Below, in pieces: positions 1 to 37,476 of a stretch of DNA of 37,476 nucleotides. The stretch is from positions 1 through 37,476 of the IMG/VR virus record IMGVR_UViG_3300024475_000160, one strand, 5' to 3'. Position 1 is the stretch's first letter; every line of letters starts with the position of its first letter. Position numbers and translations under genes: made by a program. The DNA comes from a virus. The notes under the pieces are model-generated. The model saw only the letters and a list, made by a program, of their open reading frames with translations. It made no database searches and had not been told where the DNA came from.

Positions 1-141
1 TACAGTGTGAATAATTGTTGATATAGTGTACTTAAATTAATAATGAAGCAGAGATATGACGAAATAGGAGAGCAGTATGCCACATATTACATGGGATCAA
101 GAAACTAAGGACAAGTGGGTTGCGATTATGCAAGCTCACCA
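1..141. repeat. Terminal direct repeat, left copy (circular overlap)
   Basis: Bases 1-141 are identical to 37336-37476. The repeat runs from the promoter upstream of the first gene into its first codons, so the right copy is only the start of that gene again. This is how a circular contig looks when its ends overlap by one assembly k-mer; 141 is a common maximum k. A genuine short terminal repeat of packaged DNA is possible but less likely, because the repeat cuts through a gene at an arbitrary place. Confidence 0.95.
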
Positions 142-814
142 AGACGCTGATGATTTCATTCAAGGCTCTTGGTTTGATGAAGAGAGTGGAAAGGGGTGTT
201 TCTTTGGTTGCGCTATGCAAACTGAAAATAATCCACTTGAGCAGGCTATTGAAGATATGAAGCTCCCCGCCTGGCTCGTTTACTTAGCTGAAGAAATCCA
301 CGAGGGACTGCCTCGTGAAGATGCTAAAAAATGGCCTCTTACACTATGTAAGGCAATACCAGTAGATGTTGATATTGAAATGATTCAATGCGAGCTTTCT
401 ATACTTCGCCTAACTAAGCTCGCGGATAAAAATCCATCTGTTGCCGATGAGTGCAATAGAGTTATTCAGTGTTGCAAATCATTTATTGGCGGCGAGAGCG
501 ATATTGATTGGTTGAAGGAAGAGGAGAATTTAGCGCACTTTGCGGCGGAGTCAGCGCGGTTAGTAGAGCGTGACGCATTACTTCGCCTATTGAGTGGTAC
601 GAGAGCATCGCTATCACCAATCAACCACGGCGAAGACATCACCATCACACCACAAACGCGGGATGAAATTGTTTCTGAATTAGAGAAAGCTATTAATAAT
701 TTAGCTGTAATTGAGCAACTTCAACAGCAGACTGGACAGCTTGACTTACCAACAAGAATTGAAAATGGCAGCAAGCAAGTAAAAATCAAAGCACTACTGG
801 AGACGTTGAAATGA
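77..814 (+). CDS. Conserved phage/plasmid-type protein of unknown function (245 aa)
   Basis: First gene of the rightward unit, preceded by the ribosome binding site AGGAGAG. The N-terminal third holds a pattern (AHQDADDFIQG, then GCFFGCAMQT with two Cys, then PLEQAIEDMKLPAWL) that I recall from uncharacterised phage and plasmid proteins; no function is known to me. The C-terminal half is helical and charged with a possible coiled coil. It ends with an ATGA overlap onto the tiny ORF at 811. It contains one of the very few GATC sites in the genome (95-98). The N-terminal 22 codons recur at the right end of the window because of the circular overlap. Confidence 0.8.
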   Translation: MPHITWDQETKDKWVAIMQAHQDADDFIQGSWFDEESGKGCFFGCAMQTENNPLEQAIEDMKLPAWLVYLAEEIHEGLPREDAKKWPLTLCKAIPVDVDIEMIQCELSILRLTKLADKNPSVADECNRVIQCCKSFIGGESDIDWLKEEENLAHFAAESARLVERDALLRLLSGTRASLSPINHGEDITITPQTRDEIVSELEKAINNLAVIEQLQQQTGQLDLPTRIENGSKQVKIKALLETLK

Positions 815-900
815 AGTATGCAGTTTTTAAGCAAGAAACAATGGTAGAAAGCATCTTATCAGATATCGTTACAGCAGTAATGCTTGCCAGACGACAATAG
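811..900 (+). CDS. Very small ORF, translationally coupled (29 aa)
   Basis: The ATG at 811 overlaps the stop of the previous gene as ATGA, with GGAGA about 9 bases upstream, so coupled translation is plausible. The product begins MKYAVFKQET and ends in Ala-Arg-Arg-Gln. There is no recognisable domain. It may be a real micro-gene or only an open stretch; the coupled start is the main support. Confidence 0.4.
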   Translation: MKYAVFKQETMVESILSDIVTAVMLARRQ

Positions 901-930
901 CTAACACCCCAATTAACAGGAATTATTACT

Positions 931-1269
931 ATGAGTGAACTAAACACACCATACGAAACGCTACACGCATTCACTAACGAACAAGGTATCGAATGCGTAT
1001 CAGTTGTTGACTGCAACGGCATGCATGTCTTTGACTGCTACGAAGCTGATGCCAGTGAACTGTTGAGTCGTATTAATAGAGCAGAACAACAAAGCCTAGC
1101 CAGTATTCAAGCTGATGCTGTTGAGAAGCTATCTGAGCATTTCTACGAAAAAATGTTGAAAGCACGCGGTGAAATTAGTAAACAAGGTATAGATGTGTTT
1201 TTTCATAACTTTTCGGAAGATTTGTACAGGTACGCTCAACAACTACGCAACAGCAATGATGGTGAGTGA
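931..1269 (+). CDS. Hypothetical protein (112 aa)
   Basis: Preceded by ACAGGAA 9 bases before the ATG. The N-terminal half looks like a small alpha/beta fold (ending SVVDCNGMHVFDCYEADASELLSRI), followed by a long charged helix. A short hydrophobic strand next to NGMHVF is reminiscent of small phage proteins that carry one beta-sheet. I do not recognise the family. It is followed closely by the gene at 1286, in the same small-gene cluster that precedes the methyltransferase. Confidence 0.7.
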   Translation: MSELNTPYETLHAFTNEQGIECVSVVDCNGMHVFDCYEADASELLSRINRAEQQSLASIQADAVEKLSEHFYEKMLKARGEISKQGIDVFFHNFSEDLYRYAQQLRNSNDGE

Positions 1270-1285
1270 GTGAGGGGTGGATACA

Positions 1286-1510
1286 ATGAATTTAGACGAA
1301 TACAACAATGTACAAAGGGAAGCAAACGAATACTTTACTCTTACAGACTGTGCATATCTTGTGGATAAGTACGGTTTAGAGTATGTACTAGGTAACGTAC
1401 TAATGCTTATTAAGTCACCAGAAGATGCTGTACTATTACATAAACTGATGCGGCGTATTGGCCAATGCAAAGCAACTATGTACAATGTACCTAAAACAAC
1501 ACAGGAGTAA
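1286..1510 (+). CDS. Hypothetical protein (74 aa)
   Basis: The frame is open from a GTG at 1277, but I chose the ATG at 1286 because GAGGGG (1272-1277) lies 8 bases upstream of it. The product is mostly helical, with Tyr-rich N-terminal and Leu/Val-rich central parts (CAYLVDKYGLEYVLGNVLMLI). No domain recognised. A reverse-strand DnaA-box sequence (TGTGGATAA, 1360-1368) lies within the codons for VDK and is probably chance. Confidence 0.65.
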   Translation: MNLDEYNNVQREANEYFTLTDCAYLVDKYGLEYVLGNVLMLIKSPEDAVLLHKLMRRIGQCKATMYNVPKTTQE

Positions 1511-1516
1511 AATACT

Positions 1517-1687
1517 ATGAAACTATATGCAGTATCATTCTGGTGGTTAGCAAAAAAGCATGCTACAATTGTGGAGGCAGTGAGCCGACGTGAGGCAATG
1601 AATACACTTCAAGTGGACTATGTTGGGTGTGCTATTGAGTTATGTGAAGAATATAACCCTACAGACAACATTGAGGAGGAACTATAA
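1517..1687 (+). CDS. Small hypothetical protein (56 aa)
   Basis: ATG at 1517, with ACAGGAG 9 bases upstream, and a stop 2 bases before the methyltransferase start. It reads MKLYAVSFWWLAKKHATIVE and then a charged, acidic tail ending EEEL. This resembles small phage proteins of the same pattern (an aromatic beta-strand followed by a helix with paired Arg), whose function is unknown. Its tight spacing in the operon and good ribosome binding site support a real gene. Confidence 0.6.
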   Translation: MKLYAVSFWWLAKKHATIVEAVSRREAMNTLQVDYVGCAIELCEEYNPTDNIEEEL

Positions 1688-1689
1688 CT

Positions 1690-2562
1690 ATGAACGTACT
1701 GAGTCTTTTTGACGGGATGTCCTGCGGTCAGATAGCATTAAACCGCAGTGGTATCACTGTTGATAACTATTATGCTAGTGAGCTAGATACGTATGCTATA
1801 AAAGTGACGCAGGCTAATTATCCTAACACTTTCCAGCTTGGTGATGTTACCAAATGGCGTGATTGGGAGATAGACTGGTCTAGTATTGATTTACTGCTTG
1901 GTGGTTCACCTTGTCAAGGGTTTAGTTTTGCTGGCAAGCAATTGGCGTTTGACGATCCAAGAAGCAAACTGTTTTTTGTTTATGTTGATATTCTTAATCA
2001 CATCAAGAGTGTCAATCCTGATGTAAATTACTTGCTTGAGAATGTAAGGATGAGAAAGGAATACTTGGCTATTATCAGTGAGCATCTAGGCGTTGAGCCT
2101 GTCTTTATCAATTCAGCATTGGTTTCTGCACAAAACAGACAAAGATATTATTGGTGTAATTGGCATATCGAGCAACCAAATGACAAATGTATCTTGTTAA
2201 AAGATATTATTGATAGTGAGTGTGGTAGCGTTAATTCAGCTAAAGATAAAAACCCTGAAATAAGCGGGGACTACTTACATTTTGACCCAGCAGGGAAGGG
2301 GCATAAATCACTATGCAATAGAGTTAACCTACCCAACTCTAAGCATAAATCACTATCTGGCACTAGCGGAGGTAATAAACATGGGGTTGTTGTTGACGAG
2401 CAGGAATTTACTTATAGAAAACTAACTCCTATAGAGTGCGAAAGACTGCAAACAGTCGATGATGGGTATACCGACCACGTAAGCAATACACAGCGTTACA
2501 AGATGCTTGGTAACGGCTGGACTGTTGATGTTATTGCTCATCTTTTTAAAGAAATACAATGA
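1690..2562 (+). CDS. DNA (cytosine-5-)-methyltransferase
   Basis: Transfers a methyl group from S-adenosylmethionine to C5 of cytosine in a specific DNA site, probably to protect phage DNA from host restriction. C5-MTase motifs appear in order: motif I (LFDGMSCGQ, SAM binding), motif IV (GGSPCQGFSFAG, catalytic Cys75), motif VI (LLENVR), motif VIII (QNRQRYYW) and a motif IX/X-like C-terminus (KLTPIECERLQT, then MLGNGWTVDVI). At 290 aa it is compact with a short target-recognition region, so the recognised site cannot be told. GAGGAGG lies about 10 bases upstream. It stands between small unknown genes and the replication genes, and no partner endonuclease is nearby, so it looks like an orphan anti-restriction enzyme. 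It contains one of the rare GATC sites (1954), perhaps a sign of recent acquisition. Confidence 0.93.
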   Translation: MNVLSLFDGMSCGQIALNRSGITVDNYYASELDTYAIKVTQANYPNTFQLGDVTKWRDWEIDWSSIDLLLGGSPCQGFSFAGKQLAFDDPRSKLFFVYVDILNHIKSVNPDVNYLLENVRMRKEYLAIISEHLGVEPVFINSALVSAQNRQRYYWCNWHIEQPNDKCILLKDIIDSECGSVNSAKDKNPEISGDYLHFDPAGKGHKSLCNRVNLPNSKHKSLSGTSGGNKHGVVVDEQEFTYRKLTPIECERLQTVDDGYTDHVSNTQRYKMLGNGWTVDVIAHLFKEIQ

Positions 2563-2574
2563 GGCGGAATAAGT

Positions 2575-4236
2575 ATGTCTTACATAAGCACACACCAACC
2601 CTGTTTGAATACTGACTGTAACTCTAGTGATGGATTGAGCTACAGCGATACAGGACACGCTTACTGTTTCGTATGTGAGCAGACATTCTATAACGTAGAC
2701 GAACCAGAATACACAGTAAAACAGACAAGACCACATAGGACTAAGACTATGAAAGAAACAACTAGAGAGCGATTAACAGCCAGTACATTCCCAGCTGTAT
2801 CAGATAGAGGGTTATCAAGTGCTACTTGTAAGAAGTACAGCATACACAATCAATCAGGCGTGCTTACATTCGGCTATCACGATGAGAATAATGTACTAAT
2901 AGCGGCAAAAACTAGAACAGCTGATAAGAAGTTTACTATTGATGGGGAATGGAACGATACAGTGATGTTTGGTTCTTCTCATTTCTCTAAAGGTGGTAAA
3001 TTCCTGACTATCACAGAAGGCGAGATTGATGCTGCTAGCGTGTACCAGATGCAAGGCAGCCGCTATCCTGCTATATCAGTCCGTAATGGAGCAGGCTCAG
3101 CACTAAAGGACTGTAAAGATAACTATGAATACATAGACAGCTTTGAAACTATTGTCGTGTGCTTTGATGCTGATGAAGTAGGTAAAGAAGCGGCTAAGAA
3201 GATTGGTGAATTATTTGGCAACAAGTGTCGCATAGTAAAGCACTATAAGGCCTATAAAGATGCCAATGACTACTTAGTACACAACGACGGTAAGACATTT
3301 GCAGATGCTTGGTGGAAAGCGGAACAGTATATTCCTGATGGTATCGTACAGACTTCACAGCAATGGGACTTAGTACAAGAACCATTACAGTTACCTGTAG
3401 CGTGTTATCCTTGGAAAGGATTAAACCAACTTACCTATGGCATACGCCTATCTGAGGTAGTAACTATCACAGCAGGCTCAGGACTAGGTAAGTCTCAATT
3501 ACTACGTGAGACGTTTAATCACTTACTTAATACAACAGAATTTAAAATAGGGGGTCTATTCCTAGAAGAGAATATTAAGAAGACAATGCTATCATTGATG
3601 TCACTGGAAGCAGGGCAACCATTACACTTACCGCAAGTAGAATTCACGGAAGAGGGGTGGTTTGTACCTACAGGAGAGCGACTAGACTTCACAGGACTGA
3701 AAGAAACTTTTGATAATCAGTTTGGACACGATAGAGTATATTTATTTGACCATTTTGGGTCTACACAGATTGACAATATAGTATCTCGAATTAAGTACAT
3801 GGCAAAAGCTAAGGATTGTAAGATTATATTCCTTGACCATATTAGTATCGTTATATCAGGACAAGAAAATGGTGATGAGCGCAAAGCAATAGATGAGATT
3901 ATGACTAGACTACGCATGGTAGCACAGGAAATGGATATACTAATCATAGCCGTATCCCACTTAAAGCGACCAGACGGTAAAGGGCATGAAGACGGTGCAG
4001 CTACCTCTCTAAGCCAGCTACGAGGCTCAGGTTCAATCGCACAGTTAAGTGATATAGTAATTGGTTTAGAGCGTGATAGTCAAAACGACGATGCTAAGAT
4101 ACGCAATACAACTAAAGTACGTGTACTAAAGAACAGGTTCAGCGGCGATACAGGTCATGCTTGTGATTTACTATTCAATAGAGAAAGTGGTAGGATGACA
4201 GAAACAGAAGCAGCAGACGAATTAGAGGAACTATAG
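2575..4236 (+). CDS. Bifunctional DNA primase-helicase (T7 gp4-like)
   Basis: Makes RNA primers and unwinds the replication fork as a hexamer, working with the PolA and SSB encoded downstream. The N-terminus has a zinc ribbon with Cys10, Cys15, Cys31 and Cys34. The TOPRIM primase core has TEGEID (Glu148, Glu150, Asp152) and CFDADEVG (Asp198, Asp200). The C-terminal DnaB/RecA-type helicase has Walker A AGSGLGKSQ (Lys306), Walker B KIIFLDH and a later HLKRPDGKGHEDG loop. The 553 aa length matches T7 gp4 (566 aa). It is followed after 2 bases by the HTH gene. The presence of both modules means no separate DnaG or DnaB is needed. Confidence 0.95.
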   Translation: MSYISTHQPCLNTDCNSSDGLSYSDTGHAYCFVCEQTFYNVDEPEYTVKQTRPHRTKTMKETTRERLTASTFPAVSDRGLSSATCKKYSIHNQSGVLTFGYHDENNVLIAAKTRTADKKFTIDGEWNDTVMFGSSHFSKGGKFLTITEGEIDAASVYQMQGSRYPAISVRNGAGSALKDCKDNYEYIDSFETIVVCFDADEVGKEAAKKIGELFGNKCRIVKHYKAYKDANDYLVHNDGKTFADAWWKAEQYIPDGIVQTSQQWDLVQEPLQLPVACYPWKGLNQLTYGIRLSEVVTITAGSGLGKSQLLRETFNHLLNTTEFKIGGLFLEENIKKTMLSLMSLEAGQPLHLPQVEFTEEGWFVPTGERLDFTGLKETFDNQFGHDRVYLFDHFGSTQIDNIVSRIKYMAKAKDCKIIFLDHISIVISGQENGDERKAIDEIMTRLRMVAQEMDILIIAVSHLKRPDGKGHEDGAATSLSQLRGSGSIAQLSDIVIGLERDSQNDDAKIRNTTKVRVLKNRFSGDTGHACDLLFNRESGRMTETEAADELEEL

Positions 4237-4238
4237 CT

Positions 4239-4463
4239 ATGACGCAAAAAGAAAGAGTAGAGAGGTGGTTAAAAATAAGAGGCTCTATCACGCCCATCGA
4301 AGCCCTAGACGAGCTAGGAGTACATAACCTATCAGCAGTCATCCTAAGACTTAGCCAAGAAGGCTATAACATTAAAAAAGGAAGTAAGAGCAAGATAGGA
4401 AGGTACGGGGATGTAAAATTCACTGAGTACACCCTACATAAAGGAGAAGGAGCAGAGCTATGA
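4239..4463 (+). CDS. Small helix-turn-helix protein (HTH_39-like)
   Basis: 74 aa. The N-terminal half follows the pattern of phage winged-helix proteins of the PF14090 type (WLKIRGSITPIEALDELGVHNLSAVILRLSQEGYNI). The C-terminal half is basic and then ends in a short acidic tail. It probably binds DNA; whether it regulates transcription or assists replication is unknown. It is sandwiched between helicase and polymerase, its stop overlapping the polymerase start (ATGA), so it is made together with the replisome. The operators at 34431-34528 and the DnaA-box regions are conceivable targets, but this is speculation. Confidence 0.75.
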   Translation: MTQKERVERWLKIRGSITPIEALDELGVHNLSAVILRLSQEGYNIKKGSKSKIGRYGDVKFTEYTLHKGEGAEL

Positions 4464-6097
4464 TAGCACTAGACATTGAGACTAACTATGCACACGATAC
4501 AATATGGTGCGTAGTGACTAAGAACGAGAAGGAAGAGACTAAGGTATTCTTAGACAAGGAAGGCTTACAGGACTATTTAGACGGTGACGAAGTATCCGCA
4601 CATAACGGGATTGCCTTTGACTTCTACTTACTAGAGAAACTATGGGGAATAACTATCCCTGAAGAGAATCAAGTCGATACCTTGATACTATCACGCCTCC
4701 TTAAACCAGCCCGTATAGGAGGGCACTCACTAGCAGCTTGGGGAGATAGACTAAAGCAGCCTAAGTTAGATAATGCAGAGATTGACTTTGATGGTGGCTT
4801 AACCTATGAAATGATTACTTACTGTAAAGGAGACGTAGAAACACTATGGGTACTGACTAAATACCTCACTAAAGAATTAGCTAAGTGGAAAAACAGTCAG
4901 CAGTCTATTGAATTAGAGTACAAGGTACAACGTATTATTCATCAACAGAAACTAAATGGTTTTAAACTAGATGAGCAACACGCATCGTGCTACTTAGGTG
5001 AAGTACAAAGCCGTATGGGTATGATTGAAGCTGAGTTACAGGAAGTATTTCCACCTATTGTTACTGAGAGGTACAGCGAGAAAACAGGGAAACGTTTAAA
5101 GGATAACGTAGAGGTGTTTAACGTAGGCTCACGCCAGCAGATAGCTAAGAGATTGACACCGCTAGGAGCTAAGTTTACTGAGACAACAGAGAAAGGAAGC
5201 CCTATTGTTAATGAGCCAGTACTAGAAGGTATAGACCTACCAGAGGCTAAGTTATGCCTTGAGTACCTCACATTGCAGAAGAGAGCGAGCATGGTATCCT
5301 CATGGCTTGACAAACTAGGAGGTGATGGCAGAGTACATGGCGGTGTTATTACTAACGGTGCAGTAACAGGTAGAATGACACACAATAGCCCTAACATGGG
5401 TCAAATAACATCAGAGAAGGAGTCGAGGGCTGCATGGATAGTAGACGAGGGGAACTTGTTAGTCGGTATCGACTTATCAGGTATTGAACTACGTTGCTTG
5501 GCACACTACATGAAGGACGAAGAATGGACTAAGGAATTATTAGAAGGGGATATACACACTAAGAACCAATTAGCGGCTGGCTTACCAGAGAGGGCACAAG
5601 CTAAGACTATGATATATGCTACACTATATGGTGCAGGTACAGCTAAGATAGGCAGTATAGTAGGCGGTGGTACTAGAGACGGGAAGCGCATCCTAGATAA
5701 CTTCTATGAGAATACGCCAGCGTTAGTAGCACTGAAAGAGAAAGTAGCCAAGCACGTAACTAAGAATGGTTATTTAACTGCGCTAGATGGTAGACGATTA
5801 GAGGTACGTTCTGAACATTCAGCATTGAATACACTACTACAATCATGTGGAGCTGTAGTAGCTAAACAGTGGCTAGTAGAACTATGGAGACTACTCGAAC
5901 TATCTAACTTAGCTGGGCAAGTTAAGCAGGTAGCTATGGTACACGATGAGGTACAGTTAGAAGTCCCCGCTAATCATGCAGAGGAAGTAGGTAAACTAGC
6001 TGTAGAAGCTGCCCTACTAGCTGGAACATCACTAGGCTTTAGTGTACCAGTCGATGCAGAGTATAAAATAGGTAAAGATTGGAGTGAAACTCATTGA
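4460..6097 (+). CDS. DNA polymerase, family A (T7 gp5/Pol I-like) with 3'-5' exonuclease
   Basis: The replicative polymerase. The N-terminal proofreading exonuclease has Exo I LDIET (Asp5, Glu7), Exo II SAHNGIAFDF and Exo III YCKGDVE. The polymerase domain has motif A GIDLSGIELR (Asp338), motif B RAQAKTMIYATLYG and motif C VHDEVQLE (Asp496, Glu497). In motif B the residue matching E. coli Pol I Phe762 is Tyr386, as in T7 polymerase; Tyr here is linked to fast synthesis and virulent phages. It is short (545 aa against 704 for T7 gp5), with no 5'-nuclease domain; that activity is encoded separately at 6596. The last codons overlap the promoter for the SSB gene. Confidence 0.96.
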   Translation: MIALDIETNYAHDTIWCVVTKNEKEETKVFLDKEGLQDYLDGDEVSAHNGIAFDFYLLEKLWGITIPEENQVDTLILSRLLKPARIGGHSLAAWGDRLKQPKLDNAEIDFDGGLTYEMITYCKGDVETLWVLTKYLTKELAKWKNSQQSIELEYKVQRIIHQQKLNGFKLDEQHASCYLGEVQSRMGMIEAELQEVFPPIVTERYSEKTGKRLKDNVEVFNVGSRQQIAKRLTPLGAKFTETTEKGSPIVNEPVLEGIDLPEAKLCLEYLTLQKRASMVSSWLDKLGGDGRVHGGVITNGAVTGRMTHNSPNMGQITSEKESRAAWIVDEGNLLVGIDLSGIELRCLAHYMKDEEWTKELLEGDIHTKNQLAAGLPERAQAKTMIYATLYGAGTAKIGSIVGGGTRDGKRILDNFYENTPALVALKEKVAKHVTKNGYLTALDGRRLEVRSEHSALNTLLQSCGAVVAKQWLVELWRLLELSNLAGQVKQVAMVHDEVQLEVPANHAEEVGKLAVEAALLAGTSLGFSVPVDAEYKIGKDWSETH

Positions 6098-6122
6098 CGA
6101 ATAGGAAACATAATGGTATAAT
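6094..6122 (+). promoter_or_regulatory. Sigma-70-type promoter before the SSB gene
   Basis: TTGACG (6094-6099), a 17-bp spacer, then a perfect TATAAT (6117-6122). The -35 overlaps the polymerase stop codon. It should boost expression of SSB and the genes after it, as SSB is needed in large amounts. Confidence 0.8.
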
Positions 6123-6188
6123 ACTCACTAAGTTTTAGAGACAACTATAAAGGCTCTACTTAATTTTAATACAAACAAGGAATACAAC

Positions 6189-6596
6189 ATGGCTACTATT
6201 GCAAAAATCAAAGGCGTAAAACTTTATTGGGCATACCTAGCGAAAGAAAACGATATGTCAGGTAAGTATCAGGTAGACTTATGTGACCTACCACAATCAA
6301 CAGTTTCAAACCTTGAAGCTAAGGGCGTTACAGTGCAAAACAAAGGCGACGAACGAGGATTCTACGTTACAGCTAAGTCTAGTTACCCTATCAATGTGTA
6401 CGATACAGAAGGTGATTCAATTCGCGGTGAGATTGTAGGTAATGAAACGGAGGCAGATGTAGTAGTATCATTTTACGACTGGACATTTAAGAAAACTAAA
6501 GGAGTATCAATAGGCGTACAGAAGATTATAGTAACTACACTAGAACAGTTTGATGCTGACGGTGATATTGACTTAGATGAATTAGAGGAGCTATAG
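6189..6596 (+). CDS. Single-stranded DNA-binding protein (T7 gp2.5-like)
   Basis: 135 aa. It has the layout of phage OB-fold ssDNA-binding proteins: a beta-rich core (IKGVKLYWAYLAKENDMSGKYQVDLCDL, then GFYVTAKSSYPINVYD and VVVSFYDWTFKKTKGVSIGVQKIIV) and a strongly acidic C-terminal tail (FDADGDIDLDELEEL). The tail is typical of proteins that dock on the polymerase and helicase. It is expressed from its own promoter at 6094-6122, with AAGGAAT about 9 bases before the ATG. The stop overlaps the GTG start of the exonuclease (TAGTG). Confidence 0.88.
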   Translation: MATIAKIKGVKLYWAYLAKENDMSGKYQVDLCDLPQSTVSNLEAKGVTVQNKGDERGFYVTAKSSYPINVYDTEGDSIRGEIVGNETEADVVVSFYDWTFKKTKGVSIGVQKIIVTTLEQFDADGDIDLDELEEL

Positions 6597-7312
6597 TGCA
6601 TAAGATAGCATTGATTGATGCGGATATTATATCCTACCGTGTCGGCTTTGCTTGTCAAGATGAGAACGATGAACGCTACGTAGCTAGGACAGTGCGTAGT
6701 TTCATCACTGACATCCTTATTGAATTAGAGGACGTAGAGGACTATGAGTGCTTCCTAACAGGTAAAGGTAATTTCCGTACACAATACGCAGTAACCCAAG
6801 AATACAAGGGAAACCGTAAAGGGAACGAAAGACCTAAGTGGATTGACTACATAAGGGAAGTACTAGAGACTGATTACGATGCCAGTGTATCAGCAGGGCA
6901 AGAAGCAGACGACGATATAGCTATCAGAGCTACTGAACTAGGTGAAGATTGCGTACTATGCTCAGTAGATAAAGACTTCGACCAGATAAAAGGACATAAG
7001 TATAACTTTGTAAAGAAAGAAAGGTACTACATAACAGAGGAGGAAGGGCTTCTTAATTTCTATTGCCAATTCTTAGAAGGAGACACAGTAGATAACATTA
7101 AAGGTGTGAGAGGGATAGGTAAGAAAACAGCACGTAAACTACTGGAAGGCAAGTCAGAGGAGGAAATGTTCAATATATGTACCGAGAAGCTAGAGTCCTA
7201 CGATAGAGCATTAGAGAACGGTATATTGCTTTATCTTAGACGTAAGCCTAACGAAGTCTGGGAAGCACCAGTACCGAGGCCTGACTCAGTAAACCTAAAG
7301 GAGGTAGAGTGA
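6596..7312 (+). CDS. 5'-3' exonuclease, flap endonuclease (FEN) family
   Basis: Removes RNA primers and degrades DNA in phage replication, like T7 gp6. The N-terminal PIN-like core has IALIDADIISYR (metal-binding Asp) and EADDDIAIRA, then CSVDKDFDQI. A helix-hairpin-helix/H2TH region follows (GDTVDNIKGVRGIGKKTARKLL). The start is GTG at 6596, overlapping the SSB stop, with AGAGGAG 6 bases upstream; there is no better ATG. Its 238 aa are shorter than T7 gp6 (300 aa). Confidence 0.92.
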   Translation: MHKIALIDADIISYRVGFACQDENDERYVARTVRSFITDILIELEDVEDYECFLTGKGNFRTQYAVTQEYKGNRKGNERPKWIDYIREVLETDYDASVSAGQEADDDIAIRATELGEDCVLCSVDKDFDQIKGHKYNFVKKERYYITEEEGLLNFYCQFLEGDTVDNIKGVRGIGKKTARKLLEGKSEEEMFNICTEKLESYDRALENGILLYLRRKPNEVWEAPVPRPDSVNLKEVE

Positions 7313-7313
7313 C

Positions 7314-7694
7314 ATGGTTAAACGGAGAAGTAAAAATGATTACTACCGTTCAGGGCTAGAAGGAAAAGTAGCTAAGTTACTGCCTAAGTCATTTGAGTAT
7401 GAGCCCTTCGCGATAGAGTATGTAACTCACAGGAAGTATACGCCTGACTTCGTACACGAAAACATTCTAATAGAAGTAAAGGGGTTTTTCAGAGTAGGGG
7501 ATACACAGAAGTACAAGGCTATTAGAGATAGTATCCTAGGCACAGGCGAGTTAGTATTCCTACTGGCTGACGAGAACAAGAAGGTACGCAAAGGCTCTAA
7601 AATGACAATGGGGCAATGGTGCGTCAAGGAAGGTATTAAGCATTTCGATGTTAAGCATATCGAGAACTTACTAGCATACTGCGAGGTGACATAA
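7314..7694 (+). CDS. Endonuclease I, Holliday junction resolvase (T7 gp3-like)
   Basis: Cleaves branched DNA, resolving recombination intermediates and helping host DNA breakdown. It matches T7 endonuclease I closely in pattern: YRSGLEGKVAK with Glu16, KYTPDF with Asp45, and LIEVKG with Glu54 and Lys56. These correspond to the T7 catalytic set Glu20, Asp55, Glu65, Lys67. C-terminal MGQWCVKEGIKH corresponds to the T7 YGEFCEKHGIKF segment. The 126 aa length is a little short of T7 gp3 (149 aa). It starts 1 base after the exonuclease stop, and its own stop overlaps the next start (TAATG). Confidence 0.93.
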   Translation: MVKRRSKNDYYRSGLEGKVAKLLPKSFEYEPFAIEYVTHRKYTPDFVHENILIEVKGFFRVGDTQKYKAIRDSILGTGELVFLLADENKKVRKGSKMTMGQWCVKEGIKHFDVKHIENLLAYCEVT

Positions 7695-7870
7695 TGTCAT
7701 TTACAGAGAAGGAGTTAGCTGAGAAACTTAAACAGCTAGATGAGATAACATTACTAGAACTACTAGAGATTAACTCAGAGGATATTGTTGACCGTTTTAT
7801 GGACTACATAGAAGATAGACGAGAGAACTTTGAGGACGACCTAGAGGATGAGGAATTAGATTATGTTTAA
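7694..7870 (+). CDS. Small acidic protein (58 aa)
   Basis: ATG at 7694 overlaps the endonuclease stop (TAATG). The product (MSFTEKELAEKLKQLDEITL, then LELLEINSEDIVDRFMDYIE and an acidic tail) is entirely helical. I recall similar small acidic proteins in the replication regions of other podoviruses, always of unknown function. Its stop lies 8 bases inside the next gene. The coupled position supports a real gene. Confidence 0.65.
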   Translation: MSFTEKELAEKLKQLDEITLLELLEINSEDIVDRFMDYIEDRRENFEDDLEDEELDYV

Positions 7871-8063
7871 GAAGCATCCAGTGACAGGAGAATGGTTATT
7901 CATGGACTACCCTATATGGGGAGGTTGGCTGCCTTTCATAGGCTTTAGGAAAGTATACGTAGACGACGGAGTGGCAGGTGAAGGTATCTATAATTCATTT
8001 GGCATTGAGTGGTTACTATATGGTTTCCACTTCCTAATCAGTAAGAGGGAGGACATACTATGA
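7863..8063 (+). CDS. Hypothetical aromatic-rich protein (66 aa)
   Basis: Starts inside the end of the 58-aa gene and ends with an ATGA overlap onto the phosphatase gene. It is rich in Trp, Phe, Tyr and Gly (WLFMDYPIWGGWLPFIGFRK, then GIEWLLYGFHFLI). The hydrophobic stretches could lie on or in the membrane, but they are short and broken by charged residues. No family recognised. Confidence 0.6.
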   Translation: MFKKHPVTGEWLFMDYPIWGGWLPFIGFRKVYVDDGVAGEGIYNSFGIEWLLYGFHFLISKREDIL

Positions 8064-8815
8064 AGATTGCCGTAATACCCGATACACAAGTAAAGGACGG
8101 CGTAGGTACAGAGCATCTGCGGTGGGCTGGTGAGTACCTAGCCGAGAAGAAGCCTGATGTTATAATCCACATAGGAGACCATTGGGACATGCCTAGCCTC
8201 TCTTCTTACGACAGAGGTACAAAGTCATTTGAAGGTAGGCGATACACTAAGGACATCGAAGCAGGCAATCTAGCTATGGATGTATTCCTTAAACCAATCA
8301 AAGAGGAACAGAGTAGGATAAAAAGAAACAAACACAAACAATGGAAACCACGTATGGTATTCACTATGGGTAACCACGAGAATAGAATCAACAGAGCTAT
8401 AGAGTCAGATGCTATCTTGGAAGGAGTAATTGGTACTACTGATTTTAACTTAGAAGACTGGGAAGTACATGACTTCTTAGAGCCAGTATTCATTGAGGGT
8501 GTAGGGTTTTGTCATTACTTTACTTCAGGTGTGATGGGTAGGCCAGTCAGTTCAGCTAGAGCTATGGTTACTAAAAAGATGCAGTCAACTGTAATGGGGC
8601 ACGTACAGGATAAAGACATTGCATACGCTCGTAGAGCAGACGGTAAGTCAGTAACTGGTATCTTCGCTGGTATCTTCTACCAACATGACGAAGCATATCT
8701 AGGAAGCCAAGGCAACGCATCATGGCGAGGTATCTGGATGCTCAATGAAGTAAACGATGGGGCTTTCGATGAGATGCCTATTAGTATGAACTACTTAGAA
8801 CGTAAGTACAGATAA
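8060..8815 (+). CDS. Calcineurin-like metallophosphoesterase
   Basis: Predicted dinuclear-metal phosphatase. The metallophosphatase signature appears in order: IPDTQ near the N-terminus, IHIGDHWDMP, TMGNHENRI, and late VMGHVQDKD. Members of this family are common in podovirus replication modules, but their substrates (nucleotides, DNA ends or proteins) are not settled. Start and stop overlap the neighbouring genes by 4 and 1 bases, so the gene belongs to the same tightly coupled string as endonuclease I and DUF3310. Confidence 0.88.
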   Translation: MKIAVIPDTQVKDGVGTEHLRWAGEYLAEKKPDVIIHIGDHWDMPSLSSYDRGTKSFEGRRYTKDIEAGNLAMDVFLKPIKEEQSRIKRNKHKQWKPRMVFTMGNHENRINRAIESDAILEGVIGTTDFNLEDWEVHDFLEPVFIEGVGFCHYFTSGVMGRPVSSARAMVTKKMQSTVMGHVQDKDIAYARRADGKSVTGIFAGIFYQHDEAYLGSQGNASWRGIWMLNEVNDGAFDEMPISMNYLERKYR

Positions 8816-9330
8816 TGAGCAGGACTTACCATAAACTTAGAGCAGGTAACAGAAGAGGTTCAAGAGCGTTCGATAGGTCTTGTAGAAATCATGGACGATG
8901 CCCTCACTGTGCCAACAACAGACAACACAAGAACAAGAGGAGAGAACCTATGACTAATCAAGTAGACTTCGATGATGTGGATGTACCACGTAAGAGCATT
9001 AATGATGCAACTCCTGAAGAGTGGGATGAGGTACGAATGGATATGATAGGACAGAATGGTAATGATGGAGAACACTACCCTGATACAATGAGTGAAGCAG
9101 TACAGAAACTATGTGACCAGTACAAAGACAATATGTTACTAGCTAAACAGGTAGGTGGAGACCACTACAAGAAGTACAAGATACAGCCGTGGGATATTAT
9201 AGATGAGTATGGCTTGAACTACTATGAAGGTAATGCTCTTAAGTACCTACTGAGGACTAAGAACAATAGAGTAGAGGATTTACAGAAAGCAATACACTAC
9301 ATAGAGAAACTGATTGAGGTGGAGCATTGA
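8815..9330 (+). CDS. DUF3310 protein with an N-terminal Cys/His-rich segment (171 aa)
   Basis: Residues about 111-171 match the DUF3310 family (QVGGDHYKKYKIQPWDIIDE, then NYYEGNALKYLLR and KAIHYIEKLI), common in phages near nucleotide genes; function unknown. The first 45 residues are basic with CRNHGRCPHC, possibly zinc-binding. A second start, ATG at 8950, has AGGAGAG about 7 bases upstream and would give a 126-aa product holding only the linker and DUF3310. In other phages these parts can be separate genes, so this may be a fusion or one frame with two products. The first start overlaps the phosphatase stop (TAATG). Confidence 0.82.
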   Translation: MSRTYHKLRAGNRRGSRAFDRSCRNHGRCPHCANNRQHKNKRREPMTNQVDFDDVDVPRKSINDATPEEWDEVRMDMIGQNGNDGEHYPDTMSEAVQKLCDQYKDNMLLAKQVGGDHYKKYKIQPWDIIDEYGLNYYEGNALKYLLRTKNNRVEDLQKAIHYIEKLIEVEH

Positions 9331-9332
9331 GT

Positions 9333-9659
9333 ATGATTAACACAGAAGAACTAAACTACCAAGTACCAGAGACTATAGAACTGATTACCTATTGGCATTA
9401 CGATAGAAACCTAATCAAAGGTACTAATGACCTAGCACAGTTAAAGAAACTACGTGAGGAAGTGAACGAGTTATTCTACTCAATAGGTAAGAAGCAAAAC
9501 CCTATTGATGATATTGGTGACATCATTGTAGTGCTAATCAACATAGCAGAACGTAATGAACTAAGCATCTGGCAATGCTTGAGCCATGCTTACAATGATA
9601 TTAAGGATAGGACTGGTCGTATTGATGATGTAACTGGTATGTATGTGAAGGATAAATAA
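9333..9659 (+). CDS. MazG-like nucleotide pyrophosphohydrolase (108 aa)
   Basis: Predicted all-helical NTP pyrophosphatase. The MazG-type metal motif is present: EEVNEL (EXXXE) followed by DDIGDIIVVLINIA (an EXXD-like second helix). Such proteins may adjust nucleotide pools or clear (p)ppGpp-like signals in phage infection. I chose the ATG at 9333 rather than the TTG at 9327, because GGTGGAG lies 8 bases upstream of it. It belongs with DUF3310 and the ribonucleotide reductase genes as nucleotide metabolism. Confidence 0.78.
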   Translation: MINTEELNYQVPETIELITYWHYDRNLIKGTNDLAQLKKLREEVNELFYSIGKKQNPIDDIGDIIVVLINIAERNELSIWQCLSHAYNDIKDRTGRIDDVTGMYVKDK

Positions 9660-9660
9660 T

Positions 9661-9812
9661 ATGACTAGGTTTAAGCTCACAAGAGCTTGTCGTAACTGCT
9701 TAGGTGAATATTGAATTGAAGCGGCTAACCAGATAAAGCGTTAGGGCAGTTAGGTGATACCGCAGAGTCCATACAGAAAGTACTAAACTATTTGAACAGG
9801 AAAGAGGATTAG
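9661..9812 (+). pseudogene. Probable broken small gene between the MazG-like gene and nrdB
   Basis: The gap encodes a peptide in pieces. From ATG 9661 one frame gives MTRFKLTRACRNCLGEY, a TGA stop, then IEAANQIKR and a TAG. Another frame then continues ALGQLGDTAESIQKVLNYLN and RKED to a TAG at 9810-9812. Read together the pieces look like one helical protein of about 50 aa damaged by a nonsense change (TGG to TGA?) and one frameshift. Sequencing error would explain the same pattern. A short perfect inverted repeat (AAGCTC/GAGCTT) lies near its start. Confidence 0.4.
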
Positions 9813-9815
9813 AGA

Positions 9816-10784
9816 ATGACTATACCAATATTAGAGGCAGGGAACGTATACACCACCAAGTACAAAGAGGTACTAGAGCTAGTAGATATGCAGGAGGATG
9901 TACTATGGACAGCCAAAGAGATTGAAATGGAGAAGGATTTGCACGACCTTCATAACTCATTGACACCACAGGAACTTCATGGTGTTACAACAGTGCTTAA
10001 ACTATTCACTATCTACGAGCTTCATGTAGGCAATGAGTATTGGTTGGATTATGTACGGAACAAGTTTCAACGTCCAGAGATACAACGTATGGCAAGTTTG
10101 TTCGGCATGGTCGAGTTAAATATACATAGCCCGTTCTATAGACGTATCAATGAGATTATGAGTTTAGATACTGACGAGTTTTATTCAAGCTATGCAGATG
10201 ATGATGAACTACGTAACCGTATGGAGTGGATAGAGAGACAGTTTGAGACTCAGGATCACTTACTAGGATTAGCCATAGGTTCTATCACTGAGGGTGCTAT
10301 ACTGTACAGTAACTTTGCTTTCCTTAAGCATTTCCAAGCAGAGGGTAAGAACAAACTAACTAACATGACAGCGGGTATTAACTTCTCAGTACGTGATGAG
10401 AACATTCATTCACTGGCTGGTGCATGGTTGTACAGAACTCTTAAGAGTGAGCTGGAGTTAGAGGAACACGAACTAGACCACATAGAACAGCAGATTTACA
10501 AGACTTGCGACCAGATACTAGAGCATGAAGGGCGTATCATTGATATGATATTTGAGAAGGGAGGCATCAAAGGAATCACTGAGCATCAGATGAAGCAATT
10601 CATTAAGTCTCGATTGAACCTATGCCTTGAGCAGTTAGGCATGGAAGGACAGTATGAAGTAGAGTACGACCCTATCAGTAAGTGGTTCTATAAGAACATT
10701 AACTCAGGTCAGCTACATGACTTCTTTAATAAACAAGGTAATAACTACACACGTAATTGGGTTGAAGGAGCATTTGTATGGTAG
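9816..10784 (+). CDS. nrdB: Class I ribonucleotide reductase, small (radical-generating) subunit
   Basis: Forms the radical that lets NrdA (next gene) convert ribonucleotides to deoxyribonucleotides. By alignment to E. coli R2 from memory: Glu159 (ITEGAILYSNF) matches Glu204; RDENIH gives Glu195 and His198 for Glu238/His241; His104 and Tyr108 (IHSPFY) match His118 and the radical Tyr122. Two points differ: the first ligand, Asp in E. coli, is Glu37 (WTAKEIEMEKD), and the second Glu (Glu100) is four rather than three residues before the His. The 322 aa protein resembles the compact RNRs of marine podoviruses. AGAGG lies upstream of the ATG. Confidence 0.92.
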   Translation: MTIPILEAGNVYTTKYKEVLELVDMQEDVLWTAKEIEMEKDLHDLHNSLTPQELHGVTTVLKLFTIYELHVGNEYWLDYVRNKFQRPEIQRMASLFGMVELNIHSPFYRRINEIMSLDTDEFYSSYADDDELRNRMEWIERQFETQDHLLGLAIGSITEGAILYSNFAFLKHFQAEGKNKLTNMTAGINFSVRDENIHSLAGAWLYRTLKSELELEEHELDHIEQQIYKTCDQILEHEGRIIDMIFEKGGIKGITEHQMKQFIKSRLNLCLEQLGMEGQYEVEYDPISKWFYKNINSGQLHDFFNKQGNNYTRNWVEGAFVW

Positions 10785-10849
10785 ACCGTACAGCACTCGC
10801 TGATTACAGAGTAATATATGGAACAGAAAACAGAGGAAACTACACATGA
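10778..10849 (+). CDS. Micro-ORF bridging nrdB and nrdA (23 aa)
   Basis: ATG at 10778 lies in the last codons of nrdB, 7 bases after a near-perfect ribosome binding site (GAAGGAG). Its TGA overlaps the nrdA ATG (ATGA). The product starts MVDRTALADYRVIYG. It may be a real micropeptide, or mainly a translational relay that loads ribosomes onto nrdA, whose own upstream AGAGG is weaker. It is too short to judge by homology. Confidence 0.5.
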   Translation: MVDRTALADYRVIYGTENRGNYT

Positions 10850-12546
10850 GTAAATCTATCTATGAAGAACTAGGCGACGAACGAAAAGAACTACAGAAGA
10901 TAGGTAAACTACCTCCTTGGTTCACAACAGCAGGCTGGCAGATGTTAAAGGAGAAGTACGTTACTGACCAAGACCCTGATTTGTACAGCATATACAAGCG
11001 TATTAGCGACGCTGCTAGTAATCATATGGGCGCAGAGAAGGAATACTACAACAAAGCCTTCTTTAATATTATGTGGAACGGCTGGCTGGCTCTCTCTACT
11101 CCTGTACTTGCTAATATGGGTACTAATAGAGGCTGTGCTGTATCTTGTTCTGGTAACTATGTAGAGGATAGTGTATATGAGTTCTATGACTCACAAAAAG
11201 AAATTGCAGTACTTACAAAGAATGGCTTCGGAACTAGCAGTTACCTTGGCTCTATTAGAGGACGAGGAAGACCTATTTCTAGTGGAGGAAAAGCTAGTGG
11301 AGTGTTACCAGTCCTCAAAGACTTTATCCAACTATCTAGGGACGTATCACAGGGTAATACACGAAGAGGTGCTTGGGCAGGTTACTTAGAGATTGACCAC
11401 GATGACTTCTGGGAAGTAGCTACACACATTCAGAACAATCCAGATGATTGTAACGTAGGTTGGAATATAAGCGACGCCTTTATTGAACGCTTAGAAGCTG
11501 GCGATAAGGATGCAGTAGAGCGTTATCAACGTGCTTTATACGTTAAGATGCGTACAGGTAAAGGGTACTTTGTATTCATAGATAAGATTAATAAGGCTAA
11601 CCCACAAGCGTATACTAATCATGGACTTAGCGTAAAGGCTAGTAATTTATGCACTGAGATAACATTACATAGTGACGAGTTTCATACGTTTACTTGTGTA
11701 CTATCCTCACTTAACTTAGCGAAGTACGATGAGTGGAGAGACACAGATACAGTCAGGGTTGCAACTATATTCCTTGACTGCGTAGCTGAAGAGTTTATAC
11801 AACAAGGTAAAGGCATTAAAGGACTTGAGAAGGCAGTACGTTTCACAGAGAGTGGGCGGGCACTTGGACTAGGCACACTTGGTTTCCATACGTACTTACA
11901 GCAAAATCTTGTAGCACTTGATAGCTTTGAAGCACATCAGGTAAACAAAGAAATATTCAAAGGGATTAAGCAGGAAGCCACAGAAGCTAGTAAGTGGCTG
12001 GCTAGGACTAAAGGAGAACCTAAGTGGTGTCGTGGTACTTCTATGAGGAATACTCATCTACTTGCTATTGCCCCTAACAGTAGTTCTGCTTTGGTGTGTG
12101 GTTCTGTATCTCAGGGCATTGAGCCTGTCTATAAGAATGTGTTTGTACAGGGTAGCCCTGCTGGGGAGATTAATAGGGTCAACCCTACGCTGTTGGAGAG
12201 AATGAAGGAACGTGACATTTATAGTGAGGAGCTAATCAATAGGATTATCAAGAACAATGGTAGCATCTTAGAGTTAGAAGAGTTTACTAAGGAAGAACAA
12301 GCAGTATTTAAGACAGCCTTTGAGTGGAATCAAGATGCACTGATTAGACTAGCTAGTACAAGACAGAAGTATATATGCCAAGCTCAGTCGTTGAATCTAT
12401 TCTATCCTGCTGAGACCGATGAAGCAGAGATTAGTAGAGTACATAAGCTAGCGTTCTTAGATAAGAATATCAAGTCCTTGTACTATCTACGTAGTGAAGC
12501 AGGGGTACGGGGTAGTGATGGCGAGTGTGTAGCGTGTGAGGGGTAG
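10846..12546 (+). CDS. nrdA: Class I ribonucleotide reductase, large (catalytic) subunit
   Basis: Reduces ribonucleotides using the NrdB radical. Visible features: LSTPVLANMGTNRG, Cys101 (VSCSGN) and Cys284 (FTCVLSSLNL) as the redox pair, NLCTEI (Asn267, Cys269, Glu271) as the active-site loop, and a C-terminal CVAC pair (Cys561, Cys564) that should shuttle electrons. It is short (566 aa against about 760 in E. coli) and lacks the N-terminal ATP cone, so inhibition by dATP at that site is not expected. This form recalls the podoviral RNRs of P-SSP7-like cyanophages, once mistaken for class II. The adjacent nrdB fits class I. No thioredoxin or glutaredoxin gene was seen, so host reductants are needed. 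Confidence 0.93.
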   Translation: MSKSIYEELGDERKELQKIGKLPPWFTTAGWQMLKEKYVTDQDPDLYSIYKRISDAASNHMGAEKEYYNKAFFNIMWNGWLALSTPVLANMGTNRGCAVSCSGNYVEDSVYEFYDSQKEIAVLTKNGFGTSSYLGSIRGRGRPISSGGKASGVLPVLKDFIQLSRDVSQGNTRRGAWAGYLEIDHDDFWEVATHIQNNPDDCNVGWNISDAFIERLEAGDKDAVERYQRALYVKMRTGKGYFVFIDKINKANPQAYTNHGLSVKASNLCTEITLHSDEFHTFTCVLSSLNLAKYDEWRDTDTVRVATIFLDCVAEEFIQQGKGIKGLEKAVRFTESGRALGLGTLGFHTYLQQNLVALDSFEAHQVNKEIFKGIKQEATEASKWLARTKGEPKWCRGTSMRNTHLLAIAPNSSSALVCGSVSQGIEPVYKNVFVQGSPAGEINRVNPTLLERMKERDIYSEELINRIIKNNGSILELEEFTKEEQAVFKTAFEWNQDALIRLASTRQKYICQAQSLNLFYPAETDEAEISRVHKLAFLDKNIKSLYYLRSEAGVRGSDGECVACEG

Positions 12547-12549
12547 AAT

Positions 12550-12774
12550 ATGAGTGATAATATGTATGCGGAATTTGATATAATCATCTACGATGTTGAA
12601 GATAAGGATGAGTTTAGGGATGCTTTAGAGGCGGCAATTAAGGAGGCTGTTATATCCCTGCGGCACAAGGACATAGAGTATGATAGTCTCCAGTACTTTA
12701 CTAAAATAAAGATGTATGATGAAGATGATTTTGGTATAGAAATGGGGAGGAACTCTTATGAAACTAATAGATAA
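12550..12774 (+). CDS. Hypothetical acidic protein (74 aa)
   Basis: Starts 3 bases after the nrdA stop. The sequence alternates beta-like and helical parts (YAEFDIIIYDVEDKDEFRDA, later YFTKIKMYDEDDFGIEMG) and is acidic. No known domain. Its end overlaps the start of the next gene by 17 bases, so the two are probably coupled. Confidence 0.65.
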   Translation: MSDNMYAEFDIIIYDVEDKDEFRDALEAAIKEAVISLRHKDIEYDSLQYFTKIKMYDEDDFGIEMGRNSYETNR

Positions 12775-13129
12775 GCTAGGAGTATTTATGGGTATAGTAG
12801 CAGTGGTGAGTATGATAGGGTTACTATATGTATCAACAACAGAGGCTGAGATGCCTGTAACAGAGGAGCAAACGAACAACTGTGATGTGTTATCGCAGTA
12901 CGCTGAGGGGATACAGCAATGGAGAAGGGGAAATCAAACAGATAAACTAGATGATTACGTAAACTATCTAGCCACTACTGAGTTAGTGGATGAGTTACTT
13001 AAACACGCTATGGCTATTAAGGTGTTTGAGATACCAAGAGCAGTGCCTCCAATGGCTGTACGTATGAACTTCAATGACTACTGTGTTAGTAGCTATGAAG
13101 CAATCAATAAGGATAAGACTGAACTGTAG
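12758..13129 (+). CDS. Membrane-anchored or secreted small protein (123 aa)
   Basis: Last gene of the rightward unit. The N-terminus has Lys residues, then one hydrophobic segment at about residues 8-25 (GVFMGIVAVVSMIGLLYVS), typical of a signal anchor. The rest is soluble and helical with two Cys (Cys42 and Cys109). It overlaps the preceding gene by 17 bases and stops just before the terminator. Its role is unknown; superinfection exclusion or another envelope function would fit, but nothing shows it. Confidence 0.68.
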   Translation: MKLIDKLGVFMGIVAVVSMIGLLYVSTTEAEMPVTEEQTNNCDVLSQYAEGIQQWRRGNQTDKLDDYVNYLATTELVDELLKHAMAIKVFEIPRAVPPMAVRMNFNDYCVSSYEAINKDKTEL

Positions 13130-13137
13130 GCTATATA

Positions 13138-13155
13138 GCCCCCTTAATCGGGGGC
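13138..13155. terminator. Bidirectional terminator between converging gene blocks
   Basis: GCCCCC (13138-13143), a six-base loop TTAATC, and GGGGGC (13150-13155). T-rich sequence follows on the right. It lies in the 43-bp gap between the last rightward gene (ends 13129) and the last leftward gene (ends 13173), where two long convergent transcripts must stop. Confidence 0.85.
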
Positions 13156-13172
13156 TTGTTAGTTTCTACTGA

Positions 13173-15935
13173 TTACATAACTGATTGTGAGTTATTCTGT
13201 AGCGTCTGCTGCGTTGGTGGTTTAGCATTGAGTCTAGCCCGTAATTGCGCCATACTCTCCTCTAGCGTTAAATCAGAGGTCTGTTTAGCCTTTCCTGTAC
13301 GGTCATCCATTAAACCAATACCTGCTTGTATTCCTGTGACGGACGTGACTGGTATTAAGTTAGAGTACCTTTCAGCAAACAATTTAAGGTTCTCAGGCGT
13401 ATTAGTTTTAAGTAGGTCCTCTAGTAAGTTCTTGTTAGTTATAGCCTGCACCAATATAGAGTTTGCACCGTCATTAGTCAGTCTATCAATAAGTCCTCTA
13501 GCCTCTCCTGATAAGATACTTGCTGACTGCATTGAGCCACCAGCACTAGCCTGCCCCATCTTACCACCTAGTTGCGCACCAGCTACCCTACCAAACATAC
13601 TAATAATCTTACTAGGGGAGTCGTTGATTACACCTCCTCTAGCAGGGGTAGCTTTCTTACGGTTCTCTACCTTAGTTAGTTCCTTAGCTAACTGGTCTAA
13701 GTTAGATAACTCTTCTTTACTGTATAGACGTTTAGCAGCTGGGCGCATATCCTCCAAAAGCTTAGTCATTTCTACACCTGATAAATCATGGACTGTGCCA
13801 CTGACTTCAGCGTGTTTGAGAAGGAACTGACCAAAGGCTGATTTTAAACCTGACAAAGCATCACCAGACTTATCCTGCCCGACAAGATCAATCATTTCCT
13901 GCATTGCTCTTGCCTGGCCTGCCCCTGTTCTACGACCAAGTAAAGACTTCATACCCTCATTTACGTCTTTATTCAAGAACAATGAAGCTACTGACTTCTG
14001 CTTAATTTGTGTAGATACTTCACTGCCTATGTTAGCACCAGCGATAGCATCTGTGGTAGATTGCGCACGTATAGCCTCATTGATATTCTGACGTAGCTCA
14101 GGGAAATTATCTAGTATTATCTCATTCTTCTCTAGGAACTTACGAGCTGCTGTAGTATTGAAAGCACCACTAGAAGACTTAGTTATAGCACCAAAGGACA
14201 CCTTTAACCCTTCCTCTAGTTGCTTTACAGCCTCTGGTGAAGCTTGTTTTAACTGCTCCATGCCTAAGCGTATCTGGTCTTTAGAACCTGAGACTAAGAA
14301 ATCAAATGTACCTTCTGGAGACACCCTGTCAGCACCTTGTCTGTCGTTTCCTAAGATTTTAGCTACCTTGCCCTTAGTAAACTTATCATTCAATTCCCTA
14401 GAGTACTTAACAGCATTGGCGTACTCAGGAGATATAGACTCTAAGGCGGATAGAGCTTCGCTATTAAGCTCGTTTAGTATGCGTATTTTGTTCCTATTAG
14501 GTACATCTAAGGCGCGCTCCTTAGCTACTTCCTCTCCTAGTTTGCTTCGTAAATCCTTCAAGTTAGCTAAGTCAGGATTCTTAGTCGTTACCCCTAATAC
14601 AGTTTCAGCAGGGTACGTAGTTACTTTTCCAGTTAACGCGTCACGTTTACTTGGTTTTGGCGGGGCACGTCTCCCGATAGCATCAAACACCCATTTAGGT
14701 ATATCCTCAGAGGAGATAGTCTTGGCTGTAGCAGACCGTTGTGTACTATCCGTCAAATCTATAAGTTTATTGACTAAGTTGGTAGGGTCTGCTTTGCCTC
14801 TATCAGGTAAGGAATTCCACATAACCTTCTCTACATTCCTAGCCTGTGTGTGTGCAGACTCTATGTTCTCTCTAAGCACACGCGCTACAGAATCAGGAGT
14901 AGCGGTAGTACCTAGATTCTCTATTGCACGTTGAGACTTAGAGGCGGAGTACGTAAATAGGTTATTAACGAAGTCTGTTACTGCTTCTGGGTTGCCTTCT
15001 TTCAATAAGATACCTCTCGCAGTTAACATACTCTGTTCAGTTAATTTAGCTAAAGAATCACTGAACTTTAGACCTGTGTCGTCTCCTTGTTTAGTAATAG
15101 CTTTTAACATAGTCATTAAACCTACGTCACCTGATTGAGTCAAAGGGTCCAGATTAAGAATAGACTCAGAGGCTAGCTCATCCAGTGCACTTTCAGGGTC
15201 AGAGGCTAAGGTGGTTGTTCTATCTTCTGCCCTACGCTTTGAGCCTGTAGGAGAAAGAGAGTTCATAAAATTAGAAGCACCTGCTTTCAACAACGCCGCA
15301 GCTTTAACACTAGGTAGTGATTTAACAACGGAAGAGTCAGCTAGGTGTTTAGATACTGACACAGCAAGGGAAGGAGACATTGAGCCAAATAACTCCCCTA
15401 ATACTTGTGCATTGTCGCTGTCAGGAAAGGCTTCTTCAGCTAAGTAACCACCTGAAGTACCAGCCAAAACCGCCGCACTTTCCGCTGTTGCAGTCTTAAT
15501 AGGATTGTTAAATGCCTGAAGCAAGCTAGTCTGAAAGCCTGTAAGGTGCTTTCCAGCCTGTGTAGCTAGTTTAGCACCTTGTCCGTATAAAGCCATTGCA
15601 GGCAACGCTGTCTCACCTGCCATACGAGACAAGCGCGCACCAAACTTATCAGGTCTGTATCCCTCCTCTGGTAACGCCATCCCCATAGAGCGCATGCCAT
15701 TACGTATAGATGTAGATGAACCGTAAGGGTCGAAGTCAGACTCTACAGCACCTACGAGCTTAGCTACAGCAACAGCTAGGTCAACAGGCATACCAAGCAC
15801 GTTAGAGATACCATAGTTTAGATTAGGTATAGCGGACTCATTGGTTTCCCGCTGAACCTCCTCATTCCTCTCTTTGGCATCAGCGGCTTTAAGTTCCTCT
15901 AGCTTCTGCAATAATTCTGGTGTTAGTTCAGCCAT
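13173..15935 (-). CDS. Internal virion / DNA ejection protein, T7 gp16 position (920 aa)
   Basis: Last and longest late gene. It is Ala-, Lys- and Glu-rich and almost wholly helical, with a Gly/Ala-rich hydrophobic stretch near residues 110-175 (LPAMALYGQGAKLATQAGKH, ESAAVLAGTSGGYLAEEAF) that could insert in a membrane. There is no visible lysozyme motif like the one in T7 gp16. By position, after the two other ejection proteins and at the operon end, it should be released into the host envelope to help DNA entry. It contains the GATC site at 13886. The start lies 2 bases after the previous stop. Confidence 0.72.
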   Translation of the reverse strand: MAELTPELLQKLEELKAADAKERNEEVQRETNESAIPNLNYGISNVLGMPVDLAVAVAKLVGAVESDFDPYGSSTSIRNGMRSMGMALPEEGYRPDKFGARLSRMAGETALPAMALYGQGAKLATQAGKHLTGFQTSLLQAFNNPIKTATAESAAVLAGTSGGYLAEEAFPDSDNAQVLGELFGSMSPSLAVSVSKHLADSSVVKSLPSVKAAALLKAGASNFMNSLSPTGSKRRAEDRTTTLASDPESALDELASESILNLDPLTQSGDVGLMTMLKAITKQGDDTGLKFSDSLAKLTEQSMLTARGILLKEGNPEAVTDFVNNLFTYSASKSQRAIENLGTTATPDSVARVLRENIESAHTQARNVEKVMWNSLPDRGKADPTNLVNKLIDLTDSTQRSATAKTISSEDIPKWVFDAIGRRAPPKPSKRDALTGKVTTYPAETVLGVTTKNPDLANLKDLRSKLGEEVAKERALDVPNRNKIRILNELNSEALSALESISPEYANAVKYSRELNDKFTKGKVAKILGNDRQGADRVSPEGTFDFLVSGSKDQIRLGMEQLKQASPEAVKQLEEGLKVSFGAITKSSSGAFNTTAARKFLEKNEIILDNFPELRQNINEAIRAQSTTDAIAGANIGSEVSTQIKQKSVASLFLNKDVNEGMKSLLGRRTGAGQARAMQEMIDLVGQDKSGDALSGLKSAFGQFLLKHAEVSGTVHDLSGVEMTKLLEDMRPAAKRLYSKEELSNLDQLAKELTKVENRKKATPARGGVINDSPSKIISMFGRVAGAQLGGKMGQASAGGSMQSASILSGEARGLIDRLTNDGANSILVQAITNKNLLEDLLKTNTPENLKLFAERYSNLIPVTSVTGIQAGIGLMDDRTGKAKQTSDLTLEESMAQLRARLNAKPPTQQTLQNNSQSVM

Positions 15936-15937
15936 TC

Positions 15938-17266
15938 TTATTTACCCACCATTTCTATAGCCCGTCTAAGTCTAATTCTCTGTGCCGCAGTCAGTTCAGT
16001 AATATCCTGACTTGCTAACTCCTCTACAGGCATGCTACCAAAGTCAACGTAAGGCACTTTCTCTCCTATTAACTCGGATGGTATTTGCCCTAATTTCCCT
16101 TTTGCTTTATACTGCTCATTTACCGACTTCCATTCACCAATAGCTCTCTCCTGCGCATCAGCTAATAAGTTGTTAATTATACCTAAGTCATCAGCACCAT
16201 ACTCACCGTTGATGGCTCTGTTGATAGCGTTGACTACTCTATCCTCTAAGCCACCTACACCAGACCACACTTCAAGCTCTTTACTTGACTGAGTTTTCGC
16301 ACCAAAAGTCTTAGCTAAAGATGCCTGTATAGCCTTAGCTTCCCCTGTGAGCAAGGCTGTCTCTAAAGACTTAACATTAGCAGTCCTCTCCTTGATAGGC
16401 TTAATACTTTTAGACCACTTCTCTTCCAGAGCCAGCATATTCTTAAATACATCCTGATTACTGAGTGTTATGCTATTCCCCTCACGCTTCTCAGGTAGCG
16501 TGCCCGCAGGTGCTTCCACAAAGTTACCGTTATCATCCCTATACTTCACTACTACGTTTCCGTTTTTATCCGTAACGTAACCTCCTATTGCGGTAGAACC
16601 GTCGGGAAGTGTGAACCTCCCCATACCAACAGTATCTAACTTATCCTTTTCGTCTGGTTCAAGTAGTTCAAGGGCGGTGTTTTCAGTTAGTACACCTGTG
16701 ACAACAGCGTTGACTAAATCCTCACTTGCGCCGCGCCCTCTTAATATCGAAGCCATAGACGCGTTACCAGAGTCAAGTGTAGCCTTCTCCTGAGCCTCTT
16801 TAGCTTGCTGCCTCTCATCTTTAGCTAGATTCAAAGCCTGTTGATTTAGTTGCATAGACCAATCGCGAGCCTTTGTATCCCCGTACTTAACGGAGTACTC
16901 CAAGTACGCCTTGGCTTCTTGCGCCTTAGCCTGAGAAGGACTCAATTGCTTAGTCTGTGTGGTCATACCGCCCTGTGGTGTAGCTTGATTAGACTTCTGA
17001 GTGCTATAGTCCTTGCCTGCTACACTCTGCAATGCCGCCTCTTTAGCTGCAATAGCTTTTCCCTCAGCAGTCTCCTCGAAAGGAGTACCAAAGTACTTAG
17101 CACCTAATGCTCCTAAGAATGAACCAACACCTACACCAGCCTTCTCAGCCCCTGTAGATGCTCTATTCATATTAGTCTGAATAAGGCTGTTAATATTGCT
17201 AGAGTATTGTGCTTGTCTTTGTCGGATTATCTCATCCAATGTACTATCACCAAATATATTAGGCAT
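15938..17266 (-). CDS. Internal virion protein, T7 gp15 position (442 aa)
   Basis: Starts in a TAATG overlap with the preceding gene. The N-terminal region is charged and helical (DEIIRQRQAQYSSNINSLI) with a small Gly-rich hydrophobic segment (GVGVGSFLGALGAKYFGTPF); the middle has a beta-rich stretch (GRFTLPDGSTAIGGYVTDKN) and the rest is helical with possible coiled coils. The sequence shows no enzyme motif. I assign it to the ejection group by order (GNAT, 464-aa, 442-aa, 920-aa proteins), which parallels T7 genes 13-16. Confidence 0.65.
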   Translation of the reverse strand: MPNIFGDSTLDEIIRQRQAQYSSNINSLIQTNMNRASTGAEKAGVGVGSFLGALGAKYFGTPFEETAEGKAIAAKEAALQSVAGKDYSTQKSNQATPQGGMTTQTKQLSPSQAKAQEAKAYLEYSVKYGDTKARDWSMQLNQQALNLAKDERQQAKEAQEKATLDSGNASMASILRGRGASEDLVNAVVTGVLTENTALELLEPDEKDKLDTVGMGRFTLPDGSTAIGGYVTDKNGNVVVKYRDDNGNFVEAPAGTLPEKREGNSITLSNQDVFKNMLALEEKWSKSIKPIKERTANVKSLETALLTGEAKAIQASLAKTFGAKTQSSKELEVWSGVGGLEDRVVNAINRAINGEYGADDLGIINNLLADAQERAIGEWKSVNEQYKAKGKLGQIPSELIGEKVPYVDFGSMPVEELASQDITELTAAQRIRLRRAIEMVGK

Positions 17267-18660
17267 TACTTAGTACCTCCTGCTACCTTGTTGTAATCAA
17301 CTCTATAGTAGCCATCGTCGCCCATAATAACTGCTTCAGGTACAATGTGCATTACTTCCTGAGCCATTACACCGTATGGATTACTACTATCTAGACCTAG
17401 CTCTTTAGCTATATCATTCCATTCCCATGTGTACCATGAGATACCTGCATCGTCTGTTTCAACAAGCACTATGTTATTCTTTAAGCGTATGTCAGAACCC
17501 GCATAAATCGATGCCGCGCCAACCTGACCAGCCGCTCCAACGACTGAACCTAGGAAGCCTTTGCCATCTTTCTTCTCTTCCTTACCACTAGCCAGCATCT
17601 GACCAGCATTAGCAGCGGACATAGCACGGGCTTGCTCAGCACTAAGACCAAGTTTAAGTAACTCATTCTCAAGTGATGCAACACCTGTACCCATACCGAA
17701 TAATCCAGTACCAGCCTGTAGCAGTCCTTGCCTGTACTGATTTTGTAGGTTCTCATTAGCACCAAATACACTTAAATTCTGTTGACCTAGTGTACCACCT
17801 AGTCCAGCTAACTGCTGTGCAGAACCTTGCTGTGCATCAAAGCCTTGTAATTGTTGACCAAATAGAGAACTTTGTAATGCTTGTTGATTAGCAAGTTGCT
17901 GCTGTTGTGCGGACTGATTAGCACCAAAGCCCTGTAACTCTTGACCGAACTGAGCTTGTTGTTCACCGAATGCTTGGTTACGTGCATTGAATGCTGCATC
18001 AGCTAGAGCCTGTGACTGTGCTCTACCTAGTCCAAAGGCATCAGGATTAACGAATCCATCAGTACCTGCACCAGCACCTTCAGAAGCTATTCTAAGACCT
18101 AGACGACCTGAACCGAATAAGTCACTCTCAAGCTGTGAACGTTGCTGTGCAAAAGCAGGGTCTAGTAATTCTCTTTGCTGTCCAAATAACTCATTAGTCC
18201 TACCTTGTACATCAAAGTTAGGAGCAGAGAACTGAGCCGCTGGATTCAATGATTGATTGACTGCTGCATTTTGTAGTGAATTGATTTGTTGATTATCGAA
18301 TCCACCGAACTGAGTACCAACAGCTTGCTCATAAGCCCTACGCTGTAAGTCTTGTACGTTAGCACCATAGCCAAACTGATTAGGCTGTTGCATGAACGCA
18401 TTAGAGATACCACCAACTAGCTGATTAGCCCCTGCTAAGGACTGACCTTGCAAGTTAGAAAACTGCTCATTAGCAGTAGCACCAAACTCATTGTTAGCAT
18501 TACCGTACGCAGTACCAGAACCAGTAGTAAGTGTGAATGGCTTAAACTTAGCCTCTTCAGCCGCCTGCGCTACCTGTTTATTAATAGAAGAACCGCCACC
18601 TTTACCACCACCTTCCTTCATGGATTGGAACTTCTCGTGGAAGTTTATATACTTACTCAT
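17266..18660 (-). CDS. Gln/Ala-rich virion protein with C-terminal S74 chaperone-like domain (464 aa)
   Basis: Residues about 50-330 are rich in Gln, Asn, Phe, Gly and Ala with imperfect repeats (FGANQSAQQQQLANQQALQS). A hydrophobic part follows near residue 370. The last 76 residues look like an S74 intramolecular chaperone (SDIRLKNNIVL, then YTWEWND and GVMAQEV), with the expected Ser389 and Lys394 dyad at i and i+5. S74 domains usually trimerise and cut themselves off fibres, so one here, in the T7 gp14 position, is notable. The domain is short, lacking the long C-terminal helix of fibre S74 domains. Starts and ends in TAATG overlaps. Confidence 0.72.
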   Translation of the reverse strand: MSKYINFHEKFQSMKEGGGKGGGSSINKQVAQAAEEAKFKPFTLTTGSGTAYGNANNEFGATANEQFSNLQGQSLAGANQLVGGISNAFMQQPNQFGYGANVQDLQRRAYEQAVGTQFGGFDNQQINSLQNAAVNQSLNPAAQFSAPNFDVQGRTNELFGQQRELLDPAFAQQRSQLESDLFGSGRLGLRIASEGAGAGTDGFVNPDAFGLGRAQSQALADAAFNARNQAFGEQQAQFGQELQGFGANQSAQQQQLANQQALQSSLFGQQLQGFDAQQGSAQQLAGLGGTLGQQNLSVFGANENLQNQYRQGLLQAGTGLFGMGTGVASLENELLKLGLSAEQARAMSAANAGQMLASGKEEKKDGKGFLGSVVGAAGQVGAASIYAGSDIRLKNNIVLVETDDAGISWYTWEWNDIAKELGLDSSNPYGVMAQEVMHIVPEAVIMGDDGYYRVDYNKVAGGTK

Positions 18661-19082
18661 TAGCTATACTCCACTGGCAATTCATAAAACATAAACCTCT
18701 TCTTAAATCCATCATCTTTAAATACCTTTGACCAACCGACTCTACCGAATGACTCAATAATGTCACAGCCTTTCTCTTTAGCGTAGGCGCGTAGCCAGTA
18801 CAGCATATCATCTTTCCATAGAGCAAGCTCTTTGCCTGCTGTGAAGTGCATGATTAGTACCTTCATTTGAGGGTAGTGACTAGGTTCAGTAACAACAAAA
18901 CCATATACTTCATCACCTTCATGAGCAAGCCACAGCTGTTGGTTGATATTGCTATTAAGCCCTGACCTTATGTCATTAGCTGTAAAGCGACCATAGGTGT
19001 ACTCTGCGGCTTCTTCAGCATACCCTTTAATCTTATGCCACACCTTATCTATATTCTGTTTATCTATTAAGGTAATTTCCAT
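18660..19082 (-). CDS. GNAT-like/T7 gp13-position protein (140 aa)
   Basis: Pattern of GNAT acetyltransferases: an N-terminal helix region, WLAHEGDEVYGFVVTEP (beta strands 2-4), a central strand VLIMHFTAG, then a helix and YAKEKGCDIIESFGRVGW near the acetyl-CoA side. The classic R/QxxGxG/A loop is not clear, so it may be structural only. Similar genes stand before the ejection proteins in many podoviruses, at the place of T7 gp13. The frame is open from 19100, but I chose ATG 19082 for its TAATG overlap and AAGGA upstream. Confidence 0.7.
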   Translation of the reverse strand: MEITLIDKQNIDKVWHKIKGYAEEAAEYTYGRFTANDIRSGLNSNINQQLWLAHEGDEVYGFVVTEPSHYPQMKVLIMHFTAGKELALWKDDMLYWLRAYAKEKGCDIIESFGRVGWSKVFKDDGFKKRFMFYELPVEYS

Positions 19083-20014
19083 TACGAAATCCTTTTCCAC
19101 ATATAGACCACTACGTAAGGCTGTAAGTTACCATTAGCTAGTGCACCACCAGTACCAGTATTACCATGATTATGTGAACCGCCGCTACCAGTGCTACCTG
19201 TTATATTACCGCTTAGTAGACCTTGCCCACCTTGATAGCCCCCTGCCGAGCCTGGCGTTACTGACGAGTTTAACTCAACGAAACCCCCGCTGGGATGTAT
19301 AGTGTGGTTATGTGGCGGGATTTGAGAGGTAGTAAGCGTATGGCTACCTGTTGTATGTGTATGCCCCGCTATATCCTTTGTACCGCCTGTCTCGCCTAGA
19401 GTATCAAACGAAGCATCACCACCATCTATACCTACCATCACTCGCCCAGTACCAAAGGCTACCCATGTACCGAAGCCTACTAAGGTGGCTGGATTAGTAC
19501 TTACTGTAGCATTAGTATAAATAGAACCCACAGGGTAAATAGCTTGGAGGGCTGCATTGACTACTGATTGATAGTTGTTTAGAGCAGTAGTAACAAACGC
19601 TGTAGTAGCTATGCTTGTGTCATTATCGTTCGGAGCAGGAGTAGGGGCTGTAGGGTTACCAGTAAAGACAGGCGAAGCTATGTTAGCCTTTAAGTTAATG
19701 TTGCCTTGTAATGTCCCTTGTAGAGCTGTATCAGCCGCTTGGTACGCAGACGTAATAGCGTTAGTCTGAGTAGTGTCAGCACCAGTAACAAACGCTGTAG
19801 TAGCTAATTGTGTATTACTTGTACCAGCAGTAGCAGTAGGGGCAATAGGAGTACCAGTAAGAGTAGGGCTATTTGTATCAGCTTTAGTATTGATAGCTGT
19901 TTGTATAGCATTGAACTCATCGTCTATCTCTGTACCTGATACAATCTTTAGTGGGTTACCAGTAAGTAAAGCATCCTTACTAGCAAAATTTGTTGCCTTG
20001 ATATATGTTGCCAT
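19082..20014 (-). CDS. Tail fibre/collar-like protein with tail-collar C-terminus (310 aa)
   Basis: N-terminal half has two copies of a fibre repeat (SPTLTGTPIAPTATAGTSNT with QLATTAFV; SPVFTGNPTAPTPAPNDNDT with SIATTAFV), seen in many phage fibres. The C-terminal half begins AIYPVGSIYTNATVSTNP and continues GFGTWVAFGTGRVMVGID, then His/Gly-rich AGHTHTTGSHTLTTSQIPPH and a final LQPYVVVYMWKR. This is the microcystin-dependent-protein/gp10-like collar fold, often an adhesin tip. Histidines may bind metal. It lies between the gp12-like and gp13-like genes, joined to both by TAATG overlaps, so it probably attaches to the tail tube. Confidence 0.8.
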   Translation of the reverse strand: MATYIKATNFASKDALLTGNPLKIVSGTEIDDEFNAIQTAINTKADTNSPTLTGTPIAPTATAGTSNTQLATTAFVTGADTTQTNAITSAYQAADTALQGTLQGNINLKANIASPVFTGNPTAPTPAPNDNDTSIATTAFVTTALNNYQSVVNAALQAIYPVGSIYTNATVSTNPATLVGFGTWVAFGTGRVMVGIDGGDASFDTLGETGGTKDIAGHTHTTGSHTLTTSQIPPHNHTIHPSGGFVELNSSVTPGSAGGYQGGQGLLSGNITGSTGSGGSHNHGNTGTGGALANGNLQPYVVVYMWKRIS

Positions 20015-21570
20015 TATAATACCTTACCTTGTTTAACGTACGTTGAAATCTTTTGTAGTGAAAGAGGAGCACCATCTATCTCAGCCTCGAAACCTACTTG
20101 CATTATTGAGCCAGCACCAGCAGCAGGGGAACGAATCTGTTCAATTAGTAAGCCACCTGTGTATTCAGCTATACTATATTCCCCTATATTATACTCATAG
20201 ACAGCACCGCTAGATAGTATGTAAGGGAATGAACGGAACTGTGCATTATAGTCAAAGCCAATCTTCATAACAAAGTCTTGACCTGTAGCCCCTACTACTG
20301 TAGAAGCTATCCGTTTAGCTACCTTGATGACATTAGGTAATCCTAAATCAAAAGGGTTAGTGAAGTACACCATACGATACGACTCACCACCATCTTGATA
20401 ACCAAAGTATTCAGCTATACCATCAGACTGGGCTATGTATAGCTTATCTGAGCAGTCTAGGTAATCTTTATGGTCTAGTCCTGTCCATTCAGTAACACGA
20501 TATGAACCATCCTCTAATTCTTGCTGTGTATTGAAACAGTAGATGATACCGTTAGTAGGGAAACTAAGTAGGTAGAATGAATTACGAGGAGACCATGTAC
20601 TCTTAATGTTATCTGTCCCTTCAGCCTGTATGTTCTGAATAATATCATCCTTGATGTTCTTACTTATGTCTCTAATAGGCTGTGATTTTTCTTGTACTGT
20701 ACGGTTTAGTGATTGTACACCCGACTCACTAAGGAAGATGATATCTGAGCCTGTGTTCTGTACAGAGTCTCTAGCTATACAGCCTACACCTTCGATTACT
20801 TCCACTAAAGTTAATGATGTAGTAGAGATGCTAGTCTGAAAGTTATCGTTATCACCATAGATAATAATAGCTCTCTTACAGAATATAATTAAGTAACCGT
20901 TATGAGCACCTAGAGCTACTATCTCATCTGTACCATTAGTTAGTACACCAGATATATCCAATGAACCTGCAGTACCGCCCGCCCATGCAACACCATCCAA
21001 TGTATCTGTAAAGTATACAGTAGTTTTGTTTAGGTCAGTATCAGCAGCCCACAGCCTACCATAAGCAGACAGTACAGTATTAGCTTGAGGAGGAGTACCT
21101 AGCACTGAGGCGTGGGACTCAATAGTCTTGAACTCATCAGTAGTAGTCTCATTAGTGTAGTACAGTGGTTTGTACCCTCTTTGGAAGAAGTACTGTCTAT
21201 CATTGAGTGATACTGATTGCCAGTTACCAGCTGCTATTGTATCTGTAGTAGTAGGAGAGAGCGTAGTCAGGTCTAATACACCCTTATAGAATGTGTCAGC
21301 AGACCACGAGAGGTACGTATTAGCACCGTTAATATCAATAAAGTTAGTAAGCCCTAGTAAGTCAATACCTACGTTAGCATCAGCTATAGTATCCACTGAA
21401 GCACTACGAGTTACCCAACCTTTACGTGCGCCTAGTCTACCGAACTTATCTATGACGCAGTTATCAGCCTGACGAGCATACTGTATGTTAGCATTAACAC
21501 CAGACTCTTGAGTATTTAGCCCTAAGAACCCTACTGCATCTATTGAGGCTGATAGTAATTCCTTAGCCAT
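20014..21570 (-). CDS. Tail tube / stabilisation protein, T7 gp12 position (518 aa)
   Basis: Beta-rich protein. The N-terminus (AVGFLGLNTQESGVNANIQY, then ADNCVIDKFGRLGARKGWVT) matches phage nozzle and P22 gp10-like stabilisation proteins. Repeated beta blades follow (for example DEIVALGAHNGYLIIFCKRA, then IIYGD), suggesting a propeller-like domain. It should form the distal tail tube below the gp11-like ring. I chose ATG 21570, in a TAATG overlap with the previous gene, over 21585. Confidence 0.8.
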   Translation of the reverse strand: MAKELLSASIDAVGFLGLNTQESGVNANIQYARQADNCVIDKFGRLGARKGWVTRSASVDTIADANVGIDLLGLTNFIDINGANTYLSWSADTFYKGVLDLTTLSPTTTDTIAAGNWQSVSLNDRQYFFQRGYKPLYYTNETTTDEFKTIESHASVLGTPPQANTVLSAYGRLWAADTDLNKTTVYFTDTLDGVAWAGGTAGSLDISGVLTNGTDEIVALGAHNGYLIIFCKRAIIIYGDNDNFQTSISTTSLTLVEVIEGVGCIARDSVQNTGSDIIFLSESGVQSLNRTVQEKSQPIRDISKNIKDDIIQNIQAEGTDNIKSTWSPRNSFYLLSFPTNGIIYCFNTQQELEDGSYRVTEWTGLDHKDYLDCSDKLYIAQSDGIAEYFGYQDGGESYRMVYFTNPFDLGLPNVIKVAKRIASTVVGATGQDFVMKIGFDYNAQFRSFPYILSSGAVYEYNIGEYSIAEYTGGLLIEQIRSPAAGAGSIMQVGFEAEIDGAPLSLQKISTYVKQGKVL

Positions 21571-22220
21571 TAGACTACATACCACACTACTTCTTCAGGA
21601 TGTTTCGCTACGTCAATAGCTACTGCATCTGATAGTTCTCTACGTGCTTTCTCAAAGGCTGACGTGGTCGACATGCCTCCATCTTCACCACGCTCCTCTA
21701 CAGCCATAGCGTAGGCTAGTAGTTCTACTGGTTTAGAAGGTACTAATATAATATCTGAATCTTCCACTAACGGCTCAGAACGTACACAAGCATTGAAGGT
21801 TAAGTCGTATATAGCATCAGGGACAGGGTACAAGTCAATCAGTGTATCATTATCAGCACTAACGCCATTAAAGCAGTAATACAACGGAGCACCTGTCTCT
21901 GGCGTATCTGTACTAAGGAATAGTTTATTGAACTCACGTACAGTCTTAGGGCGCATCTCTGTATTAGTGGTATCATTCCATACATCAATAATAGTAAAGC
22001 CAGACTCAGTAGTATTTAGCTCCATATTAAAAGCACCTTCTACTGTACTTCCTTGCAGTGTAGTACGAATAGCTGACCAGTTCCATGCGTTCTCTACTTC
22101 CTGCTTTGCATCACTAATTAAGATGCCTAGCATAGCAGAGTACTCTGTTTGGTTTACAGTATCTACTTGTCGTTCTCTTAAGCGTACGAGAAGATTGTTT
22201 ACTAATTCTAGGTATGTCAT
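21570..22220 (-). CDS. Tail tubular / head completion protein, T7 gp11 position (216 aa)
   Basis: N-terminal MTYLELVNNLLVRLRERQVD and SDAKQEVENAWNWSAIRTT match the adaptor proteins that sit below the portal (T7 gp11 type). The C-terminal half is helical (KPVELLAYAMAVEERGEDGG). It is the first gene of a late sub-operon started by a strong promoter at 22248-22276, with AGGTAA upstream of the ATG. It should form the ring linking portal and tail tube. Confidence 0.82.
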   Translation of the reverse strand: MTYLELVNNLLVRLRERQVDTVNQTEYSAMLGILISDAKQEVENAWNWSAIRTTLQGSTVEGAFNMELNTTESGFTIIDVWNDTTNTEMRPKTVREFNKLFLSTDTPETGAPLYYCFNGVSADNDTLIDLYPVPDAIYDLTFNACVRSEPLVEDSDIILVPSKPVELLAYAMAVEERGEDGGMSTTSAFEKARRELSDAVAIDVAKHPEEVVWYVV

Positions 22221-22247
22221 GTAGTTTGTTACCTGTAAAGTTTATTT

Positions 22248-22276
22248 AATATAGCATACTTCTAGGGGAATGTCAA
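22248..22276 (-). promoter_or_regulatory. Sigma-70-type late promoter before the tail genes
   Basis: Read on the minus strand: TTGACA (22276-22271), a 17-bp spacer ending AGTATGC, then TATATT (22253-22248). The -35 overlaps the holin stop codon, and an A/T-rich tract lies upstream. The spacer end and -10 (AGTATGCTATA) are the same as in the capsid promoter at 28200-28228. Confidence 0.85.
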
Positions 22277-22662
22277 TCTTTATTTTTAAATTGTTTAGCT
22301 ATCTTCTCAGCTGAACGTCCTACTACATAGCCACCTAGTCCTATCTGTAGTAAGTTCCAGATTTGGTCAGGTAAAGCCAGTACAGGAGCATCTGACCAGA
22401 ACAGGGATAAGTACGGGTAGAGGATATAGTTATTAGCTATGATAGCTGTAAAGACTAACATAGTGATTGGTCGCCATGTAGAAGTGATAGCGTGCTCAGA
22501 CTTAGCCTCAGCGACTATGACGTTCATAGAGGCTTCTATCTCTTTCAGAGCACCTGCTTGACTGAGCTGTAGTAGTTTTAGCTGTGCTTCTGCTTTAGCT
22601 TCAGGGTCAGGAATGACCTTGTCTATGATAGAAGTTACAGCAGGTATTAGTAGATTAATCAT
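22273..22662 (-). CDS. Holin, 3-transmembrane superfamily
   Basis: Lysis protein that opens the inner membrane for the endolysin. The pattern is that of the PF11351-type holins: IPDPEAKAEAQLKLLQLSQAG, AEAKSEHAITSTWRPITMLV, then membrane segments around residues 3-15, 66-85 and 97-115 (ITMLVFTAIIANNYILYPYL and LLQIGLGGYVVGRSAEKIA). The positive C-terminus should face the cytoplasm. It overlaps the previous gene by 4 bases. Lysis genes thus lie between tail-fibre and tail-tube genes, apart from the lysozyme at 31913. Confidence 0.88.
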   Translation of the reverse strand: MINLLIPAVTSIIDKVIPDPEAKAEAQLKLLQLSQAGALKEIEASMNVIVAEAKSEHAITSTWRPITMLVFTAIIANNYILYPYLSLFWSDAPVLALPDQIWNLLQIGLGGYVVGRSAEKIAKQFKNKD

Positions 22663-22958
22663 TTATTCACTTTACTATCTAGTTGTCTCTGAACCCAGTC
22701 CTTGAACTCTTTTTGGTCTGCCTCTGACCATCGAGTATTCTCTACTTTAGATAGGCGTTTATCTATTCCGTTGATAACACGCTCTAAGCTGTTCATACTT
22801 CCTGTAAGATGGACTAACGTCTCGCCGTACACATTCACACTAGCTTCGATGCGAGTAAGCATAATGACATTGTTATATGTAGTCCAACACGTCCACGACA
22901 TCATTAAAGCAACGATACCCGCCATTGCTTCAGCCGCATATTTTTCTAACAACGACAT
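22659..22958 (-). CDS. Single-pass membrane protein with coiled coil, candidate spanin (99 aa)
   Basis: A hydrophobic segment at about residues 12-32 (MAGIVALMMSWTCWTTYNNV) is followed by a likely coiled coil (TGSMNSLERVINGIDKRLSK, then VENTRW) and a charged C-terminus. GGAG lies about 6 bases before the ATG. Next to the holin, this layout fits an inner-membrane spanin, but no matching outer-membrane lipoprotein was seen overlapping it, so the role is not certain. Confidence 0.65.
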   Translation of the reverse strand: MSLLEKYAAEAMAGIVALMMSWTCWTTYNNVIMLTRIEASVNVYGETLVHLTGSMNSLERVINGIDKRLSKVENTRWSEADQKEFKDWVQRQLDSKVNK

Positions 22959-22981
22959 AGTCGCTCCTTTGTCAGACAGAG

Positions 22982-23494
22982 TCAGTCCAGTAAAATACTA
23001 ATTAAAAGAAACGCCAGTACAATGTCTTGAATACCACCATAGATGTATTCAGCGTGTTTCCACTTAACAGTACTTGTGCCTTTTGCAAAATCTAAGCTGA
23101 TTTGAAAACCTAAAGACAAGGTAATAATAGATAAGAATACTAATAGAGGGTCTAGTACAAATACTAAGGGAACTAGTGTTGGAAACCACCAGTAAAAGCC
23201 ACGTACAACTAAAGCTATCTTATTGTATTGGTCTGTACCACAATCAGCAAACTTAGAAGCTATCCACTTAATGCCGTTCTTCTCACCTTCGTTTCCGCAT
23301 CTCAAGAGTGAACCACATTGCTGTCCAATCCATTCTCCCCAACCCATTGACTCACCAGCTAAATAGCCTACTGCTACAGCAACACCGATATAGGGATTCC
23401 AAGTAGCCAGTCCAAATAAGATACCAATTACTATTGCATTGACTTTAGCAAAGTAGGCGTATGCACCGCGTAGTCTGTTAAGGTAGTAGAACAT
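22982..23494 (-). CDS. Multi-pass membrane protein of unknown function (170 aa)
   Basis: Likely four or five membrane segments (KVNAIVIGILFGLATW; YIGVAVAVGYLAG; WFPTLVPLVFVLDP; LLVFLSIITLSLGF; IVLAFLLISILL). Between them is GESMGWGEWIGQQCGSLLRC, a pattern I recall in uncharacterised phage membrane proteins near fibre genes. I chose ATG 23494, which overlaps the previous stop (TAATG), over the longer frame. With its neighbours it may belong to lysis or receptor blocking; neither is shown. Confidence 0.68.
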   Translation of the reverse strand: MFYYLNRLRGAYAYFAKVNAIVIGILFGLATWNPYIGVAVAVGYLAGESMGWGEWIGQQCGSLLRCGNEGEKNGIKWIASKFADCGTDQYNKIALVVRGFYWWFPTLVPLVFVLDPLLVFLSIITLSLGFQISLDFAKGTSTVKWKHAEYIYGGIQDIVLAFLLISILLD

Positions 23495-23790
23495 TACACT
23501 ACCGCCAATCGAGCTTCTGCCCGTAAAGCTAGTACATCTGCTGGGATAGCTACGCCTGTTTCTTGTTCGCGTATGACGTACCAATCAGTAGAGGCTAAGT
23601 AAGCTAAACTCTCCGCATTAACTCTTGCTTGCTCTTGAGTATCTAGTTCCGCTTGAGTAAACTCTGGTTCAGGTGTATTACCTTCAGATAACCATAATAG
23701 GTAATCTTGATATGGTTTATGTATAGATATCATTGGAATAATCTGTCCATTATCTTGCCTTTTAATCATATCCATATATTTTTTATACAT
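23494..23790 (-). CDS. Tail fibre assembly chaperone-like protein (98 aa)
   Basis: The C-terminal half (YLASTDWYVIREQETGVAIP, then ADVLALRAEAR) has the usual pattern of phage tail assembly chaperones that are encoded right after a fibre gene. It follows the fibre at 23792, with GGAGG just upstream of the ATG inside the fibre's last codons. It should help fold or trimerise that fibre. Confidence 0.78.
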   Translation of the reverse strand: MYKKYMDMIKRQDNGQIIPMISIHKPYQDYLLWLSEGNTPEPEFTQAELDTQEQARVNAESLAYLASTDWYVIREQETGVAIPADVLALRAEARLAVV

Positions 23791-23791
23791 T

Positions 23792-25723
23792 TTATACCTC
23801 CTGCATTAGTTCTAATTTTTCTATTCTAGCAGTAAGTTTATCATTGTAGTCTAAAAGTTCTTTTACTGCTTTCATAAGATTTGTTACTATAACCGTTGTA
23901 TTTACACCCAATGTTCCATCAGAATATTCAGTTATAAATTCAGGAACTATTTCTTTAACTTCCTGGGCAATAAACCCAATCTTTTCTGATTCCCCTAGTC
24001 TACCAGATAACTCATTCCAATCAAATGATTTATACATTATATCTTTAAATTTATAACCAATATCTTCTCCCTCGTAGTCCTTGATATTAGTTTTAAATTT
24101 TTTATCTGATACAAAGTAATTTACTCCTATTGCACCTACATTACTTTGCAGCTCAATGTATCCATTTGCTCTAATAAGGTTAGCAACAGAGTCATTAGGT
24201 GTAGTCAATACATACCCAGTTGCACCTCTTGATCCAGAGTTGTTAGCAATTGCTCTTCCTGCACTATTGATGCCTATCAAATTTGAGCCATTACTATGAA
24301 CTAAGTAGGATTCATTACCTCGTAAGTATGCTGACCTCCATGCAGAATTAGCAGAGTTAACTGCATCTATCCTACCGTCCCTAAAAAGTGTTCTACTTCC
24401 AGACCCGTCAGTAATATCAAGAGAAGTAGGATCACCAGTTGCTATACCTAGAGAACCGGTTAATGTTCCACCAGTTAAAGGTAATTTTGTACCATCAGCT
24501 ATAGTAATATTAGCAGTCCCATTGAATGGGACACCATTTATAGTTCTTTCTGTTTCTAATCTTGTTGCACTTAGAACAGTCTTTGCACTATCGCTTGTAT
24601 TATCAACTAAGTTTAATCCAACATCACTTTTAGATAAAGCATAATTAATCCACTTAGTTCCATTCCATCTAAGCACATTGCCACTAGTAATTGAGGTTAA
24701 GTTTACATCTAGTAATGCACTTAAGTACATTTGTGGGAGTGAATACCAAGTTATTGTATCAATATTATATACTTTCATAGTATTGCTTGATGTATTGAAG
24801 TATAGTGCGCCATCAAGTAATGTATTACCATCATTGTCTAATGTTGGGTCTACTGTCTTTGTACCTAGAAATCTATCATCGAATGTATCTAATACTGACT
24901 CTGCTGCTGTTTGCGCTGCTTCTGCGGCTGTTTGAGCATTACCCGCTGCTATAACATTGTTATTTGTTGTAGTGACATTATTGTTTGTTGTGGTGACGTT
25001 GTTATTTGTTGTAACCACATCAGCACTGGTCTGAATTGCATCTGCCGCTGTAGCTGTGGCATCAAGTCCTGTTTGAACTCTATCAGCCGCTGTAGCAATA
25101 GCATCTGCTGTAGTAGTATTTGCATCAGCATTAGTAGCAATGGCATTAGCAGTAGTAGTAAGGGCATCAGCATTAGTAGTAACTACGTCAGCCGCAGTAT
25201 CAATAGCCGCCTGTGCCGCATTAGAAGCACTTGTTAAAGCATCGGATGCAGAAGTGCTCGCCAACCCTGCTTGTGTTGTTGCTGTACTTGCATCAAGACC
25301 TGTCTGCGCTCTATCTGCCGCTGTAGCTGTGGCATCAAGCCCTGTCTGCACTCTATCCGCCGCTGTAGCAGCTGCATCTGCTGTGGTAGAAAGAGCATTA
25401 TTATTAGTTATTACTGCGTTCGTATTAGTAGTAAGTACGTCTGCCGCTGTAGAGAGTACGTCGGCAGCAGTAGTAAGAGCATCAGCATTAGTAGTTAGTA
25501 CGTCAGCCGCAGTATCAATAGCCGCCTGTGCCGCTGTAGCCGCATCAGCAGATACGCCAGCCTCTGAAGCACTAGCTGAGGTAGCACTGGCTTGAGCCGC
25601 AAGAGCACTGGCATCTGCACTACTAGCACTAGCTTCAGCGTTAGCTTCTAATTCTATGATTTTATTTAGTGAGATAGCATCTGTTGCTGACTGAGCACCA
25701 CCTTGCCCGCGATATATTGCCAT
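23792..25723 (-). CDS. Tail fibre protein with heptad-repeat shaft and C-terminal S74 chaperone (643 aa)
   Basis: Receptor-binding fibre. Residues about 30-275 are Ala/Thr/Asn/Asp-rich and largely in seven-residue repeats (TAADVLT, TNADALT, TGLDATA), suiting a trimeric coiled-coil shaft. A short module follows (LGTKTVDPTLDNDGNTLLDG, then ALYFNTSSNTMKVY) that is common in phage fibres. A beta-rich tip region leads to an S74 intramolecular chaperone/peptidase: SDKKFKTNI with Ser539 and Lys544, then GFIAQEVKEIVPE and a C-terminal coiled coil. Ser539 should mark the self-cleavage site. Two of the genome's eight GATC sites (24231, 24430) lie in this gene, and its 3' half is more A/T-rich than its neighbours, as expected of an exchanged host-range module. 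Confidence 0.88.
   Translation of the reverse strand: MAIYRGQGGAQSATDAISLNKIIELEANAEASASSADASALAAQASATSASASEAGVSADAATAAQAAIDTAADVLTTNADALTTAADVLSTAADVLTTNTNAVITNNNALSTTADAAATAADRVQTGLDATATAADRAQTGLDASTATTQAGLASTSASDALTSASNAAQAAIDTAADVVTTNADALTTTANAIATNADANTTTADAIATAADRVQTGLDATATAADAIQTSADVVTTNNNVTTTNNNVTTTNNNVIAAGNAQTAAEAAQTAAESVLDTFDDRFLGTKTVDPTLDNDGNTLLDGALYFNTSSNTMKVYNIDTITWYSLPQMYLSALLDVNLTSITSGNVLRWNGTKWINYALSKSDVGLNLVDNTSDSAKTVLSATRLETERTINGVPFNGTANITIADGTKLPLTGGTLTGSLGIATGDPTSLDITDGSGSRTLFRDGRIDAVNSANSAWRSAYLRGNESYLVHSNGSNLIGINSAGRAIANNSGSRGATGYVLTTPNDSVANLIRANGYIELQSNVGAIGVNYFVSDKKFKTNIKDYEGEDIGYKFKDIMYKSFDWNELSGRLGESEKIGFIAQEVKEIVPEFITEYSDGTLGVNTTVIVTNLMKAVKELLDYNDKLTARIEKLELMQEV
24953..25534 (-). 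repeat. 21-bp (heptad) repeats in the tail fibre gene
   Basis: Residues about 64-257 of the fibre are degenerate seven-residue units with Thr/Ala-Asp at fixed positions. There is also a larger internal duplication: QAAIDTAADV at residues 66 and 171, and TAADRVQTGLDATATAAD at 120 and 211. The DNA repeats could let shaft length change by slippage or recombination. Confidence 0.75.
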
Positions 25724-25765
25724 ATAGAACCTCTAAGTAAACTGCGTACGTATAGAATAGGGATG

Positions 25766-25794
25766 GAAAAGGAAGCCACTGAATAGTGACTCCC
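25766..25794 (-). terminator. Rho-independent terminator after the capsid gene
   Basis: On the minus strand, GGGAGTCACT, loop ATTC, then AGTGGCTTCC: a ten-pair stem with two G-U pairs, followed by TTTTCC. It lies between the capsid stop (25819) and the fibre start (25723), matching the place of the T7 terminator after gene 10. Confidence 0.75.
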
Positions 25795-25818
25795 CAGACC
25801 AAAGGTGTTACTTAGTTA

Positions 25819-26772
25819 TTAAGCTGGTACTGCTAGAACTAGACCTGATTCAGGACGTAGTACTTGTGTACCGTAAAGAGTATCAGCAGTGAATAAGTCA
25901 CCTAAGTACTCTTGCTTGTATTGTGACTGTGAACGTACACCCATTTGCTCTGCAAGAACACAGGCATCTTTATGCACTAACATTGCACCCTTAACTTGAG
26001 CACCCGCTCCATTCTCTGCTGCGGATTCAAGCTCAGGGCAGTTAGTTGATACGTAAACATCAACACCGTATAGTGAACCAATCTTACCATTAACAACACC
26101 TTTGTCGTTAACGAAGTCACTAGATACATAACGGTCAATACCCATGATAGTCTCACGCACACTTGGCGGGATAATCAAAGCACGATTGTCCATAGGAGTG
26201 TCACTGTTGTCTAACTGAGTAATCAACTGACGGAAAGCTAAGTCACTGAATACATCAGTAGCCGCTACAGTATCTTGAGCATACGCTGTGATACCGTTAG
26301 TACCGTCTACATAATAAGAGTTACTATGTACCCAATCAGCAGGCGCACCAGCAGCTACAGTACCGTCACCAAAGCCTGTACCTAATAGGAACAAGTCAGA
26401 GTCTACCTGTTTAGCTAGTGCGTAACCCGCATCATCAGTGTAGAAACGACGCATAGAGCTTAGAGCTTGTACGTCTGTGATATCCTCAATCATACGTGAG
26501 TATTCGTAGTGCTTGTCGATGTTGACTACTACTTCTGATTCAGTAGCTGCAATCAATGTTACTTGTGTCTCAGTCGCTTTAGCAGAAGCATTGCCACGAG
26601 TAGGTTTAGGGATACGGAGTGTATCACCTTTCTTGCCCTTCATAGGCATTTTGTTAACTAAGTTAGCGAGTACAAGATTATTCTTGTAAGCCGCGATGAT
26701 TTCGTCTGACCACAATTCAGGAATGAATGTAGCCGATGTAGTGTTCGTTACGTGTGAAGTGCCTAAAGCCAT
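25819..26772 (-). CDS. Major capsid protein
   Basis: 317 aa, follows the scaffold gene directly. The N-terminus (IPELWSDEIIAAYKNNLVLA) and KGDTLRIPKPTRG and NIDKHYEYSRMIEDI match HK97-fold coat proteins of podoviruses that have a separate scaffold. Mid-protein AYALAKQVDSDLF-like text (GYALAKQVDSDLFLLG) and the late GSLYGVDVYVSTNCPE also fit the family. It is expressed from the capsid promoter at 28200-28228 and followed by a terminator, as expected for a highly expressed gene. Confidence 0.92.
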   Translation of the reverse strand: MALGTSHVTNTTSATFIPELWSDEIIAAYKNNLVLANLVNKMPMKGKKGDTLRIPKPTRGNASAKATETQVTLIAATESEVVVNIDKHYEYSRMIEDITDVQALSSMRRFYTDDAGYALAKQVDSDLFLLGTGFGDGTVAAGAPADWVHSNSYYVDGTNGITAYAQDTVAATDVFSDLAFRQLITQLDNSDTPMDNRALIIPPSVRETIMGIDRYVSSDFVNDKGVVNGKIGSLYGVDVYVSTNCPELESAAENGAGAQVKGAMLVHKDACVLAEQMGVRSQSQYKQEYLGDLFTADTLYGTQVLRPESGLVLAVPA

Positions 26773-26794
26773 GTTTTTATACCTTTAAATATAG

Positions 26795-27655
26795 TTATTT
26801 AACCCTACCCTCTGAGTATGCCTGCGTTATTTCATCCGCTAGTTGAGCATACCTTTCTGGGTCGGTTCTCATTAAGTTAATAATGTCAGTACGTCTATAA
26901 ACCTTTCTTGATTTAGCCTCACCTGTTGAGTTCGAGCTCCCTGTGGACGCTTTCTTACGTTCATTCTTCAGGTCAGCCTTTTGAATCTCTTTAGTGTTCT
27001 CCTTAGTTTTACTCAGTGCGCGCCAAGTGCTAAGGAGTTCTTCAGCCGAGTCCCAATCATAGTCGTTAATTGCACGAGCAGCCATTTGTTCACGTATCTT
27101 AGACTTCTGAATCCATCCTACAAACTCAGGGTCATCACCTAGAGAAGTATGTTCAGGAAACTCAGTGTTAATACGTTGCATAAACGCCTGTTCTTTAAGC
27201 TGCTTATTAAGGTTCTTCACCTCAGCAAGAGCAGGGTTACTAGCTATCGCTTGTTCAACGGCTTTCTTAGGGTCATCGAAGAAGTCTATCTCATCTTCTT
27301 GCTGTTGTTGTGTATTTCCGTCCTGACTGCGGGCGTTGTCATTGTCGAGGTTTGCCTTTACAAAGTCGTCTACAATCTTACGCAGTTCTCCAACCTCAGA
27401 GCTATGACGACCAAGTAGCTTCTCAGCTTCTTTGTGCATCTGAATGATTTCAGCAGTAGTCTTGCCCTTGTACTTCTCAGGAAGCTCACCGTCCTCATTG
27501 CTTTGCTCTAAGCTATTACCCTTAGGTTCTTCTACTTCACCTTCTGCTTCTTGGTGTTCCTCAGTAGAGTCTTGGATATCTAGCTGGTTGAGTTCTTCGT
27601 TCTCTTCTAGTTCAAGTTCTTTGTCTAGGTTCTCTGGTTCTATAAATGTAGCCAT
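26795..27655 (-). CDS. Capsid assembly scaffolding protein
   Basis: 286 aa, very acidic N-terminal third (LDKELELEENEELNQLD), helical middle and basic C-terminus ending YRRTDIINLMRTDPERYAQL, with DEITQAYSEGRVK, a typical coat-binding end for podovirus scaffolds. It lies directly before the capsid gene, as in T7 (gene 9 then 10). Confidence 0.9.
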   Translation of the reverse strand: MATFIEPENLDKELELEENEELNQLDIQDSTEEHQEAEGEVEEPKGNSLEQSNEDGELPEKYKGKTTAEIIQMHKEAEKLLGRHSSEVGELRKIVDDFVKANLDNDNARSQDGNTQQQQEDEIDFFDDPKKAVEQAIASNPALAEVKNLNKQLKEQAFMQRINTEFPEHTSLGDDPEFVGWIQKSKIREQMAARAINDYDWDSAEELLSTWRALSKTKENTKEIQKADLKNERKKASTGSSNSTGEAKSRKVYRRTDIINLMRTDPERYAQLADEITQAYSEGRVK

Positions 27656-27690
27656 TTGTTATTAACTCCGTACTTTAAAAGTATTGTGGA

Positions 27691-27909
27691 TTAGTGATTG
27701 CCTTTTGCGGCTTTCTCGTGATGTTTAGCCCACTTATCAGTTGCTGAGGGAAAGTCTCCCGATGTTGCATCCAACGTAAAGTTACCACCAGAAATTATCC
27801 GTTTGGCTTTTGCTTCACACGTAGGACACTCTGTTTCCTCTACATCAGTAGAGACAAAGCGTTCTGTTATGTGATTCTCAGGACATCTAAAGTCATACAC
27901 CCTAATCAT
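27691..27909 (-). CDS. Small zinc-ribbon protein, FmdB-like (72 aa)
   Basis: Begins MIRVYDFRCPENHITERFV and has a second pair ECPTC followed by AKRIISGGNF. This is the FmdB-type zinc-ribbon pattern, although the first pair is only one Cys (CPENH, with His as possible fourth ligand). It overlaps the preceding gene by 8 bases within the capsid cassette. Such genes are often found near capsid genes in phages; role unknown. Confidence 0.72.
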   Translation of the reverse strand: MIRVYDFRCPENHITERFVSTDVEETECPTCEAKAKRIISGGNFTLDATSGDFPSATDKWAKHHEKAAKGNH

Positions 27910-28144
27910 CAGGCGACTCGCTCATAACGGAGTCGTATGCATTTCTAATAGTTGTCTCAAAGTTTACGATATTATTTAGAATATATAGTTGACCTTTAGC
28001 ATGGTTCAATTCTGACTCGTTACTCAGTGCCTCTATAGTGAAGCGACTAGCAGATTCCTCAGCTTGCTCTACAAATTGTTTCCAACCTGTTGAAGCAAAT
28101 AGGTCAAAGTAATCTTCATAATATTTTTCATCTTCTCTAGTCAT
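27902..28144 (-). CDS. Small acidic helical protein (80 aa)
   Basis: The frame is open from 28228, but that start lies on the promoter -35. I chose ATG 28144, which has TAGGAGA about 6 bases upstream and lies in the transcript. The product is acidic and helical (DEKYYEDYFDLFASTGWKQF, then VEQAEESASRF). I recall similar small proteins (FxxxGWKxLxE) next to T7-like capsid genes; function unknown. First gene of the capsid cassette. Confidence 0.75.
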   Translation of the reverse strand: MTREDEKYYEDYFDLFASTGWKQFVEQAEESASRFTIEALSNESELNHAKGQLYILNNIVNFETTIRNAYDSVMSESPDD

Positions 28145-28199
28145 ATATTCTCCTAAAAAGGTATTGACTTTTATGTTTATATGTGTTATACAGTGGTGG

Positions 28200-28228
28200 A
28201 GTATAGCATACTTTTTCTCATTTGTCAA
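28200..28228 (-). promoter_or_regulatory. Strong sigma-70-type promoter of the capsid cassette
   Basis: On the minus strand: TTGACA (28228-28223), a 17-bp spacer ending AGTATGC, then TATACT (28205-28200). Upstream is AATAATACTTGACA, the same as at the early promoter 34698. It should drive the 80-aa gene, zinc ribbon, scaffold and capsid genes up to the terminator at 25766. Confidence 0.9.
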
Positions 28229-28240
28229 GTATTATTTTAT

Positions 28241-28393
28241 TTATTTTTTAGCCGTTGCTCTTGTTGACTTTGAAGCTAGTGCCTTTTTAGTCTCTGCTAA
28301 GTTTTCTTCGATAGTAGTGATACGCTTATCTAGTTTATCTAAAATAACGTTGATGTCCTGTAGGATTTTATTCATGTCTGCATTTGTAATCAT
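28241..28393 (-). CDS. Small coiled-coil protein (50 aa)
   Basis: A gene between portal and capsid promoter that is easily missed. ATG 28393 has AAGG about 9 bases upstream. The product begins MITNADMNKILQDINVILDK; residues about 8-40 show regular hydrophobic spacing (ILQDINVILDKLDKRITTIE) typical of a coiled coil, and the C-terminus is basic (STRATAKK). The size and place suit a small virion or assembly factor. No function known. Confidence 0.65.
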   Translation of the reverse strand: MITNADMNKILQDINVILDKLDKRITTIEENLAETKKALASKSTRATAKK

Positions 28394-28419
28394 TGTAGTT
28401 TACCTTAGTCTATTAAGTG

Positions 28420-30417
28420 TTAGTACTTCTTAGCATTAGTCTGTGCGAGTTGTTTTTGTATCTCTGTGTTCTGTTGTTTGATTTCTAGGTCACGTTCTTT
28501 TAGTTTCAATTCAGCTACCTTCATCTGCTTATCGAACTCTTTACCTGCATCGTCTACATCAGCACTCCAAGATAGAGCTGAAATACGTCTTGATTCTTCC
28601 TCCATCGGTAGCATTTGAGTCTCAACTTGGTTCTGCTCAGTCCTAGAGTTAATCTCTTGTATTTCTGCTTGTAGTTTGTTTAGCTGTGCTTTAGCTGCTT
28701 CTAGCTGTAGCATTTGTTGTTGTTGTTCTAGCTGTTGCTGCTCAGGGTTAGGCTCATTAGCTTGTTTCAATGTAGCTAAGATTTCCTCACGATTACTTAA
28801 GTTCATGTGGTCTACGATAGAGCTTAGTAGTCCTGTATAGGCAGGTGACTCAGGAGGCATAGTCTGTAGTAATTGTACTAACTGAGTTACTTCGTACTCT
28901 CTAGCTACGATACCCAATGAACCACTAGCTACGAACTTATGGTCTTGTGCCTTATAGGTTTCTGGGTCATACTGCATATAACGACAAGCCGCTTTAGATA
29001 CAAACGGAATTAAGAAGTTATCTTGGAAGTTAAGTAAGGTACGTTTATGCCTCTTAATGATAGCACCCAATGACATAGAGACAGCCCCTACTTTAGCGTC
29101 CCCGTTCATTACACCTTGCATACCAACACTATCAATAGCACCAGTAGCTTGTTGTACCATGTCCTGTAGTGCTTGTCCTTGTGCGAAAGTAACTTGGTTC
29201 AATGCGCCAAAGTTAAATGGATGTAGGATTTCTCTTGGGTCGCCATTAGTTAGGATAGTTTTCCCTGCACGTACTTCTGGTTTAGCGCCCCTAGGCATCC
29301 GCGTAGCGTCCACAGCCATCATAGGATGTATGGTTAGTGCTAGTGCATCAATTCGTGCCCGCATTTCGGTGTCCAGCGCTTTCTGAGCATTGTAACCTTT
29401 CTCACATACGCCTCTACCCCAGAACTTACTAGGTACTGTGTCCCACTGAAAAGCCATAATAGGTCTATCTGACTTCATATAAGGATTAGCTTCTACCTTA
29501 AGTAGTACACTTTCATTAGCAATAACTACAATAGCTTCCACATAAGAGCTATCATCGTCAGTTTCCTTGTTTCCTGTGAGTGCTTCCTCAATCTCATCGA
29601 CATCACCAGCGTACTGCATAGCCTCATCGAATAAATTACGTGGCACTAAGCCATAGTATTTGGTTAAGCGCACACGGTCAGCTTGCTGGTACGTCATCTC
29701 TTGGTCTGGTTCTAGCTCAGAGTCAGATTCTACAATACCAACCTCTACATCACGGTACACCCCTTTATCCATGTCTTGTCTGACTTGGTGTTCTGGCACA
29801 TACATATCAATAGCACATCCTAGTGCTTCATCTACTGTAGTAGCTATAGGGTCGATTAGGAAGTTCTGTGGCATTACAGGACGTAGTTTTACTAGGAAGC
29901 GGTCTTTCTCATATACACCCACAGCCATAGCTTGACCATCACCAGTAGGCTCTGTAGCTGGCACAAACTCTTTTACTTCCTCTAAGTATACCTCACCGAT
30001 TCCAGTGCCAAATACAGCAGCATTCATCAGTACCTCAGAGATACCAGAACGTGCTCTAGCGTACTGCATATCTTCCCATAGCTGATTCTTAGTGAACTCA
30101 ATGTCTGACTTATCTTGGTCTTGCATGTCATCACGAATATCGAACCAGCGACCTTTACCAAACGTAGCTTCCTCTACTTCAGCTACAGAGGACTCTACTG
30201 CTTGCTGTAATGCAGGAGTAACTAAGCGTGAACGCTCTGATTCTCGTAAGCTATCTGACTTATTCCAAATACCACGCCATAGACGGTAGTACTCATCGAA
30301 GTCCTCACGATAGTTATTATCAAAGTGACCCCTCCACTCCTCACATTTAGTCATTACCCATGATTCTAACTTACCATTATCACTTGAGTAGTGCTCTTGT
30401 TGATTATCTATGTCCAT
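28420..30417 (-). CDS. Portal protein
   Basis: 665 aa. Forms the dodecameric DNA entry ring. Features of podovirus portals: WRGIWNKSDSLRESERSRLV, VPSKFWGRGVCEKGYNAQKA and LDTEMRARIDAL, a membrane-like GGAIDSVG region (TGAIDSVGMQGVMN), and a long Gln/Glu-rich coiled coil at the C-terminus (residues about 555-660, QLEQQQQMLQLEAAKAQLNK) that probably lies in the capsid interior as a barrel. Its ATG overlaps the end of the frameshifted remnant upstream. Confidence 0.92.
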   Translation of the reverse strand: MDIDNQQEHYSSDNGKLESWVMTKCEEWRGHFDNNYREDFDEYYRLWRGIWNKSDSLRESERSRLVTPALQQAVESSVAEVEEATFGKGRWFDIRDDMQDQDKSDIEFTKNQLWEDMQYARARSGISEVLMNAAVFGTGIGEVYLEEVKEFVPATEPTGDGQAMAVGVYEKDRFLVKLRPVMPQNFLIDPIATTVDEALGCAIDMYVPEHQVRQDMDKGVYRDVEVGIVESDSELEPDQEMTYQQADRVRLTKYYGLVPRNLFDEAMQYAGDVDEIEEALTGNKETDDDSSYVEAIVVIANESVLLKVEANPYMKSDRPIMAFQWDTVPSKFWGRGVCEKGYNAQKALDTEMRARIDALALTIHPMMAVDATRMPRGAKPEVRAGKTILTNGDPREILHPFNFGALNQVTFAQGQALQDMVQQATGAIDSVGMQGVMNGDAKVGAVSMSLGAIIKRHKRTLLNFQDNFLIPFVSKAACRYMQYDPETYKAQDHKFVASGSLGIVAREYEVTQLVQLLQTMPPESPAYTGLLSSIVDHMNLSNREEILATLKQANEPNPEQQQLEQQQQMLQLEAAKAQLNKLQAEIQEINSRTEQNQVETQMLPMEEESRRISALSWSADVDDAGKEFDKQMKVAELKLKERDLEIKQQNTEIQKQLAQTNAKKY

Positions 30418-30645
30418 GTAAAGTCCTGTATAATATTAGTATATGTCAGCAAAGAAGCCTTGGTAGTAGGCTGGGATGGTACAATGTTATTGTAATTTAT
30501 AGGTGCTATTGCTGTGCCTACGTTGTTATTCCTACCAAACTTTAGTAGAGTCTTACGATTAACCCGTACTCTAGTACCATAGGTGCTCTCTATTTCAGAT
30601 AGAGCTAGTTGTATAAAGGTATCTACTGTCGTATCTACGTGTCAT
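30408..30645 (-). pseudogene. Frameshifted or start-less gene between large terminase and portal
   Basis: A 77-codon open frame (30641-30408) begins HVDTTVDTFIQLALSEIEST and includes YGTRVRVNRKTLLKFGRNNN, which reads like a genuine phage protein family. It has no ATG, GTG or TTG. An ATG (30645), 2 bases after the terminase stop, is one base out of frame: ATG then an extra A then CAC. Without that A the frame would run MHVDTTVDTF. It ends overlapping the portal start. Either a frameshift mutation, a sequencing error or programmed frameshifting at the second codon. I remember similar proteins as longer, so it may be a remnant. Confidence 0.55.
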
Positions 30646-30647
30646 AG

Positions 30648-31913
30648 TTAGTATCCTGCGTGTGCGTCTAAGAACTCAAAGTCGTCTCGCTCATATTCAA
30701 ACTGGTATGAGTAAGCTACTTTGGCTATTTGGTCTATATAAGCCAAGCTATCTATTAAATCATCATGGACTAAAGGATTAGGGAACTGAAACAGTTGGTC
30801 TAGGAACTCTTCATTCCACTTACCTACGTTAAGAGTAACTCCTCCATTCTCGAAACGACCTTGTAATGCCCATATAATACGGTCTATCTTCTTTTGATTA
30901 CCATGATTCACCTCCTCTATGCGGAAGAAACGTTGCTTAGACTTCATAATATCCATAAGGTACGGAAGAACAGCGTTCTTTAAAGCCCCTTTCTCTATAG
31001 CTGTGACGATAGGCTTGTATTTAGCTACTGCTTTGAAGATTTGGTACGCAGTTTCCTTCACATCCCAGCGTCCATGTACAATATCTTTTATGTACCAGCC
31101 TTCTTCGTTTACTTTTACTATGCTTATAGCAGCTTGGTCAAGTTTCTTTAGCTTAGAAGTATTAGCTTTAGCTACATCAGCGAAGCCAGCTAAATCCACA
31201 GAGATGTAGTAGTCTCCCTCACTAGGTTCTTCCTCACTGAACTTAACCCAGTCTTCTTTGAATATCTCTGAACCCATAGCTTCAAAGGATGCTAGGAACT
31301 CTTGTCTAAATGAGTAGCTAGACATTGACTTTTTAGCTATGTCTATCTCTTCAGGGTCTAGTAGAGGGTTATCATAGGAAGTAAAATGCCATGCTTCGTA
31401 TGTATCATCACCACCTAGTTCTGCGTACTTGTATAGCTCATAGAAATGATTACGCCCCATAGGAGTACCAATGAATAGAGCGTGTCCTTTTCTATCTGCT
31501 AGTGCGGGTCGCAGGATTTGCTCAAATACAGAGGGCTTCATGTCAGCGTACTCATCTAGTACAAGGAACTTTAATGACACACCCCGCATTGTCTCAGGTC
31601 TATCAGCCCCCTTCAGTGAGATAACAGCGTTGTTTATCAATGTAATCTGTAAGTTGTTTATATGCGCAGACTTTAGTACAGGATGTGCTAGCTCTAAGAG
31701 TGTTTGCCACATGATGTCTCTAGCTTGTCCCTGAGTAGGGGCTACATAGAATACTTGACCTGCGCCTTCCTGTAAGGCATTAACTATGAGCAACCATGCA
31801 GCTAAACGTGACTTACCAGTACGACGACCAGCAGCAACTATCTTAAAGCGTTTCTGCGAATCCCACACTTCTTGTTGCCAAGGGAGTAGCTGTATGTCTA
31901 ACTCGCTAGACAT
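30648..31913 (-). CDS. terL: Terminase large subunit (packaging ATPase and nuclease)
   Basis: Packages DNA through the portal and cuts the concatemer. ATPase: Walker A GRRTGKS (Lys34) and Walker B FLVLDE (Asp120, Glu121), motif III-like FIGTPMGRNH. RNase H-like nuclease: YYISVDLAG (Asp240) and a late VHDDLIDS with Asp residues. The 421 aa length is short but in the normal range. It starts in a TAATG overlap with the lysozyme gene. Confidence 0.95.
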   Translation of the reverse strand: MSSELDIQLLPWQQEVWDSQKRFKIVAAGRRTGKSRLAAWLLIVNALQEGAGQVFYVAPTQGQARDIMWQTLLELAHPVLKSAHINNLQITLINNAVISLKGADRPETMRGVSLKFLVLDEYADMKPSVFEQILRPALADRKGHALFIGTPMGRNHFYELYKYAELGGDDTYEAWHFTSYDNPLLDPEEIDIAKKSMSSYSFRQEFLASFEAMGSEIFKEDWVKFSEEEPSEGDYYISVDLAGFADVAKANTSKLKKLDQAAISIVKVNEEGWYIKDIVHGRWDVKETAYQIFKAVAKYKPIVTAIEKGALKNAVLPYLMDIMKSKQRFFRIEEVNHGNQKKIDRIIWALQGRFENGGVTLNVGKWNEEFLDQLFQFPNPLVHDDLIDSLAYIDQIAKVAYSYQFEYERDDFEFLDAHAGY

Positions 31914-32845
31914 TAAGTATTGTACTTCCAGTTACTGATTAAATCCAGTTGCCTAGCTCTTGTCATTTTTCTAGCATCTATACCACGACTTCCAAACTGG
32001 TCAGTCTCTAAGTATCTATTTAACCAGCCATTAGCGAACTTTTTAAGTTTAGCATCACTGGCATTCTCGAACACATTCCTAGCGTATGCCTGCTTTAGTG
32101 AGGATGCTTTTGTATTAGAGAAGTCGAAACTAGCAATAGCTTTCTCTGTTTGTTTTCCCCAATAACCGTCAACATCCTTGCCCTTTAAACCCACTAGAGC
32201 CTGTACAGCCTTGATTGCTTTCCTAGGCGAGTTGATTAGTGAGGTGAAGTAAGCGTGTTGTAAGTGAGGAGGTAATTTATCTACATGGTAGCCCTGAAAG
32301 TACTTCTTATCATATATCTCCATAGCTTGTTCTTCTGTAAGTCCTTTAACACCCTCAGGTGTTGCGGGTACTCCTAACTCTTTAAGCTCTTTCTTATTGT
32401 GGTTTAGCGCAATACCGTACTTAGTAGCTCCACCTGTATCTTCAGCTATATCATTAAAGCCTCCCTCCTCACCCATAGCCGTTCTGATTATATCTTCCTT
32501 CATTCCTTTGGCTTGCTCTTGAGCTATCTCAGTAGGGTTTTGTTTCATAGCAGCGAATCCTTGTTGTGTCTGTGCATTAAACGCATCAGGCATAACCTCT
32601 TGCTCATTACGAGCTTGTAAGTCAGTCATTAGCATAGCCTCTAACTCAGCTATACTATTACTAGTATTCATTAAGTCTGAGTCAGGCTGTAGTGAAACGT
32701 ACTCAGTAAGTTGCTCAGTGTCTGGTACATAACTACTTAGTTCCTGTGCTTGTGGTTGCTCAGGTAGTGGTTTAGATGTAGCTACAGGTGATCTGTATTT
32801 ACTTCTACGTAGTCTTTCTTTCAGCATCTCAGTAAACGTAGTCAT
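31913..32845 (-). CDS. GH108-type lysozyme (N-acetylmuramidase) with long N-terminal extension (310 aa)
   Basis: Cleaves peptidoglycan. Residues about 118-225 match glycoside hydrolase family 108: EEGGFNDIAEDTGGATKYGI, with Glu127 as likely catalytic acid. A PG-binding-3-like region follows (VGLKGKDVDGYWGKQTEKAI). The first 115 residues are polar, Gln/Glu-rich and unlike an endolysin; no signal peptide is seen. The gene lies between terminase genes, far from holin. It may be the endolysin, or a virion-associated lysin whose extension anchors it in the particle. Confidence 0.85.
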   Translation of the reverse strand: MTTFTEMLKERLRRSKYRSPVATSKPLPEQPQAQELSSYVPDTEQLTEYVSLQPDSDLMNTSNSIAELEAMLMTDLQARNEQEVMPDAFNAQTQQGFAAMKQNPTEIAQEQAKGMKEDIIRTAMGEEGGFNDIAEDTGGATKYGIALNHNKKELKELGVPATPEGVKGLTEEQAMEIYDKKYFQGYHVDKLPPHLQHAYFTSLINSPRKAIKAVQALVGLKGKDVDGYWGKQTEKAIASFDFSNTKASSLKQAYARNVFENASDAKLKKFANGWLNRYLETDQFGSRGIDARKMTRARQLDLISNWKYNT

Positions 32846-32970
32846 TACTTAGACTTCTTAGTTTGTTGCTTGCTATTGTTACGCTTACCAAAGATTCTAT
32901 CGTAGTTCTCATCGAACTTAGTTTTATCAGTAGGACGTTGAGCTGATCCTTTACCGTTAGTTGGGTTCAT
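32845..32970 (-). CDS. Small conserved phage protein (41 aa)
   Basis: ATG 32970 lies inside the end of the terminase small-subunit candidate; the stop overlaps the lysozyme start (TAATG). The product (MNPTNGKGSAQRPTDKTKFD, then ENYDRIFGKRNN and a Lys-rich end) follows the pattern of tiny phage proteins with KGSAxRP and FxxxxDxIFG that occur in many tailed phages; function unknown. One of the rare GATC sites lies here (32945). Confidence 0.72.
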   Translation of the reverse strand: MNPTNGKGSAQRPTDKTKFDENYDRIFGKRNNSKQQTKKSK

Positions 32971-33412
32971 CTTGTACTACCTCTCCCTCAATAGCATCAG
33001 CTTCATAGGTATCTGCTGAATAGTTACTGTTTATATCTGTAGTAGTACTACCTACTGTACTTATCTTAATCTCTACTGTAGGGCGTTGAGAAGCACCTGT
33101 AGCATCCTTATCGAACATAGATACTGGTATAACCCTATCAGCCCATATTTTCCATGCTACTGATTGATGTTTATGATTATCATCTAAAGCAGCATTCATA
33201 ATCTCATCGAGTATCTTCTGTGAACGTGGAGAAGCCAGCATCCTAGATTTATACTCTTTCATAATACCAGCATCACCTACTGGTCTACCTACTTTATTAC
33301 GTACTTTCTTAGCTTCTACTTCAGTCTTCTTAGGTCTGCCTCTACCACGCTTCTTTGTGGGTACAGGGTTAGTAGCTGACTGCTTAGTAGTCGTTTGTTT
33401 AGTAGCTGTCAT
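32957..33412 (-). CDS. Putative terminase small subunit / DNA-binding packaging protein (151 aa)
   Basis: First gene of the late operon. The N-terminus is basic with two AT-hook-like patterns (KRGRGRPKK and KVGRPVGD). The middle is helical (MKEYKSRMLASPRSQKILDE, then LDDNHKHQSVAWKIWADRV), which I recall from proteins next to TerL in marine T7-like phages, and the C-terminus is acidic. DNA binding and position before TerL suggest the small terminase. GAGG lies upstream of the ATG. Confidence 0.68.
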   Translation of the reverse strand: MTATKQTTTKQSATNPVPTKKRGRGRPKKTEVEAKKVRNKVGRPVGDAGIMKEYKSRMLASPRSQKILDEIMNAALDDNHKHQSVAWKIWADRVIPVSMFDKDATGASQRPTVEIKISTVGSTTTDINSNYSADTYEADAIEGEVVQDEPN

Positions 33413-33459
33413 AGTGCCTCTATATAGTCTATATAGTACTGAGTAGCCTTAATCAGTTC

Positions 33460-33516
33460 TTGGTACAAAAAGTAGTAACTGAATACAATAGTAATTTGGT
33501 ACAAAAAATAGTAACT
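33460..33516. repeat. 21-bp direct repeat pair in the late leader
   Basis: TTGGTACAAAAA, then G or A, then TAGTAACT occurs at 33460-33480 and 33496-33516, 36 bp apart. Related text (TAGTAACTGAATA and TTTTTTTGTAC) appears again at 37180-37220, downstream of the other leftward promoter. It lies in the untranslated leader of the late transcript, so it may bind a regulator. Confidence 0.65.
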
Positions 33517-33519
33517 ACA

Positions 33520-33581
33520 AATAAATAGTTATTAGTACATATCACTTAGTAATAAATAGTTATTAGTACATATCACTTAGT
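33520..33581. repeat. Perfect 31-bp tandem repeat in the late leader
   Basis: The unit at 33520-33550 (starts AATAAATAGTTATTAGTACA, ends CACTTAGT) is repeated without change at 33551-33581. It lies between the late promoter and the first late gene. A partial inverted match (GTAACTATTTATTTA) lies at 33639-33653. Confidence 0.85.
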
Positions 33582-33700
33582 AACAATCAGTTTGTTTGGT
33601 ATGAAAATAACAATGGTTGTTCTTTGTGGTGTACCAGTAACTATTTATTTATCTACTTAGCTACACAGTTCTATATAGTGCTTGTTATACTATGCAGTAG

Positions 33701-33729
33701 ATTTTAACATATTTTTATTAAAAAGTCAA
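33701..33729 (-). promoter_or_regulatory. Sigma-70-type promoter of the main late operon
   Basis: On the minus strand: TTGACT (33729-33724), a 17-bp spacer, then TAAAAT (33706-33701). Upstream sequence AATAATACTTGAC is the same as at the promoters at 28200 and 34698. It drives the terminase-portal genes after a leader of about 280 bases that is full of repeats. Confidence 0.75.
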
Positions 33730-33921
33730 GTATTATTTTAATTATATTACTAGATATTCTCTAAGCCCTTGTTTTATATACTAGCGAGTATTGAGTAGTC
33801 TGGTTATTGTACTAGTATTTAGCTCCTTCCTAGCAACTCAGCGGAATTGAGTAGTACTTTAGAGTAACCGCAATCGCAATTTTTATTTTATAGGCACTGA
33901 ATAATAGCTTAGTTAGAAAAG

Positions 33922-34024
33922 TTATCCACACAAGATGAGAATCATTCGCATTTAGAGTAGTATATAAATCAATAAGTTACAGACTTATCCACAAGTTATC
34001 CACACAAGATGAGAATCATTCTTA
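33922..34024 (+). promoter_or_regulatory. DnaA boxes with adjoining Fur-like dyads, duplicated element
   Basis: TTATCCACA occurs at 33922-33930, 33985-33993 and 33996-34004 (the last two 11 bp apart). A 26-bp segment starting GTTATCCACACAAG is repeated exactly at 33921 and 33995. In each copy the box is followed 5 bp later by a 15-bp dyad: TGAGAATCATTCGCA (33936-33950) and TGAGAATCATTCTTA (34010-34024), each one base from perfect symmetry (TGAGAAT-C-ATTCTCA) and similar to Fur boxes. Confidence 0.7.
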
Positions 34025-34096
34025 TTTAGAAATAATTTCCTTAATTATATAGTCAATAAATTGACGCTAAGCAGTTACTTAGTCCTACGTAGTCCT

Positions 34097-34176
34097 AAGT
34101 AGTTACTTAGTTACTGCCCTATTGCTTTTTAGCTCTAAGTAGTTACTCAGGTACTGCCCTATTGCTTTTTAGCTCT
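34097..34176. repeat. 40-bp tandem repeat
   Basis: Two copies, 34097-34136 and 34137-34176, differ at two bases. Each starts AAGTAGTTACT and ends CCCTATTGCTTTTTAGCTCT. Shorter related units (TAGTCCTA) lie just before. Function unknown; it lies between the two DnaA-box groups. Confidence 0.85.
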
Positions 34177-34259
34177 ATTTTGTATCTGGGCAGGTACTAC
34201 TATATTACTGAATAGCTCTACCCCTCCCCCGCCCGCCTGAATAGATTGTGTTGTTTCTA

Positions 34260-34417
34260 TACCACACTGAATAGTTATCCACAGGTTACTAACAAGTTAT
34301 CCACAGCTCTGTTGTTTATGTACCACACTGTAGCATCTATACCACACTGCATAGTGTGTTGTTGTATTTATACCACACTGAATAGTTATGCACAGGTTAC
34401 TAACAAGTTATCCACAG
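34260..34417 (+). promoter_or_regulatory. Duplicated DnaA-box pairs with TACCACACTG repeats
   Basis: A 47-bp unit starting TACCACACTGAATAGTTAT occurs at 34260-34306 and 34371-34417, with one difference. Each has two boxes 22 bp apart: TTATCCACA at 34275 and 34297; TTATGCACA at 34386 and TTATCCACA at 34408. TACCACACTG occurs twice more (34321, 34340), the last forming a hairpin CACACT-GCAT-AGTGTG. The 22-bp phasing puts the boxes on one DNA face. Probable origin or DnaA-binding site. Confidence 0.78.
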
Positions 34418-34430
34418 GGATAGTATAGCA

Positions 34431-34528
34431 TGCACCATAACAGTGCAATGCACCAATGTAGTGCTATGTAGTATGCACCATAACAGTGCAGAGCTGGTTA
34501 GTGCTGTGTAGTGCACCGTAATAGTGCA
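34431..34528. promoter_or_regulatory. Array of four 17-bp operator-like dyads (TGCAC-N7-GTGCA)
   Basis: TGCACCATAACAGTGCA at 34431-34447 and 34474-34490, TGCACCAATGTAGTGCT at 34449-34465, TGCACCGTAATAGTGCA at 34512-34528. All have 5-bp arms and a 7-bp centre. Repeated dyads of one length upstream of an early promoter are typical of binding sites for a dimeric repressor or activator. No gene for that protein is certain; the HTH protein at 4239 or a host factor are candidates. Confidence 0.72.
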
Positions 34529-34558
34529 GGTGTGAGGGTCGATGCAGGTGCTGTACAG

Positions 34559-34591
34559 TGTCTTTACAGTGCCTTTATAGCGCCTTTACAG
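34559..34591 (+). repeat. Three 11-bp tandem repeats before a TTGACA
   Basis: TGTCTTTACAG, TGCCTTTATAG and CGCCTTTACAG follow each other without a gap, one helical turn each, and are followed 3 bases later by TTGACA (34595-34600). A matching -10 is poor (TATTCG after 18 bp), so this may be an activator-dependent promoter or a binding array. Confidence 0.55.
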
Positions 34592-34697
34592 TGCTTGACA
34601 AGCGCCACCATTCTATGCTATTCGTGCGCACGCGCGTTCCTTTATATAGGAGGCTTCCTTGTCTATTCAGTGCTATAAAATAAATTTGAAATAATAC

Positions 34698-34725
34698 TTG
34701 ACATCTTTATTTGGTGCTGTATTAT
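34698..34725 (+). promoter_or_regulatory. Strong early promoter
   Basis: TTGACA (34698-34703), 16-bp spacer, TATTAT (34720-34725), preceded by AATAATAC and an A/T-rich tract. It lies about 50 bases before the GP88-like gene and should drive the early block to 37174. Confidence 0.85.
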
Positions 34726-34773
34726 TGGAACCGTAAACAAAATTAATTGGCTACAAACAAAGGCGATACTATT

Positions 34774-35445
34774 ATGCAACTACTAACTAAATCATCTGCA
34801 AAGATAGACAAAAGCCAGAACGGTGAATGGCTCAATGCTGTTATGTACCTTGAGCCAGACTATAACAAACAGGTATGCCTAGCGGCTTCACCATCATGCA
34901 AGGCTAATTGTCTAAAAAACTCGGGTAGAATGGCTATGAGCAATGCAGTTAACGCAAGGTACAACAGAACTGAACTATACTTCAAACGTCCTGAATTGTT
35001 CACTATGCTACTAAAGGGCGAAATTGCTGCGTTATTGTACCAAGCAGAAAAGGAAGGGAAACGTCTTGCTATGAGACTAAATGGCACAAGTGATATTGAT
35101 TGGACTAGTATCTATGAGGTATTCCCAGAAGTGCAGTTTTATGAGTACACAAAGAGACCTGACTTGATTAATAAGAATAGTCTGGACAACGTGCATTTTA
35201 CATTTAGTCGCACAGAGAATACAAAAGACAGCACAATCGCTAGAATGATTAAGAAAGGCGTGAACGTGTCTGTAGTGTTCGGGCAACGTGTACCGAGTAC
35301 CTTCAAAGGCTTACCAGTTATCGACGGTGACAAGCACGACCGACGCTTTGAGGATACTAAAGGCAGCGTTATAGGTCTTAAGTTCAAAGGCACAAACGCA
35401 CGTAAACAGGATAGCATTGAAACTGGCTTTGCTGTTACTGATTAG
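34774..35445 (+). CDS. GP88/DUF7227-like phage protein (223 aa)
   Basis: First early gene. I place the start at ATG 34774, after ACAAAGG, the same leader as in the next genes; a TTG at 34747 is a weaker choice. The sequence follows phage proteins called GP88/DUF7227: VCLAASPSCKANCLKNSGRM with three Cys, a helix ARYNRTELYFKRPELFTMLL, then RLNGTSDIDW and a C-terminal DGDKHDRRFED. Function unknown. The close-set Cys residues (CX6CX3C) and conserved His/Asp could bind metal. Strong early expression suggests a role in host takeover. Confidence 0.85.
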   Translation: MQLLTKSSAKIDKSQNGEWLNAVMYLEPDYNKQVCLAASPSCKANCLKNSGRMAMSNAVNARYNRTELYFKRPELFTMLLKGEIAALLYQAEKEGKRLAMRLNGTSDIDWTSIYEVFPEVQFYEYTKRPDLINKNSLDNVHFTFSRTENTKDSTIARMIKKGVNVSVVFGQRVPSTFKGLPVIDGDKHDRRFEDTKGSVIGLKFKGTNARKQDSIETGFAVTD

Positions 35446-35508
35446 TAAGTAGTAATTAGTATATTAAACTTAGCAACACAAACAACAACAACAAAGGAAA
35501 ATAACATC

Positions 35509-35892
35509 ATGAAAAATTCAGTCAAATTAGAATTATTACATCACCTTAAAGACGCGTTGATGGATAACTACTCCGCAGATGCTGAGGACTTTAGCGAGTT
35601 GCATCACATGGCGTTTAATCAGGACTATTACCTAATGGGTTATTACCAGTGCGAGCAGTGGCTTAAAACCCATGACCTGAGTCCTTTTGAAGTTATCGAA
35701 GAGGTCACTCAATACGAGAAAGATGTTTATGGTGAGTCTGTGAATGAAATAAACGCTGAGGCAATTGTGAATATGTACTCCTATATTAAAGGCGGGGAGG
35801 TCATTGATGGGTTAGATGCCGACGTTTACGCCCTTGAGACGACTAGGCAATGCATTTATGATGCTATTACTGACGAAATTAACCAACTTTAG
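35509..35892 (+). CDS. Hypothetical acidic protein, early (127 aa)
   Basis: ACAAAGGAA lies about 9 bases before the ATG. The product is acidic and helical with many Tyr and Glu residues (LLHHLKDALMDNYSADAEDF, FEVIEEVTQYEKDVYGESVN). I recognise no family. Its place and acidity suit an early host-interaction protein, perhaps a DNA mimic, but nothing proves it. Confidence 0.7.
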   Translation: MKNSVKLELLHHLKDALMDNYSADAEDFSELHHMAFNQDYYLMGYYQCEQWLKTHDLSPFEVIEEVTQYEKDVYGESVNEINAEAIVNMYSYIKGGEVIDGLDADVYALETTRQCIYDAITDEINQL

Positions 35893-35929
35893 CACTTAAA
35901 CGGGCTCTGACAAAGGAAGAATATATACC

Positions 35930-36208
35930 ATGAGTTATACACAAGAAAAAGAAATGCACCTAGTAATAGATGGAAATGATTTTGATAATTCAATTGTGAG
36001 CTATAATGTTGAGGTAGGCTATCCCGCTTTGCTTAGTGGTAATCCAGATAACCGCTACGAGCTACTACCTGATGAGATAGAAATACTTGCTGTACGCTTA
36101 CAAGTCGCCGATAATGTCTTTGCAGTGCTAGATAGCGAGTATTATCCATTAATCAGTGAGCAAGTAGAAGAACAACATAATGCCTCACTAGATGTTGATG
36201 GCTTCTAG
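35930..36208 (+). CDS. Hypothetical acidic protein, early (92 aa)
   Basis: ACAAAGGAAG lies about 9 bases before the ATG. It is acidic with a likely beta-rich core (VEVGYPALLSGNPDNRYELL, EIEILAVRLQVADNVFAVLD). No domain recognised. Confidence 0.68.
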   Translation: MSYTQEKEMHLVIDGNDFDNSIVSYNVEVGYPALLSGNPDNRYELLPDEIEILAVRLQVADNVFAVLDSEYYPLISEQVEEQHNASLDVDGF

Positions 36209-36238
36209 GTTCTGTTTTATAACAAAGGAATATATACT

Positions 36239-36409
36239 ATGAAAATCACATTAATATTATTAAGCTGCTATGCGGCACTCAGTATGCTTGATGAGCAGGT
36301 TGTACTGGCTGACTGGCACAATGTAACACCGTACGAAAGATGTATTGCTAACTATGACGGGAACGATGATATGATTGATACTTGTGAAGTATTGAAAATT
36401 AATAACTAA
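36239..36409 (+). CDS. Small exported or membrane-anchored protein (56 aa)
   Basis: ATG 36239 follows the ACAAAGGAA leader used by its neighbours. The product starts MKITLILLSCYAALSML, a short hydrophobic segment with LLSC near a lipoprotein-like cleavage site, and continues as an acidic domain with two more Cys (ERCIANYDGNDDMIDTCEVL) that could form a disulphide. An exported early protein could act in superinfection exclusion; this is inference. Confidence 0.6.
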   Translation: MKITLILLSCYAALSMLDEQVVLADWHNVTPYERCIANYDGNDDMIDTCEVLKINN

Positions 36410-36423
36410 ATTGGAGAATTACT

Positions 36424-36834
36424 ATGAATATATGCAAAGAATTATACAATAAAAATGCCATTGGTAATCCGTTCGAGTTTACCTTCACCAAACGTAATGG
36501 CGACGAGCGCGTTTTAAATGGGACACTAGTAGAAAGACATACTGACTACGTAATAGTCGATGAAAAGGGTGGGTTGATACGTAGAATCAACCTAAACAGT
36601 ATCAATACGTCAAGAGAATTAAAATGGTACGATGCAATACCTGATTGCGGTTTGCTGTGTTATGTATGGGATGATGTTGTTATTCATAATCAAGTCGCCC
36701 TCGTTGTTGATTACGATGAGCACTCACTGTATCCGTTCAAAACACCTAATTTGGTATTCAAGAACGCTGAACCAGTACCAGCAGATACTGTACACCAGTT
36801 ACTACAAGCAAAGCTAGAGAGCTATGGTCAGTGA
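36424..36834 (+). CDS. Hypothetical protein, early (136 aa)
   Basis: TTGGAGA lies about 7 bases before the ATG. A beta-rich N-terminal half (FEFTFTKRNGDERVLNGTLV, TDYVIVDEKGGLIRRINLNS) resembles small SH3- or Sm-like barrels found in early phage proteins; the C-terminal half has WDDVVIHNQVALVVDYDEHS. The pattern may correspond to a DUF2693-like family, but I am not sure. It ends 2 bases before the DnaA-box array. Confidence 0.68.
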   Translation: MNICKELYNKNAIGNPFEFTFTKRNGDERVLNGTLVERHTDYVIVDEKGGLIRRINLNSINTSRELKWYDAIPDCGLLCYVWDDVVIHNQVALVVDYDEHSLYPFKTPNLVFKNAEPVPADTVHQLLQAKLESYGQ

Positions 36835-36835
36835 C

Positions 36836-36916
36836 TTATCCACAGGCTTATCCACAGACTTATCCACAGACTTATCCACAGGCTTATCCACAGACTTATC
36901 CACAGACTTATCCACA
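36836..36916 (+). promoter_or_regulatory. Array of seven perfect DnaA boxes, 12-bp period
   Basis: TTATCCACA occurs at 36836, 36848, 36860, 36872, 36884, 36896 and 36908, all in the same orientation with exact 12-bp steps. Linkers follow the order GGC, GAC, GAC, GGC, GAC, GAC, giving a 36-bp higher-order unit. It fills the gap between two genes. Because 12 is a multiple of 3 it is also open as DLST/GLST repeats, joined to the next gene from an ATG at 36824. It may be an origin, a DnaA sink, or a regulator of the next gene. Confidence 0.9.
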
Positions 36917-36928
36917 AGGAATATAATT

Positions 36929-37174
36929 ATGCACTGTTTATCATGTAATAACCCGTTAACAGACTTTGAAGCAACTAAGAAGACAACAGATGGCGAGTAT
37001 TTAGACTTATGTAATGCGTGCCATGGTACAATAAATGATGATATTGATGTCGATGTGCGTTATGACTTAATGACCGAAAGAGATACAGTGCTATTACAGG
37101 AGGAGGATGCAGCACCATATAAAGATTTCCGTTTAAGTGCTTATATAGACTATATAGATGATGCAGAGGATTGA
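36929..37174 (+). CDS. Small zinc-finger-like protein, last early gene (81 aa)
   Basis: I chose ATG 36929, preceded by AAGGA about 9 bases upstream; a longer frame from 36824 would add the DLST repeats coded by the DnaA boxes. The N-terminus has two CxxC pairs (HCLSCNNPL and LCNACHG), a typical zinc ribbon. The rest is very acidic (IDDAED end). Such proteins may bind host RNA polymerase or another factor, but none is identified. Confidence 0.72.
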   Translation: MHCLSCNNPLTDFEATKKTTDGEYLDLCNACHGTINDDIDVDVRYDLMTERDTVLLQEEDAAPYKDFRLSAYIDYIDDAED

Positions 37175-37261
37175 TTAGTAACTGAATAATTAATAGTATT
37201 TGTTTTTTTGTACTAAAACAATAATTGTACTCAGTGCTGAACAGTTACTATATAGTTTCTT

Positions 37262-37290
37262 ATTATATCATATTTTAAGTGCTTTGTCAA
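37262..37290 (-). promoter_or_regulatory. Perfect consensus promoter pointing left, antisense to early genes
   Basis: On the minus strand: TTGACA (37290-37285), a 17-bp spacer, TATAAT (37267-37262). Both hexamers match the sigma-70 consensus completely. No leftward gene follows; the transcript would run through 37175-37260 and the DnaA array at 36836-36916. It is back to back with the rightward promoter at 37334. It may make an antisense or primer RNA. Confidence 0.82.
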
Positions 37291-37333
37291 AGAAATATTC
37301 TATAAACGGTATCAAACTAAATAGAAATAACTC

Positions 37334-37362
37334 TTTACAGTGTGAATAATTGTTGATATAGT
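37334..37362 (+). promoter_or_regulatory. Sigma-70-type promoter for the rightward gene block
   Basis: TTTACA (37334-37339), a 17-bp spacer, then TATAGT (37357-37362). On the circle the -10 lies at 22-27 and the -35 spans the junction. It sits just upstream of the gene at 77 and points into the long rightward unit that ends at 13129. Each hexamer differs from consensus by one base. The call is from sequence only. Confidence 0.65.
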
Positions 37363-37476
37363 GTACTTAAATTAATAATGAAGCAGAGATATGACGAAAT
37401 AGGAGAGCAGTATGCCACATATTACATGGGATCAAGAAACTAAGGACAAGTGGGTTGCGATTATGCAAGCTCACCA
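37336..37476. repeat. Terminal direct repeat, right copy
   Basis: Exact second copy of bases 1-141. It holds the promoter -10 region, the ribosome binding site and the first 22 codons of the gene that starts at 77. It should be removed when closing the genome, which leaves a unit of 37,335 bp. Confidence 0.95.

Follow-up and report, generated by a model that had tools for sequence, protein, structure and literature searches.

Bacterial oriC contains closely spaced DnaA boxes, which lie on mixed strands and can be accompanied by DnaA-trios and an AT-rich element. In E. coli, DnaA is also titrated by box clusters outside oriC, of which datA is one; it combines two consensus boxes with misfit boxes around a required IHF site. 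Direct DnaA boxes are found near replication functions in the origins of plasmids and prophage-plasmids, e.g. RK2 and P1 oriR. The consensus DnaA box is TTWTNCACA, and extra box copies titrate DnaA, with box-carrying plasmids raising the initiation mass (PMC5835720). In phages, a recent description of the T5 injection stop signal counts DnaA boxes as one of its features (PMC13250531), and single cases are therefore already known; beyond this T5 remark, we found no paper in the open literature on phased DnaA-box arrays as a general phage feature, and the wider pattern described below is apparently undescribed.

The window analysed here is the whole 37,476-nucleotide stretch of an IMG/VR virus record. 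Its ends share 141 bp (1-141 = 37336-37476), and the contig therefore closes into a circle; 141 is also a common assembly k-mer. The genome encodes a family A polymerase, a T7-type primase/helicase, an exonuclease and endonuclease I, as well as a class I ribonucleotide reductase and a C5 cytosine methylase, and relatives of the polymerase include those of Pelagibacter and Roseobacter phages. A first-pass annotation, made from the letters alone, had called the phage T7-like. The replication genes fit this label, but no single-subunit RNA polymerase turned up in the proteins tested. The late genes (portal, terminase, capsid, tail) are divergent and lie on the opposite strand from the early and replication genes. 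Near the right end of the window lie the following features:

36424..36834, plus strand: 136-aa open reading frame, which stops 1 bp ahead of the array
36836..36916, plus strand: array of seven TTATCCACA DnaA boxes at 12-bp steps, untranslated
36929..37174, plus strand: 81-aa zinc-finger-like gene, with the Shine-Dalgarno sequence AGGA at 36917-36920

The array thus occupies the gap between the stop codon of the 136-aa frame and the Shine-Dalgarno sequence of the zinc-finger gene. Exact matches to TTATCCACA start at 36836, 36848, 36860, 36872, 36884, 36896 and 36908, all on the plus strand, the linkers run GGC GAC GAC GGC GAC GAC, and Tandem Repeats Finder gave 7.0 copies with a period of 12. 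These results confirm the annotation's description of seven boxes in one orientation at strict 12-bp steps, with linkers in a repeating GGC/GAC/GAC order. Its exclusion of chance was also borne out, as no other 9-mer in the genome is so strongly over-represented as TTATCCACA (14 seen vs 0.27 expected from a second-order Markov estimate), other permutations of the same letters occurring at most 7 times each. By its match to TTWTNCACA, TTATCCACA is a consensus DnaA box, as the annotation had it, and the genome carries several such matches beyond chance, all 14 of them perfect.

Two further suggestions of the annotation fared less well. One, drawn from the triplet-compatible repeat unit, was that the array may be translated as DLST repeats, and an open frame does run from an ATG at 36824 through the array into the zinc-finger gene. 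This idea we regard as almost certainly wrong. The listed homologs of the zinc-finger protein all share the start methionine (M[H/R/K/V]C...) and have their own Shine-Dalgarno sequence, none of those listed has an N-terminal extension, so that the reading frame is not kept, and the box clusters of relatives are irregularly spaced, at distances not divisible by 3. We take the array to be untranslated because these homologs start at the position of ATG 36929 (the MHC methionine). None of the listed homologs has DnaA boxes directly upstream. In this place the 12-bp array is thus a peculiarity of this phage, and the suggestion that DnaA controls the zinc-finger gene specifically is not supported.

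An RNA-hairpin role for the 12-bp array was rejected, because the array transcript folds worse than 199 of 200 shuffles, i.e. it is less structured than they are. A distant search of PLSDB gave no plasmid relatives of the array at that sensitivity. On the minus strand, a perfect TTGACA-17-TATAAT promoter with an extended TG (37290-37262) is directed leftward through the zinc-finger gene and the 12-bp array, opposing the early operon.

The annotation had treated the array as a lone element and had missed a second cluster, which lies between the late and early operons:

33413..34770, no strand: divergent intergenic region from terS (first gene of the late operon, minus strand) to gp88 (early operon, plus strand)
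33922..33930, plus strand: DnaA box TTATCCACA of the second cluster
33936..33950, plus strand: Fur-like palindrome TGAGAATCATTCGCA, weak, as shuffles reach the same count
33967..33979, plus strand: IHF-consensus match, between the box at 33922 and the boxes at 33985/33996
33985..34004, plus strand: pair of DnaA boxes of the second cluster, 11 bp apart (33985, 33996)
34010..34024, plus strand: Fur-like palindrome TGAGAATCATTCTTA, also weak
34178..34237, plus strand: TTTTGTATCTGGG ... CCCCTCCCCCGCCCGCC block, with counterparts in relatives both with and without boxes
34275..34305, plus strand: DnaA boxes at 34275 and 34297 (22 bp apart), flanking a degenerate TTACTAACA
34386..34416, plus strand: TTATGCACA (34386) and TTATCCACA (34408), 22 bp apart
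34431..34528, plus strand: NtrC-like palindromes (GCAC-N7-GTGC) in four copies, with no others elsewhere in the genome
34698..34725, plus strand: promoter-like TTGACA-16-TATTAT ahead of gp88
34774..35445, plus strand: GP88-family gene (PF17338), the first early gene

The second cluster comprises six perfect TTATCCACA and one TTATGCACA, all on the plus strand (starts at 33922, 33985, 33996, 34275, 34297, 34386 for TTATGCACA, and 34408), and its 34386-34416 unit is a near-repeat of the 34275-34305 unit. One further isolated box lies at 1360 on the minus strand. The intergenic region is 1358 bp long with 35% GC, falling to 28% GC in the first 0.5 kb, and in its AT-rich part near terS (33460-33583) there are two direct-repeat families (~36 bp and ~31 bp) with two copies each.

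This setting raises an explanation that is quite possible for this family, although on balance we consider it doubtful: the intergenic cluster would be all or part of the phage origin, where host DnaA would open the AT-rich region 33413-34770 for loading of the phage primase/helicase and polymerase, with the 12-bp array as a second or auxiliary site. In its favour, a large AT-rich intergenic region lies at the point where the operons diverge, and the cumulative GC-skew minimum falls near 34-35 kb, although GC skew is confounded by gene orientation. The failure to find, among the proteins tested, a phage RNA polymerase for T7-style priming also favours an origin of this kind. Should the arrays be origins, they would reveal how replication starts with a T7-type replisome when the phage has no RNA polymerase of its own. 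P1 oriR and RK2-type origins resemble the locus in their direct DnaA boxes near replication functions, but a Rep protein or iterons for one were not identified in this phage.

Relatives were collected via the polymerase, the portal, GP88 and the box pattern. At least 12 of them have 3-11 boxes at the same terS-early junction, ~260-780 bp from the terS start, and almost all of these boxes point to the early genes, the exception being L165, in which two are reversed. The 36.3-kb relative G060 and a closely similar contig, L186, each resemble the window in having two clusters: one of seven boxes at the junction and, ~2 kb deeper in the early region, one of three. This shared use of one site in many relatives, together with the paired clusters (7 + 3 boxes), is consistent with an origin. 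However, the junction is free of TTATCCACA in seven syntenic relatives that share the replication genes, so that the boxes lack the conservation across all such relatives that marks an oriC-type site. The TTTTGTG... and C-rich context beside the boxes is present in members both with and without them. In L099 a six-box block stands where L085 and L039 run directly from CCCCGCCT into GTTGGCAC, and L038 has other sequence, with no boxes, at that position; box content also turns over between L111 and L124. A TerL tree of 20 members calls for five or more gains or losses of the boxes, four of them forced by well-supported branches; most of the members had been picked up by the pattern scan, and box-positive loci are therefore over-represented. 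Within the family the box array is thus an accessory element, and its repeated gain and loss argues against an origin.

The annotation had held that relatives without the array would count against a DnaA role. As far as the 36.8-kb array is concerned they do lack it, but terS-early boxes recur in many relatives and are missing from others. Unlike the 12-bp array, the intergenic cluster is a recurring element at one family site; the 12-bp array is the most regular instance, yet not the most informative. In two complete-looking relatives, G067 (36,327 bp) and G060 (36,338 bp), the contig end overlap lies within the box array, which could be either an assembly effect or a physical genome end.

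We compared the phage arrays with bacterial ones using a four-box pattern, which returned 54 stretches from 257 Gb of bacterial and archaeal genomes and 69 from IMG/VR, these being counts and not per-base rates. The gene dnaA or dnaN adjoins the array in 5 of the 7 bacterial loci checked, and the bacterial arrays are therefore oriC-type. Among the matches listed, boxes were divided between strands 329 vs 148 in bacterial arrays and 571 vs 10 in phage arrays, but the scan patterns force three or four same-strand boxes per match and the raw counts therefore overstate the skew. Without the forced boxes, the minority strand made up ~5% in phages (10 of ~209, among the matches listed) and about half in bacteria (148 of ~290). 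DnaA-trio runs followed by AT-rich DNA were present in 6 of 46 bacterial arrays; trio-like runs were present in 2 of 115 phage arrays and, in a wider search, in 5 of 109, three of which are apparently near-copies of one sequence. No AT rise was seen 3' of the phage arrays in either set (115 and 109 arrays), and neither an AT-rich unwinding element nor a DnaA-trio 3' of the boxes is therefore characteristic of them. Although they share closely spaced boxes with oriC, the phage arrays are nearly one-stranded, poor in trios and without an AT rise, and are thus unlike borrowed oriC units. With the bacterial arrays as control, the AT-asymmetry and DnaA-trio tests led us to reject a simple oriC mimic, and the same two features also weigh against an origin for the phage.

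A three-box pattern (TTATCCACA on the same strand with 1-6 bp gaps) matched at least 120 stretches in IMG/VR, whereas the same pattern built from control 9-mers of the same letters matched 3 (reversed 9-mer) and 4 (another permutation). The box steps among the matches listed, which include three loci from a 12-bp pattern, were 11 (n=164) or 12 (n=143), with 13-15 together accounting for 20 and 10 for none, although all were allowed. These results bear on the notion of a neutral tandem repeat that matches the DnaA box by accident. A 12-bp repeat is easily grown by slippage, and turnover such as that between L111 and L124 would fit; however, the second-cluster boxes are not tandem, the control 9-mers are rare, and unrelated lineages converge on one 9-mer at steps of 11 or 12, rarely 13-15 and never 10 among the matches listed. 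We strongly disfavour this notion and consider it highly improbable.

Arrays were also found in GenBank, in Berlinvirus and another Autographiviridae phage, T5-like phages, KVP40-like vibriophages and Microviridae. Unrelated lytic phage lineages therefore seem convergent on phased arrays of the site of the host initiator. Some of these groups replicate by known DnaA-independent routes, which counts against an origin and argues for a role independent of any single mode of replication. In the T5-like phages, BF23 among them, the boxes lie in the left terminal repeat, in Berlinvirus they lie between the terminase and the earliest genes, and in Microviridae they adjoin the replication initiator gene. 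The first two locations, and the inclusion of such boxes in the description of the T5 injection stop signal (PMC13250531), would fit a protein-bound box array that serves as a landmark for DNA entry or packaging, as proposed for T5. The T5 signal resembles the present locus in having DnaA boxes in early noncoding phage DNA, but it belongs to an unrelated phage family, has fewer boxes, and its role is only proposed. Microviruses have no comparable staged entry, and we consider a landmark role very unlikely.

Our preferred explanation, held tentatively and at somewhat less than even probability, is that the clusters are facultative cis-acting sites for the capture or titration of host DnaA. We favour it, with the same reserve, over a phage origin and over control of early genes, for three reasons: the arrays are an accessory among phages with one set of replication genes, they recur across replication modes, and they lack unwinding elements. 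The first-pass annotation had put forward DnaA titration and a DnaA-dependent start site as leading options, and this choice of candidates was right, the second being the less probable. Boxes that all face one way and are phased at 11-12 bp are suggestive of cooperative DnaA assembly and not of independent binding. We infer from the sequence that host DnaA would be loaded cooperatively on early phage DNA by consensus boxes that share one orientation and recur roughly once per helical turn; as phage copies rise, each with 14 boxes, they would draw DnaA, perhaps DnaA-ATP, from oriC and the dnaA regulon, and this withdrawal would delay or stop host initiation, as a viral counterpart of datA or of box-carrying plasmids. 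Such capture would give the phage a protein-free stop of host replication, in the form of an element that can be counted and deleted. The E. coli chromosome has 307 consensus boxes (PMC5835720) compared with 14 per phage genome copy, although E. coli may not be the host, and titration would therefore matter only after phage replication or via large DnaA assemblies. Against capture, uniform orientation and strict phasing exceed the needs of simple titration.

The likeness to datA is that of a DnaA-box cluster outside oriC; the phage arrays differ in consisting of uniform perfect boxes in one orientation at 11-12 bp steps. For a datA-type arrangement with IHF the picture is mixed: the window has one IHF-consensus match between its DnaA boxes, but such a match was not found in the relatives' box clusters.

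The position of the clusters, upstream of the early operon and pointing toward it in nearly all family members, suggests a further alternative: the arrays may tune early phage transcription to the state of the host, with DnaA and other host regulators coupling the early operon to growth or the cell cycle. A sigma70-like promoter ~280 bp downstream of the last box, the NtrC-like palindromes in the region and the sigma54-like promoters in relatives are in its favour. The predicted promoter and the boxes do not overlap, however, the boxes of Berlinvirus and the microviruses run against nearby genes, and the zinc-finger homologs listed do not have the 36.8-kb array in front of them. Like an origin, this alternative is quite possible, but we consider it unlikely, slightly more so than an origin.

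Arrays of sites resembling those for NtrC and sigma54, found in this region of relatives, are a separate and striking lead. Of the spacers from 2 to 15 in the GCAC/GTGC motif, 7 accounts for 12 occurrences across the family intergenic regions and no other for more than 3; TGGCAY/TTGC has 19 matches at spacer 5 and none at other spacers from 0 to 11. Several of the relatives are close kin and these counts are not fully independent. NtrC-enhancer-like palindromes near DnaA boxes are also found in L093, L111, L138 and L186, and L093 carries GCACTATATTGGTGC, which equals an E. coli glnA enhancer core. The published consensus for NtrC is TGCACCAnnnTGGTGCA (PMC8743547) and the published RpoN motif is TGGCACnnTTnTTGC. 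Five relatives (L038, L039, L085, L099 and L111) have 2-4 forward TGGCAY-N5-TTGC each (sigma54-like -24/-12), and L111 has both types of site. With L233 and L226 included, tandem sigma54-type sites are seen in seven terS-early regions, with at most 4 forward per region, which would be unusual for a lytic phage. Judged by their motifs, the NtrC-like and sigma54-like sites may be promoters, decoys or both. Their location together with the DnaA boxes would extend the idea of capture to nitrogen regulation.

It is conceivable, if rather unlikely, that the terS-early region is a host-regulator island, i.e. a place for swappable arrays of sites for host DnaA, NtrC, RpoN (sigma54) and possibly Fur, where phages gain or lose cassettes that capture several global regulators of the host or read the growth and nutrient state of the host at the start of infection. 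Fur-box-like palindromes (TGAGAATNATTCNNA) lie a few bases downstream of DnaA boxes, and the L138 intergenic region has a perfect TGAGAATGATTCTCA. In L239, which has no boxes where its sister L231 has DnaA boxes, there are three copies of a 22-bp repeat (AAGTACTCACTAACATTG...), a possible array for another factor.
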